Positions 1-64,000 of a stretch of DNA of 64,000 nucleotides are shown piece after piece. The position numbers and the translations under genes are program-made. The stretch is from Leptospiraceae bacterium. Its GTDB lineage: Bacteria; Spirochaetota; Leptospiria; Leptospirales; Leptospiraceae. Numbering within the stretch: position 1 is the first letter of the stretch; each line of letters opens with the position of its first letter. The DNA lies in the NCBI GenBank assembly GCA_015075105.1, contig JABTUZ010000002.1:406001-470000 (forward strand), given 5' to 3'. The notes beneath the pieces are model-generated. The model did no database searches. It saw only the letters and a program-made list of their open reading frames with translations, and was not told the origin of the DNA.

Positions 1-734
1 TAAAAGAAACTAAAAAGAAACTCAAACTAATTCAATACAAAGTAAAAAGTGGAGAAACTTTATCTGGGATCGCAACAAGGTTTAAAGTTTCAATGGATTC
101 CATTGCCGGTTCATCTAATATAAAATTAGAAGACAAACTCGCATCAGGACAAATATTAAGCATTCCGAATAAGCAGGGACTTTTGTACAAATTAAAAAAG
201 GGTGACACATTAGCAAAAGTTGCCAACTATTACAAAGTTGGAATTGAAGATATTGTCGAAGAAAATAAACTCAAAGAATCCGATTTCTTTTCTGTTGGGC
301 AAAAACTTTTTCTACCGGGTGCTGTTATTCCAGAAATCGTAAAATGGGTGTCACCGGTATCTTCAAGAATAATTACTTCAGGCTATGGGTGGAGAAGTTA
401 TCCAAAATCACAATTCCACGATGCTTTAGATTTGCGTGCAAAGTATGAGCCTGTGAAAGCTGCACGTAGTGGAAGAGTGATTTATAGCGGGTGGATGGGC
501 GGTTACGGAAACGCTGTTGTTATAGAGCATAACGAAGACATGAAAACTTTATACGCTCACAACTCAAAACTATACGTCAGGCAAGGTGAGTATATTAGTG
601 CCGGGAAAATAATTTCTCAATCCGGTTGTACAGGTTTTTGTTTTGGGCCTCACTTGCATTTTGAAATTATTAAAAATGGAAAAAGTGTTAATCCCGGAAA
701 ATTTTTAAAAGGCCTTGTAAAAAGAAAACACTAA
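1..734 (+). CDS. LysM / M23 (LytM) cell-wall endopeptidase, 5' end outside window
   Basis: The open frame continues to the left edge (first full codon at base 3), so the ATG at 93 is internal. A LysM repeat is cut by the edge (YKVKSGETLSGIA, bases about 42-80). A second LysM (YKLKKGDTLAKVANYYKV) follows, then a C-terminal M23 peptidase domain. The zinc and catalytic residues are present: HDALD (HxxxD), YAHNSK and GPHLHFEI. Known role of the family: hydrolysis of peptidoglycan peptide cross-links in the periplasm, with LysM binding glycan. All active-site residues are intact, so it is probably a true hydrolase and not a degenerate activator of the EnvC type. The hydrolase lipoprotein gene starts 11 bases downstream, so the three + strand genes may be co-transcribed. 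The export signal lies outside the window. Confidence 0.93.
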   Translation, partial: KETKKKLKLIQYKVKSGETLSGIATRFKVSMDSIAGSSNIKLEDKLASGQILSIPNKQGLLYKLKKGDTLAKVANYYKVGIEDIVEENKLKESDFFSVGQKLFLPGAVIPEIVKWVSPVSSRIITSGYGWRSYPKSQFHDALDLRAKYEPVKAARSGRVIYSGWMGGYGNAVVIEHNEDMKTLYAHNSKLYVRQGEYISAGKIISQSGCTGFCFGPHLHFEIIKNGKSVNPGKFLKGLVKRKH

Positions 735-745
735 AACAATACATC

Positions 746-1822
746 TTGAGAATATTTTACTTTTTCTTTATTTTAACTTTATTATTTAATTGTAAAACTA
801 CATTTGAATTAGGAAAAGAAATCTCTAATAGACTTTCTCAACCTTTTGACGAAACAAAATCTATTGAAGTCTTTTTTACTACTTCTCGCAAGACAACCGA
901 TCTGAATCCTTCATGTTCCAATTCTTACTTTACCACAAATTTTGAAAATAAAGAAAAGTATGGATTTTGCAAGGTGAACGTTCCAATTGAACATGAGATT
1001 GGAGCAATTGATTCTAATCCTTCTGGAGATTCTCAAAAGTTTTTCAAATTTGAGAAATATTCTTCTTTGAATTCAGAAAATTTATTCAATCAAATCAAAA
1101 ATGATCCATTTAATGAAGTGTTGGTTTTTGTTCATGGATTTAATGTCAAATTTGAAGAAGCAGTTTACCGTGCAGCTCAAATCAAATTTGACGTAAAATT
1201 TCCAGGGAATGTCGTGGTGTATTCTTGGCCTGCTGGTGCAGACGAAGGCTTTTTCAATCAGCTTATGATTCAAGGCACGTATAAAAATAATTTCCAGAAC
1301 GCAATTCACTCAATTTCAGGGTTTAAAAATTTTATAAAGAAATTATACTCTACACAAAAAAAAGTTCATTTAATTGTTCACTCTATGGGTCACCAAGTTG
1401 TTTTGCCCGGATTGTCTGAACTTGCTGATGAAATGTCAGAGCCTTTTCTCCATGAAGTAATATTCAACGCACCTGATTATGATACTAACGAATTTCAAAA
1501 AATTGTTTCTAAAATAGTAAAATCTTCTAAAAGAGTTACAGTATATTGTTCTCCAAACGACAATGCTCTTGTCGCATCGAGTAAGGTGAATTCCGGTAAA
1601 AGAGTCGGTTCATGCGATAAAATTTCCGGAGTAGAAATGATCAATGTGAACTTAGTTGACTCTCCTGTTTTAGGGATCGGAGGTCTTGGTCACGGATACT
1701 ATTCTTCTCGACCAATTTTAACTGACTTATTTCAAATTCTTTTAGGAATTCCTGCAAACAAAAGATTGTTCATCAGGAAATCAAATCCTAACTCTACAGA
1801 AGATTTTATTCTAAGAAAGTGA
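746..1822 (+). CDS. Lipoprotein alpha/beta hydrolase (DUF900-like)
   Basis: The protein starts at TTG (746) and begins with a short hydrophobic signal ending in LLFNC, a spirochaete-style lipobox, so it is probably a lipid-anchored envelope protein. The core is an alpha/beta hydrolase of the DUF900/COG4782 type. VFVHGFN is the oxyanion-hole strand. IVHSMG is the nucleophile elbow (Ser), with Val where the first elbow Gly usually is. NAPDYD carries a candidate acid and GLGHGYY a candidate His near the C-terminus. The substrate cannot be read from the sequence; members of this family are annotated as predicted esterases. The ribosome-binding site is weak and the gene lies 11 bases behind the M23 gene, which suggests read-through expression. 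Confidence 0.85.
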   Translation: MRIFYFFFILTLLFNCKTTFELGKEISNRLSQPFDETKSIEVFFTTSRKTTDLNPSCSNSYFTTNFENKEKYGFCKVNVPIEHEIGAIDSNPSGDSQKFFKFEKYSSLNSENLFNQIKNDPFNEVLVFVHGFNVKFEEAVYRAAQIKFDVKFPGNVVVYSWPAGADEGFFNQLMIQGTYKNNFQNAIHSISGFKNFIKKLYSTQKKVHLIVHSMGHQVVLPGLSELADEMSEPFLHEVIFNAPDYDTNEFQKIVSKIVKSSKRVTVYCSPNDNALVASSKVNSGKRVGSCDKISGVEMINVNLVDSPVLGIGGLGHGYYSSRPILTDLFQILLGIPANKRLFIRKSNPNSTEDFILRK

Positions 1823-1837
1823 GGAGGACTGCTCACT

Positions 1838-2653
1838 GTGAAATACTTACTCATACTCATCGTATTTCTAACTTCGTGTAAAACCTTTGTATCGGTAAAT
1901 CGACTTCCTGACGATTCTATTCGAATTTGTTTTTGGAATGTAAAAAATCTTTCAGAAGGAGGATTAAAAAGAAAGACTAAAGGAGCTTATATTTTAGACT
2001 TTGCAAAAAAATGCGATATAATTGCTTTTATGGAGATTCGATCTGCAAATATCAATATGGCAGAAGAAATTTCTAAAGAGTTTGAGAATATCGGTGAAGA
2101 ATACACATGTATCGAAGGTAATCCAAAAGGTAAAGTTGATACAAAAAGAAAAGAAAAATATCTTGCTTGTGCTAATATAAAAGTAACCGAATTGGACAAG
2201 AGTGAATTTTTAGATGAAGAAAAAGATTTTGTAAGAGCTCCTACCTATTTTTTATTTCGATTTAAAGAAATGAAATTTTTACTAGCGCCCTTTCATTCAA
2301 CTCCAGGAGATTCTGAAGAGCTTACAAAATTCCAAAAAGTTATCGACTTTGCATATCAAAAATATTCAGATAGAAGAGCCTTTTTCGGAGGAGATTTTAA
2401 TACCGGAACAAATTACCAAACTGAAAATTTTGTTGGAAATCTAAACTACTTCAAAATTTTAAAGCAATTAATCGAAGAGCCGACTACTTTTGCAAACCAA
2501 AAACACGACTTAATTTTTACTGATCGAGCGACTGCAATCAAATGCAAGGGAAAAGTTTGGAGACTCGACAAATTATTCACTGATTTAGAAGAAAGAAAGG
2601 ATTTTGAAAAAATTTCTGATCATTTTCCTGTTTCGATTGATTGTAAATTTTAA
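1838..2653 (+). CDS. Lipoprotein of the endonuclease/exonuclease/phosphatase (EEP, DNase I-like) fold
   Basis: The GTG start at 1838 is fixed by a strong GAGGAGG ribosome-binding site at 1821-1827. The signal peptide ends at VFLTSC, a lipobox, so this is a lipoprotein. The EEP-fold metal and catalytic motifs are present in order: CFWNVKNL (Asn), AFMEIRS (Glu), FGGDFNTG (Asp and Asn) and ISDHFPVS (Asp-His) near the C-terminus. The complete motif set implies an active Mg-dependent phosphodiesterase. DNA, RNA, nucleotides or a phospholipid head group are all possible substrates. It lies in tandem with another lipoprotein hydrolase and a peptidoglycan hydrolase, which suggests a set of envelope-exposed hydrolytic enzymes. 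Its stop overlaps the stop of malQ on the other strand by 4 bases. Confidence 0.88.
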   Translation: MKYLLILIVFLTSCKTFVSVNRLPDDSIRICFWNVKNLSEGGLKRKTKGAYILDFAKKCDIIAFMEIRSANINMAEEISKEFENIGEEYTCIEGNPKGKVDTKRKEKYLACANIKVTELDKSEFLDEEKDFVRAPTYFLFRFKEMKFLLAPFHSTPGDSEELTKFQKVIDFAYQKYSDRRAFFGGDFNTGTNYQTENFVGNLNYFKILKQLIEEPTTFANQKHDLIFTDRATAIKCKGKVWRLDKLFTDLEERKDFEKISDHFPVSIDCKF

Positions 2654-4401
2654 TTAAGTCTTTTGCTTTTTTTCACTATTTTTTTAATCTTTGAATTTAA
2701 TATATCTTCGTGTAGTAAATCTTCCAGAAAAAAAGAAAATCTATAGCTCCAGTTCTCTTCCTCCGGGGTTCCCGGTATATTTATTCTGTGTTTGTTTGGT
2801 TTTTGGAACAAGTGTTTCTTTGTATTTTCTAATCTACAAATTTTTCCTTCAAATAAAAAGTCGTGCAATAAATTTATTGAAAAAATACTTTTGGTGGATA
2901 AACTAATTTCAAGAAGTCTTTCTATAATCTGGTGAATTGTATAGTCTTCTTTTATCCCTGTGAACTCCATCGCCTTTCTTTTCTCGTCTTCTTTTAATTC
3001 ATTCCACCAAGCAATTCCAATTGATGTATCATGTACAGATAATGAGGATACAGCGTTTTCTCTGTAGTCTTGAGGTCGAATATAACTTCCATCAGAAAAT
3101 GATCGAGTCCATCTTATAATATCAAGACCGATAATTTTTTTTTCATGAATGCTGTCTCGTACAAATTCGGGGACTACTCCCAAGTCTTCTGCACACGGTA
3201 GCATGTTGGAGTTATGCATTAAAAAATCTAATATCTCTTCTCCATTTTTTCTCCAATTAGATTCGTCTTTTTCTAAATGTTTAACTGATAGCTCGTATAA
3301 TTTTCTTTTTGTATCTTCTTCAAAAGAATTGTATTCTTTTGATAAATAAAAATCCCAATGAAATGCAAATTTGCCTTTAGAAAATTCATAAATGATTTTC
3401 TTTTTTACGAATTCTTTTGGGTCTAAATGTACTTCTTTAAATTCTTCTACACTGGCTCCTGTTTGGGGGTGAAAGTAACCCATTCGAGCTTTTTTAACTT
3501 TTATCGGTACTGCCCAAATTCTGTACATACCTAAGACATGATCAATTCTATATAGATGATAAAAATTTTCAATATATTGAATTCTATCCTTCCACCAACT
3601 AAAGTTTTCTTTCTTCATTGCATTCCAATTGATTACAGGAAAACCCCAATTTTGCCCATCCGCAGAAAAAGCATCCGGAGGTGCACCTGAGTTTAAACTC
3701 AAATCAAACAAATGAGTTTTCTCCCATACATCAGCACTATTTCCAGAAGTTAAAATCGGCATATCCCCTTTTAAATAAACACCGATACTTTCTAAATACT
3801 TTTTTATTTCTTTCAATTGTTCGAATGCAACTTTTTGCATCCAAATCTGAAAATAAAAATCTTCTTCATTCGTTTTAATAACTTTTTTACAAAGTGCTTC
3901 TGAATATTTTGAATCTTTCCCCCATTCACTCCAATGCTTGCCAAGATTTTTTTCATAGAGTATTTTAAATACTCCAAAGGAATTCAAAAAATTATGCTCA
4001 TTCAAAAATTTGTCCAACTCCTTTTTTAATTTTGGGTTGTACTTTTTTAAGAAATGATATTTTAAAATTTTCAATTTGAGTTCTTTAATTCTATTATGGT
4101 TGATTTTTAAAGTTTTTATTCTATCTGATCTGGAAGTGCGATTAATTCCAAGCATATACAAAGAAATATAAATCGGATCAACCGCAAATGCTGAAATTGA
4201 ACTGTAAGGACTTTTGCCATAACCTAAATCATTCAAAGGCAAAATCTGAATAATGGATAACCCACACTGCTTCGCCCAATCACCAAACAATTTTAATGAA
4301 TGAATATCTCCGGATTCAAATGAATTCTTGGTTAGAATAGATAATAATGGAACGGACACTCCTGCTCGACGAACTTTGAGTTTGCTAAACTTGTCTTTCA
4401 T
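2650..4401 (-). CDS. malQ: 4-alpha-glucanotransferase (amylomaltase)
   Basis: A 583-residue GH77 enzyme that transfers alpha-1,4-glucan segments between maltodextrins in the cytoplasm. The GH77 catalytic residues are visible: the nucleophile in YRIDHVLGMYR (Asp287), the acid/base in CAEDLGVVP (Glu405) and the stabilising Asp in SVHDTSIG (Asp458). The early SPYSSISAFA stretch is also typical. The length fits the family. It lies immediately downstream of ddl on the minus strand; the ddl stop and malQ start overlap by 4 bases, so the two are probably transcribed together although the pathways are unrelated. No glycogen synthase or phosphorylase is nearby. Confidence 0.95.
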   Translation of the reverse strand: MKDKFSKLKVRRAGVSVPLLSILTKNSFESGDIHSLKLFGDWAKQCGLSIIQILPLNDLGYGKSPYSSISAFAVDPIYISLYMLGINRTSRSDRIKTLKINHNRIKELKLKILKYHFLKKYNPKLKKELDKFLNEHNFLNSFGVFKILYEKNLGKHWSEWGKDSKYSEALCKKVIKTNEEDFYFQIWMQKVAFEQLKEIKKYLESIGVYLKGDMPILTSGNSADVWEKTHLFDLSLNSGAPPDAFSADGQNWGFPVINWNAMKKENFSWWKDRIQYIENFYHLYRIDHVLGMYRIWAVPIKVKKARMGYFHPQTGASVEEFKEVHLDPKEFVKKKIIYEFSKGKFAFHWDFYLSKEYNSFEEDTKRKLYELSVKHLEKDESNWRKNGEEILDFLMHNSNMLPCAEDLGVVPEFVRDSIHEKKIIGLDIIRWTRSFSDGSYIRPQDYRENAVSSLSVHDTSIGIAWWNELKEDEKRKAMEFTGIKEDYTIHQIIERLLEISLSTKSIFSINLLHDFLFEGKICRLENTKKHLFQKPNKHRINIPGTPEEENWSYRFSFFLEDLLHEDILNSKIKKIVKKSKRLN

Positions 4402-5459
4402 GTATTACTCCATAACGCTCTTTCTATTAAATTATCTAAAAAAACTTCCATTGTGAGTCCCACGCATTTTATTTGTTGAGGAAGAATGCTTGTCTCCGTC
4501 ATACCGGGGAGAGTATTTGTCTCAAGGATATAAGGAGTGTCTCCACACAATATAAAGTCAGTTCTGGAATATCCGACACAACCTAATAGTGTGTGGGCTT
4601 GAAGAGAGCCGAGTTGAATTTTATTCATCAAATCTTCTGAAATTTCTGCGGGTGTAATTTCTTTACTTCCACCAATTTTATATTTTGCTTCATAATCAAA
4701 AAATTCATTACTTGGAATAATTTCTGTGGCAGGAAGAGCAAAAGGGATGAATTGATTGTTTATTTTTTTTTCAATTACTCCACAAGAAAATTCTCTACCT
4801 GATACAAATTCTTGCAAAAGTATTTTTTCTTCTTTTTGGAATAATTCTTTTAATTTAGAATACAATTCATCTTGAGTAAAAACCTTCCCTATCCCAACAC
4901 TTGATCCACCCAGAGTTGGCTTTACAAAAATAGGAAATTGTAAATTTATTTTTTCTACATGAAAATCAATTGATTCAAATTCTCCTTTTGTTATTTCTAA
5001 AAAATTAGCAACGTTTAGTTTAGAATTTTTGAAAAGAATATTGGCTCTATATTTGTCCATGGCAAGTGACGAAGCCAAGATATCTGAACCGGTAAACGGA
5101 ATTCTGTAAGATTTTAGAAGTCCTTGGATTGTTCCATCTTCTCCTTCTCCACCGTGCAAGCCAAGAATAACTAAATCACAATTTATTTTTTCAATACTAA
5201 TAGAATTACTTGAAACGATAGAATTCTTTTTTTTAAATTCAGAAAAAAATTTTTCAGAATTAATCTCTTTGGAGTCTATAGGAGGTAAATAGTTTTCAAA
5301 AGACTCAGGAATAACCCAATTTCCCTTCTTATCTATTGGTATAATTTTTATATCGTATTTATCACGAAGTAAAGTTTTGAATATGAAAGCCCCGGTCAAT
5401 AAAGATATCTCGTGCTCGGTGGACATACCACCCATTAAAATTGCGACTTTTTTTTTCAT
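4398..5459 (-). CDS. ddl: D-alanine--D-alanine ligase
   Basis: ATP-grasp enzyme making D-Ala-D-Ala for peptidoglycan. The N-terminus KKKVAILMGGMSTEHEISL is the standard Ddl opening, so I place the start at the ATG at 5459. An in-frame ATG at 5519 would add 20 residues with no family counterpart. Motifs seen: HGGEGEDGTIQG, FTGSDILASSLAMDK, the glycine-rich ATP-grasp loop KPTLGGSSVGI, and the metal and D-Ala2 binding end LETNTLPGMTETS. HGG replaces the more common HGP before GEDG; otherwise the catalytic framework looks complete. It overlaps malQ by 4 bases downstream. A 266-base intergenic stretch separates it from the divergent lipoprotein/TonB-receptor unit. Confidence 0.95.
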   Translation of the reverse strand: MKKKVAILMGGMSTEHEISLLTGAFIFKTLLRDKYDIKIIPIDKKGNWVIPESFENYLPPIDSKEINSEKFFSEFKKKNSIVSSNSISIEKINCDLVILGLHGGEGEDGTIQGLLKSYRIPFTGSDILASSLAMDKYRANILFKNSKLNVANFLEITKGEFESIDFHVEKINLQFPIFVKPTLGGSSVGIGKVFTQDELYSKLKELFQKEEKILLQEFVSGREFSCGVIEKKINNQFIPFALPATEIIPSNEFFDYEAKYKIGGSKEITPAEISEDLMNKIQLGSLQAHTLLGCVGYSRTDFILCGDTPYILETNTLPGMTETSILPQQIKCVGLTMEVFLDNLIERALWSNT

Positions 5460-5725
5460 AATAGAAAAGACTTCTTTTAGTTTATCATTTGCAAGATTAT
5501 TTTTTAGCTTAGAATACATAATAATTCAAATTTGAAAGTTTCTCAAGAATTTTTTTGACTCAATTATTCCCTTTTTACAGTTGCTTGTACTTGCGTTAGT
5601 GTAGCATAGAAAGGTTTTTTAGGTGCGTTATTTTTAAAATAGACTTTTAAATATATTGAAAATGAGATTGGCTAAAAAGCATAGTCTAAAAAACTCTTCA
5701 GGCAATACCAAATATAACTTATAAA

Positions 5726-6034
5726 ATGAAACTGATTTTTAAACTTGTAGCTGATAAACAATTATTCCAAATTTTATGGAAAACTCTAATTTTTATAATT
5801 CTATTTTCGATAAATTGTTGTTATGATAACAATCGAATTCAAGAATATGATATAAATCGAAGAATTCAAGTTTTAATCGAAGCTAAAGCGAAAGAATGTA
5901 ACAACAGACCTTCCTACCCTCTATTTTTTACCAAAGAGAGAAGCCCTTCTGAAGTTGAAAAATGCGAAGTAGATATGATTTTAAAAACCTGCCCTTTCAA
6001 TTCCTATCCTTGGAGCTGTGTAAGAATATTTTGA
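5726..6034 (+). CDS. Small Cys-containing lipoprotein upstream of TonB-dependent receptor
   Basis: 102 residues. A hydrophobic segment (LWKTLIFIILFSINC) ends at a Cys-Cys pair, which reads as a lipoprotein signal with an unusually long N-region. The mature part is short, with four Cys after the lipobox pair. I do not recognise the family. Its stop codon (TGA 6032-6034) overlaps a TTG start (6031) of the receptor gene in a TTGA arrangement, so translation of the two is probably coupled. The context suggests an accessory envelope partner of the receptor, which is inference. The coding status is supported mainly by the lipobox and the coupling. Confidence 0.6.
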   Translation: MKLIFKLVADKQLFQILWKTLIFIILFSINCCYDNNRIQEYDINRRIQVLIEAKAKECNNRPSYPLFFTKERSPSEVEKCEVDMILKTCPFNSYPWSCVRIF

Positions 6035-8685
6035 AAATAGCGATAACCTTATTCACTTTTTTATTTACAAATTTTGGAATTTTTTCCCAATCAGTAAAAA
6101 TTTCCGGTTCTATTTTCATAATAGATAGAGCAACAAATTTACCCATACCCGACACACCGGTTATTATTAAAGAGGCAGGAAAATACTACACTACAAATTC
6201 TAATGGAATTATAAAATACGAAGTTTCAAAATTAGGCCACTACACAATCCGAATTGTAAGATCAGGCAAAGTTGAAGTCTTTCAAAAAGAAATTACTTAC
6301 GACGGCCAAAAGTTTACAATCTTTGTAAATGAAGTTATTGAAAAGGGTGGAATAGAAGTACTAGGAGAAAAAGATAAAACAAAACTTTCGAGATACACTC
6401 TTGGGCACGATGAAATCAAAAGACTTCCCGGTGTGTCGGGAGATTCTTTAAAAGCAATTCAAACTCTTCCCGGTGTTTCCCCCGGAATTCCTATCGGGCT
6501 TGGTCCAAGTTCCTTTTCTAATATTTCTATTTCAGGTCAACCTTACAGAAATAGCGACAGAGGGGATATTGTATTTAGAGGTGCTGGCACAAGAGCAAAC
6601 CAATACTACTTCGATGGATTTCTTGTAAGCTATCCTTTTCATTTAGGAAACCAATCTTCTGTTTTTAATAACAACATCATCAAATCATTCGATATTTATT
6701 CTGGTGCATATTCAGCAAGGTACGGATACGCTACAGGAGGAATCATCAATATTGAAGGTAAAGACGAAGTGAAAAAAAACAGTGCTACTGTAAATATCAA
6801 TATGTTTCTATCCGATGCAATGGTGGAAGGTAAGTTATCCGACAAGGCTTACATAATCGCAGCAACAAGAAAATCTTATCCAAATGTTACATTATTAAAA
6901 TTATATCCAGAAGGGATTCCGCCTAACGCAAAGTACGCAAATTATGAAGACTACCAATTCAAAACCGGTTGGGAATTTGCTCCGGGTCATAAAATTTTAT
7001 TAGCGAGTTTTGGTGCAAGAGATATGCAAAAATATACTAAAGCAGTAGCCGAATTTGAAAATGAAAACTACGGAGAAAAAGATTCACGCCCCCCCATAGG
7101 CTTAGATAGAAGATTTAGAACAGATGGGTTTCGCTACACTTTCCAGCCTAACACCCGAATTCAAAATACTTTTAGTATTTCAAGAAATCACTTTCAGGAA
7201 TTTTTTGAAGTCAAAATACAAAACCCTATGACAGCAGAAAATATTTTTGGTCTGGAAAATGTAACTACTCAAACTATTGTTTTTGCTGAAGAAAGACTAA
7301 GTGTAGAATTGTTTAAGAATATTTTAAAAGTAGAAGCCGGAGGAAATTATAGAGAAAGAGGAATTACTTTAAAAGCAGAAAATATCTCACAGCAAAATTC
7401 ACAATTTACTAAAGTATTTAACGATCTACTTGATTCCAATCCTATTTTTCGTGCGCTTATTGACGGAGATAAAGCAAAATCAAAAGAAGTCGGGTCATTT
7501 TTAGAATTCAATTTTGAATACAAAGGGTTTAAATTAGTGCCGGGAGTAAGAAGTGACTATTATAATTTAGCAGGTCAAAGAGAAGTTAGCCCCAGACTAT
7601 CCTCATCCTATACAATCGACTCTACAAAAACTACATTCCTTGCAGGAGGAAGTATTCACCATAACGCACCCCCAAATATAGAGCAAATCTCATCCAGAGT
7701 CGGCAATTCAAATTTAAAAATGGAAAAAGCTGAACATCTTGCCGGAGGAATCAACCAAGAGATTGGAGATAAATGGTTATTAAAAATAGAAGGATTTAGA
7801 AATATTTATTCTAATTTAGTTGTTTCAGACAACTTTATTCAAAATCCATTCGCGATCAACGATGAACCAAGAGATCTAATTCAAAGAACAAATTATGTAT
7901 TAAGAAACCCGCTTGTAACAAAATCTTTATATTATTCAAATTCAGGCACAGGTTTTTCTGAAGGTGTAGAAATACTTTTAAAGAAAAGTAAAACACCAAC
8001 AGTCAAAGGTTGGTTTGGTTGGATTTCTTATACAAACTCAATCACAAAAAGAAATAACCATCAAGCACGATACGAGCAAAGCGAAAACTCAAAACGAAAC
8101 CTATTGAATTCTTCAAGAAAACTTCTTGCCCAAACTAAAATCGGCACAAATTACATTAACTATTACGATGACAATAATCTTGAGCTGATTTATGATAACG
8201 ACAAAACAGAATATTATGACTTAGATAGGACTCATATCCTAAATATGATTTTTGGTTGGAAAATAAACTCAGACTGGCAAGTCGGAGGAAGATTTAGGTA
8301 TGCAACTAACGTCCCAATTACTCCGATTACCGGCTCTAACAGAATGAATCCAGCCTCTACTTTTGGTTTAAATCTATACATGCCTGAGTACTCTAAAGAT
8401 TATAATTCTTACAGATACCTACCGATTCATCAAATGGATATTCGAATAGATAAATTTTTTAATTTTGAGTGGGGATATATGAATATGTATCTTGAGTTTG
8501 TAAACCTATATGGAAAAAGAAATATAGTTAGTGAAGAATTTCAAAATACAAAACCCTATTTAAAAAATTCTAATCCATCTCCTACTTACGATACTACAAA
8601 CTCTCCATACATTCAGAGTCCTGTAAGAGGAGGACATTTAATGTATCTACCGTTAATAAATTTTGGATTAGAGGCAAAATTTTGA
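6031..8685 (+). CDS. TonB-dependent outer-membrane receptor with N-terminal carboxypeptidase-regulatory-like domain
   Basis: About 884 residues when started at TTG 6031, giving a clean signal peptide KIAITLFTFLFTNFGIFSQ. The frame stays open to an ATG at 5962, but that adds about 23 residues before the signal. Domains: a CarboxypepD_reg-like beta-sandwich (about residues 20-95), a TonB plug (LGHDEIKRLPGVSGDSLKAI, then SISGQPYRNSDRGDIVFRG and YSGAYSARYGYATGGIINIE), then a 22-strand-type barrel rich in alternating aromatics ending LPLINFGLEAKF, with a terminal Phe as usual for outer-membrane proteins. It imports a bulky ligand using TonB energy; the ligand is unknown. No cobalamin or other riboswitch is apparent upstream. 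It is coupled to lipoprotein genes on both sides. Confidence 0.93.
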   Translation: MKIAITLFTFLFTNFGIFSQSVKISGSIFIIDRATNLPIPDTPVIIKEAGKYYTTNSNGIIKYEVSKLGHYTIRIVRSGKVEVFQKEITYDGQKFTIFVNEVIEKGGIEVLGEKDKTKLSRYTLGHDEIKRLPGVSGDSLKAIQTLPGVSPGIPIGLGPSSFSNISISGQPYRNSDRGDIVFRGAGTRANQYYFDGFLVSYPFHLGNQSSVFNNNIIKSFDIYSGAYSARYGYATGGIINIEGKDEVKKNSATVNINMFLSDAMVEGKLSDKAYIIAATRKSYPNVTLLKLYPEGIPPNAKYANYEDYQFKTGWEFAPGHKILLASFGARDMQKYTKAVAEFENENYGEKDSRPPIGLDRRFRTDGFRYTFQPNTRIQNTFSISRNHFQEFFEVKIQNPMTAENIFGLENVTTQTIVFAEERLSVELFKNILKVEAGGNYRERGITLKAENISQQNSQFTKVFNDLLDSNPIFRALIDGDKAKSKEVGSFLEFNFEYKGFKLVPGVRSDYYNLAGQREVSPRLSSSYTIDSTKTTFLAGGSIHHNAPPNIEQISSRVGNSNLKMEKAEHLAGGINQEIGDKWLLKIEGFRNIYSNLVVSDNFIQNPFAINDEPRDLIQRTNYVLRNPLVTKSLYYSNSGTGFSEGVEILLKKSKTPTVKGWFGWISYTNSITKRNNHQARYEQSENSKRNLLNSSRKLLAQTKIGTNYINYYDDNNLELIYDNDKTEYYDLDRTHILNMIFGWKINSDWQVGGRFRYATNVPITPITGSNRMNPASTFGLNLYMPEYSKDYNSYRYLPIHQMDIRIDKFFNFEWGYMNMYLEFVNLYGKRNIVSEEFQNTKPYLKNSNPSPTYDTTNSPYIQSPVRGGHLMYLPLINFGLEAKF

Positions 8686-9419
8686 ACTATTTCGATTATA
8701 AAAGTTTTCTTCTCTTTCTAATTTTGAGTTTTTTATCTTTTTCAATTTTTCAGTGCAATGGAAATGAAAATACCTTTAAAAATCGAGAAAATTCCTACAA
8801 TTTATCTCTACTCTATTTTATTAAAATTCGTTCAGAAGGAAATTGTTTACGAATAGAAACAAAAAATTCCGACATAAAAAATATTTATTGCGACAGAAGA
8901 CCTATGGGAGTTTGCAATTCCAATAACTTAATATATACAAATGAGGAAAAAAATTATAGATTAAAAGAAATTTCAGACTTGAACAAAAAAACCACAGAAT
9001 GTATTAGTTTTATTTTACAATCGGGTGTTTCTACTGAAAAAGTTACTACCGAAAATGAAGAAGATGTTATAAAACAAAACAACTTTTATAAATCTATCGA
9101 ATCCTGTGAGTCCACTCAAATCGCCACCGACTACAATACACTCACTACTTATGACGAATGGATTTTTTTAAATTCGACACTTGGAAAAATTGCAGTAATG
9201 GCAGAGATAGCAAGCATCAATCCATTAAATCAAAGCCTTCAGGACAAGGGTAAAAATTGTTTAAATACAATTTTAACAGATGAAGTTACTGGAATTATAG
9301 ACAACGAAAAAAAGAAACTGATTGAAAATTATCGTAACGGAATAAAAAAATTAAACTTTAACTGTACGTTAGGAGACCCTGGTTCTTTAAATAAATGTTC
9401 AGGTTCTCTCATTTACTAA
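8682..9419 (+). CDS. Lipoprotein coupled to the TonB-dependent receptor
   Basis: 245 residues starting at TTG 8682, overlapping the receptor stop (TGA 8683-8685) in the same TTGA arrangement seen at the receptor's own start. The signal peptide ends in SFSIFQC, a lipobox followed by NGNEN. The mature part contains many Cys (for example EGNCLRIE, YCDRRPMGVC, ECISF, ESCEST, KNCLN, FNCTLG, NKCSG), consistent with disulfide-bonded periplasmic or surface exposure. No domain is recognised. Tight coupling suggests it works with the receptor, for example in ligand capture or plug signalling, but this is inference. A weak hairpin lies in the 59-base gap to the convergent gene. Confidence 0.75.
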   Translation: MNYFDYKSFLLFLILSFLSFSIFQCNGNENTFKNRENSYNLSLLYFIKIRSEGNCLRIETKNSDIKNIYCDRRPMGVCNSNNLIYTNEEKNYRLKEISDLNKKTTECISFILQSGVSTEKVTTENEEDVIKQNNFYKSIESCESTQIATDYNTLTTYDEWIFLNSTLGKIAVMAEIASINPLNQSLQDKGKNCLNTILTDEVTGIIDNEKKKLIENYRNGIKKLNFNCTLGDPGSLNKCSGSLIY

Positions 9420-9436
9420 AAATATAATACCTGACA

Positions 9437-9458
9437 TTATCAAAAATTCACTTGATAA
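9437..9458. terminator. Weak palindrome between convergent genes
   Basis: TTATCAA (9437-9443) and TTGATAA (9452-9458) form a 7-bp perfect inverted repeat with an 8-base loop, in the 59-base gap between two convergent stop codons. The stem is A+T-rich and no clean T-tract follows, so it is only a possible bidirectional transcription end. Confidence 0.35.
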
Positions 9459-9478
9459 AACTTTACAAATGCACTATT

Positions 9479-10537
9479 TTATTTCACATCTAAAGTTTTT
9501 AAAAAAAGATTCCATTCGTCTTCTGCCTCTGATTTTTTTTCCAAAGGATAACTCAAAGAAAAGAATAGACCCTTGTTTTTTCTTAGATAATATTTTTCTT
9601 TAACTATTTTATTTTTCTTTTCACCAAATTCATTTACATCATAAAAATTTGACTCGTAGTAATTTCCAACCTTCTCTCTTTTGAAATGTATTTCACGAAT
9701 CCTGTTTTTCGTCAAACCTCTTCTTATATCCCACAATTGATAATAGTTGTCTTTTGTATAAACTAAATTCGTATTATGAAATGTCATCCCTGCAAAAAAA
9801 ATAATTTTTGCATCTCGAATTTTTTTTACAAAAGATTCTGATTTTTTTAGTTCCTCTTCAAAGCCAGAAGATTTTTCTTTTTGTTTTGGGTCTCTCTTAA
9901 TTAATCTAAAAAATTTCCATTCATAATCAGACTCCTTCCCCGACATATCATCAATTCTATCAGGAAAATTATACTCAAACTCCTTCCCTATTTGAAATCT
10001 AAACGCAAAAGCCTCACTTTCAATTAGTAAGTTTTTTTCTAATTCTTTTTTTTCGGTAATATAGCAACCATAAGGATCGGTTAGTATTTGTATTTCGTTC
10101 TCTTTATGACTAAACCTTTTGTACATTGTATTCAATAAATTTGTAGAGCTATCATAATTTCTCAATTTATCAGTAATAGAATTTTTTATCATAGATCTAT
10201 TGCATAAATTAATACCCTTCAATAGTCTGATTCCTTGAATGAAATTCCCGTTCTCCGAAAGAACCTCGCTTTCAGATAAATGAATATCAAGTTGAGAAAA
10301 ATCAGGAAAAACATCTCTATAAAAATCATTCAATTGAAACGCAATAGTCCCATTTTTTTTTATCTTGTATTCTCTACCAAAAAAATCTTCTTTTATGAAT
10401 AAACTTTTAGTTTTATTTATTATAGTAGAAAGTCGATTGTAAAATTTTTCCTCTTCGTCAGAGACTTCCTGTATCCAAGAATTTTGCAATAGTGGGTCTA
10501 ATTGTTGTGAAAAGATTTCCAAGCAAATAAAAAACAA
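9479..10537 (-). CDS. Exported hypothetical protein (start uncertain)
   Basis: 352 residues from TTG 10537, but that start cuts into a signal peptide. Reading the same frame upstream gives NKIFHILLFFICLEIFSQ, a textbook signal with no ATG, GTG or TTG in front of it. An ATA codon at 10559-10561 sits 6 bases behind a perfect AGGAAGG ribosome-binding site (10568-10574 on the + strand). The mature protein is rich in Lys, Glu and aromatic residues with no recognised motif. It lies 69 bases downstream of the DUF4340 gene on the same strand, at the end of the GldG-type ABC unit, and may be co-transcribed with it. Function unknown. Confidence 0.7.
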   Translation of the reverse strand: MFFICLEIFSQQLDPLLQNSWIQEVSDEEEKFYNRLSTIINKTKSLFIKEDFFGREYKIKKNGTIAFQLNDFYRDVFPDFSQLDIHLSESEVLSENGNFIQGIRLLKGINLCNRSMIKNSITDKLRNYDSSTNLLNTMYKRFSHKENEIQILTDPYGCYITEKKELEKNLLIESEAFAFRFQIGKEFEYNFPDRIDDMSGKESDYEWKFFRLIKRDPKQKEKSSGFEEELKKSESFVKKIRDAKIIFFAGMTFHNTNLVYTKDNYYQLWDIRRGLTKNRIREIHFKREKVGNYYESNFYDVNEFGEKKNKIVKEKYYLRKNKGLFFSLSYPLEKKSEAEDEWNLFLKTLDVK

Positions 10538-10606
10538 TAGAATATGAAAAATTTTATTTATTTCACACCTTCCTGTATAAAATTTTTAATCACAAAGGAC
10601 TAAATT

Positions 10607-11626
10607 TTAATTTTGAAAAGTATTTTTATTTTCTAAAATGAAGCTATCCGAACTCTTTTCTATTATTGGAACAATTGAGTTATAACGAATTTTATACACC
10701 ATCGGATCACCTACTCTTTGAAAAAATATATCGTCCTTTAGTTTTCCAATAGATTGAACTTTATAATTTTCAAGGGTTCCATTTTTATTTTTGTAGAAGA
10801 GCAATATTTCTATGGATGATTTTTTATCAATTTTAGATAATTCATTTTCTTTAGCAATTTCGTCAGCTTTCAAATCTAAAATTTTCGTAATAATGGAATT
10901 CACTTCATTCAACGAGGCATTTCCTACAGGAGGCTTTACTATATTCCAATTTTTATTTTCTTTTTTTAAGTTATACTTGATACTGCCATCGATAGAAACT
11001 AAAATTTCTGTCATATTATCCAAAATAATTCTATCAGAAAAAAGTTTTTTATTGACAAAAAAATCATCTTCTAATCTGCCCAAAGGCGACTTTAGATTAT
11101 CCTCTACTAAATAAATATCTGATGAGTCATTGAATGTAACGTGAGTGTAACTGCCTCTTGGGGTTACAGAGCCTAACTTTAAAAACCCTTTCGATACATT
11201 TTCTTTACCGATTATTTCTACGCGAAAAACTTCTTCTTGAAATCCATAATTTTTAGAATTTTCTTTAGACGAAGAAACTACTGTAAATTTTTTTGCACTT
11301 AGATAAGATTTTATTAAATTAGAAATTTTAGACTCATCACCTGTAAATACACCTATCGAAGTTTTTATTATCCAGTGATCGTTTTCTCTGACTATCTCTA
11401 TACTTTTTTTATCGTTCCCATCTTTTTCTAATTTTATTGCGGCAATTTCTTCTTCTTTAATTTTAAAGAATGAGGGTGCTTTTTCATAAGTGAACACAAA
11501 TATTCCAAAAGGGTCTTTTATAAAAAATACTAACACAACAAATAGTACATTGAGTGATACAATTACAAACGCGTTATTCTCTTTTAAAAATAAAAATGAT
11601 TTCTTAACTAAATTTTCAATTTTCAT
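10607..11626 (-). CDS. DUF4340 domain protein of the GldG-type ABC unit
   Basis: 339 residues with one N-terminal membrane segment (AFVIVSLNVLFVVLVFFI), then a periplasmic-type domain resembling DUF4340. It has two similar halves: IAAIKLEKDG...HWIIKTSIGVFTGDESKISNLI, and LVSIDGSIKYNL...WNIVKPPVGNASLNEVNSII. The repeated W-I/V-K-P-x-G-x-A pattern is the usual DUF4340 feature. It starts 2 bases after the GldG-like gene and is the last of four genes in the order ATPase, permease, GldG-like, DUF4340, an arrangement found in many bacteria. Known biochemistry is scarce; an accessory role in the ABC complex is inferred from order alone. Confidence 0.85.
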   Translation of the reverse strand: MKIENLVKKSFLFLKENNAFVIVSLNVLFVVLVFFIKDPFGIFVFTYEKAPSFFKIKEEEIAAIKLEKDGNDKKSIEIVRENDHWIIKTSIGVFTGDESKISNLIKSYLSAKKFTVVSSSKENSKNYGFQEEVFRVEIIGKENVSKGFLKLGSVTPRGSYTHVTFNDSSDIYLVEDNLKSPLGRLEDDFFVNKKLFSDRIILDNMTEILVSIDGSIKYNLKKENKNWNIVKPPVGNASLNEVNSIITKILDLKADEIAKENELSKIDKKSSIEILLFYKNKNGTLENYKVQSIGKLKDDIFFQRVGDPMVYKIRYNSIVPIIEKSSDSFILENKNTFQN

Positions 11627-11628
11627 AA

Positions 11629-13326
11629 TTACTCCGAAGCCCTTACATTATTTCTTCTCTTGAGTCTTGAAAAAGCAAACAGTGCCAAGAATATTGGAAC
11701 AGCAAGCACATTAAAAAAACTAAAAAATATTTGGGTAGTCTTGGAAAATGGATGCAAATTCATAATCGTTCCTTTTCTTCCTCTCGCAGCAAGTAGATCG
11801 GTATCCCCCGACATCGAATCCAATAAATTCATCACGAATGGAATATTTGTTTCTTGAAAAGTTTCTCTAAACTCTCTTGTTGCAAGAATATCTGACACCA
11901 AATAAGGAGTACCAAGTACAACTATATTATTTTTTTTTCCGATAACAGTCTTAGAAATAAAATTTTCTTTCTTCTCTAACTTGGGTATAGAATCCTGTGT
12001 GAAGGCAGAATTTAAAGCCCCCTCTATGTGCAGACCAAGTAAAATTGGTGACCCATTTGGAGTCAGCTCTGAAGTAGCTACTGAATTTTCTCCGATATTT
12101 AGAAAATCTCCTTTTTTAGATGCGTTAGGCGTGCTCTCTAAAATCTTTACAAACTTAGCTTCTTTTTGTTTGTCGGGATTTATTTCTATACTAGAAACCC
12201 AAGGCAACAACAACGCATCTGTATCTATTGTCAAAGGACTCTCTTTGGATAAGCCACCATTTTTTTTATTCACTATGATCCATAATGGATAGTGGTACCT
12301 TCCAATCACCCCAGGCTCAACTTGCACAAGTGGACCCATAGGCATTGCATACTCCGGCTCTAAAACCAGATCAGATTTTACTTCAAATCCATAATTTTTA
12401 GTAAACTCTTGTAGGTTATGAGATTCAGGAGAAGTTCTTGCCATATTTTCTTCTCCTCCCATTCCCATCATCATACCATACTGTCTGTTTCTTTGGTCTA
12501 AAGAAAAATCCATAGTCTTGGCAAAAATTACTAAATTTCCACCTCTCATCAAAAACTGATCTAAATAATATTTACCAATATCTGTCAAAGAAGGTGCACC
12601 CGACCAAATCAATGTAACAACTTCATCGGGAACTTTTTCTTCATTTATATTCACGTCTAACACATTCCCGTTTTCAGGAACGTAGGCTTGAGTAATAAAA
12701 ATTCCATAAGTGTCCTTTCCCGAACCTTGACCAGGTGGTGGAGCACTAAAAGAGCCTGGAGCTTTTAAAATCCCAACTCCTGAAGAAGAATTTTTCTTTA
12801 CCATTTTTTTCAATGAAGAAAGAATCTGGTATTCCATCTGCTCTGCAAAAAACGCAACCGGAAGGACTTCAGTTTTTTCTCCCAAGGTTAATACGACTCC
12901 AAAATAGGCTTGCTTTAATGTTGCAGATCCTCTTTCGGATTTTTGTAAAGTCTGGGGATCTATCCCAAACTCAGTTGCTTTCTTTCGATCTGTTTCGTTT
13001 GAATCTGGATCAAAAAAACGAAGCTCTACCTTAGATTTATTCACTGAAGCAATTTCTCTAATCATTTCTTTTGCGAGGTCAAGTCTTGCCTTATACTCTC
13101 CTGGAATGTCGCTTGAGTAGTAAGCATCTATATACAACTTTTCAGGAAGAGATTTTAGAATTTTTTCTGTACTTTCAGTCAATGCAAATCTTTTTGAACG
13201 AGACATGTCCCATCTGCAATTCCAATCCGAAAATAAAAAATTACTCAAAAAAAATAAAGCTATTACATTAAAAATTATAAAATTTCTATTATGATTAAAA
13301 GGTGTAAATTTTTCTAACAGCTTCAT
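11629..13326 (-). CDS. GldG-like auxiliary ABC transport protein
   Basis: 565 residues: an N-terminal membrane segment (NFIIFNVIALFFLSNFLF), a large periplasmic GldG/ABC_transp_aux domain (SRSKRFALTESTEKILKSLPEKLYI start, VTLIWSGAPSLTDIGKYYLDQFLMRGGNLVIFA in the middle), and a C-terminal membrane segment near the end (IFFSFFNVLAVPIFLALFAF) followed by RLKRRN. This is the standard two-anchor topology of the family. A Met/Gly-rich stretch (MMMGMGGEEN) is an insertion-like loop. Homologues act with a GldA/GldF-type ABC transporter in the inner membrane. In Bacteroidetes this is linked to gliding, but in other phyla the substrate is unknown. It overlaps the permease gene by 4 bases. Confidence 0.9.
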   Translation of the reverse strand: MKLLEKFTPFNHNRNFIIFNVIALFFLSNFLFSDWNCRWDMSRSKRFALTESTEKILKSLPEKLYIDAYYSSDIPGEYKARLDLAKEMIREIASVNKSKVELRFFDPDSNETDRKKATEFGIDPQTLQKSERGSATLKQAYFGVVLTLGEKTEVLPVAFFAEQMEYQILSSLKKMVKKNSSSGVGILKAPGSFSAPPPGQGSGKDTYGIFITQAYVPENGNVLDVNINEEKVPDEVVTLIWSGAPSLTDIGKYYLDQFLMRGGNLVIFAKTMDFSLDQRNRQYGMMMGMGGEENMARTSPESHNLQEFTKNYGFEVKSDLVLEPEYAMPMGPLVQVEPGVIGRYHYPLWIIVNKKNGGLSKESPLTIDTDALLLPWVSSIEINPDKQKEAKFVKILESTPNASKKGDFLNIGENSVATSELTPNGSPILLGLHIEGALNSAFTQDSIPKLEKKENFISKTVIGKKNNIVVLGTPYLVSDILATREFRETFQETNIPFVMNLLDSMSGDTDLLAARGRKGTIMNLHPFSKTTQIFFSFFNVLAVPIFLALFAFSRLKRRNNVRASE

Positions 13327-14048
13327 CTCTTCCCTCTTAAAATCATTACGTTTAAAAATAACATTAAACTTATTACACTAAAAAAATAAAAGAAATCCCT
13401 CGGATCGAAAACACCCATTCTGAAAGATTCAAAGTGATGCGACAAAGAGAGGAAAGCTAATAATGCACCGGAAAATTTTCCGAAAAATTGCAGAATGGGT
13501 TGATACCCCATTAAAAACATTACTAAACACAAAAGTAATGTAACTACAAACGCTGTGATTTGATCTTTGGTTAAAGAAGATACAACCAAACCTAAACTTA
13601 AATAAGCACCACCTAAAAATAAAGTCCCGACGTAACCTGAAAAAACTAAACCAAAATCCAAATCCCCTAATATCCAAATCGTAATCGGTACAAAAATACT
13701 ACCAAAAATTGTCGCGCCAAGAAACGCCCAAGCAGAAAGAAATTTTGCGATTACTACCTCATAATCTTCTACCGGGAAAGTCATCAAGACTTCGATAGTT
13801 CCAGATCTCTCTTCTTCAGACCAAAGCCTCATACTGATAGCAGGTATAAAAATTATAAAAAGCACGGGAACCCATAAAAAATATTGCTCCATACTCGCAA
13901 TTTTCATTTCCCAAAAAGAATTTCCACCAAGACCGAAAAAAAATAAAAAAGAAACTAAGAGCAAAAAAAATGCGCTAAAAATATACCCGATCGGAGTATT
14001 GAAATAAGTTGAAATTTCTTTTAAAAAAATAGTTTTTATATTTTTCAT
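13323..14048 (-). CDS. ABC transporter permease (GldF-like, ABC-2 type)
   Basis: 241 residues with six predicted membrane helices: GYIFSAFFLLLVSFLFFFG, WVPVLFIIFIPAISMRL, AWAFLGATIFGSIFVPITI, YVGTLFLGGAYLSLGLVV, AFVVTLLLCLVMFLMG and FFYFFSVISLMLFLNVMIL. The cytoplasmic stretch LWSEEERSGTIEVLMTFPVEDYEVVIAKF is the coupling region typical of ABC-2/GldF permeases (the E-R-x-x-G-T-x-E-x-L pattern). Together with the adjacent ATPase (1-base gap) it should form the membrane part of an exporter or of a complex for envelope assembly. Substrate unknown. Confidence 0.92.
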   Translation of the reverse strand: MKNIKTIFLKEISTYFNTPIGYIFSAFFLLLVSFLFFFGLGGNSFWEMKIASMEQYFLWVPVLFIIFIPAISMRLWSEEERSGTIEVLMTFPVEDYEVVIAKFLSAWAFLGATIFGSIFVPITIWILGDLDFGLVFSGYVGTLFLGGAYLSLGLVVSSLTKDQITAFVVTLLLCLVMFLMGYQPILQFFGKFSGALLAFLSLSHHFESFRMGVFDPRDFFYFFSVISLMLFLNVMILRGKR

Positions 14049-14049
14049 T

Positions 14050-14970
14050 TTAATTACCCGTTAAATCTTTAAATACAGACTCTAAAGATTTTTTGTGAAT
14101 TCGCATTTCCCTTACTAAAACCCCGGAGTTTGCTAAAATTTGGAAAATATTTTCATAAGAATCATTTTTCATTAAAATAAGAAAAGAGTTAAAATCGGTT
14201 TTATTTTCTTCAGAATCATCATACTTTCGGATTTCTAGAATATCTAAAGAACTAAATATATTTTTTACTTTTTCTTCGTTTGCGCGAACTGTGATTACAA
14301 CACCATGCCCTTTGTGTAATTCACTCACAGGTGAATTGGCAACAATCTTACCCTTATTTATAATAATCACATCATCACAAATATCTTCAACTTCTTGCAA
14401 TATATGAGTAGATAAGATAACAGTTTTGTCCTTACTCAAATTTTTAATCAAGGCTCGAATTTGTGAAATTTGATTAGGGTCAAGACCGGAAGTAGGCTCA
14501 TCTAAAATAATTACTTCAGGGTTGTGAATTAGAGTTCCCGCAAGCGCAACTCTTTGTTTAAACCCTTTGGATAAAAACCCAATCGGTACATGAAAGTGGG
14601 TTTTAAGTTCACAAAGATTTTTCATCTCTTCTACTTTATTTGAAATTTCAGGATTTTCTATTCCTCGAATTTCTGAAACGTATTGCAAATATTCACTCAC
14701 TAACATATCGGGATAGAGTGGTGCCGATTCTGGCAAATACCCCATTTTCTTTTTTACAGAAATTGGATCGCTTAAGAATGATTCATTTTTATAAAAAATT
14801 TTCCCAGAAGTCGGTCGGATAAATCCTGTAAGTAATCTCATTGTAGTGGACTTGCCTGCGCCATTTGGACCAAGTAAGCCGGTCACTACTCCCGGGCGAA
14901 CTTGAAAGGAAATATTATCTACTGCAATTTTTTCAGAAAATACCTTTGTTAAATTCTCAGCTTTCAACAT
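14050..14970 (-). CDS. ABC transporter ATP-binding protein (GldA-like)
   Basis: 306 residues. Walker A GLLGPNGAGKST (about residue 32-43), Q-loop region GYLPESAPLYPDMLV, signature FLSKGFKQRVALAGTL (about 130), Walker B VIILDEPTSGLDP (about 153) and switch His in ILSTHILQEVE are all present. The signature reads LSKGF where LSGGQ is canonical; LSKG[FY] is common in the ABC-2/GldA subfamily. About 100 residues follow the ATPase core. It is first in a tightly spaced four-gene minus-strand unit, so its promoter should lie in the 305-base region shared with the divergent type IIG gene. Confidence 0.95.
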   Translation of the reverse strand: MLKAENLTKVFSEKIAVDNISFQVRPGVVTGLLGPNGAGKSTTMRLLTGFIRPTSGKIFYKNESFLSDPISVKKKMGYLPESAPLYPDMLVSEYLQYVSEIRGIENPEISNKVEEMKNLCELKTHFHVPIGFLSKGFKQRVALAGTLIHNPEVIILDEPTSGLDPNQISQIRALIKNLSKDKTVILSTHILQEVEDICDDVIIINKGKIVANSPVSELHKGHGVVITVRANEEKVKNIFSSLDILEIRKYDDSEENKTDFNSFLILMKNDSYENIFQILANSGVLVREMRIHKKSLESVFKDLTGN

Positions 14971-15275
14971 ATCTATTTTTGCATTAGCTTATTTTTACCA
15001 TTTTTTTGTCGAGTATAAATTTTTTCCAAATAAAAGGTATAAAAAAAATAGATTCCCTGTCATTAGAAAAAAGATAAATATCATTATAATAGCAAGAGAC
15101 TGCGATCTACTATAGTATTGACACCTCTAGTAGAATTTACAAAACTATAAGAAAACCTGCCTAAATTGTAAATAGAAAGGGAGAAAAATTTTTAATTGCC
15201 AATATTGCCTACTCACAAATGAAAATTAATTGACTTGAAAATATATATTAGCAACTAAGATTTGATAAACTTCTA
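14971..15275. other. Divergent intergenic region between the ABC unit and type IIG gene
   Basis: 305 A+T-rich bases with no ORF I can support and no RNA gene recognised. It should carry the promoters of both divergent transcripts. A TTGACA hexamer (15118-15123) lies within a perfect inverted repeat (separate entry). No clear -10 box at 16-18 bases pairs with it; the nearest good TATAAG is 22 bases downstream. The ATG of the type IIG gene (15276) has no Shine-Dalgarno-like sequence in front of it. Confidence 0.5.
15106..15134. promoter_or_regulatory. Inverted repeat around a TTGACA hexamer (possible operator)
   Basis: TCTACTA (15106-15112) and TAGTAGA (15128-15134) are perfect inverted repeats of 7 bases, centre-to-centre 22 bases apart, and TTGACA lies between them. 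The arrangement resembles an operator over a -35 box, but no matching -10 and no adjacent regulator gene were found. It is a sequence observation only. Confidence 0.3.
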
Positions 15276-18146
15276 ATGATTAATAAAGTAACTGCATATA
15301 AAAAGATTTCAGAATTGGTAGAGCGATTTGCTGACCAATACGACAGCTATAAAAAATCAGAATACAACGAAACGCAAACAAGACGGGATTTTATTGACCC
15401 ATTTTGGAAAGCCTTAGGTTGGGATATTGACAACGAAAATGGCTATGCCGAAAGTTACCGTGAAGTAATTCACGAAGACCGTGTAAAAGTTGGAAAAGCA
15501 ACAAAAGCACCTGACTACTCATTTAGACTTGTTGGCGGAAAACGATTATTTTTTCTCGAAGCAAAGAAGCCAAGCGTTTTAATCAAAGACGAGATTGCAC
15601 CAGCTTATCAAGTTCGCAGATACGGTTGGAGTGCAAAAATGCCGATTTCTGTAATCACAGATTTTGAAGAATTTGCAATTTACGATTGTTCTACAAAACC
15701 AAAAGAAACCGACAAAGCAAGTAACGGACGAATAAAATATCTGACTTACGAAAATTACATTTCGGAGTTCGATTTTATTTGGGACACATTCGCAAAAGAA
15801 AGGGTTTTGCGTGGCAGTTTTGACAAATACATCACGAGCGACAAAAACAAAAAAGGAACATCGACAGTTGATAACGAGTTTTTGCAATCGCTTGACAAAT
15901 GGCGTGTTGAACTTGCTGTAAACATAGCACTTCGCAACAAAAACATTTCCGAAGATGAACTCAATTTTATCGTTCAGCACACGATTGATCGCATTATATT
16001 TCTTCGCATTGCCGAAGATAGAAGCGTAGAACCTTACGGAGATTTGCAAACCGACATCAAGACAGGCGACTTTTATAAAAACCTTTTATTCCGTTTTCAT
16101 CAAGCCGACCAAAAATATAATTCGGGACTTTTTGATTTTGCGAAAGATAAAATCAGCGATAAAATTTCGATTGATAACAAAGTTATCAAAAGCATTATTT
16201 CCGAACTTTATTACCCGATTTGTCCTTACGAATTTTCAGTTTTATCGGTTGAGATTTTAGGAAGTGCTTACGAGCAATTTTTAGGCAAAAAAATTTCACT
16301 TTCCAAAAGTGGTAAAGCCACTATTGAAGAAAAACCCGAAGTAAGAAAAGCAGGTGGCGTGTATTACACACCGCAATACATCGTTGATTACATCGTAAAA
16401 AACACAATCGGGAAATTGGTTGAAAACAAAACGCCAAAAGAAATAAGCAAAATAAAAATAGCTGACCCTGCCTGCGGCAGCGGCAGTTTTTTGATTGGTG
16501 CTTATCAGTTTTTGTTAGATTGGCACAAAGATTTTTATACTCAAAACGGAAAGCAATCCAAAGGCAATAAAGACAATCCACTTACACCAACAGGCGAACT
16601 TACCACAGCCGAGAAAAAACGTATTTTGCTCAACAATATTTATGGTGTGGACTTGGACAGCAACGCAGTTGAAGTAACAAAATTGAGTTTGCTTTTAAAA
16701 TGTATGGAGGGCGAAACCAAAGAAACCATTGAAGCCCAAACTAAACTTTTTCACGACCGCATTTTGCCAACGCTTGACAACAACATCAAAAGCGGAAACA
16801 GTTTAATTGACCTTGATTATTACGACAACGAACTCGACTTTGGCGAAGAACGAAAAGTAAAACCTTTCTCGTGGCAAAAAGCATTTCCCGAAGTTTTTAA
16901 ACAAGGTGGTTTTGATTGTATCGTAGGAAATCCGCCTTATGGAGCTGATTATGGAAACGAATTAAAACACTATTTGTCTAACAAATTTCATTTACCAATT
17001 CCAATAGCTGACACTTATTTAATGTTCTTGCTTCAAGCATTTAACATTTCAAAACAAAATGCTTGTGTTTCGTATATCATTCCTTCGACTTGGCTTTATA
17101 TGCCAAAATTCAACGTGTTTAGAGAACGAATAATAACCGAAAAATATTTGTCAGAAATTCAACTATTCAGAAAATCAATTTTTGAAGATGCGACAGTTGA
17201 AACTTGCACAATAATTTTGCATAACGAAAAGCCAAATAAAAAAGCAACTTACAGTTTCAAGGAAATTAAAGATGAACCTAATTTGTTTATTGGAGAAACT
17301 CAAAATCAGATACAACTTGAATTATTGAATAACGCTGAATATTCATTGGTTTTATCAAACAAAAATGATGATGATTTGTTTAATAAAATACGAAACCAAA
17401 ACAAACCATTAAAAGAAGTTGCTCTTACTGTGTGTGGTCTTACACCTTATCGAGTTGGAAAAGGAACACCAATGCAAACGGAAAAGATTGCAAAAAATAG
17501 AGCGTATGACGCAGACTTCAAAAAAGACAAAACATATCGTCAATATTTAATGGGGCGAGATTTTAATAAGTATCAATGGTGCATTGAAAAAGAACGTTGG
17601 ATTAGTTACGGAAAATGGTTAGCAGAGCCAAGATATAAAGCACCTTTTGACGATGATAAAAAAATCGTAATTAGACAAACTTCTGATAGGTTGATTGCTC
17701 ATTTAGACACAAACAAATATCTATCATTAAAAAATGTCCATAATTTAAGAGTTACAAATTCTGAACTTTCATACGAATATCTACTTGCAATTATCAATTC
17801 AAAATTATTGGATTGGTGGTATCAAAAACTTATTCCAGAAAAAGGGCGTGTTTTTGCGGAAGTAAAAGTTGTAAATCTTGAAAAACTTCCAATAAAAATA
17901 ATTGATACAAAAAACAATACAGAAATTCAAAAACAAAACGAAATCATCAAACACGTTGAAACTCTTTTAAAACTCAATGCAGACAAGCAAAACACAACTT
18001 TACCGAGCCAACTTGAAATGATTAACAACAGAATTGACCACGCAGAAAGTAAAATAAACGAATTGGTTTATCAGCTTTATGAGTTGACAGAAGAAGAAAT
18101 AAAAATTGTAGAAGAAAGATCATTACATAAATCTGCGAAAGTTTAA
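15276..18146 (+). CDS. Type IIG restriction-modification protein (Eco57I-like, nuclease + N6-adenine methyltransferase + specificity)
   Basis: 956 residues combining three activities. The N-terminal nuclease is PD-(D/E)xK-like (APDYSF Asp80, FLEAKKP Glu95/Lys97), resembling the type I R-subunit N-domain. The methyltransferase domain has SAM motif I DPACGSGSF (Asp397) and catalytic motif IV NPPYG (Asn552), the amino-methyltransferase signature. The C-terminal region (from about residue 690) looks like a TaqI-type specificity domain ending in a coiled coil (NNRIDHAESKINELVYQLYEL). A single polypeptide can cut and modify, so no partner is needed and none is present. There is no Shine-Dalgarno at the start. 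Internal stretches such as CTGCCTGCGGCAGCGGCAG are clearly richer in G+C than neighbouring genes. I infer horizontal acquisition. The recognition sequence cannot be predicted. Confidence 0.93.
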   Translation: MINKVTAYKKISELVERFADQYDSYKKSEYNETQTRRDFIDPFWKALGWDIDNENGYAESYREVIHEDRVKVGKATKAPDYSFRLVGGKRLFFLEAKKPSVLIKDEIAPAYQVRRYGWSAKMPISVITDFEEFAIYDCSTKPKETDKASNGRIKYLTYENYISEFDFIWDTFAKERVLRGSFDKYITSDKNKKGTSTVDNEFLQSLDKWRVELAVNIALRNKNISEDELNFIVQHTIDRIIFLRIAEDRSVEPYGDLQTDIKTGDFYKNLLFRFHQADQKYNSGLFDFAKDKISDKISIDNKVIKSIISELYYPICPYEFSVLSVEILGSAYEQFLGKKISLSKSGKATIEEKPEVRKAGGVYYTPQYIVDYIVKNTIGKLVENKTPKEISKIKIADPACGSGSFLIGAYQFLLDWHKDFYTQNGKQSKGNKDNPLTPTGELTTAEKKRILLNNIYGVDLDSNAVEVTKLSLLLKCMEGETKETIEAQTKLFHDRILPTLDNNIKSGNSLIDLDYYDNELDFGEERKVKPFSWQKAFPEVFKQGGFDCIVGNPPYGADYGNELKHYLSNKFHLPIPIADTYLMFLLQAFNISKQNACVSYIIPSTWLYMPKFNVFRERIITEKYLSEIQLFRKSIFEDATVETCTIILHNEKPNKKATYSFKEIKDEPNLFIGETQNQIQLELLNNAEYSLVLSNKNDDDLFNKIRNQNKPLKEVALTVCGLTPYRVGKGTPMQTEKIAKNRAYDADFKKDKTYRQYLMGRDFNKYQWCIEKERWISYGKWLAEPRYKAPFDDDKKIVIRQTSDRLIAHLDTNKYLSLKNVHNLRVTNSELSYEYLLAIINSKLLDWWYQKLIPEKGRVFAEVKVVNLEKLPIKIIDTKNNTEIQKQNEIIKHVETLLKLNADKQNTTLPSQLEMINNRIDHAESKINELVYQLYELTEEEIKIVEERSLHKSAKV

Positions 18147-19836
<1,690 letters not shown>

Positions 19837-19844
19837 GCCAAATT

Positions 19845-19883
19845 TATACTCATTCTGAAGATGAATTTATCAGAGTGAGTATA
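19845..19883 (+). terminator. Long hairpin between gdhA and glpD, without T-tract
   Basis: TATACTCATTCTGA (19845-19858) pairs with TCAGAGTGAGTATA (19870-19883), a 14-bp stem with a single G-T pair and an 11-base loop, starting 8 bases after the gdhA stop. No run of T follows, so it is not a classical intrinsic terminator. It could be a transcript-end or processing/stability structure. Confidence 0.5.
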
Positions 19884-19926
19884 GAAAATACTTTACACTC
19901 TTACCAAAAATAAAAATCTTTTCATT

Positions 19927-21531
19927 ATGAATCTTAGAACTACAAATATTGAAAAGCTTCAATCTGTAAAATTTGATGTACTAATTTTGGGTGGTGGAAT
20001 AAATGGTGCAGTCAGTGCGGCTGTTCTTTCGGCAAGAGGAGCAAAAGTTGCTCTGATAGACAAAGCTGATTTTGCCGGACTTACCAGCAGCAGCTCATCC
20101 AACCTTGCGTGGGGCGGGATTAAATACATGGAAACTCTCGAATTTCCCTTAGTCAGAAAACTTTGTATGTCGAGAAATCATCTAATCCGAAGTTATCCAT
20201 CTACCGTAGAAGAAATTCGATTTTTCACTACACATGAGAAAAACTTTCGTCACGGACTTTGGAAACTACTCGCAGGCACTTGGCTTTACTGGCTAATAGG
20301 GAATTGCTTTACAAAAATTCCAAGGCTACTCACAAGAAAAACAATTCAAAAAGAAGAGCCTTTCGTCAACATAGATACAAGCAATGGAGGTTTTGAATAC
20401 TCCGATGCTTATCTTCATGATAACGACGCTCGATTTGTTTTTAATTTTATTCGCTCCTCTTTAAACTATGGTTGTATCGCCGCCAATTATGTTGAATCTC
20501 TCGGAGCACAAAAAAAGTCCGATGAATACTGGAGTATTAAAGCTAAAGATAAAATTTCAGGAAAGCAATTTACTATCTCTGCAAAAATTCTAATCAATGC
20601 CTGTGGACCATATTTAGATGCACACAATAAACTTACCAAAGAATCCACTATTCACAAACACGTTTTTTCAAAAGGGATTCACCTAATCGTAAACCAGATC
20701 ACTCCAAATAAAAGAGTGCTAACTTTTTTTGCAAACGATGGAAGATTATTTTTTGTAATTCCAATGGGAAACCGTACTTGCATAGGAACTACAGATACAA
20801 AGTTAGATACTCCGGAGTCCTACGTTACATCCGAAGATAGGAAATTTGTATTAGACAATATCAATCACTTGCTAAAACTTCCTTCTCCTTTAACCGAAAA
20901 AGATATAATTGCCGAGCGTTGCGGGGTGAGACCTCTCGTAGTTACAACTTCTTCCAACTCTGAAGGAGATTGGATGCAACTATCCAGAAAGCACGCAGTA
21001 GAGAGCAATTCTACCTCTAAACATATAAGCATCTTTGGAGGAAAACTCACAGATTGTTTAAACGTAGGTGAAGAAATTTATGAAATCGTCCAATCCATGG
21101 GAATCCTTTTTAATTTCCCAACTAAAAAATGGTATGGCGAACCCTCAGAGGAAATCAAAAACGAATTTCTCCACCAAGCAAAATTAATTGGGTTAGATGA
21201 GATGACCTCTCCTCTATCTTCAGAAGTGTTAAGCAAACGCCTTTGGAGAAGATACGGTGCTCAATCATTTGCACTATTAGAAAATATTCGTATGGATCCG
21301 AAAATGGCCGAAATTTTAATTGAAGGCTCAGAGTATATTCGTTGCGAAATAGAGCAAACAGCAAAAAGAGAAATGGTAACGAAACTCGAAGACTTCCTAA
21401 GAAGGCGATCCAAGATAGATCAAGTAGTTAGAAAAGAAGAACTCAAAAAATCGAAAGGATTAAAAGAAGCGTGTAAAATTCTTTTTGGAATCGAAGCAAC
21501 TTCTAAATACAATGAGTATTTTTCTAATTAA
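19927..21531 (+). CDS. glpD: FAD-dependent glycerol-3-phosphate dehydrogenase
   Basis: 534 residues of the GlpA/GlpD family. The N-terminal dinucleotide-binding motif is DVLILGGGINGAVSAAVLSA, followed by the acidic end of beta-2 (VALIDKADFAGLTSSSSSNLAWGG, a family hallmark). LINACGPYLD and VIPMGNRTCIGTTDTKLDTP lie in the substrate region, and ISIFGGKLTDCLNVGEEI closes the FAD site. A C-terminal helical DAO_C-like domain follows. The enzyme oxidises glycerol-3-phosphate to dihydroxyacetone phosphate and passes electrons to quinone at the inner membrane. No glpK or glpF is nearby. The 3' end is 3 bases from the convergent hypothetical gene, leaving no room for a separate terminator. Confidence 0.94.
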   Translation: MNLRTTNIEKLQSVKFDVLILGGGINGAVSAAVLSARGAKVALIDKADFAGLTSSSSSNLAWGGIKYMETLEFPLVRKLCMSRNHLIRSYPSTVEEIRFFTTHEKNFRHGLWKLLAGTWLYWLIGNCFTKIPRLLTRKTIQKEEPFVNIDTSNGGFEYSDAYLHDNDARFVFNFIRSSLNYGCIAANYVESLGAQKKSDEYWSIKAKDKISGKQFTISAKILINACGPYLDAHNKLTKESTIHKHVFSKGIHLIVNQITPNKRVLTFFANDGRLFFVIPMGNRTCIGTTDTKLDTPESYVTSEDRKFVLDNINHLLKLPSPLTEKDIIAERCGVRPLVVTTSSNSEGDWMQLSRKHAVESNSTSKHISIFGGKLTDCLNVGEEIYEIVQSMGILFNFPTKKWYGEPSEEIKNEFLHQAKLIGLDEMTSPLSSEVLSKRLWRRYGAQSFALLENIRMDPKMAEILIEGSEYIRCEIEQTAKREMVTKLEDFLRRRSKIDQVVRKEELKKSKGLKEACKILFGIEATSKYNEYFSN

Positions 21532-21534
21532 AAT

Positions 21535-22332
21535 TTACTTTTTTTCTTTTAAATTCTGATCTCTTCTGGAATAAGCCGGGTCAATGTTTCCCATAGAAAT
21601 GGACAATTCTTCCAAATCTGGTTTCATCCAGACATTGGGATAGATTCCTTCTCCTTCCAAAACTTTAAAGAAATTGTCTGAATGAATAGTTAAATATTTA
21701 TTCCTGTCTTTGGAAATTACTCTTTCTATTTCGTGTCGTAAATTTTCAAAGTCTGTCTCGTTTATGTTTGCTGGAAAATCGGCTTCGTGTAACAATTTCA
21801 GTAAAATTACAAACCTACCGGAGTGTTTTAAAATTTTTAAAGCAAAAAGCATCTCTCTTAGTTTTAGTAAATACAAATAGGGTCTTGTGTTTTTTGCAAA
21901 AATTAGTTTCTGCTCTGCTTCTTCAATATCCCGAAATCCCATTCGTAAAAATGCAATTGTTTCAGTTTTTTCTTTTCCTCTTGAAATAGATCCAAGTCTA
22001 TTTAATTCCATTCGTATCATGTAAATATTTTTTGTAAGTGTACTTTCATATAGAGAGATTAATAATTTTTGAGTATGTCGTATTCTTTGATAGGCCTTTG
22101 AATAATCTGATTCAATATATAAAATTTGAGATTCTACGTAATGCTGGATACATCTTTTATAGAGTTTTTTTTCTTCATCTGAACCAAAATTGGAAACTGT
22201 AGAATTGATTGACTGCAAGATTAATTGATTCTCTTCCATACCGTAAGCTACTTGCTGATTAGCAGAGCTGGAATATTCATCAATTTTCCATAAAAATAAA
22301 AAACAAATTATTATGTAAAATTTTTTACTCAT
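21535..22332 (-). CDS. Exported hypothetical helical protein
   Basis: 265 residues. A short hydrophobic N-terminus (KKFYIIICFLFLWKI) is a probable signal peptide or anchor, followed by an almost wholly helical, charged region with a TPR-like flavour (CIQHYVESQILYIESDYSKAYQRIRHTQKLLISLYES; LLKLREMLFALKILKHSGRFVILLKLL). No catalytic motif or named domain recognised. It lies 151 bases downstream of the mlaE gene on the same strand. Function unknown; a periplasmic scaffold role would be only a guess. Confidence 0.75.
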   Translation of the reverse strand: MSKKFYIIICFLFLWKIDEYSSSANQQVAYGMEENQLILQSINSTVSNFGSDEEKKLYKRCIQHYVESQILYIESDYSKAYQRIRHTQKLLISLYESTLTKNIYMIRMELNRLGSISRGKEKTETIAFLRMGFRDIEEAEQKLIFAKNTRPYLYLLKLREMLFALKILKHSGRFVILLKLLHEADFPANINETDFENLRHEIERVISKDRNKYLTIHSDNFFKVLEGEGIYPNVWMKPDLEELSISMGNIDPAYSRRDQNLKEKK

Positions 22333-22483
22333 ATAGTCTCAAATAATTTTCGGTGAAATTTATATTTTTTGAATGAAAAATAAAAATTAGTTGCTTCTTG
22401 AAACTTTATGTCTTTTTGAATTAGAAAAGAAATTGTAAACTATTAAAAGCAATCACTAGAATATTAAACTTTTTTGAAAATTT

Positions 22484-23251
22484 TTAATTATTATAAAAAA
22501 TTGCAGTAGTAGTATAACCAAGAAATATAACCATAAGAAAAGAAGTTACAACTGACTCTCTTGTAGTTTTCCCTACACCTATAGCACCGTTAGTCGTACG
22601 GAGTCCATGAGAACATGCAATGGTTGAAACAGTAACTCCAAATATAAAACCTTTCAATACTCCGATATATAAATCCTTCAACCCATTTATTGAAGCAATC
22701 CTTGTAACTACATCGTCAAAATATATTTTGTATTCAATACCCAATTGAAAATGTCCGATTGCCGCACCTCCGAGTATTCCTAAAATCGAAGAGTAAACAC
22801 AAAGCACAGGCACCATCACAGACAATCCCACAATTCTCGGCATTACCAGATAACGTACCGGATCAATCGACATTACTTCTAATGCGTCAATCTCCTCTGA
22901 TACCTTCATCGTACCAATTTCTGCGGCAATGGCAGAGCCTACAGAGGCAGACAAAATAAGCGCAGTCATAAAAGGCGACATTTCTCGTGTCAAAGTAATC
23001 GTAAGTAATACTCCGATTTGACCTTCTGCACCAAAGTCTCTAAGACCAAGACCTGTGTTTAGTCCCATGATCATCCCTGTGAAAATCGCGACAACCGATA
23101 CCACAAAAAAACTGCCAACACCTGCAATGTACATCTGATGAATTATTTCATTTCTTTTAAAAAAAATAGCTTTAAGCTGAAAAATAGCTTTGAACAGTAG
23201 AATTAACGTATAACCTGCTCCTGAAATATAGCTAAAAATTAATTTCATCAT
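22484..23251 (-). CDS. mlaE: MlaE/YrbE-family lipid ABC transporter permease
   Basis: 255 residues with the MlaE family signature around the ETIGxx-type helical hairpin: [57 protein letters not shown] (the TRE...GPV-like region and the conserved AAELGTM-type EAELG motif) and [22 protein letters not shown]. Five to six membrane helices. Partners MlaF (ATPase) and MlaD (MCE) normally encoded beside it are absent here, so they must lie elsewhere or the protein works differently. Family role: phospholipid transport between inner and outer membranes. It follows the aromatic-repeat exported protein by 50 bases on the same strand. Confidence 0.93.
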
Positions 23252-23301
23252 ATAACTCTTTGCATAATTATTCAGTCAGAAATAATTTACATCTTCCCTT
23301 T

Positions 23302-24753
23302 TTAAAACTTTTTCTTATACAATTCATCGCTAACAGATTTTTCTTCAGAAGAAATTTTTATAAACCACAAAAGTTGCAAAGATCTCTTTTCGTATTCTCT
23401 TTCGTAGCCAAATAATCCGTAAAGTATTTTTATTTTAGTTCGATGCTCTTCAAAAGATAAATCTAATAAAAACGGAATGTATATATGAAATTCGGTATCT
23501 GTCCATCTTTGTGTGTAAAGCCTCATAAATAAAGAAAATCTTCTCTCCCCATTGATGAATCTTTTGTACTCTATTATTGACCAAATCGGCTCCCAGTTTT
23601 TTTCCACTGTATCCGAACGAATCGGAAACAATGAAAATAAACTCCAGTCCATATTGCCTTCAGTGTCCTTATGGTATCTGAACAAGGGCCAAATCTTAAA
23701 ATACTTATCTGTCCTCTCTTCTTTTTTATAATATTGATTCATACTCCAGACAAAAGGCAAAAAAAAGTGGTAGCTTGTTTTCACAAGGTGAGTATCTGTT
23801 CTCAAATTTAGATACAATGGTGTGATAAAAGTTGCTTCTTTTCCTGCATATCTTGAATAGCCATAAAAAGGAAAAAATATATGTTTTCTGTAATCTTTAT
23901 CGTTTGAATAACCATATTGAAAAAGATAAAACAACTGAAAACTTACTTCGCCTGTTTTTTTATCGTAGCCGTAGCTAAACATTGAGCCAAGAATAGGAAA
24001 CCACAAAACTGAATAACTTCGCATATTCCCGTATTCAGATTTTTTAAAATTGAAGATCGGCCATATAAAAGTATAAGATGTAGGCTCTTTCTTATCCAAG
24101 AAATCTTCACCCCATTGTACAAAAGGCCAAAAAATAGAATAATGCCTGTACTTGCCGATATGTTCCTTAATTGAAAAAAATGGAAGAACTCGATATTCTT
24201 TTCTAACCTCAGACGACCCAAACAAAGTAAGAGGCCACAAAATAGAAAATGCTTTATATTCTTTATGACTCCAACTCGAATACAAAGGAAATAAAAAGAA
24301 ATTAATTTCGCTCCATGCAATTTTAGAACGAACACTTCCAAAAAAAGGAAAAAATGCAAGATACCTTTCTCTATCCGTATCACCTTTCCCCCATTGTAAA
24401 AAAGGTGATAGAATTAAATCTGTATCTTCACCAGTGTCAGGATGTTGTAGAGTGTCTTTGGAAAATAAAAATAAAAAACTCCATTTTTCCCAATAGTTTG
24501 TTTTTTCTCTGTAAAATATCGGATAAAGAAAAGTTTGGAATTTATGGTCACTTTGTTTTTCATGGTAGCTACTAAAAAAGGGTCTAATTATAAATTCAGT
24601 TTGACCTGCTCTTTTTTCGCTTTCGTACAAAAACCAAAACTGCCAATAATCTGATTTTGAACTGCCGTAGGTTTGCGTTGGGTTTTTTGCATAAACCTCT
24701 ACTGCGAAACCAAATAATAAAAAGAAACAAAATACATATCTAAGAGTTTTCAT
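23302..24753 (-). CDS. Exported aromatic-repeat protein, possible outer-membrane beta protein
   Basis: 483 residues from ATG 24753, which begins a clear signal peptide (KTLRYVFCFFLLFGFAVEVYA). The frame is open to an ATG at 24846, but the extra 31 residues would precede the signal. The mature part is built of recurring units of roughly 20-45 residues, each holding an F/Y-S-x-L-W-P-x or L-F-P-L/F-F/Y core (FLYPIFYRE, YLAFFPFFG, FFLFPLYSSW, FSILWPLTLFG, YSIFWPFVQWG, YTFIWPIFNF, YSVLWFPILG, IFFPFYGYS, FFLPFVWSM, FKIWPLFRY) separated by polar turns. This pattern suggests short amphipathic beta-strands and an outer-membrane barrel or sheet. No named domain recognised. Located directly upstream of mlaE. 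Confidence 0.8.
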   Translation of the reverse strand: MKTLRYVFCFFLLFGFAVEVYAKNPTQTYGSSKSDYWQFWFLYESEKRAGQTEFIIRPFFSSYHEKQSDHKFQTFLYPIFYREKTNYWEKWSFLFLFSKDTLQHPDTGEDTDLILSPFLQWGKGDTDRERYLAFFPFFGSVRSKIAWSEINFFLFPLYSSWSHKEYKAFSILWPLTLFGSSEVRKEYRVLPFFSIKEHIGKYRHYSIFWPFVQWGEDFLDKKEPTSYTFIWPIFNFKKSEYGNMRSYSVLWFPILGSMFSYGYDKKTGEVSFQLFYLFQYGYSNDKDYRKHIFFPFYGYSRYAGKEATFITPLYLNLRTDTHLVKTSYHFFLPFVWSMNQYYKKEERTDKYFKIWPLFRYHKDTEGNMDWSLFSLFPIRSDTVEKNWEPIWSIIEYKRFINGERRFSLFMRLYTQRWTDTEFHIYIPFLLDLSFEEHRTKIKILYGLFGYEREYEKRSLQLLWFIKISSEEKSVSDELYKKKF

Positions 24754-24824
24754 AACTGTTGGTAACGGGGTAGTCGGAGCGCTGCATATTCGTCTCCAAC
24801 AGTTCCATCGGTTTGTGTGATCAC
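24750..24824 (-). CDS. Possible 24-codon leader ORF overlapping the start of the aromatic-repeat gene
   Basis: GTG at 24824 opens a 24-codon frame that ends in a TGA sharing ATGA with the start codon of the downstream gene (24753). Its base composition is near half G+C by count, unlike the A+T-rich surroundings. A TATATA element ends only 4 bases before the GTG, so a transcript from a promoter there would have almost no leader. There is no Shine-Dalgarno sequence, and the peptide is not one I recognise. It could be a coupling leader peptide, or simply a GC-rich structured RNA element. Confidence 0.3.
   Translation of the reverse strand: MITQTDGTVGDEYAALRLPRYQQL
24754..24804 (-). promoter_or_regulatory. 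GC-rich inverted repeat just upstream of the aromatic-repeat gene
   Basis: AACTGTTGG (24754-24762) and CCAACAGTT (24796-24804) are perfect 9-bp inverted repeats enclosing 33 bases, and the outer arm abuts the start codon of the downstream gene. A nested GGAG/CTCC pair can extend the structure. In the mRNA it would bury the translation start, so a translational control element is possible. Confidence 0.45.
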
Positions 24825-24920
24825 CTTTATATATTTTTAATTCCAAATTTCATTCATCTTTTTTTAAAAAATTTTATTTCTCTATAAAAATTTGTCTTAG
24901 TATTGAGGTAAACTATATTT

Positions 24921-25340
24921 ATGATAACAAATATAGAATTACAAAAAATAACAGACATAGCCATGAAAACTTTTTCTTCCCCCTTGACAAATGAAGATTT
25001 TGATTTACTAAAAAGTGAAAGAAACAGAAAGATAGATCGCTATAAAAAATTAACCTGCATACTTTGGGTGAAACCGGAATCTGACCCTTTACTGATTTTT
25101 AATATACTCTATTATTTCAGTTTTCAAAATAGAATAAAATATGTTACAAGTCCAAAACCATTCAATAAATTTTTAGATAAATGTATGATGGCATCAAATA
25201 ACAGAACTTTTACAAAAGACAAAAAGCCAAGATTAATCAGTATGGTTGCTGATTTAATTTGCTATTCTGAGATATTAGTCGAAAAAAATAAAATAAATTT
25301 TAATGACATAATTTTATGGAGCGAATTAAAAAAATTATAA
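24921..25340 (+). CDS. Hypothetical protein, 139 aa
   Basis: A short cytoplasmic-type protein with no signal peptide and mixed helix/strand character (WVKPESDPLLIFNILYYFSF; KPRLISMVADLICYSEILVEK). No motif or family recognised. It is the first of four co-directional genes; the lipid kinase starts 45 bases after its stop. ATG 24921 is the only plausible start. Divergent from the aromatic-repeat gene, with a 96-base A+T-rich gap holding presumptive promoters for both. Confidence 0.65.
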   Translation: MITNIELQKITDIAMKTFSSPLTNEDFDLLKSERNRKIDRYKKLTCILWVKPESDPLLIFNILYYFSFQNRIKYVTSPKPFNKFLDKCMMASNNRTFTKDKKPRLISMVADLICYSEILVEKNKINFNDIILWSELKKL

Positions 25341-25385
25341 AATTTTTCTTTTCAACTTATCTATATTTTAAAACATTCAACTTAT

Positions 25386-26327
25386 ATGAAAAATAAAAAA
25401 GCAATATTGATATTTAACCCGGGAAGCGGTAAAAAAAAATCACCAGAAAGAGCCTTGGACTTTTCCAACCATTGGAATAATCGTTTTGGATCAGAAATTA
25501 AACTGAGGGCCACGAAATCTTTTTCTGATATTCGAATCAGCTCTTCCGAAAACTCAGATTATGACATAATGATTTTTATGGGTGGAGACGGGACTTTAAG
25601 CGAATGCCTCCAAGGGGTTTGCGAGAAAGAAAAATTTAAGCCTCTAAAAAATCCTGTTGGTTTTTTACCAGGAGGTACCGGAAATTCATTTCTTCGAGAC
25701 TTTGGAATTTCTACTTATGAAGAAGGGCGAGATGCGTTACTTGATGCAATTCAAAAAAACCAATCTATAAATGTGGACTTGTCAATTGTTTCCTATCTTT
25801 CCGAAGAAAATAAAAAACCTTTGAAAAGAGTTTGTTTTAATATTTTTGGCTTAGGAGTAATTCCGGACGCAGCAGAAACGGCGATTAAAATGAGATTTCT
25901 TGGAGACTTAAACTATTTAGTCGGAGTTTTAAAAAGTGCATTCACTACAAAAAAGCTAAACACAAAAGCAAACATTGACGGTAAAGAAGAGTTTTTATCT
26001 TGCAAGGCTCTTAGTATAAATAACTCCAGATATACCGGTGGGGCTATTGAAATTGCGCCCGCAGTTCGAGTGAATGATGGTAAATTATTTTTAATGATAC
26101 CAGAAGAAACAAGCCCACTCGCAATGTTGAATTTATTCCCTATGATTATGAAAGGAAAACACTTAGATCACCCTAAGGTCAGAACCGAATTCATTAAAGA
26201 AGCACAGTTTATAAGAGACGATTCATTTTTAATGAATATTGATGGCGAATTAGAAAAAGGATTCAATCCTAATATAAAAATTCAACCTGATTTCTGGAAA
26301 CTTTTTATGCCTAAAGGACGAGTTTAG
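25386..26327 (+). CDS. Diacylglycerol/sphingosine kinase-type lipid kinase (YegS/DgkB-like)
   Basis: 313 residues with the DAGK catalytic-domain signatures: the N-terminal phosphate loop FNPGSGKKKSPERA, the nucleotide-binding MGGDGTLSECLQG and FLPGGTGNSFLRDFG. The C-terminal beta domain carries MNIDGELEKGF, where Asp/Glu ligate a structural metal. The family phosphorylates diacylglycerol or related lipids with ATP at the cytoplasmic membrane face; the exact substrate is open. Its stop overlaps the GTG of pyrE by one base, so the two are translationally linked. Confidence 0.9.
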   Translation: MKNKKAILIFNPGSGKKKSPERALDFSNHWNNRFGSEIKLRATKSFSDIRISSSENSDYDIMIFMGGDGTLSECLQGVCEKEKFKPLKNPVGFLPGGTGNSFLRDFGISTYEEGRDALLDAIQKNQSINVDLSIVSYLSEENKKPLKRVCFNIFGLGVIPDAAETAIKMRFLGDLNYLVGVLKSAFTTKKLNTKANIDGKEEFLSCKALSINNSRYTGGAIEIAPAVRVNDGKLFLMIPEETSPLAMLNLFPMIMKGKHLDHPKVRTEFIKEAQFIRDDSFLMNIDGELEKGFNPNIKIQPDFWKLFMPKGRV

Positions 26328-26884
26328 TGTCTCCTATAAAGGAAAAAATTTTTTCTCTTATAAAAGAATTTGTTTATAGATACTCTGAGGAAGAATTCAC
26401 ACTCGCTTCAGGAAAAAAGTCACACCATTATTTTAATTGTAAAGAAATTACACTCTACCCTGACCGACTTTCTATCCTTGCAGAATATTTCGTAAAGGAG
26501 CATATTCCTTCTATTCTGCCAAGCCCACCTGAATCAGTCGGAGGACTTACGTTAGGTGCAGACCCTATCAGCTATTCAATTGCACTAGAATATTCAAAAT
26601 CAAATACAAAAGTTTTTCCACTCGTAGTTAGAAAAGAATCAAAAGACCATGGAACAAAAAAAGAAATAGAAGGAGCAATTCAACTTGTAAAATCCTGCTT
26701 AGTCATTGATGATGTAATTACTACCGGTGGCTCGACTATCAAAGCTGTAGAATCTCTTCGTCGTGCAGGACTTGTGGTAGATAAAGGAATCTGTATTTTA
26801 GATAGAGAAGAAGGTGGAAACGAATCTCTATCTTTAATTGGTATAAAAATGTTTCCTATTTTTAAAAAAAGTGATTTTATATGA
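26327..26884 (+). CDS. pyrE: Orotate phosphoribosyltransferase
   Basis: 185 residues from GTG 26327, whose G is shared with the TAG of the lipid-kinase gene. The PRPP-binding loop is CLVIDDVITTGGSTIKAVESLR, and the flexible catalytic loop RKESKDHGTKKEIEG carries the conserved Lys and His residues. LASGKKSHHYFNCKEITL is the OPRT N-terminal signature. It converts orotate and PRPP to OMP in pyrimidine synthesis; carB for the same pathway is in this window at 51925-55236, but the two are not clustered. The stop overlaps the next gene as ATGA. Confidence 0.95.
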   Translation: MSPIKEKIFSLIKEFVYRYSEEEFTLASGKKSHHYFNCKEITLYPDRLSILAEYFVKEHIPSILPSPPESVGGLTLGADPISYSIALEYSKSNTKVFPLVVRKESKDHGTKKEIEGAIQLVKSCLVIDDVITTGGSTIKAVESLRRAGLVVDKGICILDREEGGNESLSLIGIKMFPIFKKSDFI

Positions 26885-27609
26885 ATGGTATTTTCTATTA
26901 CGACATTAATTTTTTCAAAAAAAGACTTCTTCAAAGAATGGGAATTATTGGATTAATCTATCTTTCATTTCTTGTTACAAACTATATCGGAGTCCCACAA
27001 GAAAATAAAATAGAATTCCTAAAAATTTTTCTACCCATCAGTGCTTTACTTGGATTTTTCTTCTATAGAAATTTTCAAAAACAAATGAAGATTGTCCGTG
27101 CAGGAAGAATTGAAATCGACGGAAGTATTTTAAAACAATACGCAGGAACTAACGGCAATTGTTTAGAGTTAAATTTAAAAGATACCAAATCAATTTCCAA
27201 AGATAGTTATCGATCGTATTCTAGATTATTATTAGAAACAGAAGAGCACGAATATTCTTTTCTAAATCTTGCAGATATGCCAAAATTTGAAGAACAAATC
27301 AAGTCAATCACCAATCTAGAAATCCAAGAGGCTAACTTTTCACTTAAAGACATACTAAAAAAAGCTATTACTTACTTTACGCCTTCGTTTGTTTGTGCAT
27401 TTTTAGTATTTTATCCAAAAACAAATATTGATATTAAAATATTATTTTTAGTTATTAATATAAATGCGATTTTTTTTGTTAGAAGTATGACCGAGCACAA
27501 ATCTAATTCTAAATTCATCACAGATAAAGGAATTCAAAGAACTATCCTTGGGCTTATAATTTTGGTAATAATTCAAATAATTGTTTTCGCAGTGCAGGTT
27601 TATTTATAA
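26881..27609 (+). CDS. Hypothetical membrane protein with four helices
   Basis: 242 residues, starting within an ATGA overlap with pyrE. Two N-terminal helices (MGIIGLIYLSFLVTNYIGV; FLKIFLPISALLGFFFYRNF), a central soluble part of about 110 residues with PH-like beta character (RAGRIEIDGSILKQYAG...LETEEHEYSFLNLAD), and C-terminal helices (FTPSFVCAFLVFYP, IKILFLVININAIFFV, TILGLIILVIIQIIVFAVQVYL). No family recognised. Coupling to pyrE suggests co-expression, not shared function. Confidence 0.75.
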   Translation: MNGIFYYDINFFKKRLLQRMGIIGLIYLSFLVTNYIGVPQENKIEFLKIFLPISALLGFFFYRNFQKQMKIVRAGRIEIDGSILKQYAGTNGNCLELNLKDTKSISKDSYRSYSRLLLETEEHEYSFLNLADMPKFEEQIKSITNLEIQEANFSLKDILKKAITYFTPSFVCAFLVFYPKTNIDIKILFLVININAIFFVRSMTEHKSNSKFITDKGIQRTILGLIILVIIQIIVFAVQVYL

Positions 27610-27622
27610 CAGAATTACTAAA

Positions 27623-28402
27623 CTATTTACGATATCGTGCAAAGTAGTTGTCAATTTCTGGTCGTAGTTCTACACCAACTTTTTCAAAAATGTCTAAGAG
27701 TTGTTTGTATGTTCCTTGTCCGCCAAGAAAATCCCAAAATTCTTCTGCAACTTTCAATTCGCTTGGTAAGTCTAACATTCCTGCCATTGTCCAACGTGAA
27801 TAAGGTTTTGGTTCGTAAGGATTGTAAGGAATTGCAATTAACGTATTGATTTTTGCTTTTGAATTTTCAGATAAAACACAAGCTGTCCATTCTAAAAGTG
27901 TTCGCTTATATTCTTTGAAACCGCCTTTGTTTGGCTTTGCAGTTTTGATGTCAAACAAGTAAAATTGGTTGTCGTGACTTTGCAACCAAATATCCACTTT
28001 GGTTGGTTTCACAGTTTTCATTGTTCCTGTTTGTGCAACTTTTCTAATCGCTTCAATTTCGTCTAACTTTTTTGGTTTTGAATTGACAGCTGTCAAGTCG
28101 TCCATAATGTCTTGGATAACTCGTTGTGCTTTTTCGCTGATTTTTGTTCCTGCAGTGGCTTGTGATTTCGCTTCTTTAAAAGTTGTTGACGCTAACGCCA
28201 ATGCAACAGGTTCAAAAATACTTGTTCCGAAATTTGTGTTTAGCGAATGAATAAATGAGAACAACGCCATTCTGTCCTTTCCCAAAAGTCTTGTATGAAA
28301 AGGCATTGAAGCGGGTTCTGGTTTATAGTTTTGAAATTTATTTCGTAAACTATTTTTCAAAACTGTATCAACTTGATTTATTTGTTGTTTAGTTAATGCC
28401 AT
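27623..28402 (-). CDS. Type II restriction endonuclease, TdeIII-like
   Basis: 259 residues. The sequence from KNSLRNKFQNYKPEPASMPFH to NFGTSIFEPVALALA resembles the RE_TdeIII family (named after a Treponema denticola enzyme), as I recall it. A PD-(D/E)xK-type site is visible as KVDIWLQ (Asp137) and LFDIKTAKP (Asp151-Ile-Lys153). It lies 9 bases behind a 98-codon ORF and downstream of a DNA methyltransferase, a standard modification-then-restriction order that lets the methylase accumulate first. Members of this family are reported to recognise GGNCC-like sites, but I cannot confirm the specificity here. Codon usage differs from flanking core genes, which supports lateral acquisition of the module. 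Confidence 0.87.
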   Translation of the reverse strand: MALTKQQINQVDTVLKNSLRNKFQNYKPEPASMPFHTRLLGKDRMALFSFIHSLNTNFGTSIFEPVALALASTTFKEAKSQATAGTKISEKAQRVIQDIMDDLTAVNSKPKKLDEIEAIRKVAQTGTMKTVKPTKVDIWLQSHDNQFYLFDIKTAKPNKGGFKEYKRTLLEWTACVLSENSKAKINTLIAIPYNPYEPKPYSRWTMAGMLDLPSELKVAEEFWDFLGGQGTYKQLLDIFEKVGVELRPEIDNYFARYRK

Positions 28403-28411
28403 TTTTTAATT

Positions 28412-28708
28412 TCATTTTAGTTCATAATGTTCTAAAATAGGCTGCTCTAAAATAAAGAAATCTAATTTGTTTTCTCGCTCTCTAAAGGTGCCGTATTGTT
28501 TCAAATCTAAAATCGCTCTTTCCAACATTTCAAAAGTTTCATCATCATCTAAATACTTAAAACTAAATGCGGAAATTTGCTCTACAATTTTATCTTTTGA
28601 ATTTTCAGTTTCTAATAACGCTGCTTCTTTATTTGAATACAAATTAGAACCCCAAACCTCTACATGTCCTACATTAAAACTTACATAAAAACACTTTTCG
28701 TTCTTCAT
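28412..28708 (-). CDS. Small acidic ORF inside the restriction-modification module
   Basis: 98 residues with no signal peptide, net acidic, mixed alpha/beta (CFYVSFNVGHVEVWGSNLYS; ETFEMLERAILDLKQYGTF). It begins one base after the methyltransferase stop and ends 9 bases before the endonuclease start, so it is part of the transcript. It has no helix-turn-helix, so it is not a typical C (controller) protein. It could be an endonuclease accessory or inhibitor, a subunit, or an unrelated passenger. I do not recognise a family. Confidence 0.65.
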   Translation of the reverse strand: MKNEKCFYVSFNVGHVEVWGSNLYSNKEAALLETENSKDKIVEQISAFSFKYLDDDETFEMLERAILDLKQYGTFRERENKLDFFILEQPILEHYELK

Positions 28709-28709
28709 A

Positions 28710-30296
28710 CTACTTACTCTTTAAATGAAAAATTATTTCCGAATACGCTCCTTTGTCCTTTTCAGTTCGGTTTAATACAGGTCGTTTGAATTGATTAACG
28801 ATTTTCATTCCTGCGTTTTCGGCAATAGTCGGATACATATTGTATTTGTCGTTTGCTACTAAAAAAATGTCGTAGTCGTCTGCAAGATATTTTTTTGCAT
28901 TGTTTAAAACGTCCGAAATTCCTTGTATATAACTCTGTTTTGCTTCTTTGCCTTGTCCTTTGAAAAGCGGACCGATTTCTAATTCGTCTTTGCGTTCAAA
29001 GCCAAATAAATCGTAAGCGTAAGCGTGTTGCTCGTGATAGTCAATTAAACCAACGTAAGGTGGTGATGAAAAAATGCCTTTGATTTTTTTCTTTTCAGCT
29101 AATTCTGCAAACGCTGGATTTTGTTTTTTGAGTTGAGTAAAAATATCTATCGTTCTGCTATCGCCTGTTAAACAAGTTTGAAAAGTTTCTGTTCGTAATT
29201 TGTCAAACTGTGCAAGTCGTTTTACTGTATCTTTGCTGTAAGTTTCCAACCATTTTAATATTGAAAAAAGTGGTTTGCACATTTTTCCGTGCTTAGAACA
29301 ATAATAAGTTGCAGTAATGGGTTCAACAAGTGTAGCTAAATCAGCGTGTGTAGTTGCTCTGCAACTACGAATTGTGCGACTTAGAATTACGCTTACAATT
29401 TTCTTCGTGTTCGTATTTTTAATTTTTTTGATTTCGCTAAACACAAATTCTATTTCTTCACGAATGTGTTGCGAATACCATTTGTCTAAAAAGTTGTCAG
29501 CTTTGTCTTGGCGTAATTTTATGTTGTATTGTTTTACGAGTTTATTGTATGTCGGCAAAAATTCTTTTTCTTTTTCCGCACCGTATTCTTTCTCATTGAT
29601 GTTGCCTTGTCGCAAATTGTATTTGTAAGTGGTTGCGGGAAAATATTTGTTGTTGAACTCGTAGAGTTCTTGCAACAATTTTGCTTCAAATTCGGTTATA
29701 TGGGAATTTTCAATAAACGATTTCAATGCTTTTGAAATGCGATTGATTTCGTTTTGAATGTCGGCTAAATCATACTTTGTTACCTTGCAATTCCCAATTA
29801 AAGCGTTGAAAGCTGAAACATCAATGCCGACTGCGTTCATTCCTAATTCGCAACTTTGCACCATCGTTGTGCCGCTTCCTGAAAATGGGTCAAGCACAAT
29901 GTCGCCTTTTTTGAAATACGTTTCAGTTTTGAAATTGTCGATGTGATTGTCTAAAAAATACTCAACCAACTGAGGAATAAATTTGCCTTTGTATGGGTGT
30001 AAACGATGAACGTGTTTTGTCGTTTCGGCTTCTTTGTATTGGTCAAACGATAAAGCCCAATTCAAATCTTCGCCAAGTTGGTCTTTCCAAGAATTTTCAC
30101 GTTGTCCGTTGTAGGATTTGTAATAGTTTACAAGGTCTTGCAACGCAATTTGCGTTGAGCCGTTTTCGCCAATTTTCTTAATTCGTCCGTACTGAATGAG
30201 ATAGGAAATGTTAGCGGTCGTAACGGTTTTGCAAGTGTGCTGTGTCGCCCATTCGCTTGCTTCTTTTATGGTCAAAAGTTTAGATTGTATTCCCAT
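28710..30296 (-). CDS. DNA (amino) methyltransferase of the type II module
   Basis: 528 residues. An N-terminal helix-turn-helix-like region (SKLLTIKEASEWATQHT...ISYLIQYGRIKKIGENGSTQI) resembles excisionase/MerR-type recognition. The SAM motif I is VLDPFSGSGTTMV (Asp136), and catalytic motif IV reads FSSPPYVGLIDYHEQH (near residue 411). SPPY favours N4-cytosine methylation, while adenine enzymes usually have D/NPPY. About 270 residues lie between the two motifs and probably include the target-recognition domain, giving an alpha-like order. It heads a three-gene unit with the small ORF and the TdeIII-like endonuclease. The start ATG 30296 is followed upstream by a palindromic non-coding patch. 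Confidence 0.92.
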   Translation of the reverse strand: MGIQSKLLTIKEASEWATQHTCKTVTTANISYLIQYGRIKKIGENGSTQIALQDLVNYYKSYNGQRENSWKDQLGEDLNWALSFDQYKEAETTKHVHRLHPYKGKFIPQLVEYFLDNHIDNFKTETYFKKGDIVLDPFSGSGTTMVQSCELGMNAVGIDVSAFNALIGNCKVTKYDLADIQNEINRISKALKSFIENSHITEFEAKLLQELYEFNNKYFPATTYKYNLRQGNINEKEYGAEKEKEFLPTYNKLVKQYNIKLRQDKADNFLDKWYSQHIREEIEFVFSEIKKIKNTNTKKIVSVILSRTIRSCRATTHADLATLVEPITATYYCSKHGKMCKPLFSILKWLETYSKDTVKRLAQFDKLRTETFQTCLTGDSRTIDIFTQLKKQNPAFAELAEKKKIKGIFSSPPYVGLIDYHEQHAYAYDLFGFERKDELEIGPLFKGQGKEAKQSYIQGISDVLNNAKKYLADDYDIFLVANDKYNMYPTIAENAGMKIVNQFKRPVLNRTEKDKGAYSEIIFHLKSK

Positions 30297-30332
30297 TTTT
30301 ACCTTTTCTTAAAAACTATATTTATGACGCTA

Positions 30333-30439
30333 CTGCAAAAACCCTTTCAGGGCTTTTTACAACGCTAGAAAATGGCACTTTTATTGGCTTTTTGAACAAT
30401 TGCTTTTTCAAAAAACGACTTTTTGCAGGTACGCCATTT
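30333..30439. repeat. Palindromic non-coding patch beside the restriction-modification module
   Basis: CTGCAAAAA (30333-30341) and TTTTTGCAG (30420-30428) are perfect 9-bp inverted repeats. Overlapping them, AAATGGC (30370-30376) and GCCATTT (30433-30439) form a second pair, and GCTTTTT or near variants occur four times inside. The patch lies in the 236-base gap in front of the methyltransferase. It could be a remnant of a small mobile element or the insertion boundary of the module. No transposase or target-site duplication was identified, and no copy was noticed on the other side of the module. Confidence 0.45.
30336..30357. terminator. Candidate bidirectional intrinsic terminator
   Basis: The sequence reads AAAAACCC-TTTCA-GGGCTTTTT: a short G+C stem (CCCT/AGGG) flanked by A and T runs. 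On the minus strand it would end transcription of the 504-residue gene at 30533-32047 with a T5 tract; on the plus strand it also ends in T5. The stem is short, so efficiency is uncertain. Confidence 0.5.
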
Positions 30440-30532
30440 ACAAAAATCCACTATACAAATTTATTGCAAGTTAAAACTTTCAATCTTCTTCAAATATTAA
30501 ACTTCCTATTATGTTAAGAATTTTTAGGGAAA

Positions 30533-32047
30533 CTAAATTTTTTTAATCGTAGAATTTTCAAGAAGTTCTCCAAAAATCGAATTTGAAACAAATCTCCTAA
30601 ATACCTGAATTCTTCTATATCCAAAAAATTTTCCCGCATTTTCTTTCATGTAAGAGTCAATATCTAAAGATTCACCTATCAACCCTTTTCTTGTAGAGGC
30701 TCCTTGGTCATACAAATTTTTATAATAGGCTCTAACAAACTGAACTCCTTTTGAAAAATGAATATAGGAATCAACTAATGAATCACTTATATCTAAGTAT
30801 TTTTCATTCCAATATCTGATAATCAAATATTTTACAATATTTTCTGGAAAAATTTTGGAAAGTGAATTTTTCTCAACACAATAAATGTGTCCAAAGTTAC
30901 GACGACTCATATCTTCCAAAATAATATTATATATTACAACAGGCCCAATATGATATAAAAAAACATGTGGCTCATCAGTCGCTTTGGGAAAATCTTTTTC
31001 ACCCAAGTTAGTAGTAATAAAATCAAAGAGAGCTTTAATTACTTGTTCGTATCTCGCTCTTTGAGTGTGCCCAGAATTTTTTCTTACCATTGCAGATGCA
31101 AGTGTAGGGGGGGTATCAAACTCACCAGGTTTCAATGAAACAAAACTAGAGTAATCAAATTTTTCATATTCTTTAGTTAATTCAGATTGCTCTACTTCCA
31201 AAACGTATGAGTCATTTTTATTCCATTCTTTTGTGCCGACCACACGAGTTCGGAAACTCAACTTACGTTCGTTTTTAACAGAGGGTATTTCAGGTTTTTC
31301 AAAAATAATAATTTTTTCTACAGGTTGTATCTTCTCTTTAACTTGAACATTAAAAAGATTCGATATATTATAATCCTTATCAAGCTTATACGCAATGTTA
31401 GAAACTAAATTACTTGAGGTGGTTTTTTCGGACTCTATGATTTCGCATTGATAGTGTGTTTTCAATTTAGAAAGAAATTTTTCTGTAGATTGATCTAATA
31501 AATTAATTTTATTTAAAATTTTTGTTTTAATAATCTCTTCAATGTTGGCAGTTTCAGGAATTTTTCTAAACTCTTTTAATCTTGATTCAAAAATAGGCCA
31601 AGTGGATAACGTAATTTTTGAAAAAGACGAAATATTTTCAAAATAGATTTTTACCTTACAAAATTCTTTTTTTGAATCTTTTATATTTTCCGAAGGAAAT
31701 ATTTCTTTATATTTTCTCTCTATTTCTCTCTGAATTATTTTTGCAGAAAGAATTGAAATCAATTTATCGTAAGCATCTTCTACTTCTTTGAGTGGAGATA
31801 AAAATTCATATTCATGTTTTTGGATTATTTTATTAGCTTGAATGGGTATAGATCGACTATCAAATAAATTGCGAATTGATTTTGTACATTCTTTATGAAA
31901 AGAAAGCGCAACAGAAGGGTCTATAGAAATATCGACTGCAGTTGGAATAGCATCAGGAAGATTAGGAAAGTCTAATCCTCCACTCAGTGAGCCTCCCTGT
32001 TCAACAACCAGATCCGATAATGGGTCATCATCTTCAAAGAATTCCAT
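30533..32047 (-). CDS. Hypothetical cytoplasmic protein downstream of ftsH
   Basis: 504 residues without signal peptide or membrane helices. The N-terminus is acidic and low-complexity (EFFEDDDPLSDLVVEQGG). The middle is helical and Lys/Glu-rich. The C-terminal third is better ordered (FLYHIGPVVIYNIILEDMSRR; YIHFSKGVQFVRAYYKNLYDQ). No catalytic motif or family recognised. Its start is 21 bases after the ftsH stop, so it is probably co-transcribed with ftsH, the last gene of the long minus-strand series. A candidate terminator follows about 180 bases downstream. Confidence 0.75.
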   Translation of the reverse strand: MEFFEDDDPLSDLVVEQGGSLSGGLDFPNLPDAIPTAVDISIDPSVALSFHKECTKSIRNLFDSRSIPIQANKIIQKHEYEFLSPLKEVEDAYDKLISILSAKIIQREIERKYKEIFPSENIKDSKKEFCKVKIYFENISSFSKITLSTWPIFESRLKEFRKIPETANIEEIIKTKILNKINLLDQSTEKFLSKLKTHYQCEIIESEKTTSSNLVSNIAYKLDKDYNISNLFNVQVKEKIQPVEKIIIFEKPEIPSVKNERKLSFRTRVVGTKEWNKNDSYVLEVEQSELTKEYEKFDYSSFVSLKPGEFDTPPTLASAMVRKNSGHTQRARYEQVIKALFDFITTNLGEKDFPKATDEPHVFLYHIGPVVIYNIILEDMSRRNFGHIYCVEKNSLSKIFPENIVKYLIIRYWNEKYLDISDSLVDSYIHFSKGVQFVRAYYKNLYDQGASTRKGLIGESLDIDSYMKENAGKFFGYRRIQVFRRFVSNSIFGELLENSTIKKI

Positions 32048-32068
32048 CTAAGGAGTTTTCTCCTTACT

Positions 32069-34006
32069 TCAAATAACTACCGGAGCAGGATTCAAATTTT
32101 CTGGATCATTTTTTACTTTATCTACCTTTTTTTTGGTAACAAGATCCGGTGAAGATGAAAGTATTGTATTTAACTCTTCAGAATTAATTGTTTCTTGAAC
32201 AAGCAGAGCTTTTGCAAGTCGATCTAATTTTTTATTGTTCTTCTTAATCAAATCTCTACCTTTATTCAGACATGACTGAACAATTGTTTTTACTTCTTCA
32301 TCAATCATTGCCGCAAAATGCTCACTATAAAATTTACTCGGATGCGACATGTCTCTCGCTAAGAAAACATTTTCATTTCCGCCACTATAATTAATCGTGC
32401 CTAACTTCTCAGACATTCCCCATTCGCAAACCATTTTTCGAGCAATATTAGTCGCATGTTGAATATCGTTACTTGACCCTGTTGAAGGATTTCCAAATTT
32501 TAATTCTTCAGCAATGTATCCACCCATCGACATTACAATTTGATCTAACCAATAATTTTTAGGATGAATGTGTTTTTCTTCAGCCGGCAAAGATTGAGTC
32601 AATCCAAGTGCCCTCCCTCTCGGAATAATTGTAACCTTATGTATTGGTTCAGTAAACGACAAAAGAGTCGCAAGAATTGCATGGCCGGCTTCGTGAAAGG
32701 CAATAACTTCTTTCTCTTTTTCAGAAATAAAAAATGATTTTCTTTCAGGCCCCATCATGACTTTATCTCTTGCATTTTCTAAGTCTTCTTGAGTTACCCT
32801 TTTTTTATTTCCTCTTGCAGCTAGTAAAGCTGCCTCATTAATCAGGTTAGCCAGATCTGCACCTGTAAATCCTGGAGTCCCTCTTGCAATCGAATTTAAG
32901 GATATATCAGAAGTCAAAGGCACTTTCTTAACGTGAACTTTTAGAATTTCTTCTCTACCATTTACATCGGGTAAATCCACAATCACCTGACGATCAAATC
33001 TACCCGGGCGTAAAAGTGCCGGATCCAAAACATCTGCGCGATTGGTTGCAGCCATTACAATCACACCTTCATTCTCTTCAAACCCATCCATTTCTACAAG
33101 CATCTGATTGAGTGTCTGCTCTCTCTCGTCATGCCCTCCACCAAGTCCTGCCCCCCTCAATCTTCCTACAGCATCTATCTCATCAATAAATATTATACAT
33201 GGAGCATTTTTCTTACCTTGCTCAAATAGATCTCTAACTCTGGATGCCCCAACCCCTACAAACATTTCTACAAAGTCAGAACCGGATATGCTAAAAAATG
33301 GAACTCCCGCTTCTCCTGCAACTGCTTTTGCAAGAAGAGTTTTTCCTGTTCCGGGAGGTCCCACAAGAAGAACACCTGTAGGGATTCTTGCACCAATAGA
33401 CTGAAATTTTTTAGGATCTTTTAAAAAATCAATCATCTCGGAAAGCTCTTGTTTCGCTTCTTCGCAACCGGCAACATCTCCAAATGTTACTTTTACTTTT
33501 GGATCCATGTTTAATTTAGCTTTGCTCTTCCCAAAAGAAAACGCTCTGTTTCCAGTCGATTGCAACTGACGCATCATAATAAACCAAATAATACCAAAGG
33601 CAAGAATCCATGGAATGATTGAACCAATTGCATTCAGAAAACGATTCTCTTCTGATGATTTTGCTTGAAAAGAGTGGTTTGACTTTCTTAGTTTTGCTAA
33701 AATTTCAGAGTTGATCGGAGCAATATTTGTCCGAAACTGTTTAGGTTTATTATCTTTAGAATTATCCGGTAGATACCAGCCCTCGATGATTTCCTTTTCG
33801 ATGACTAATTGCTTTTTTTTTTTTCCTTCAGATTCCACTATCTTACCGATAGGTTTTTTACCATCAACCGGCTCAAGCATGTTTAAAAAATCAGAATACG
33901 ATATTTCTGTCACTCTGGTATCTAACCTTTCCGGTCTGTACCAAAATGCTAAAATTAACAAAACTACAGAAAGGATGAGGATTACATTTTTAACATTTTT
34001 ATTCAT
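32069..34006 (-). CDS. ftsH: ATP-dependent membrane metalloprotease FtsH
   Basis: 645 residues, the usual FtsH length. Two membrane helices ([15 protein letters not shown] near the start; [16 protein letters not shown] about residue 135) bracket a small periplasmic domain. The AAA+ ATPase has Walker A GPPGTGKT (about 220), Walker [12 protein letters not shown] and the arginine-finger region RPGRFDRQV. The zinc protease site is FHEAGHA (about 438), with the third ligand in SSNDIQHAT. It degrades membrane and regulatory proteins. A GGAG motif 8 bases before the ATG supports the start, and a 129-base gap separates it from pth. Nothing in the catalytic sites looks unusual. Confidence 0.97.
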
Positions 34007-34135
34007 CTAATTACTCCGAATATTAGACCACTGAAAAAGCCAACTTTAGTCATGATTTCTTTTAATTTCATATTGTATGGATAGGTTTACCTGTTCCGAC
34101 AAGAATAGCAAGTTATAATTCTGGAATTTTTCGCT

Positions 34136-34726
34136 TTAAAGTTTGTATTTTTCAATTACTTCATCAATATCTCCGAGACTAATAGAGCGTATTGCTGCTT
34201 CTGCATCATTAATAATATCAATCAACTTCAAATTTTCCATAGGGTGGAAATCTTCTTTTAAAAACTTTTCATGTTCCCCTACTTTAAATTGATTATTTTT
34301 AATTCCAATCCTGATTTTTATAAAATTAGATGACCTTAGCGATTGAGCGACAGAGGCTATCCCTGCGTGTTCCGAATCAGAATTCCCTTTTTCAATTACA
34401 ATTTGTCCAAGAGACAAGGTGTAGTCTTCATGAATCACAACAATATCTTGGACTTTTATCCTTAAAAAAGAGGCGATGTACAATACAGACTCTCCGGAGA
34501 GATTGCTAAACGTTTGGGGCTTTAAAAGAACAACCTCGTCTCCTTCAAAAAAACCCCTTCCAATCATAGACTTCTTTTTTTTGGTTTTAATCTCCAGACC
34601 AATATTGCTCGCAATCACATCTAAAATTTTAAAACCAATATTTGCCCGATTATTATTGTACTTGTCTCCCGGATTTCCCAAACCTACTATAAGTTTAATG
34701 TTTGCAGAAGATTTTGGCTCTAGCAT
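34136..34726 (-). CDS. pth: Peptidyl-tRNA hydrolase homologue with altered catalytic residues
   Basis: 196 residues with the full-length Pth fold: VGLGNPGDKY, TFSNLSG, VIHEDYTLSLGQ and FIKIRIGIKNN. By gap-free spacing to E. coli Pth, Asn10 and Asn68 are kept (here Asn18 and Asn75), but His20 is Ala28 (NNRANIG where TRHNAG is expected), Asp93 is Glu100, and Asn114 is Ala121. His20 and Asp93 are the catalytic residues in the known family. The gene keeps its normal place, 12 bases behind rplY, so the fold is probably retained. It may be inactive as a hydrolase or use a changed mechanism; if so another enzyme must rescue peptidyl-tRNA. The Ala codon (GCA, + strand 34643-34645) is clear in the sequence. 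Confidence 0.88.
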   Translation of the reverse strand: MLEPKSSANIKLIVGLGNPGDKYNNNRANIGFKILDVIASNIGLEIKTKKKKSMIGRGFFEGDEVVLLKPQTFSNLSGESVLYIASFLRIKVQDIVVIHEDYTLSLGQIVIEKGNSDSEHAGIASVAQSLRSSNFIKIRIGIKNNQFKVGEHEKFLKEDFHPMENLKLIDIINDAEAAIRSISLGDIDEVIEKYKL

Positions 34727-34738
34727 AATAATATTAGA

Positions 34739-35395
34739 TTATTTTTTCTTTGCTGCCGGAGCTTTTGCCGCAGGCTTATCAGCTGCACCCGCAGGAGCTT
34801 TTGTATCCGATCCCTTAGATTCAGTTTTTTCAGCAGCAATTAAAGCTCTTGTTACATTCACAGACGTAATAATCGGATCCCCATTGATTAAAACTTCCCA
34901 ACTTTTTGGAATTTGAAGTTGACTTACTTTTATACTGTCTCCTATTTCCAAATCAGTAACATCCAGAGTAATAGTGTCTTTCATTTCTTCCGGTGTCATC
35001 TTCACTTTTAGTTCATGGATTAAGTGCTCAAACTGCCCTCCGGACTTAGATCCTTTTGCAATTCCAGTTGTTAAAATATTTACTTTTGCTACAACTTTTT
35101 TGCCCGGAGTTACCTGATAAAAATCAATATGTCGAACTTTGTTTGTTCCCGGAAATCTTTGAATATCTTTTACATACACATTTGAACTCGCTCCGTCTAT
35201 ATCTAATTCAAACAATGTCGCCTGACGTATTCCCGATGCTAATAAATGATCCAATTCTGTTTCCACCATGCTTGCAGGTGTTGATTTACCTCCACCGATG
35301 ATATTCACGGGAACTCTACCACTGGCTCTCAACCTATTGTTTGCATTTTTTCCTGTTTCGGTTTTCTTGATTGCTTTGATTGTTAGTTTACTCAT
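34739..35395 (-). CDS. rplY: 50S ribosomal protein L25 (general stress protein Ctc type)
   Basis: 218 residues: an N-terminal L25 domain that binds 5S rRNA (SKLTIKAIKKTETGKNANNRLRASG, NVYVKDIQRFPGTNKVRHIDFYQV), then the C-terminal TL5/Ctc beta domain (HELKVKMTPEEMKDTITLDVTDLEIGDSIKVSQLQIPKS). It finishes with an Ala/Pro/Lys-rich tail (AGAADKPAAKAPAAKKK) typical of many L25 long forms. Lies between prs (20-base gap) and pth (12-base gap), a very common order in bacteria. No oddities apart from the low-complexity tail. Confidence 0.96.
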   Translation of the reverse strand: MSKLTIKAIKKTETGKNANNRLRASGRVPVNIIGGGKSTPASMVETELDHLLASGIRQATLFELDIDGASSNVYVKDIQRFPGTNKVRHIDFYQVTPGKKVVAKVNILTTGIAKGSKSGGQFEHLIHELKVKMTPEEMKDTITLDVTDLEIGDSIKVSQLQIPKSWEVLINGDPIITSVNVTRALIAAEKTESKGSDTKAPAGAADKPAAKAPAAKKK

Positions 35396-35415
35396 ATTGT
35401 TTTTCCTTATATTTA

Positions 35416-36354
35416 TTATAAAAATAGCGAGCTGATTGATTTTTCATCGTGAATAATTTTAATAGCCTTTGCAAAAAGTGGCGCAACTGAAAGCACTTTT
35501 ATTTTATCAATTTTTTTGCCTTCGGGAACCATGATTGTATCCGAAAGCACTACCTCTTTGAAATCTACCTTATTCAAACGATTGATTGCTTCTCCAGACA
35601 AAACTCCATGGGTAGCACAACACATAACAGACAGAGCCCCACCTTCAAGAAGAGCGTTTGCTGCTTTACATATTGTACCTGCTGTGTCTATCATATCGTC
35701 TAAAATTAAACAATTCTTGTCTTTGATTTCTCCGATTATATTCATCACCTCAGACTCATTCGCCTGTGGTCTTCTTTTATCAATTATGGCTAAACTTCCA
35801 TTTACTTTTTTGCCGAGAAATCTTGCTCTTTCAGCTCCTCCTGAATCAGGGGATACAATAACTAAATCTTCTATCTTCTTTTCTAAAATATACTCAACTA
35901 AAACAGGTGCAAAAAATAAATGATCGACCGGAATATGAAAAAATCCTTGTATTTGATCTGCATGAAGATCCATCGTAAGTATTCTATTTGGACCAACAGT
36001 TTGAATAATATCTGCGACAACTCTTGCAGAAATCGGCACCCTTGGCTCAACTTTTCTGTCTTGTCTTCCATAGCCATAATAAGGTATAACTGCAGTAATT
36101 CTTCTGGCGGATGCCCTGCGAAGCGCATCAATAATTAAAATTAATTCCATGAGATGATCGTTTGCCGGAAAACTCACTGACTGAACTACAAAAACATCTC
36201 TACCTCGTACGTTTTCTCCAACTTTGACAGAAATCTCTCCATCAGAAAATTTTTTCACAGTAATTTTGCCATTAGGAATTCCAAGGTGAGAGCAAATATT
36301 CTCTGCCAAGAGTTTGTTAGAGTTCCCTGAAAATAACGCTATATCCTGACCCAT
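35416..36354 (-). CDS. prs: Ribose-phosphate pyrophosphokinase
   Basis: 312 residues making PRPP from ribose-5-phosphate and ATP, the feedstock for nucleotides, His and Trp. Motifs: [37 protein letters not shown] and the PRPP loop [17 protein letters not shown]. The length and the class I pattern (phosphate-activated) fit. It begins one base after the stop of glmU and is followed by rplY, so the three are almost certainly co-transcribed. A typical core gene with no unusual residue. Confidence 0.97.
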
Positions 36355-36355
36355 G

Positions 36356-37117
36356 CTATATCCTCGGCTCTCGATTGTCTAAATACGCCTGAATTCTCTC
36401 TAAATCTTCCGGAGAATTTACTCCATGACTCTCAAATGAGTTCTGCAACTTCACAGCACCAGAGGGCTTTCCTTCTTTATTATAGAGCTTTATAAGATCC
36501 GGTAAATAATACTCTCCTTGAGCATTTTCTTTACCGATTTTTTTTAGATAAGTAAAAACTTCAGGTGAGTTAAAACAATACGTACCAGTATTAATTTCTG
36601 AGATTTGCTTTTGAGATGAATTGGCATCTTTCTCTTCTACGATTTCAAGTATTTCGCCTGACGCATTACGAATAATTCTACCATAACCAAAAGGATTATC
36701 TAACTCTGCACTCAAGACGGTTGTTGCATTTTTATTTTCGATATGAGAGTAAATTAAATTTGTAAAAGTTTTAGAAGAAATAAGAGGAACGTCTCCGCAA
36801 GCAACAACCAATATTCCGTGATAATTAGTTAAATTTTTTTCAGCACATAGTAAAGCATGACCAGTGCCTAACTGCTCTTCCTGGGTAGCAAATCGAACAT
36901 TCACGTAAGACGAACAAATTCCCATAACTTCATCTTTTTTGTAACCAACAATAGTGGTGATATCTGAAATTCCTGCATTGTTTAAGTTTTCAACGACATG
37001 ACAAATAAGAGGCTTCCCCTGAAGTTTAATCGCAACCTTAGGAGAATCACTCTTCATTCTAGTACCTTTTCCAGCAGCTAAAACCACTGCTGAAACTTTC
37101 TCTGTAGCATTCGTCAT
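36356..37117 (-). CDS. glmU: UDP-GlcNAc pyrophosphorylase domain (short GlmU)
   Basis: 253 residues: only the nucleotidyltransferase half of bifunctional Glm[21 protein letters not shown] is the sugar-nucleotide pyrophosphorylase loop, with [10 protein letters not shown] (metal Asp), [15 protein letters not shown] and EINTGTYCF. It ends at [19 protein letters not shown], exactly where the domain ends in full-length GlmU, and the left-handed beta-helix acetyltransferase domain is absent. The stop is followed by prs with a one-base gap, so no missing part was lost by a late frameshift. Either GlcN-1-P acetylation is done by another protein, or the substrate differs. The tRNA-Gln gene lies 23 bases upstream. 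Confidence 0.9.
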
Positions 37118-37139
37118 AAATGAATTTCCAATTTTTAAC

Positions 37140-38106
<967 letters not shown>

Positions 38107-38110
<4 letters not shown>

Positions 38111-39054
38111 GTATTTTTTAATATTTGGAATTTTTCCAAATCTGAGACAAATTCTTCCCTAATGGATTCCGGTTTTAGAACGATAATATTTTTTCCGAAA
38201 GACCGGATGGTATTTTTAAACCAATTTTCTTCTAAAATTGAAGTAGTTGCACGAATGTATTTATTCTCGTTATCGAGTATTATATTTCTTTCTTTCACAA
38301 TAAATTTCATTCTTAAACTAAGATTAATTTCTATTTCAGGAAGAAATAAAATTTCAGCTTCTTCTTTATTTGACGTTGATATATTTGAAAAAGATAAATC
38401 GTATTCTGTTGATTGCATTTCCATCAAATCCGATTCGTACGATGTGCCAATTTCCACAATATCAAAAATAGAATCTATTCTAAAAATACGCAAATCTTTT
38501 CTAAGATAACAATAAGCGATTAAGTATCCAGAATTTTCTTGTATTATCCGAAAAGGTGCGACTTCTCTTTTTTCGGATAAATTATTTTTTCTGGATTGAT
38601 AATTGAATTGTATTTTGTTTTTTTTATTTATCGCATCTTGAATTTGCTCTTTTAATTTATATCGAGGCTCATATTCAGAATACGGAATAATTTTTTTTAT
38701 TTTTTCTTGAACACTTCTTAAATATTTCTTTCTTTCGTCGTTGAATTCGATTTTTAATTCTTCATCAATAATGTTTCGTAACTCCATCCATTCATCTGCA
38801 CTTAATCTCACATAAAGATCTAGTTTCGTTGGAAGACGAATTCCTACTGTGTTTCCATCGTAATCAATTTCTATATAATCTCCCGGAGAATAAGGGAAGG
38901 AGCCGATCATATACAATTCAGAAAGATCATTTTTTAAGGAAGATATTTTCGTATAGCCTGAATATTTTGCAAGCTCGTCTAAGGTTAATCTTTTTGATGA
39001 TAGTATTTTTATTAGATTCAGTTTTTCTCTGACTTTTTTAGTCTTTTGCTTCAA
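38107..39054 (-). CDS. WYL-domain transcriptional regulator, second of a pair (PafC-like)
   Basis: 315 residues. An N-terminal wHTH-like region (LIKILSSKRLTLDELAKYSGYTKISSLKNDLSEL) precedes a WYL domain (NKIQFNYQSR...EVAPFRIIQENSGYLIAYCYLRKDLRIFRIDSIFDI). At the name-giving triplet it reads GYL, so the Trp is not kept. It overlaps the preceding WYL gene by 4 bases; such tandem pairs recall PafB/PafC, which form a heterodimer responding to DNA damage in actinobacteria. Here the target is unknown. It also overlaps ispE by 4 bases, so the pair is co-transcribed with ispE. Confidence 0.87.
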
Positions 39055-40088
39055 AGAAATTTCTCCGAATTATTATAGTTTTTTTTTATTTCAGAAATAT
39101 AATTTTTAAATTCAAAAATGAATTTGTCTGAATCTGTTTTCACTGGAATTTCCGAATGAGAATAAAAAAACCCGCACAAAGCTTGAAGATTTGTAGTAGA
39201 AAAATAAAATTTTGATTTTTCTTCTTTGTATGGATAATCCGATAAAAAATCCTTAAATCTCCAAATATAATCCGGTTCGATGTAAATATTCAATTCTATC
39301 GACTCGTGAACATGAAAACCTAACGGATGGAAATTTTTTTCTGCATTTGTTGGTTTTCTTGAATGAAAGAAACTGCCGGTAAGACTCGTAAGTTTTTCAA
39401 TTTTCTGAAAAATAAATTTCCTGAAACCCTTTCTCTCTCTATCGTAAGCAATGATATAAAAATCTACTAAACCTTTTTTAACAATTTCTAAAGGCTCGAT
39501 TTCTCGTACTTCGATTTTTTTATCTACCAATTTATTGTAATGTATTTTTAGTGGAACTTTATTTTGAATAGCTTGGATTATTTTATTAAATTTTATCTTG
39601 TTCGCTTCTTTTTCATCGTTAAGATTTACTTCTTCTACCATAGAATCTTTTTTCATTTTAGGGAAGTGTGTCAAATCTCCAGAAAAAATCTTTTGAGATA
39701 TTGAAAATAATACTTCAGAATTTTGTAGTTGTGATTTTTCAAAAATCAGATCAGACAAAAATTTCAACTCTTCCTGTGAAAATTGGATTTCTGTATTGTT
39801 GGATTCTATTTTATAAACATTTCCGATATTAGAAGGATTTTCTAAATAGCTTTTATAGTACTTTATGGAAAAACCCAACTCCTTTAATTCTTCAATATCT
39901 CTTTGTAATTTTTTTTCATCTGATTGGAGTTTTTCATTTCCGTAAAAGTGAGGCATAATTTTGCAAATTTTTTTAAAAGAAAGACCTCCCCTATTTTTTA
40001 ATAAATTCATTACTAACTCTATTTGACGAGATTCTGTTTCATTGGCAGATTTAGGATCTATTCCTAAACTAATTTTTTCTTCTATCAT
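39051..40088 (-). CDS. WYL-domain transcriptional regulator, first of a pair (PafB-like)
   Basis: 345 residues. The N-terminal wHTH is RQIELVMNLLKNRGGLSFKKICKIMPHFYG...KLQRDIEELKELGFSIKYY. The WYL domain lies from about residue 165 (VPLKIHYNKLVDKKIEVREIEPLEIVKKGLVDFYIIAYDRERKGFRKFIFQKI). The WYL triplet is degenerate (FYI). The WCX-like C-terminus follows (HESIELNIYIEPDYIWRFKDFLSDYP). It is divergent from the lipoprotein gene at 40208 and heads the minus-strand series that includes ispE. The pair may regulate its own operon; no operator was identified. Confidence 0.87.
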   Translation of the reverse strand: MIEEKISLGIDPKSANETESRQIELVMNLLKNRGGLSFKKICKIMPHFYGNEKLQSDEKKLQRDIEELKELGFSIKYYKSYLENPSNIGNVYKIESNNTEIQFSQEELKFLSDLIFEKSQLQNSEVLFSISQKIFSGDLTHFPKMKKDSMVEEVNLNDEKEANKIKFNKIIQAIQNKVPLKIHYNKLVDKKIEVREIEPLEIVKKGLVDFYIIAYDRERKGFRKFIFQKIEKLTSLTGSFFHSRKPTNAEKNFHPLGFHVHESIELNIYIEPDYIWRFKDFLSDYPYKEEKSKFYFSTTNLQALCGFFYSHSEIPVKTDSDKFIFEFKNYISEIKKNYNNSEKFL

Positions 40089-40207
40089 TTTCCCTCAAAA
40101 GATATTAAGACAATTTTATTTTTTTGTTTAAAAAAGACTTTCATTATAAATAGAATATTTCACTAATAACCGATAGATTGCTTTTTTAGAAGTTAATATA
40201 CAAGTCA

Positions 40208-40906
40208 ATGCGTCAAATTATTTTTAAAACTTTTTTTTTCATTCTTCTTTCATTTTTCTTTTTTAATTGTGCAACCTACTGGAATAACAGACGCAAAGAT
40301 TTTCAAGATATTTTTACTGTTGGTTTTGAAGCACCCGGGTTTGGAGCGGGTTTAAGAGTTGGTCCTGCATCTGTAGGTCTTGCCTTTTTAGGAGGGGAAA
40401 CCGCTCCTGGGAAGTTAGACAAAGGATCAGGAGTAGGTCTAAGGGGAGGTCGTTTCGGATTTTATAAATCACAACAATTGACTTTTTTTCTTTTAGGTGG
40501 GGAAACTTTTTATTCTGATGACGTTAAGTATGACTCAGATGGAAATCCTGAAATTGAAAAAGGTCTGCCTAAATTAAATAGCGAAAGAGACAACATAAAA
40601 AGTCACAAGTCCAGATACCTTACACTATATTTCGATCCTATAAAAGATCGAAGAAAAGAAAAGCGTGATGATGTTAAATTTGCTATAATCGACGAGCTTG
40701 CCAAAAAAACGGATGACCCCGCAATAAAAGCCTACCTTCCCAAAAGAGAAAAAAAACCTCACGGATACTCAAAATCGTATTTATTTCAAGTGGAAATCTA
40801 CGCTGGAATTTATTACGGACTAAGATTGGGTTTTAATTTTGCCGAGCTTGTAGATTTTATTCTTGGATTTACCACTATTGATATTTTAGATGATGACGTA
40901 AATTAG
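40208..40906 (+). CDS. Gly-rich lipoprotein of unknown function
   Basis: 232 residues. The signal peptide ends FFFFNC, a spirochaete-like lipobox. The mature region starts ATYWNNRRKDFQDIFTVG and then has strands rich in Gly (FEAPGFGAGLRVGPASVGLAFLGG; GVGLRGGRFGF), which resembles a small beta-barrel or sandwich. A Lys/Asp-rich insertion follows, and a C-terminal hydrophobic part (IYYGLRLGFNFAELVDFILG). No family name recognised. It is divergent from the WYL pair; the 119-base gap holds presumptive promoters. murA follows 45 bases downstream. Confidence 0.75.
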   Translation: MRQIIFKTFFFILLSFFFFNCATYWNNRRKDFQDIFTVGFEAPGFGAGLRVGPASVGLAFLGGETAPGKLDKGSGVGLRGGRFGFYKSQQLTFFLLGGETFYSDDVKYDSDGNPEIEKGLPKLNSERDNIKSHKSRYLTLYFDPIKDRRKEKRDDVKFAIIDELAKKTDDPAIKAYLPKREKKPHGYSKSYLFQVEIYAGIYYGLRLGFNFAELVDFILGFTTIDILDDDVN

Positions 40907-40951
40907 CATAGAATTCTTGCAAGTAAGACGTTAATTTTTTAATTGTGTATT

Positions 40952-42247
40952 ATGAGTTCTTCCTACTTTAAAATTATCGGTAAAAATCCTCTATCCGGAA
41001 CTGTTGTTCCTCAGGGAAATAAAAATGAAGCTCTTCCTCTTCTTGGAGCTGTTTGCATGGTCGAAGGCTCTGTTATTCTCGAAAATGTTCCTGCAATCTC
41101 AGACGTACTCATGCTAATGGAAGTCTTGAAACATCTCGGAATAGAGATTCAACAAATCGAGGAGGGTGTATATTCTTTCCAAAAAAACGACAACTTAAAA
41201 TCAAATCTTCCAGAAGAACTTTGTTCAAAATTGAGAGGAGCCGTAACCCTTGCAGCTCCCATACTTGCTGTTACAGGAAGAGTATTTTTACCCAAGCCAG
41301 GAGGAGACAAAATTGGAAGAAGAAGGTTAGACACACATTTACTTGCCTTAGAAGCGTTAGGTGCTAATATTGAAATTTTTCCTGATGGTTATGAAATAAA
41401 AACAAATGGTTTAGTCGGAACTGATATTCTCTTGGATGAGGCTTCTGTAACAGCAACTGAAAATGCAATCATGGCTGCCTGTTTCGCAAAAGGAACGACG
41501 ATTATCAGACACGCTGCAAGTGAGCCTCACGTTCAAGGGTTGTGTAATTTTTTAAATTCTGTAGGCGCAAAAATTTCCGGTATCGGCTCTAACATATTAA
41601 TAATCGAAGGCGTAGCTTCCTTACGATCCAATAACACTCGCCACAGAATATCTTCCGACTATCTCGAAGTCGGGAGTTTCATAAGTTTGGCTGCAGTAAC
41701 CAAAGGAGAAATCCTCATCAAAGATGTAAATTTAGAGGACATTAGAATGATTCGTCTTGTATATTCCCGCCTCGGTATTGAAGTTCGTCCTGTTGAAGGT
41801 GGAATACTTGTTCCCAAAGATCAAAAAATGGAAATCATTCCTGATTACCACGGGGCCACCCCAAAAATAGACGACTCTCCTTGGCCTGGATTTCCCGCAG
41901 ATATGACATCAGTTGCTTTAGTAACTGCTACTCAATGCAAGGGAACAATTTTAATACACGAAAAAATGTTTGAGTCTAGATTGTTTTTTGTGGATAACAT
42001 TATTGCAATGGGTGCACAAATTATTTTGTGCGATCCACACAGAGCCGTTGTTATCGGTCAATCGGAACTATACGGTCAAAAGGTCGCAAGCCCAGATATT
42101 CGAGCCGGCATGGCAATGGTTATCGCTGCGTTATGCGCTAATGGTACAAGCTATATTCACAATATAGTACAAATAGATAGAGGTTTTGAAAATATTGACA
42201 CAAGACTTCGCTCTCTCGGTGCTCAAATAGAAAGAATCAAGGAATAA
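40952..42247 (+). CDS. murA: UDP-N-acetylglucosamine 1-carboxyvinyltransferase with Asp at the Cys115 position
   Basis: 431 residues from ATG 40952; an in-frame TTG at 40943 adds MCI. The first committed step of peptidoglycan synthesis, using PEP and UDP-GlcNAc. Motifs: [15 protein letters not shown] (the Lys/Asn pair), [25 protein letters not shown] (catalytic Asp) and DIRAGMAMV...[18 protein letters not shown] at the C-terminus. The active-site loop reads [16 protein letters not shown], and E. coli has PGGCTIG. The catalytic Cys is Asp119 (GAC, 41306-41308). Asp at this position is known in Mycobacterium, Chlamydia and Borrelia MurA and gives fosfomycin insensitivity, since fosfomycin alkylates the Cys. 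Resistance of this organism is inferred. Confidence 0.95.
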
Positions 42248-42256
42248 ATTACTTTA

Positions 42257-42886
42257 ATGCAAAGAAAAGATTTTTTTAAAAAAGGTCTTGCTAAATTATT
42301 AGAATCAGCAATCTCAAAATCTGAAGAGATTTACGAGACAGTATCCAATGCAAATGTAACCACAGAAATAAAAGCCAAGAAAACAAAAAATTATTCCGGA
42401 TTGCCTAAATACACAAGATCTAAACCTATTGCTAAAGGTCTTAAATTCCCACCAGGTGCCGTATCAGATAGAACAAAATTTGAATCTCTTTGCAATGGAT
42501 GTGGAGATTGCATCACTCAATGTCCTTATAATGTTTTATTTCCTGTAAAAAAATCAAAACCGAAAAAAGATCTCCCGTATTTAGACCCCAACTTAAAAGC
42601 GTGTATGTTGTGCAAAGATTGGCCTTGTATTCAATCATGCGAAACAGGTGCGTTATTGCCTTTAAAGAAAAAACTTCCAAACTTCGGTAAGGCTGTAAGT
42701 AAATTTTCAAATTGTGTAAATTTCAAATTAGACGAAAGTATATGCACTGCTTGTTTGGATTCTTGCCCTGTTCCAAAGGCTATCAAGTTTTCCAAGAATG
42801 AACCTATTTTTTTAAAGGGTTGCGTAGGTTGCGGGATTTGTGTTCAATCGTGCCCAAGTTTTCCAAAGGCTATTGTTATTGATTAA
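42257..42886 (+). CDS. Polyferredoxin with four [4Fe-4S] motifs (NapF/NapG-like)
   Basis: 209 residues. A Lys-rich N-terminal part of about 75 residues precedes four Cys clusters: CNGCGDCITQCP, CMLCKDWPCIQSC, CTACLDSCP and CVGCGICVQSCP. The order and spacing resemble NapF/NapG-type ferredoxin maturation or electron-transfer proteins. The N-terminus shows no Tat or Sec signal (QRKDFFKKGLAKLLESA), so it is probably cytoplasmic. The electron donor and acceptor are unknown; no nap, nar or hydrogenase genes are nearby. It starts 9 bases after murA. Confidence 0.88.
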   Translation: MQRKDFFKKGLAKLLESAISKSEEIYETVSNANVTTEIKAKKTKNYSGLPKYTRSKPIAKGLKFPPGAVSDRTKFESLCNGCGDCITQCPYNVLFPVKKSKPKKDLPYLDPNLKACMLCKDWPCIQSCETGALLPLKKKLPNFGKAVSKFSNCVNFKLDESICTACLDSCPVPKAIKFSKNEPIFLKGCVGCGICVQSCPSFPKAIVID

Positions 42887-42923
42887 TTTTCCACTGTATC
42901 TCAATTAGCAAAATATCTTCGAT

Positions 42924-43880
42924 TTACTCTACTACTTGAAACATCACTCTCTCTGCGCTAAAATCTTTCAACTTTTCTTTTTTAATTACAGTTTTTATTC
43001 CTCTGAAAATTTTTAATTCTCCTTTCCCTACCGATCGAAAAATTTCATCTGATTTTTCTTTCTCAGAGCTAAATTCTGCTTCTTTCCCGGATGTAATAGC
43101 TTGAATATATTCATAACCTGTAGGAGCAGTTACCTCCCATTCAAAATCATCATCCTCTTCGGGAAAAGTATAATCTTTATTTAACGCTATGGATTTTTGT
43201 GCAGAAAATTTATTTGGATATATTTGAGATATACTGCCATTTTTATCTACAGAAAAAATTTTAATGTAACAATTGGATATAGATGCATCTTTAGATTCTA
43301 CCCTAAAAGTCAGCTTTACCTTTTCTTTGATTTTGTAAGTCGGATTTTTTCCTTTATCTAATTTTAGTTTTATTATATAAGGGCTATCTGGATTCTCAAA
43401 AAGCAAAACAACACTAAGCAATTCATCGAGAGTATTTGCGATTTTCTCAGAGCATTTTGCCAGTACTTCACAAGAAGATTGATTTGCACCGATCACATTT
43501 CCGGTTTCAGTTTTGATAAGTCTTGCTGATACAAAGTACAACTCCTTAATAGATTTTTCTTTTCTTACTTCACCCAAAATAAGATACGAAGCACCATGAA
43601 TTTTTCCCAATTCTAACATCTCATCTTCTTTCACTATTCCTGATTTAGTCATTGTGATTTCATTCAGTGCTTTTGTGAGTTGTCCCTTTTCTACAAACTT
43701 AAATTTTTTCTTTGAAGATAAATTTGTTAAAACAAATGCAGCTGCCTGCTCACCTGCTTTTTTATCGTCACCCTCAAAAGGCATCACTCCTACTACTGAA
43801 GAATCACTTAAAAGCGATCTCGTAAAAAAGAATAATACAAAAAAAACAATATTTATCCGAAATGATTTTTTTTTGTTCAT
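42924..43880 (-). CDS. Exported CsgG-like / DUF4384 protein
   Basis: 318 residues with a signal peptide (FRINIVFFVLFFFTRSLLS). The N-terminal half resembles the CsgG/FlgO-type fold (VVGVMPFEGDDKKAGEQAAAFVLTNLSSKKKFKFVEKGQLTKALNE...GASYLILGEVRKE...SARLIKTETGNVIG). The C-terminal half looks like DUF4384 (YKIKEKVKLTFRVESKDASISNCYIKIFSVDKNGSISQIYPN...DFEWEVTAPTGYEYIQAI), a domain reported beside secreted or envelope stress proteins. There is no lipobox. The role is unknown. It lies 19 bases after the peroxiredoxin gene and is the last of the prfA-prmC series. Confidence 0.8.
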   Translation of the reverse strand: MNKKKSFRINIVFFVLFFFTRSLLSDSSVVGVMPFEGDDKKAGEQAAAFVLTNLSSKKKFKFVEKGQLTKALNEITMTKSGIVKEDEMLELGKIHGASYLILGEVRKEKSIKELYFVSARLIKTETGNVIGANQSSCEVLAKCSEKIANTLDELLSVVLLFENPDSPYIIKLKLDKGKNPTYKIKEKVKLTFRVESKDASISNCYIKIFSVDKNGSISQIYPNKFSAQKSIALNKDYTFPEEDDDFEWEVTAPTGYEYIQAITSGKEAEFSSEKEKSDEIFRSVGKGELKIFRGIKTVIKKEKLKDFSAERVMFQVVE

Positions 43881-43899
43881 GCTACTAACTCCAAAAACT

Positions 43900-44349
43900 T
43901 TATTTCTTTAATACTTTCTGAATAAGCTCAAGCACTTCTTCAGAATTTTTATACAAAACCGGAAGGGTAATATCTTCTAAGATAATCTTCCCTGTTTCAT
44001 CAACCAAAAACATAGCGCGCTTTGTTCCAAGAAGTCCTGAAGCGCCATAAGCATCACATATTTTTCCAGAGACATCACTTAGTAATGGAAATTTAAAATT
44101 ATACTTTTCACCAAATTCTTTATGAGAATTCACCGTATTTTTATTAATTCCAATTATCTCAATTCCAATTTGCCGAAATCCGTCAAATCCATCACTATAA
44201 GAACAAAGCTGTTTTGTACAAACCATAGTATTGTCTCCAGGATAAAAAACTAACAATACTTTCTTACCTATATAATTTTTTAATGAAACAAGATTCCCAT
44301 TCGTATCAGGTAATTCAAACTCTGTTGCTTGCTTTCCGAGTAGCGACAT
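43900..44349 (-). CDS. bcp: Thioredoxin-dependent peroxiredoxin (Bcp/PrxQ type)
   Basis: 149 residues from ATG 44349; the frame is open to 44394, but that overlaps prmC and adds a charged extension with no family support. The start is one base after the prmC stop. ATEFELPDTNGNLVSLKNYIGKKVLLVFYPGDNTMVCTKQLC carries the T-x-x-C peroxidatic Cys and the second Cys five residues on, as in PrxQ enzymes with an intramolecular disulfide. KRAMFLVDETGKI holds the conserved Arg. It reduces peroxides with thioredoxin in the cytoplasm. Co-transcription with translation-termination genes is likely. Confidence 0.92.
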   Translation of the reverse strand: MSLLGKQATEFELPDTNGNLVSLKNYIGKKVLLVFYPGDNTMVCTKQLCSYSDGFDGFRQIGIEIIGINKNTVNSHKEFGEKYNFKFPLLSDVSGKICDAYGASGLLGTKRAMFLVDETGKIILEDITLPVLYKNSEEVLELIQKVLKK

Positions 44350-44350
44350 T

Positions 44351-45223
44351 TTATTCTTCCTTTTTTCTAAGTCTAATAAATCTTTCCTTGCCACTCAAGT
44401 CTTTTTTAATCTCTATTGTATCGAATTGGAAATTTTTTGATAATTCAGAAATTTTATAAATCCAGTCAGGGTGAGACTCCATAAATACATTTCCATTATT
44501 CTTTAAAAAATGAGAAGTCTCGCTTAACAATTTAGGATAAAACTCATCCGGATTTTTTAAAAACAAGGCAATTTCAGGCTCATACTCTATTACATCTTTC
44601 ATTATTGAAAGTTTTTCAGATTCTGGTATATACGGTGGATTTGAAATTATATCATCATACAAAATAGTCCTATCTAAATTACTCATCAAATCACTTTCAT
44701 AAAATTCACCTTCTAAAACTTCCCGCCCTAAAATATTTTTAAAATTTTGTTTTGCGATATTGATTGCGCTTATTGAAATATCGGAAAAAACAACACGGCT
44801 CTCCGGTTTGGTCTTCTGAATGGATATTCCAATGCACCCACTTCCACAACATAAATCTAATACAGTTAATGCGCTATGCGAATTACGAATCTGCAAATAC
44901 CATTCGACCAATTCTTCTGTCTCAGGTCTCGGAATTAATACATTTTCATCCACATAAAAATTAGAATCATAAAACATTTTTTTGTGAACAATATAAGCGA
45001 CTGGTTTGAAATTACCTCGCTCTTGGATTTTTTTTCTATAATCATTTTCTTCTTCGAGTGTAAGCACCCTCTCAAAGTTAGAATACAATTTGATTCGTTC
45101 AAGTTTCAGAACATCAGATAAAATTATCTCGGCATCTAATCTGGGATTTGGAATATTTTTTTTTTCTAAATACTCCTTGGATTTATTTAATACATATAGA
45201 ATTGTTTTACCGTTTGTAATCAT
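44351..45223 (-). CDS. prmC: Release factor N5-glutamine methyltransferase
   Basis: 290 residues. An N-terminal helical domain ([32 protein letters not shown]) recognises the release factor. The catalytic domain has [16 protein letters not shown] motif [12 protein letters not shown] and the N-P-P-Y active site in [12 protein letters not shown]. It methylates the Gln of the GGQ motif in RF1/RF2. It overlaps prfA by 4 bases, the classic prfA-prmC pairing. Complete with no unusual residue. Confidence 0.95.
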
Positions 45224-46293
45224 CCAACCTTACTTTCTTCCAATCTCTTTGCACGATCACTTTCTGAAAGTGCTTCCAATAAATCTTCTATATCCCCATC
45301 CATGATCGCTGATAGATTATGGCTCGTAAAATTTATTCTATGATCTGTACATCTTCCTTGAGGAAAGTTATAAGTACGAATTCTTTCAGACCTATCTCCA
45401 GAACCAATCATTGATTTTTTCATTGCGTCAGAACTTGCTTTTTGGTCTTCTTGAATCTTTTCTAAAATTCTAGATCGTAAAATCCTCATCGCTTTGTCTT
45501 TATTTTTTAATTGAGACTTTTCGTCTTGGCAACTGACCACAATTCCTGTTGGAACATGCGTTATACGAACTGCTGAATCTGTTGTATTCACGGATTGCCC
45601 GCCAGGACCCGAAGAACGAAAAACGTCAATTCTTATTTCATTTTCATTGATTGTAACCTCTGCATCTTCTGCTTCAGGAAGTATTGCAACTGTCACTGCA
45701 CTTGTGTGAATTCTTCCACCTGATTCTGTAGTTGGAATTCTTTGCACTCTATGTGCTCCACTTTCAAACTTTAACAATTCATAAGCGTCACTATCTTCTA
45801 CAGAAAAAACTATTTCCTTGAAACCACCAAGTCCGGTTGGACTGGAATCTATAATTTCATACCTCATTCTTTTCTTTTCACAAAACTTTGTGTACATTCT
45901 AAATAAATCAGCTACAAACAAAGCTGCTTCTTCTCCACCTGTCCCTGCTCGCACCTCTACAAAAATATTTTTTCCTGAGTTTGGATCGGGAGGAAGTAGT
46001 AAAATCTCAAGCTCTTTCTCTAAGGTTTGTGATTTTTCTGCCGAGTTCGAAATTTCTTCCTTTAACATCGAAATCATTTCACTGTCTTTTTCATTCTCAA
46101 GCATTGTCTTGGCATCATTTTGATTTTTCTCTAAATTCAAATATTCTTCAATCTTTTCATAAATCGGAGATAGTCTCACTCTTTCCTTGGAAAGTTCTTT
46201 CAACTTTTCGGGTTTAGATGAAATTTTTGGATCTTGCAATTCTTCATCTATCTTTAGAAATTTTTGTTTTATTTTTAATAGTCTGTCTAACAT
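45220..46293 (-). CDS. prfA: Peptide chain release factor 1
   Basis: 357 residues, usual length. The codon-recognition triplet P-x-T appears in [22 protein letters not shown] (class RF1, UAA/UAG), and the hydrolysis motif GGQ in [20 protein letters not shown] (about residue 230). The C-terminus follows the family ([29 protein letters not shown]). prmC is immediately downstream with a 4-base overlap, so the factor and its modifying enzyme are co-expressed. Divergent from the EcsC-like gene across a 139-base gap. Confidence 0.97.
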
Positions 46294-46432
46294 TCTGTAT
46301 CAAAGGAAAATTTTAGCGAATTTTTTGAAAGAATTATCTAAATTATAAAAATTTGTTTTAAGGCAACCTGGGGAGTGTTAGAGAATGAAAATCAATAGAC
46401 TCTATCCCGATAATTGGATTTGATGAAAATTA

Positions 46433-47053
46433 ATGAAAAATGAATATTCTTTGGGTGATAGTATTTCTAAATATCTTATCACCTTATTTTCCGGAATCGA
46501 CAACTACAACAGTCCGTACGCAAAAACTGTAAACGACCCTTCTGAAATCGTAGATTCACTAATCCAATCAGCCAGTTTAAAATCTGCCGCTATCAGTGCT
46601 TCGCTATCTTTGCCTCCAGGCCCTTTTGGATGGATAAGTGTCTTGCCCGAGCTATTAATTATTTTTAGAATTCAAGGGCATTTAATAAAAGACATCGCTG
46701 CATTATACGGAAAAGAAGTTAAAGTGAACCGAGAGTTACTTTTGTATTGTATGTTCAAACACGGCAGTGCTCATATTTTTCGACGCATGGTAGAAGAAAC
46801 AAGCGCAAGGATTATAATCCGTCCGACTACGATTCAATTTTTTGAAAAAATTATAAAACTAATCGGAATGCAAATTTCCAAAAAAATGCTGAAAGGAAAT
46901 TTACTTAGATGGGTGCCTCTTATAGGGGCTACTTTAACCGGAGGATTTGCCTACCTCGACACAAGAACTGTAGGTAAAACTACCAAAGAACTTTTTGCAA
47001 AAGAAATACTGACTATACCACTCGAAATCAGTGAGACAACCAAGAATGATTAA
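46433..47053 (+). CDS. EcsC-family-like protein
   Basis: 206 residues. The central sequence SAAISASLSLPPGPFGWISVLPELLIIFRIQGHLIKDIAALYGKEV and the end LLRWVPLIGATLTGGFAYLDTRTVGKTTKELF match what I know of the EcsC family (PF12787-type). It has two to three hydrophobic stretches and could be peripheral to the membrane. The biochemical function of the family is not settled. The stop overlaps the next lipoprotein gene by 8 bases when that starts at ATG 47046. Divergent from prfA. Confidence 0.75.
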   Translation: MKNEYSLGDSISKYLITLFSGIDNYNSPYAKTVNDPSEIVDSLIQSASLKSAAISASLSLPPGPFGWISVLPELLIIFRIQGHLIKDIAALYGKEVKVNRELLLYCMFKHGSAHIFRRMVEETSARIIIRPTTIQFFEKIIKLIGMQISKKMLKGNLLRWVPLIGATLTGGFAYLDTRTVGKTTKELFAKEILTIPLEISETTKND

Positions 47054-48200
47054 ATACCCAATGCAACAAGGACAAAAAAAAATTCCTATTATTCTATTTT
47101 CCATTTTCATATTTTTATTATTCTCTCAATGCCAAAATAAATATGAAGCTTTAAAAAGTGATGTGGACGTTCTTATCGAAAACGAAAAATTTGATTCTGC
47201 CAAAGAAAAAATTAAGATCAAATTAGAAGGGTTAAAATCAACGGATGAAATCATCTCTTCAAATAAACCCAAACTTCCAAGAATTTTAGAAATGTCAAAT
47301 GACCGAAATCGCATTGTGTGGACTGAAGACAAAAAAATTATTTTCCGAGACCTTGCTAATCCAGTCGTTAAATCTAAAGATATAGGCGAGTTGATTGAGT
47401 GGGTTAGCGTATCATCCGAATCCGAATACGCAGTACTTGCAATTAAACTCGTTAATGGTTCAGGTTGCAGACTAAAAACGGTTTCTTTTTTTGATTCCAA
47501 AGATTCTTATGATTCGGGTGCTTTTGTTTCTTGTTTCAACAAAGGTGCAATCTCAACCGAAGGAACAAAAATTTATTATTTTGTAGATGATAATTTATAT
47601 CAGGAAGAAACAAAAGAGCCCAAAAAACCAATTTTAGTCATACCGAAGGAAAAATTAATTTCTCCTTTTCCAAAATTAAAGAATAAATTTTCAATGTTCC
47701 CAATAGGTAAAACCTTTCTGATTTTTTCCGGAAACGCAGGCTCTTATTATCTTTATTGGTTTTCTCCAAAATCAAACTCTATAAAAATTTTAGCTAAAGA
47801 TATACTCAGCCCAAAAATTTTTCACTCGGACGGAAAATCGGTTTATGCAATAGGAGGGACAGTAGGAGCAATGCTATTACGAGAGATAAAATTTACTCAT
47901 AGTGGAGAGCCTAATATTACCAAAGGACTTCCTATAAGTCAAAATGAAATAAACCCTTGGAGCACTACTAAAAAAAATGAATTTATATCTGGAAATGGAG
48001 ATTCAGTTTACAAGTGGGGACCAGGAAAGAAAAAACAAATCTATCCTATCATTTGCGAGAGATTTTGGGGCGTGGCTCGAGATCATATTATATACGAGAA
48101 TAAAAAAAATGAGCTGATCCTTGCAAATACAGAATTTTCACTCGAAGACTGGAAGATTTTAGATTTATATAAAGAAGTTAAAAAGAAAAAGGAAAAATAA
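47046..48200 (+). CDS. Lipoprotein with possible beta-propeller-like region
   Basis: 384 residues from ATG 47046 (alternatives GTG 47031 and ATG 47061). The hydrophobic signal [17 protein letters not shown] ends in a lipobox. A short helical part follows ([32 protein letters not shown]), then repeating strands of the type [51 protein letters not shown], which resemble TolB-like blades. No family recognised. ispF starts 4 bases after its stop, so ecsC-like, lipoprotein and ispF are likely one transcript. Confidence 0.78.
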
Positions 48201-48204
48201 TTCT

Positions 48205-48693
48205 ATGAATATCAAAATTGGTAATGGAATTGATTTTCATAAATTAGAAGTCAACAAGGAAAGACCATTTATTTTAGGTGGCTACATTATTCCTACCGAT
48301 CTCTCTCTCATCGGACATTCAGATGCAGATATTCTATTGCATGCGATTGCCGATTCAATACTCGGTGCACTATCGCTCGGTGATATTGGAATTTATTTTC
48401 CAGACACGGATCCTGATTTCAAAAATATGAATTCTAAAACTATTATTGAAAAAGTCCTAAACCTAATGAAAGAAAAAAATCACGAAATCGGAAATATTGA
48501 TAGCACAATTATTTGTGAGAAGCCAAAAATTGCACCTCATCGAGAAGGAATTCAAAAATCTTTAGGAAATATCTTGAATATAGAAATTGATAAAATATCC
48601 GTAAAAGCAACTACCTCTGAAAAAATGGGGGCATTGGGTCGATCTGAAGGTATATGTGTTTTAAGTAATGTTCTTCTACACTCTGTAAAATAA
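48205..48693 (+). CDS. ispF: 2-C-methyl-D-erythritol 2,4-cyclodiphosphate synthase
   Basis: 162 residues, family length. Zinc ligands are in GNGIDFHKL (Asp-x-His) and [20 protein letters not shown]; the conserved region [21 protein letters not shown] and the end [17 protein letters not shown] are standard. It cyclises CDP-ME-2-phosphate in the MEP pathway, forming a homotrimer. It is the last gene of a three-gene + strand unit and converges on motA with a 4-base gap. Confidence 0.96.
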
Positions 48694-48697
48694 AATT

Positions 48698-49435
48698 TTA
48701 GTCTATAAAAGGTGCCATCCTTTCTGCCAAAATTCTCCGGTTATCTCCACTTTGAAGAGATAGAATTCCTCTTACAATAGCATGCCTCTTTCCATTTTCT
48801 TGTTTGGAAAAAGAGCGAACTTTATTTGCAAGTGGTAAAAATAATAAATTGGCAAATCCGATTCCATAGAAAGTAGCTATAAACGCAGTAGCAATTCCCT
48901 TCCCTAAGGCAGATGTTCCTGCACCTAAATTTTCCAATACATGAACAAGTCCGACTACAGTACCAATGATTCCCATTGTAGGGGAAAAACCCCCCGCAGT
49001 ATCTAAGATTTTTGCAGAGAAGATTTCTTTTTCTGTTTCTTGTTCTGCGGATTCAAAAAGAATTTCTTCTACAATAGATGGATCAGAGCCATCTACAATC
49101 AATCGAATTCCTTTCTGGAATAGTGAATTTTGTATCCCGGAAATATCTTCTTCCAATGATAAAAGTCCGTTTCTTCTTGCTTTTTCTGCAAAGCCTTGAA
49201 ACAATTCGGATAAGTCATCGTTTTGTTTAAAATAAATTGCTCTCTTTAAGCAGACAAACATGGTCTGGATTTGGGAAAATGTAAAACTTGCAAAAGTGGC
49301 CCCAAGTGTTCCTCCCAATATCAAGAGAAGTGACGATAGTTTTATGAATCCAGATACACTCACTCCCTCAAAAATGAGAGCAGCCAAAACTGAAATTACA
49401 GCTACCGATATACCAAAAATTGTAGTCAAGTTCAT
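48698..49435 (-). CDS. motA: Flagellar motor stator protein MotA/PomA type
   Basis: 245 residues from ATG 49435, one base after the previous stop (an in-frame TTG at 49444 is also possible). Four membrane helices: [31 protein letters not shown], and the C-terminal pair [23 protein letters not shown] and [27 protein letters not shown], which contain the proton-channel prolines and the TolQ/ExbB-like core. The cytoplasmic loop is about 90 residues. It forms the A5B2-type stator with MotB; no motB is adjacent, unlike the usual motAB pairing, so the partner lies elsewhere. Confidence 0.92.
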
Positions 49436-49436
49436 A

Positions 49437-51644
49437 TTATTCAATAGTTATATTATTCCGCTTCATTCTATTTAATATCCATCTTTGCTGAATCTCTTCT
49501 CTCTGTAAATTCAAATCTTCGGCTAATTTGCCCCAAGCTATAGAAGTAGGATTTTGTTGCAACTCCCTCAAGATAATCTCACCTGCTTTCACAATATCTT
49601 TTTGATTAAGAAAAATTTTCGCTTTTTCGATTCGCAATGATTGTATTTCTGTGTCTCTTTTATTTGCACTGTAAAAACCAATAAGCTCATCAATCTTTTT
49701 CATAGCCTCCTCATAATTGTTCGTTGCAATAAGAACAGGAATCAATCGTTTAAGCATTTCTTCTCGATAAGAAGGCACCTCTGAAAGCATTTGAAAAATT
49801 GAAACATATTCTAATTCAGGTGAAATTTGCAAAATAGAATCGTAAAGTATTTTTAAATCATTAGCCTCTAATTTTCCAAATTGTGCTGCGATCATTGCAG
49901 ATTGAACCACTTTGGAATAGAATTTTTTAGAATAAAAGTATTCACAATAAGCGATATAGGAAACAAAAAAAATTTTTCTAACTTGTTCAGAATACTCTTT
50001 CAGTTCTTTGCTTGAAAATTTTTCGACAACTTCAAAAATTGAATGTATATCTGTGTAAGAGCTTTTATCTTTTAACTTTGGAAAAATATAGGCTTTTGTC
50101 CAAATTGCTGAATCTGCATCATACGAGTACTGAGATTTTTTAAAGTCAATATTGGAATATTTGGGATAATACATTTTAAACATAGGAAATTCTACAATGT
50201 TCAATTGCAATTTTTTGAAATTTTCCGTCTCAAAGATATTTTTACTGATTACTATGAATTGAATATTTTCACGAATCAACTCAGCTATATAAGAAGAATA
50301 TATATTTGTCTCGTTTTTAATCCCTAAGACTAAAGTTTTTTCTTGTATTTTATTTTTATCAGGCAATTTTTTTTTGTCTTCAAACGGTAGATCACTATTG
50401 TAGTATATGAATTTATTATTATCAAAAGGAATTTTAGACAACTGAAAAGGTATCAAACTTTTCTCTTCCTCTACTTGGTAAGAAATATTTTTAGAAAAAT
50501 CGAATGGAGAATGAAATAGAAATGAGAGTATTGAAGAAATGCACAATACTAGAATTCTATGGTATAACCCGATCATTTTATTTGTATATAGTGGAAACAA
50601 AAATAAAATTGCAAATACCACAACCGCAATATCTCTTATTCTATAGCTCGACGTTGATGGTAAAAAATAAATCAATACTACCGATATAAAAATTCCCACC
50701 ATTACAGAAATTGTAACGAATCTTTTACTTACTTTAAATGGTCGGAAAAAAGTCAAAAGTGCCAAATCCGTGAAAAATAAAAAGAATGAATACTCGTAAA
50801 ATCCTGATTGATTTGCAGTTAAAATTATATTCCCAATAAGAAATATCTCTGCTATTAGAAATTTTATTTTTACTTTTTCGTAAAGTACTCCTGAATACGA
50901 CATTACACTAAAAAGTAAACTTCCAAAAATAATCCCCGATAAAAATAACTCTGTTTTTTCAGTGGGCGTAACAAACACTAAAACTATATGGCTCGTGAAT
51001 AAGATTACGCCCGAATAGAAAAATGCACTATAGGAGTCACGATCATTTGATTTTTTCTTTTCAAAAAATATTCCATACTCATGGAAAAAAATACTCAATC
51101 CAATTTTTAAAGCCAATATATACAAAAAAGGGTATAAATAGTCTTTTGCATTAATATCATCTATTTTGCTAAAAACCGAATACAGAATTACTATTAATGA
51201 GCCTATCAAAAAGCTCCACATTCTAAAATTTTTAAATGAAGATAGTATGTATCCGACAACAAAGCAATTTAATGAATAAAATATTATAAAATGGCTTTTA
51301 TGAAAAATATAATCAATTACAAACTCATTTGAAGCAAAACTAAAATTCCAAACTATTTCTAAAATTAGAGAAATAACAATGGTCGCTTTAAATATCTTGG
51401 ATTGAGTAAATGGAATTAATTTTTCTACAAACAGACCAAAGATAAAAAAAGATAGAAAAATAATTCTCAATGTATAGAAATATACATCTCCTTCTTCAAC
51501 AGACTTTATCTCAAGGATACTTTCTTTGATTAAAAGAGTGAATAAAAATCCTATAGAAAGATTAATCACTAATCCCGGAAGAATCAACCAAACTATAAAT
51601 TCTTTATTGTGTTGATGGTGTCTCAAGGAATTGTCTGAAATCAT
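49437..51644 (-). CDS. Large membrane protein with C-terminal TPR-like region
   Basis: 735 residues. About 13 hydrophobic helices occupy the first ~390 residues (for example [54 protein letters not shown]). A soluble C-terminal part follows, containing paired helices with TPR character ([42 protein letters not shown]). No glycosyltransferase, O-antigen ligase or sulfatase motif recognised. It lies directly upstream of motA (one base), so they are co-transcribed, and a functional link to the motor is possible but unsupported. It is preceded by a strong intrinsic terminator, so it needs its own promoter. Confidence 0.78.
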
Positions 51645-51704
51645 AATACCTATGTATCCATTTTTTTATTTAATGGCACTATTATATTTTTACTTATGAT
51701 TTTT

Positions 51705-51744
51705 AAAAGAAAAAAAGCGGGACGGTTGGATGTATCCGCCCCGC
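51705..51744 (-). terminator. Strong intrinsic terminator on the minus strand
   Basis: On the minus strand GCGGGGCGG (51744-51736) pairs with CCGTCCCGC (51725-51717): a 9-bp G+C-rich stem with one G-T pair, followed by a run of T (51716 downward). It lies between carB and the large membrane-protein gene and should end either carB transcription or a separate small RNA (next entry). Confidence 0.9.
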
Positions 51745-51845
51745 ACTTCATTTGAAGAGAAAATTCGCAGTGTAGAGGGAAGCTATCAATTTGGGAGGTG
51801 ACAGATTTCCCCTCTATCTGTAATTTTCGTCAAATTGCCTGTATA
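51717..51845 (-). ncRNA. Candidate structured small RNA ending at the terminator
   Basis: On the minus strand, GAAAATT (51828-51822) pairs with AATTTTC (51765-51759), CAG with CTG inside that, and TAGAGGGGAA with TTCCCTCTA, giving a long hairpin with small internal loops across 51759-51828. The strong terminator follows directly. A competing hairpin, ACAGAT/ATCTGT, can form inside the same sequence. It lies in a 280-base gap without an ORF. A TTATAC element (near 51845-51850) could be a -10 box, but no good -35 is visible. I do not recognise an Rfam class; 6S, SRP and tmRNA features are not seen. A structured 3' UTR of carB is the alternative. Confidence 0.5.
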
Positions 51846-51924
51846 ACTTTAGCAGTTTTTTTAAAGAAATCGACATTTAATAGCAATCAACTCATGCAAA
51901 GCAAGGGACAGCTGGTTAGAAACG

Positions 51925-54900
51925 TCATAAATTTTTGTGAATTTCTTGAAGAGATCGAATCGAAAATCCTTTATTTTTCATCTCTGCTAATCCATTCACT
52001 AAGGCTTTTGTTGCAGAAGCTGAGGTAAAATACGGAACTTTATATTTAATTGCAGCCTGACGTATAGCATATGCATCATCACGAGTAACCCGCGACAGTG
52101 GAGTGTTTATGATTAAATTAATTTTTTTCTCTTTGATATAATCTACTACATTCGGGTAAGAGCCTTCGTGTAGCTTATTAATCATAGAAGAAAGAATTCC
52201 ATTGTCTGATAAAAATTTATGAGTGCCTTTGGTTGCAATTAGATTAAAACCCATCTTTGATAAAATTTCTATATACGGCAGCAAATCCGGTTTCGTTTTA
52301 TCATTTATGCTTACGAATGCAGTTCCGTTTGATGGAGGCTCTTCACCTGCCATAATTTGTGATTTTACAAACGCTTCCCCTGCACCCTCTGCAATTCCCA
52401 TAACCTCCCCGGTAGATCGCATCTCCGGACCAAGGATAGTATCAACTCCGGGAAATTTATTGAATGGAAGAACTGCTTCTTTAATATTGACTAAAGTAGG
52501 AATGATTTCTTTTTCTAATTCAAGCTCACTTAGATTCTTGCCAAGCATAATCATTGTAGCGTATTTAGCTATTGGTACTCCAATAGCTTTAGAAACAAAA
52601 GGAACTGTTCGAGACGCTCTTGGGTTTACTTCTAAAACATATAGCTCATCATCTTTTATTGCAAATTGAATATTAATTAGACCAACTACTTTCAACTCCA
52701 ACGCCAGTTTCTTGGTTGCCTGCCGAATATCTTTAAGAATCTTTTCTGATAGATTTTTGGGAGGAAGCATACAAGCCGAATCTCCACTGTGAATTCCAGC
52801 TTCTTCAATATGCTCCATAATTCCGGCAATAAAAACCTTGTTGCCATCGCATAACGCATCCACATCTACCTCAGTTGCATCCTCTAAAAACGAATCTATC
52901 AGAATAGGTCTTTCTTCAGAAATTTCTTCTGCGTTGTCCATATATTGATCTAAACTAGATTCTTCATTAATAATTGCCATTGCCCTTCCGCCAAGAACAT
53001 AGCTTGGTCGAACTAATACAGGATACGTTATACTCTTTGCAATTTTTCTTGCATCTTCTTTAGATACCGCCATCCCATTTTCTGGCTGCTTCAAAGAGAG
53101 TTTTTCTAAAACTTCCACAAATCGTTTTCTATCCTCTGCACGATCTATAGAATCGGTACTTGTTCCAAGAATAGGAATCCCTCTTTCTTCCAAAGACTTA
53201 GCTAATTTTAATGGAGTTTGTCCTCCAAACTGAATTATAACACCATCCGGTTTTTCATTTTCATAAATATTGACGACATCTTCAAGAGCAAGAGGCTCAA
53301 AATAAAGTCTATCCGAGGTATCATAGTCTGTAGAAACTGTTTCCGGATTAGAATTGACCATGATCGATTCAATTCCCATTTCTTGCAAAGCAAAAGAAGC
53401 GTGGCAACAACAATAGTCAAATTCAATTCCTTGACCAATTCTATTTGGACCGCCACCCAAAATTATTACAGACTTTTTTTCTGTTCGTATTGATTCATTT
53501 TCTTCATCATAGCTTGAATAGAAATAAGGTGTGTAAGCTTCAAATTCTCCCGCACAGGTATCTATTTGTTTGTACACCGGATTAATCTTTTGTTTTTTAA
53601 TTTCACTTTCTACTAATTTTTCATTCGATTGTAAAAGTTGTGATGCTTGAGTTTTAATTTTACTAACTGTAGATTTGGCGTTTAAAATTTCGCTAATCTC
53701 ATTCTCACATAATAGATAAGCTAATTGTTTATTTGAAAATCCGGCTTGCTTCATTTTCTTAAGGATAGAAAACTTTTTAATTTTAAATTCTTTTTCTAAA
53801 ACATCTAAGTCCTTCATTTGATTAACAAACCAAGGATCGATTCCTGTAATTTGGGAAATTTCTTCTACAGAAAAATTTTCATTAATAGCAACCTTAATAT
53901 AAAAAATTCTTTTATCGGTGGGTCGCTTTATAAGAGAGGTGATAGTCTCTCGCCTTTTCTCTAAAGGAATCTTTTTCATTTCTAAAAGCTCTTTTAAATA
54001 TCCGTCAGACCCAAACCCAAAGCGATCATTTTCTAATGATCTAAGAGCTTTTTGAAAACTTTCTTTAAATGTTCTGCCAATTGCCATTGCTTCACCAACG
54101 GCTTTCATCTGCACACCAAGAGTGTCATCAGATCCGGAAAATTTTTCAAATGCAAATCTTGGAATTTTTGTTACTACATAATCTATTGATGGTTCGTAAC
54201 TTGCTGGAGTTTCTTTGGTTATATCATTTTTGATTTCGTCTAACGTATAACCTATAGATAAAAGTGCGGCAATTTTTGCTATCGGAAACCCGGTAGCCTT
54301 TGAAGCAAGTGCACTAGATCTGGACACTCTCGGATTCATTTCTATAACGAGCACTTCCCCATTTTTAGGATTCACTGCAAACTGAATATTTGAACCACCC
54401 GTCTCCACTCCAATCTCACGAATAATTTTTAGTGACATATCTCGCATAGTTTGGTATTGTTTATCGGTAAGAGTTTGTTGAGGTGCAACCGTAATCGAAT
54501 CTCCTGTGTGAACTCCCATAGGATCAATATTCTCAATCGAACAAATTATAACAACGTTATCAGCTAAATCTCTCATCACTTCCAGCTCATACTCTTTCCA
54601 ACCAATTACAGATTCTTCAACTAAAACCTGATTGATCGGAGAAGCGCTAAGTCCTTTGCCAACTACTTCCTCAAATTCACTTTCATTATCAATAAATCCT
54701 CCACCTGTTCCACCTAACGTAAATGCAGGACGAATAATAATTGGAAGACCAATTTCTGATTTTATTTTTTTAGCTTCTTCGAGATTGGAAGCAAGCCCGG
54801 ATCGAGGGACTTTCATACCGATAGCTGTCATAGCTTCCTTAAAAAGTTCTCTGTCTTCTGCCTTTTTGATTGCGTCAACCTGAGCACCTATCAAACGAAC

Positions 54901-55236
54901 ATTGTATTTACTTAAAATTCCCTCCTTACTCAAATTCATCGCAAGATTCAAAGCAGTCTGACCACCGACTGTAGGAAGTATTGCATCCGGTTTTTCTTTT
55001 TCTATAATTTTTGCTAGAATTGAAACTGTTAAAGGTTCAATATAAGTCGCATCCGCAAGAGTGGGGTCTGTCATAATTGTTGCCGGATTAGAGTTGACTA
55101 ATATTATTCTAATCCCTTTTTCTTTAAGGGCTTTTGCGGCTTGTGTCCCGGAATAATCAAACTCACACGCTTGACCAATCACTATCGGGCCTGAGCCTAA
55201 AATTAAAACAGATGAAATATCTTTTCTTTGTGGCAT
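51925..55236 (-). CDS. carB: Carbamoyl-phosphate synthase large subunit
   Basis: 1103 residues, slightly above the usual ~1070. Two homologous ATP-grasp halves: [22 protein letters not shown] with [14 protein letters not shown] in the first, and [22 protein letters not shown] with [14 protein letters not shown] in the second. Each half has a metal site ([40 protein letters not shown]). The C-terminal MGS-like allosteric domain is [18 protein letters not shown]...[18 protein letters not shown]. It makes carbamoyl phosphate for pyrimidines and arginine with the CarA subunit, which is not in the window. Structured RNA and a terminator follow 3'. Confidence 0.97.
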
Positions 55237-55328
55237 AGCTCAAAACAAGAATTTTAGAAAAGGCTAAATTCTCAAGTATCAATTTTTCTAATTTGTTATT
55301 TTCTTGCTTTTATTTAGAAAACGTATTG

Positions 55329-57581
55329 CTAAAAGGGTGGAGGCAGCAAATAATCTCCTGTTTGTTTGGCACCTTCTTTTTCAATCACCAATTGAAAAAG
55401 CTCTTTACGCAAGGACTCACCTATCGGATTTTTCCCGTATAGATTCACTTTGTTTAAGGGATCTGTTTTCCGATTATACAATTCATATAGAACTCCATCA
55501 CGCGTTGGAATATAAATTAGCTTGAAGTCTGAAGTCATTATGGCTCGATGCTTAGAGAATGCAATAATATCTCTATAGTAATTATCTGTTATCATAATTT
55601 CATGATTTTCTTCTGGAACAACTTTATGAAGTTTTAAAATATTCGGATACATGATCCTTTGTTTTTGAAAAAATTGATTCCCTTGATCTGAAAACCAGAT
55701 TCCCGTTTCAGAATACACTTTTCTGTCATAACCCCAATCCGACTTCCCAAATACTTTTGTTAAATTTTTACCGGGTAATTCTTTTCCGGCTTCAATTTTA
55801 TATAAATCTAAAATTGTTGGAAGAATATCTATTGAACTTGTGATACCTCGAAAGATTTTATTTTCATAAGATTTGTTTTCTGTTTTAGGAAGTTTTATAA
55901 TTAAAGGCACTTGTGTAATATAGGGCCCTCTTAGATGCTCTCCATGACCATGACCATGATTGTCTTCAAACAAAGACTCTCCATGATCTCCTGTTAAAAT
56001 AATTATACTCGAATCGTATAAATCTATTTTTTTTAAAAACGATACCAGATTGTCAACCTCAGAATCAAAGGCAAATACTGAGGAATCAAACAAATTTCGT
56101 ATAGCTTCTATGTCCTTCTTTTCTAATTCTTCACTTTTTGTCGGATCAACAAATTTAAAATATTTATAAGACCCGTAGTAATTTGGCTCGGTAAATTTTT
56201 TATAATAAGGGTACGGTGGAGAGTAGGGAAAATGAATCACAGAAGAAAAAATTGTCAGAAAAAAAGAATGCCCTCTATTTTTTTTTATAAAAGTAAATAT
56301 ATCATTTTTTAACTTATCTCCGTCGCCTAGCGTAGAAAACCCTCTAACCTCAGAAAGATATTCTCCTCCAAAGAAAGAACCTGACAAAATCGGAAGTAAG
56401 AATAATTGCGACTCAAGAATTCTCTGAACCGCTAACGTCTTTGCGTTAAACGTCGGAGCCAGCACCTCATCAAATCCAAAGTCTGCTCTTGGAAAAATAT
56501 CTCCTGCAAAATTTGAAACAACCCCTGTCCTAAAATTTTTTTTCTTTAAATAGTGCCCTATAGTTGGAAAGCGATTACTGCCGATATTTTTCTTTTCGTC
56601 AGAAGATGGGAACATATCTCGAACTTTATGACTCATAGAATATTCTCCCGTGAGTAAATCTCCCCAACTCGGAAATGTTCTTGGTATTGTAGTATGATGA
56701 TCCAAAAATATATAGGATTCTTTTGCAAGATTGTCTATATTTGGAGTAATTCCCTTTCTATTATTTAAAATTCCGATTTTGTCGTATCTAAGACTATCTG
56801 CAGAAATTATAATTAAATTTGGAAAATTTATATTTTTTGAAACTGAAATATCAAAGTACATATCTCGAATCAATGGAAAAATATACAAAAATACGATAGA
56901 GATTGCAGACAATATTTTTAGATTAAAAGAAATTTTAAAATCTTGCTTTTGTAATATTTCATAAATTGCAAGATTTACCGCAACTCCGATTATATTTCCT
57001 TGAAGATGAAAATACAAAAATAGAAAACTAAAAATTCCATGTATATAAAATTGATACTCTTTGAGTTTAAAAAAGTTATAAAGAATATGCAAATAGAAAA
57101 CGCTCAAAATCCCTAACAATGGAATTGAAATCAAATTTAACGAAAAATAATCGGTTAGAAAATACAATAAAGGTTTAAGATAAGTATGTCTATAATAGAA
57201 AAATTCTCCGTACAATTGAGGATACTTTATAATTGAATGAAAAAGTATAATTACAGTAAAAGCAATAAAAGAAAAATACACATATTTCTTCGATAAATTA
57301 AATTTATCAGTATAAGGTCGAAATAAAATTCCAAGCGATGAAAAAAATATGAAATATACAAAAAATATTTTCAGATTCGTTTCTAAAATCAACAATAAAT
57401 ATTCACCTTTGAAAAATGAACCGATTTCAGAGCGAATATCCACTCCCATTATATGAAAAGATGTATTAAATAATAAAGATAAAATATAAACAGTTACAGA
57501 AAAAATAAATGGAGCAGAAAGTGAAGTTACACTGCTTTTTATTTTTTTTAAAAACTCATAATCAAGTATTATTTTTTTCAT
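55329..57581 (-). CDS. Membrane-anchored sulfatase-fold enzyme with Thr at the nucleophile
   Basis: 750 residues from ATG 57581 (8 bases after the rsmD stop; the frame is open to 57611). Five to six N-terminal membrane helices precede an alkaline-phosphatase-superfamily domain. NLIIISADSLRYD and LTGDHGESLFEDNHGHGHGEH carry metal-ligand Asp, His and Glu. The nucleophile region reads IPRTFPSWGDLLTG, with Thr302 where arylsulfatases have the formylglycine Cys or Ser (CxPSR), and no Arg after the Ser. Thr nucleophiles are typical of lipoteichoic-acid-synthase-like and phosphoethanolamine transferases and related phosphodiesterases. I infer a phospho-group transferase or diesterase in the envelope, not a sulfate esterase. 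Confidence 0.85.
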   Translation of the reverse strand: MKKIILDYEFLKKIKSSVTSLSAPFIFSVTVYILSLLFNTSFHIMGVDIRSEIGSFFKGEYLLLILETNLKIFFVYFIFFSSLGILFRPYTDKFNLSKKYVYFSFIAFTVIILFHSIIKYPQLYGEFFYYRHTYLKPLLYFLTDYFSLNLISIPLLGILSVFYLHILYNFFKLKEYQFYIHGIFSFLFLYFHLQGNIIGVAVNLAIYEILQKQDFKISFNLKILSAISIVFLYIFPLIRDMYFDISVSKNINFPNLIIISADSLRYDKIGILNNRKGITPNIDNLAKESYIFLDHHTTIPRTFPSWGDLLTGEYSMSHKVRDMFPSSDEKKNIGSNRFPTIGHYLKKKNFRTGVVSNFAGDIFPRADFGFDEVLAPTFNAKTLAVQRILESQLFLLPILSGSFFGGEYLSEVRGFSTLGDGDKLKNDIFTFIKKNRGHSFFLTIFSSVIHFPYSPPYPYYKKFTEPNYYGSYKYFKFVDPTKSEELEKKDIEAIRNLFDSSVFAFDSEVDNLVSFLKKIDLYDSSIIILTGDHGESLFEDNHGHGHGEHLRGPYITQVPLIIKLPKTENKSYENKIFRGITSSIDILPTILDLYKIEAGKELPGKNLTKVFGKSDWGYDRKVYSETGIWFSDQGNQFFQKQRIMYPNILKLHKVVPEENHEIMITDNYYRDIIAFSKHRAIMTSDFKLIYIPTRDGVLYELYNRKTDPLNKVNLYGKNPIGESLRKELFQLVIEKEGAKQTGDYLLPPPF

Positions 57582-57589
57582 TTGTATTT

Positions 57590-58174
57590 TTAGACAGAAC
57601 TGTTCAACCAAGAATGAATAATCAAATAGTGATTTCCATACTTTCTAGACTCAAAATTCTTCCAATCCGGATTCATTGGAGATTGAAAAATTAGTAAACT
57701 CTTTTTTTCTTTCATTGAAATTATACTATCCGCAAGACTTTTTAACTCACTCCTGTTGTTATCCCAAAAAGAATAAGGTGGGTCTGCAAAAAATACCATA
57801 AACTCTTCGCTATCATTTAAAGCTGATTTGTAATATCTAAAGGAGTCTCTACGAAAAAGTACAACTTTTTCTTTGTAGTCCAAACCAATTCCTCTCGTGA
57901 ACGCAGTAAAACGTTTCTGGTCGATTTCAAATAGGACTGATTTTAAAAACCCACGGCTAATTGCTTCTATACCCATCTGCCCTGATCCGGCAAATAAATC
58001 TACAAAAGTTGTTTTTGCTTTTTCTAAATTTCCTTTGAGGTGTAAATCTTCTATGATTGAAAAAATAGTTTTTTTTAAAAGTGAGGGAGTAAAATTTTCC
58101 TTATTTTGATTTGTTGTTATCGCCGGAATAATTCTTCCTTTATAATCTCCTGATTGAACTCTTAGAGTTTTCAT
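57590..58174 (-). CDS. rsmD: 16S rRNA (guanine966-N2)-methyltransferase
   Basis: 194 residues. RVQSGDYKGRIIPA is the RsmD opening. SAM motif FVDLFAGSGQMGIEAISRG and catalytic FFADPPYSFWDN (D-P-P-Y) are intact. It methylates G966 of 16S rRNA during 30S assembly. It starts one base after the TPR-like exported protein gene and is followed by the sulfatase-fold gene, a co-directional set without a shared pathway. No coaD is adjacent, although rsmD-coaD is a frequent pair elsewhere. Confidence 0.93.
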   Translation of the reverse strand: MKTLRVQSGDYKGRIIPAITTNQNKENFTPSLLKKTIFSIIEDLHLKGNLEKAKTTFVDLFAGSGQMGIEAISRGFLKSVLFEIDQKRFTAFTRGIGLDYKEKVVLFRRDSFRYYKSALNDSEEFMVFFADPPYSFWDNNRSELKSLADSIISMKEKKSLLIFQSPMNPDWKNFESRKYGNHYLIIHSWLNSSV

Positions 58175-58175
58175 T

Positions 58176-58871
58176 TTACCGCATTACATAATTATCTGAA
58201 ATTTTTTTCTTATGACTTTCCATTAACCCATTTACTTGAGTTGTATATTCTGAATTGGGGAACTTTTCTATAAATTTTTGAATTTCTTTTAAGAGATGTT
58301 TGTCTGGCAATACATGCAGTCGCAGAAGATGAATTTTTTCATCGAGTATTTTAGAAGTTGAATGAGACAACGAAAGATTTGACACATACAGAGACTCTCT
58401 ATTTTTCCCCAATTCTTTTAAAATACAAGAGTAGTAATATAATCCGATAGGGTATTCAGGAAAAGAGTTTGCTTCTTTTTTAAAAACTCCCCCCCATTTC
58501 AAACCGAATTTATATTTTTCTGAGACCAGACATCTTTCTAAAAAAAATAAAATACTCTTCGATAACTCTTTGTCTATTTTATTTGAAACTTTATAATAAG
58601 ATTGAATATATTTTTCTGCCGTGTCAATATCTTTTGAAGTAAGAACAAGTACTACTAAAATCTTTTGAGGAATATACTTCCGAGAATATAAAATTTTTTC
58701 TGCTATTTCTCTTGATCTTGAATAATTTCCTTTCTTAAAGTACTCGATAGACAACTTTATTTCTTTTTGTAGTTGTAAATTTTCTTCTCCATAAATTGAA
58801 AACTGAACTGAATATAAGAAAGGTACGATGAATAGAAAGTTATATTTTTTAATGAATTGTAGTTTTTGCAT
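58176..58871 (-). CDS. Exported TPR-like hypothetical protein
   Basis: 231 residues. An N-terminal hydrophobic segment (YNFLFIVPFLYSVQFSIYG) looks like a signal peptide. The rest is helix pairs typical of tetratricopeptide solenoids (IKLSIEYFKKGNYSRSREIAEKILYSRK; YPIGLYYYSCILKELGKNRESLYVSNLSL). No enzyme motif. Probably periplasmic and involved in protein contacts, but partner unknown. It is first of the unit leading to rsmD, the sulfatase-fold gene and carB. Confidence 0.75.
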   Translation of the reverse strand: MQKLQFIKKYNFLFIVPFLYSVQFSIYGEENLQLQKEIKLSIEYFKKGNYSRSREIAEKILYSRKYIPQKILVVLVLTSKDIDTAEKYIQSYYKVSNKIDKELSKSILFFLERCLVSEKYKFGLKWGGVFKKEANSFPEYPIGLYYYSCILKELGKNRESLYVSNLSLSHSTSKILDEKIHLLRLHVLPDKHLLKEIQKFIEKFPNSEYTTQVNGLMESHKKKISDNYVMR

Positions 58872-58976
58872 TTCAAATATCTACAGCATCCTTTCTATTT
58901 CCAAAAAAACTTTGTATAATTTTTTTAGAAGTTTGCTTATATAATTATCGGATTTTAAAAAATGAATATTTCAGGC

Positions 58977-59204
58977 TTATTCAGAAAAAAAGCGATCTCT
59001 GATTCTTTTTATATAATTGATATGCCCATAAAATAGAAATGTCAAAAAGGCACCGATTCCACAGTAAAAGATAATAAGCCCAAATAAGGGAAATTGAAAG
59101 GTAAACCAAAGAAAATCAAAAGTGACAGTTTCAGAATTTCCAATAAGACTCAATAGCAAAAAAATTATAACAGCTATAATTAAATTGAGTCTTACAGAGG
59201 TCAA
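58977..59204 (-). CDS. Small LapA-like membrane protein
   Basis: 75 residues with two membrane helices (LNLIIAVIIFLLLSLIG; FGLIIFYCGIGAFLTFLFYG) joined by a short loop containing the strand VTFDFLWFTFQFP, then a basic tail (YIKRIRDRF). This matches the LapA (DUF1049) domain pattern. In E. coli LapA works in regulation of lipopolysaccharide assembly; a similar role here is only suggested. It starts 12 bases behind the zinc-ribbon gene. Confidence 0.78.
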   Translation of the reverse strand: MTSVRLNLIIAVIIFLLLSLIGNSETVTFDFLWFTFQFPLFGLIIFYCGIGAFLTFLFYGHINYIKRIRDRFFSE

Positions 59205-59216
59205 TGGAAAACCCTG

Positions 59217-59405
59217 TTAAAAATCAGAAACATTAGATGATCCACACATTGGGCAAATCAGTTCATCCGAAACATATTCATCGTCTTCGACTTGAACGGC
59301 ACTTTTCCAACGATAATCGCAGTCCTCACAGACAAAAGTGATTGTCTCATCTTCTGAGCCTTCATCTTCAAACTCATCATCAAATTCTTCGTCTTCGTAT
59401 GGCAT
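59217..59405 (-). CDS. Small zinc-ribbon protein with acidic N-terminus
   Basis: 62 residues. The first 20 residues are almost all Asp and Glu (EDEEFDDEFEDEGSEDE). A zinc ribbon follows, with CEDCDYRW and CPMCGSSNV, i.e. CxxC...CxxC. Similar mini-ribbons are often of unknown function or bind nucleic acid or protein. It sits 12 bases before the LapA-like gene. The acidic tail and four-Cys site support a real coding gene despite its size. Confidence 0.72.
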   Translation of the reverse strand: MPYEDEEFDDEFEDEGSEDETITFVCEDCDYRWKSAVQVEDDEYVSDELICPMCGSSNVSDF

Positions 59406-59525
59406 AAAAATTAAGCAATCATAATGTTTTTAAATTGTCAAGTTAGTTATATAGAATTTTTTAGATTTTTTTTATTTCAAATAAAAAATAGATGAGTAAA
59501 AGATAAAATTCCTCAATCTGGCTTT

Positions 59526-60515
59526 ATGCACTATATACCCAGACACAATAGTCATAAAAAGAAAAAAAGCTACAGCGGTACTATAATTTTTATTTTACTC
59601 GTATTGCTTTTTGGAATAGGAGTTTATAAATTCAAAGAAATTCGATTGCTTTTTTCGAGTGATGGTCGAAGCAAATTAATTCGTCTTGAAAAAAAAATCA
59701 CCGAAGAATTTAAAAAAAATGAACTTTCTGAAGACACAATTAAAGATTATTCAAAAGCATCAGGCTCTTTTTTTTCAATAGATATTACGAATCCGGAAGC
59801 TTTTTATTTTTTAGCTCTATCTAACTTTTATGAAACTCACCTAATGGGTTCAGATATCAAACTTAGTCAAATCCCTTACGCCTGTATCAATGGAAAAAGT
59901 ACCCTTTTGCCTGAATCAAGAAATTTTGATAAGACCTTTGGAAAAATGTACATTGAAGCAAAAAGAGCCAAAGCATTTGGTTTAAATAACGAATTTTCTG
60001 AATCAAATAATTTACTCATCTTATACTATGAAACTTTTCACTCATCAAAAAAAAATGAAATCTTATCCAAAGAGTTTCTTATTATTAATAAAAACAATAT
60101 CTCAAAAAATTTAACAAATTTATACAAAAAGTTGGGTTTACTAATTGCTTGTTTATCCGGTAATACCAATCTGAACAATACAATACTCGAAGAGCATATT
60201 TCTTCAGGGCAATCTGAAATCTCCGAGGACGAAATAAATTTCTTAAAGAGTCTGACATTCTACAATGCAAATGAGTACGTTAAAAGTTTAGAATTTCTCA
60301 GGAACATTCAGTCTTCAATAAATCCGAGTTTATTAAAAGAAGGAAAAATATTAGAAGCCATGATTTTCTTTAAACAAAATTTGCACGAGAAAGCTATTGA
60401 TATTTTAGAAAAATTATACGAATCAACCGACAAAAAAGACTCTGAAATTTTAAATAAAATCCAAACAATTGTAAACTCTAAAAAGGGGTTGAAATCAAAA
60501 CTTGTAAAAGAGTAA
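59526..60515 (+). CDS. Single-pass membrane protein with TPR-like helices
   Basis: 329 residues. A basic N-terminus (HNSHKKKKSYS) precedes one membrane helix (TIIFILLVLLFGIGVY), so the rest is probably periplasmic with the N-terminus inside. Helical pairs such as PEAFYFLALSNFYETHLM and NEYVKSLEFLRNIQSSINPSLLKEGKILEAMIFFKQN look like TPR motifs. Family unknown. It is divergent from the zinc-ribbon gene and converges on the receiver gene with a one-base gap. Confidence 0.78.
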   Translation: MHYIPRHNSHKKKKSYSGTIIFILLVLLFGIGVYKFKEIRLLFSSDGRSKLIRLEKKITEEFKKNELSEDTIKDYSKASGSFFSIDITNPEAFYFLALSNFYETHLMGSDIKLSQIPYACINGKSTLLPESRNFDKTFGKMYIEAKRAKAFGLNNEFSESNNLLILYYETFHSSKKNEILSKEFLIINKNNISKNLTNLYKKLGLLIACLSGNTNLNNTILEEHISSGQSEISEDEINFLKSLTFYNANEYVKSLEFLRNIQSSINPSLLKEGKILEAMIFFKQNLHEKAIDILEKLYESTDKKDSEILNKIQTIVNSKKGLKSKLVKE

Positions 60516-60516
60516 A

Positions 60517-60933
60517 TTATCGAATTGTTTGAACTTTGTCTATTATCTGCTTTGCTTTTTCTAATACTTTTTCTCTTTTGATTGGTTTGCCGAGAAAATC
60601 CATAGCACCGTTGTCTAAAAGACTTTTCATTACAGCCGGAGTTGTTTCTTCCGTGATAAATAAAATTTTAGGAATCATTCCCATAGATTTTATTTCCCAA
60701 AATGTTGCGTAACCGTCCATAACGGGTAAATTCAATTCCATCGTAATTAAATTTACTGTTTTGTTTTTATTGTATAATTCAATAAGCTCTTTCCCTGTTT
60801 CAGCAAAGCCAACAATTTTATATTCTTCTGATTCAAAAATTTGCTGAAGTTGTTTTGCCTGAAACTTGGAGCCTTCTGCGATGATTACGGTATAAGGTCT
60901 TCCGCTACTTGAAATCCCCTGATGTCTGCTCAT
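60517..60933 (-). CDS. Stand-alone receiver-domain protein lacking the usual phosphorylation site
   Basis: 138 residues, a CheY-like fold with a basic/Ser-rich lead of 14 residues. The site of phosphorylation reads [12 protein letters not shown]: Glu66 is four residues before the Pro where Asp stands in CheY (D57). The Asp pair after beta-1 is Ala19-Glu20 (VIIAEGS versus VVDDS). The Thr (ITEET, Thr94) and Lys (GKPI, Lys116) are kept. Glu at this position may mimic the phosphorylated state, so it could be constitutively active or signal by another route. It overlaps leuB by 4 bases. No kinase is nearby. Confidence 0.88.
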
Positions 60934-62018
60934 TTTTTCTCACCGATTTCGTTAGAAATTTTTTCTCCCATTTCCCAAGTTCCTAGAATGTGGGCATTTT
61001 TTTCTGCAATGTCCTTTGTACGAAAACCATTTTTAATCACAGATCGAATTGCGTTTTCAATTTTCATAGCTTCTTCTTCCATTCCAAATGAATATCGTAG
61101 CATTAAAGCAGAGCTTAGAACTTGAGCAATCGGATTGGCTATATTTTGTCCAGCGATATCAGGCGCTGAACCACCGGACGGCTCATACAAACCAAAACCT
61201 TTTTCGTTTAAAGATGCCGAAGGCAACATTCCGATAGAGCCTGTAATTACAGAGGCTTCATCGGATAAAATATCTCCAAACATATTTTCGCACAAAACTA
61301 CATCAAACTGTTTTGGACGAACTACAAGCTGCATAGCCGCGTTATCTACATACAAATGATTCAATTCTATATCAGAAAATTCTTTTTTATGAAGCGCAGT
61401 TACAACTTCTCTCCAAAAAACAGAAGTAGTTAAAACATTTGCTTTATCAATGCTTGTGACTTTCTTATTTCTCTTGCGGGCAGCTTCAAACGCTTTTCTT
61501 GCAACTCGCTCGATTTCCCTTTTAGAATATTTCATAGTGTCGTAAGCAAACTCTTCTTGTCCGGAGCCTTCTCTTCCCTTAGGTTTTCCAAAGTATATTC
61601 CGCTTGTCAATTCGCGAATAATTAAAACATCCAGTCCATCACCTATAATTTCTTGCTTAATGGGAGAAGCCTCTCTTAGCTCCGAGTAAATTATTGCTGG
61701 TCGAAGATTTGCAAATAAGTCAAAATGTTTTCTAAGAGGTAGCAAGGCTCCTCTTTCAGGTTGGATTTCTGGAGGGAGTGTTTCCCATTTAGGACCCCCC
61801 ACACTGCCAAAGAGTATCGCATCTGATTTTTCGCACAAAGATAAAGTCTCTTCAGGTAACGGCTTCCCAGTTTTGTCAATGGCAGCTCCGCCTACATACC
61901 CTTCTTCAAATGTAAAATGATTCACTTTGTCGCCTAACGTATTTTTCAAGACATGTAGAGCAACGTTCATAACTTCAGGACCGATTCCATCACCAGCCAA
62001 TACTGCAACTTTTTTCAT
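60930..62018 (-). CDS. leuB: 3-isopropylmalate dehydrogenase
   Basis: 362 residues. GDGIGPEVM opening, substrate loop [26 protein letters not shown] (catalytic Lys), and [26 protein letters not shown] with the metal Asp residues. NAD-binding [17 protein letters not shown]. It oxidises and decarboxylates 3-isopropylmalate in leucine synthesis. It starts 8 bases after argD and overlaps the receiver gene. The other leu genes are not in the window. Confidence 0.96.
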
Positions 62019-62026
62019 ATCAAACC

Positions 62027-63247
62027 TTATATAAATTTCAAAATAACTTCTTCAAATATTTTTAATCCCTTTTCTGTTTTTTCGTAAGATATATTTAAAG
62101 GAGGCATTATGCGAATTACTGTCTCTGCTGTAGAATTTACAACAAGTCCATTTCTCAAACATTCTTCTGCAATCTTTCTGGAAGGAATAGTCAGGTCAAC
62201 CCCGATATGAAGCCCTATTCCTCTTACCTCTTTGATAATAGAATACTTTGATTTCATTTCTAATAGTCTTGAAAAAACAAATTCTGAAATAACTTTCACG
62301 TTAGTTAATACTTCTCTAGACAAAATCACTTTCAAGGTTTCATAAGCAATTCTCATTGCCAAATGATTTCCACCAAAAGTAGAACCATGACTTCCTACAC
62401 CCAACACCGAATCATACTTCTCTCCAACTATGAGTGCTCCGATAGGAAACCCCGATCCAAGGGCTTTCGCTAAAGTAATAGCGTCGGGAATTATATCAAA
62501 ATTTTCATAACAAAAAAGTTTTCCTGTTCTGCCCATCCCGGTTTGAATCTCATCTAAAATCAAAATACATCCTGCTTCTTTTGTCAGTTTTCTTGCTAAT
62601 TGTATATATGATTTCTGAAGTGGAAGAATTCCACCTTCACCAATGATAGGCTCGAAAATAAAAGCACAAATTCTATCCTTGTATTTATTGAAAGTTTCTA
62701 TAAGCACATCTTCATTATTTGGTTCAATATATAAAAACCCATCAAGCAAATCACCAAAGCCTTCTCTTATCTTCTCTTGTCCTGTCATACTCATTGACCC
62801 GGCTGTTCTACCATGAAAGCTACCTCGAAGAGAAACAATTAATGGGTTTTGTATTTTTTTTTGGATCGCATATTTACGAGAGAGTTTAAACGCCGCTTCA
62901 TTTGCCTCTGTCCCGGAATTACAAAAAAAAACTTTTCCTGGAAAAGAATTTACTATTAAAGTTTCTGCTAAATTCGCAGCCTCTTCGGAATAAAATAAAT
63001 TTGAAGAATGAATAATACGATCTGCCTGATCACGCAAGGCTTCTACTATATCTGCTTCTCCGTGACCAAGATTCGTAACGGAAATACCGCACATAAAATC
63101 AATATACTCTTTTCCGTCGGTATCATATAGCATTTCGCCTGACCCATAAGAAAACGCCACAGCGTATTTATTATAAGTACCAATCAGATACTTTTTGGTT
63201 TTCTCTTGAATTTCGTTTAAAGAAATTTGTTTCTCTTTTTCAGCCAT
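62027..63247 (-). CDS. argD: Acetylornithine/ornithine-type aminotransferase
   Basis: 406 residues, class III PLP aminotransferase. [15 protein letters not shown] is the phosphate-binding loop, [19 protein letters not shown] follows, [14 protein letters not shown] the Asp-Glu site, and [17 protein letters not shown] the PLP Lys. Best fits ArgD in arginine synthesis, though closely related ornithine or succinyl-diaminopimelate aminotransferases share these motifs. It overlaps the phosphomutase by 8 bases. Confidence 0.9.
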
Positions 63248-64000
63248 TTAACTCTGCAATTTTCAGAAATTGTGTTTCTGCTTCTTTTATTTCATCCAAT
63301 AATACCTTTTTTTTAGAAGCCAGCTCAGAGACAAATTGAATTTTACCTTCGTACATAAAGGATGAATAAATTTTTACTTTTGGTTCGGTGCCAGAAGGTC
63401 GAATTGTCAGTTTTGCATTACCACCCAACTCCAACTGAATTACATCTGATATTGGAAAAGAGTTTAATGAATTCTTTTTAGCTGCACCTTTTACGATCTT
63501 ATTTTTATAATCGAGAAATGAGACAATTTTCCTATTCCCTATAGTCTTTCCGATTAAGTCTGTTTTTCGTAATAGCTCAAGGCTATCAAAAATTTTCTGC
63601 TTGCCGGATTCTCCTTTTAAAGTAATAGATTTTAAAGATTCCATAAATAACCCGTATTTTAAGTAAATTTCATCTAGATATTGCAATAAGTCCTTTTTCT
63701 CGCAAAGTATTTCTAAAATCAACACCGCTGAAGACAAGGAGTCTTTGTCTCGCACAAAATCTACAGGCAAGTATCCGTAAGATTCTTCCCCACCAAACAA
63801 AAATTTCTTCTTTGGATTTTTATCAATTTTTGCCATTTCTTCTGCAATAAATTTAAAACCTGTGAGTACATTTTTCAACTCAACAGAATTTTTTTTGGCA
63901 ATCCTTTCTTGCAAATCTGTTGTAACTATAGTCTTACACAAAACAGGTTTAGTTTTAGACTTCGTATGTTTTGCTCTTTCACATAGGTAGGCTGCCATAA
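63240..64000 (-). CDS. Phosphohexomutase (phosphoglucomutase/phosphomannomutase), N-terminus outside window
   Basis: About 253 C-terminal residues; the frame runs to the right edge, so the apparent ATG at 63998 is probably internal. [12 protein letters not shown] is the sugar-binding loop of domain III and [15 protein letters not shown] the phosphate-binding loop of domain IV of the alpha-D-phosphohexomutases. GGEESYG favours the long PgcA-type PGM/PMM family (around 550-600 residues). Missing: the catalytic Ser and the metal loop. Substrate preference cannot be decided. argD overlaps its end by 8 bases. Confidence 0.92.

Follow-up and report, generated by a model that had tools for sequence, protein, structure and literature searches.

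The genome analysed comprises 3.42 Mb in four contigs, and the window, the whole stretch of 64,000 nucleotides under study, corresponds to positions 406001-470000 of its contig C2. Within it a gap of 280 nt (51645-51924) separates two genes on the minus strand. The first, which we take to be carB from the call in the first-pass annotation and from recognition of the sequence, encodes the large subunit of carbamoyl-phosphate synthase. It is matched in all seven other Leptospiraceae genomes with 73-79% identity over the matched part and is preceded by a sulfatase-family gene, not by carA. The second encodes a membrane-protein-like product of 735 residues, for which no Pfam family scores over its cut-off. 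Relatives of this protein, with 24-31% identity, occur in each of the seven other Leptospiraceae and in none of 53 more distant genomes. A MotA/TolQ/ExbB-family gene comes after it.

The gap had been described as free of ORFs. Its length is as given and no ORF in it reaches 80 aa, but five ORFs of at least 20 aa, ranging from 20 to 76 aa, overlap it. Among the short ORFs, one of 20 codons (MSISLKKLLKLYRQFDENYR, 51814-51876, minus strand) ends in the 5′ arm of a hairpin; by eye it has no clear ribosome-binding site and it probably arose by chance. The structured element in the gap, for which no strand had been stated, belongs to the minus strand. The features, in the direction of transcription, are as follows.

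51925-55236, minus strand: ORF of 1103 aa, presumed carB, carbamoyl-phosphate synthase large subunit
51846-51854, minus strand: candidate extended -10 box TGC-TAAAGT with a start at about 51839, at the hairpin base; no good -35
51750-51835, minus strand: long interrupted hairpin of five stacked helices (predicted fold)
51830-51835/51750-51755, minus strand: outer helix of the hairpin (predicted fold)
51822-51828/51759-51765, minus strand: first stacked block (predicted fold)
51818-51820/51768-51770, minus strand: second stacked block (predicted fold)
51808-51816/51773-51781, minus strand: third stacked block (predicted fold)
51799-51804/51783-51788, minus strand: inner helix (predicted fold)
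51789-51798, minus strand: apical loop CCUCCCAAAU (ensemble prediction: unpaired)
51710-51744, minus strand: intrinsic terminator with a 9-bp G-C-rich stem (-16.7 kcal/mol), a 10-nt loop and U7 (predicted fold)
51681-51686, minus strand: TATAAT, probable -10 box of the 735-aa gene, behind the terminator; the best -35 has 4/6 matches at a spacing of 15
49437-51644, minus strand: ORF of 735 aa, the next gene, membrane-protein-like

A long hairpin with three stacked blocks had been reported at 51759-51828; it is present, and an additional inner helix and outer helix extend it. The 131-nt unit running from 51838 to 51708 on the minus strand folds with a predicted energy of -46.8 kcal/mol (z -5.88), a value reached by none of 200 shuffled sequences. 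The same holds for the hairpin alone on this strand (-23.7 kcal/mol, z -5.35, 0 of 200). On the plus strand the 131-nt stretch gives -41.2 kcal/mol (z -2.83), and two of 200 shuffles are as good. When non-overlapping 130-nt segments of the window are ranked by GC-corrected energy the 131-nt unit is placed second, behind 40339-40468 on the plus strand, a segment that lies within the coding ORF 40208-40906.

For comparison with the genome at large a sample of 464 kb was assembled from 20 stretches of 20 kb and the window, together carrying 403 ORFs that are 100 aa or longer. The hairpin structure is beyond chance; taken alone, as an 88-nt segment, the hairpin is not exceptional and ranks 14th by GC-corrected energy among the noncoding 88-nt segments of the sample. 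Several of the noncoding segments that outrank it sit in a repeat-rich stretch elsewhere on the contig (C2:300001-320000). That stretch carries paralogous segments of up to 681 bases matching at 93%. The 7-mers GCCTAAC/GTTAGGC occur there 13 times and strike us as reminiscent of integron attC cores.

The terminator stem (51717-51744) starts 5 nt past the outer helix of the hairpin, 180 nt from the carB stop codon, and is G-C-rich and followed directly by the U7 run (51710-51716). The strong intrinsic terminator that had been reported right after the hairpin is thus borne out, and it is general knowledge that terminators of this type work. The tool used for promoter and terminator prediction called no terminator here; its loop limit is 8, and the loop is 10 nt. 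Terminator-like hairpins of -8 kcal/mol or lower number 233 in the 464-kb sample, of which 36 are noncoding. Set against the 403 ORFs, only 15 of these 36 follow an ORF of the same direction at a distance of up to 300 nt, so that strong intrinsic terminators are uncommon at the ends of genes in the sample. The one described here is stronger than the other 35, with the runners-up close (-16.4, -16.1 and -15.6 kcal/mol), and the 95-nt segment upstream of it has the lowest fold energy of the set, -28.4 kcal/mol, the next being -25.0 kcal/mol.

Might the element be initiated separately, and does its loop have partners? The TGC-TAAAGT box is a weak candidate because hexamers at least as good are found at 6% of window positions. 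RepG of Helicobacter and LhrC of Listeria are small RNAs in which an open C-rich loop pairs with G-rich ribosome-binding sites. The element is like these in that CCUCCC is predicted to be unpaired in the loop that caps a stable hairpin, a likeness of loop character. We liken the loop CCUCCCAAAU to the anti-Shine-Dalgarno sequence of 16S rRNA, and it could pair with Shine-Dalgarno sequences. Against 54 gene starts in the window the best duplexes have energies of -10.9 and -10.0 kcal/mol, which, being computed with no shuffled control for chance, are no evidence of targets. The former involves a site some 35 nt ahead of the ORF 60517-60933, and the latter a GGAGG placed as a Shine-Dalgarno sequence for the ORF at 1838. 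With the start of carB itself the loop reaches -2.7 kcal/mol, which falls short of self-pairing.

A DNA search of the genome itself and 60 relatives returned, beyond the locus, only short and weak matches, and phages and plasmids gave no match to the element. The covariance search of related genomes that had been suggested, seeded with the element, found the locus alone at a meaningful score: the single-sequence model scored it at 166.9 bits across eight Leptospiraceae genomes, with one other match of 17.1 bits (E 3.5). Within the window the same model gave a 25.2-bit match on the plus strand at 51628-51753, overlapping the palindromic terminator. No conservation therefore backs a function, there being no relative in 60 genomes by DNA or in the seven other Leptospiraceae by the structure model. 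A search with the C-terminal part of carB gave, among 80 of 168 relatives, five close matches from Leptospiraceae/Leptospirales with 75-81% identity and no congener; the genus Leptospira is absent from these close matches, and records near the window's genome were possibly left out. In the seven other Leptospiraceae genomes the arrangement downstream of carB is different. One of the seven has a terminator-like hairpin within 500 nt behind carB (-10.6 kcal/mol), located within a reading frame, and the other six have none of -6 kcal/mol or lower within that distance. As far as is visible by these comparisons, the element appears restricted to its lineage. A literature search found no report naming it.

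An Rfam scan had also been proposed. At gathering score the window contains one tRNA and nothing else, and a scan of 401 nt at a loose E-value produced eight chance-level matches, the best being the L20 leader (17.9 bits; cut-off 58.7). The Rfam model for 6S RNA (RF00013) exceeds its cut-off in 14 of 31 genomes searched and in none of the eight Leptospiraceae; in the genome itself there is no match at E ≤ 10. A clade model built from 13 same-order and same-class 6S sequences attains at most 3.6 bits in the region of the element, and its 11 matches of 10.6-14 bits across the eight Leptospiraceae genomes are not convincing. In these eight, 6S RNA is lost or strongly diverged. The SRP RNA models (RF00169, RF01854) likewise exceed their cut-offs in none of the eight, and a direct search for the SRP domain IV motif gave one match among them, in genome G005, and none in the genome itself. 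RNase P RNA, used as a method control, was over cut-off in seven of the eight, the one missed being a genome of 75% completeness. The Ffh M domain (PF02978) was found in none of the eight genomes, with 14 of 14 controls positive, so SRP RNA is not to be expected. Some bacteria, Leptospira for example, lack genes for SRP components according to the available part of PMC10066597; SRP loss, in print there for Leptospira, is here broadened to other genera of the Leptospiraceae.

These searches bear on one alternative, that the element is a housekeeping RNA, 6S or SRP RNA, in a copy so diverged that the Rfam models overlook it. That neither RNA scores over its cut-off in the eight Leptospiraceae genomes speaks for it, but the clade 6S model is all but silent in the region, and for SRP RNA the motif is absent here, the Ffh M domain is missing from the family genomes and the genes are reported as lacking in Leptospira (PMC10066597, in the part available). 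From the outcome of the model, motif and Ffh searches both identities were rejected; the element is neither 6S nor SRP RNA, and the chance that this view is mistaken is close to negligible.

On the basis of these data we see about an even chance that the carB transcription unit ends, on the minus strand, in a noncoding RNA module with an intrinsic terminator, and that this module yields a stable sRNA. The carB message probably ends with the element, which is perhaps a small regulatory RNA as well; the sRNA may either derive from the 3′ UTR or be initiated at the hairpin base. This reading builds on what is directly established, namely the sequence and a predicted fold that is in statistical excess and rare in the genome. 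The stretch behind the gene is noncoding, structured and terminated. The reading is supported by the disparity between the strands (z -5.88 on the minus, -2.83 on the plus), by a terminator and a 95-nt upstream fold that both head the list of 36, and by the lack of a comparable terminator behind carB in the seven other Leptospiraceae genomes. Further support comes from a single dominant fold with an open loop and from the TGC-TAAAGT box at the hairpin base. Counting against it are the lack of a relative, the weakness of that box, the lack of a clear loop target and the 14th rank of the hairpin alone. RNA polymerase would leave carB, or initiate at the weak promoter at about 51839, transcribe the long hairpin and halt at the U tract (51716-51710). 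The resulting piece of 125-130 nt, comprising hairpin and terminator, would be stable and accumulate as a small RNA, in which the fixed loop CCUCCCAAAU might serve as an antisense seed against the ribosome-binding sites of some mRNAs. A base-pairing function, taken by itself, we regard as doubtful.

There is a precedent in position. In Vibrio cholerae, as described in the available part of PMC7398697, the 3′ UTR of carAB yields an autoregulatory sRNA, CarZ, which is made by RNase E, is bound by Hfq and pairs with the carA 5′ UTR in the carAB operon. The element resembles CarZ in location: it sits in the 3′ UTR, on the strand of carB, and might be set free from the transcript of that gene. Unlike the CarZ case, a sulfatase-family gene and not carA precedes carB, and the loop does not pair with the carB start; the likeness is one of position. 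The intergenic and 3′ UTR sRNAs of L. interrogans and L. borgpetersenii, as they appear in the available parts of PMC5243855 and PMC13224635, share with the element their size range, intergenic place and want of an Rfam relative, although they belong to a genus other than that of the host. The element has a typical Rho-independent terminator, whereas in L. interrogans few sRNAs (16) are given as having one in the available part of PMC5243855. The available text of PMC13224635 has no occurrence of carB.

The main alternative is a plain 3′ UTR of carB, in which the terminator ends the message and the hairpin protects against exonucleases, with neither a separate RNA nor a trans role. We consider this quite possible, at somewhat below an even chance. 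carB is read in the same direction and stops 180 nt short of the terminator, no pairing of the loop with the carB start is seen, and the failure to find a relative is what an unconstrained 3′ UTR would predict. However, a separate long hairpin exceeds the needs of a terminator, and no other of the 36 noncoding candidates has so stable a fold upstream. Of the three readings first put forward, an independent small RNA and a processed carB 3′ UTR both remain and the regulatory leader is disfavoured. Such a leader, of the attenuator or riboswitch type, would control the 735-aa gene by condition-dependent opening of the terminator to admit transcription. The terminator does precede a gene read in the same direction, with 65 nt between it and the start codon, and the 20-aa ORF (51814-51876) might encode a leader peptide. 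It had been proposed that competing pairings could switch, but in folding of growing transcripts the competing hairpin (GAUAGA/UCUGUC, about -6 kcal/mol) occurs only in truncated transcripts, when the RNA reaches 51800-51788, and is displaced by the long hairpin by 51776-51770, after which growth mainly extends the structure. In the full RNA the unpaired probability is near 0 for the helices and near 1 for the loop, and one fold dominates. No anti-terminator appears in the series, and the predicted folds, computed without ligand, include no two exclusive structures of which one removes the terminator. This, together with the perfect TATAAT -10 hexamer for the 735-aa gene past the terminator, disfavours a leader or riboswitch. 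Moreover, in the stretches examined from the seven other Leptospiraceae, relatives of the 735-aa gene are not adjacent to carB, and no Rfam leader or riboswitch scores over its cut-off. We hold this explanation to be very unlikely.

It is more improbable still that the functional RNA is made from the plus strand and has its end at a weaker hairpin of terminator type, whose T run lies at 51857-51863. The plus strand does fold (z -2.68 and -2.83), a short stem stands ahead of the T run and there is a promoter-like site at 51673-51700. The fold is, however, much poorer than that of the minus strand, the promoter-like sites in the region number five against 5.0 expected from shuffles, and no plus-strand gene lies immediately upstream.

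To return to the terminated sRNA module, its most far-reaching form would be a lineage-restricted sRNA, a rigid hairpin with an anti-Shine-Dalgarno loop (CCUCCC), that tunes the translation of a group of mRNAs whose ribosome-binding sites are G-rich, matching it to the transcription of carB (pyrimidine and arginine), in a family where neither SRP nor 6S RNA could be found. This extended version strikes us as very unlikely. As a candidate sRNA or terminator the element is good but ordinary, and it resembles ordinary bacterial small RNAs. If it does accumulate, it would provide a well-defined small-RNA candidate in a little-studied lineage of the Leptospiraceae, one that is easy to probe because of its clear 3′ end and accessible loop. 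If it is a terminator only, it would represent a natural terminator of high strength in a family where intrinsic terminators are uncommon.
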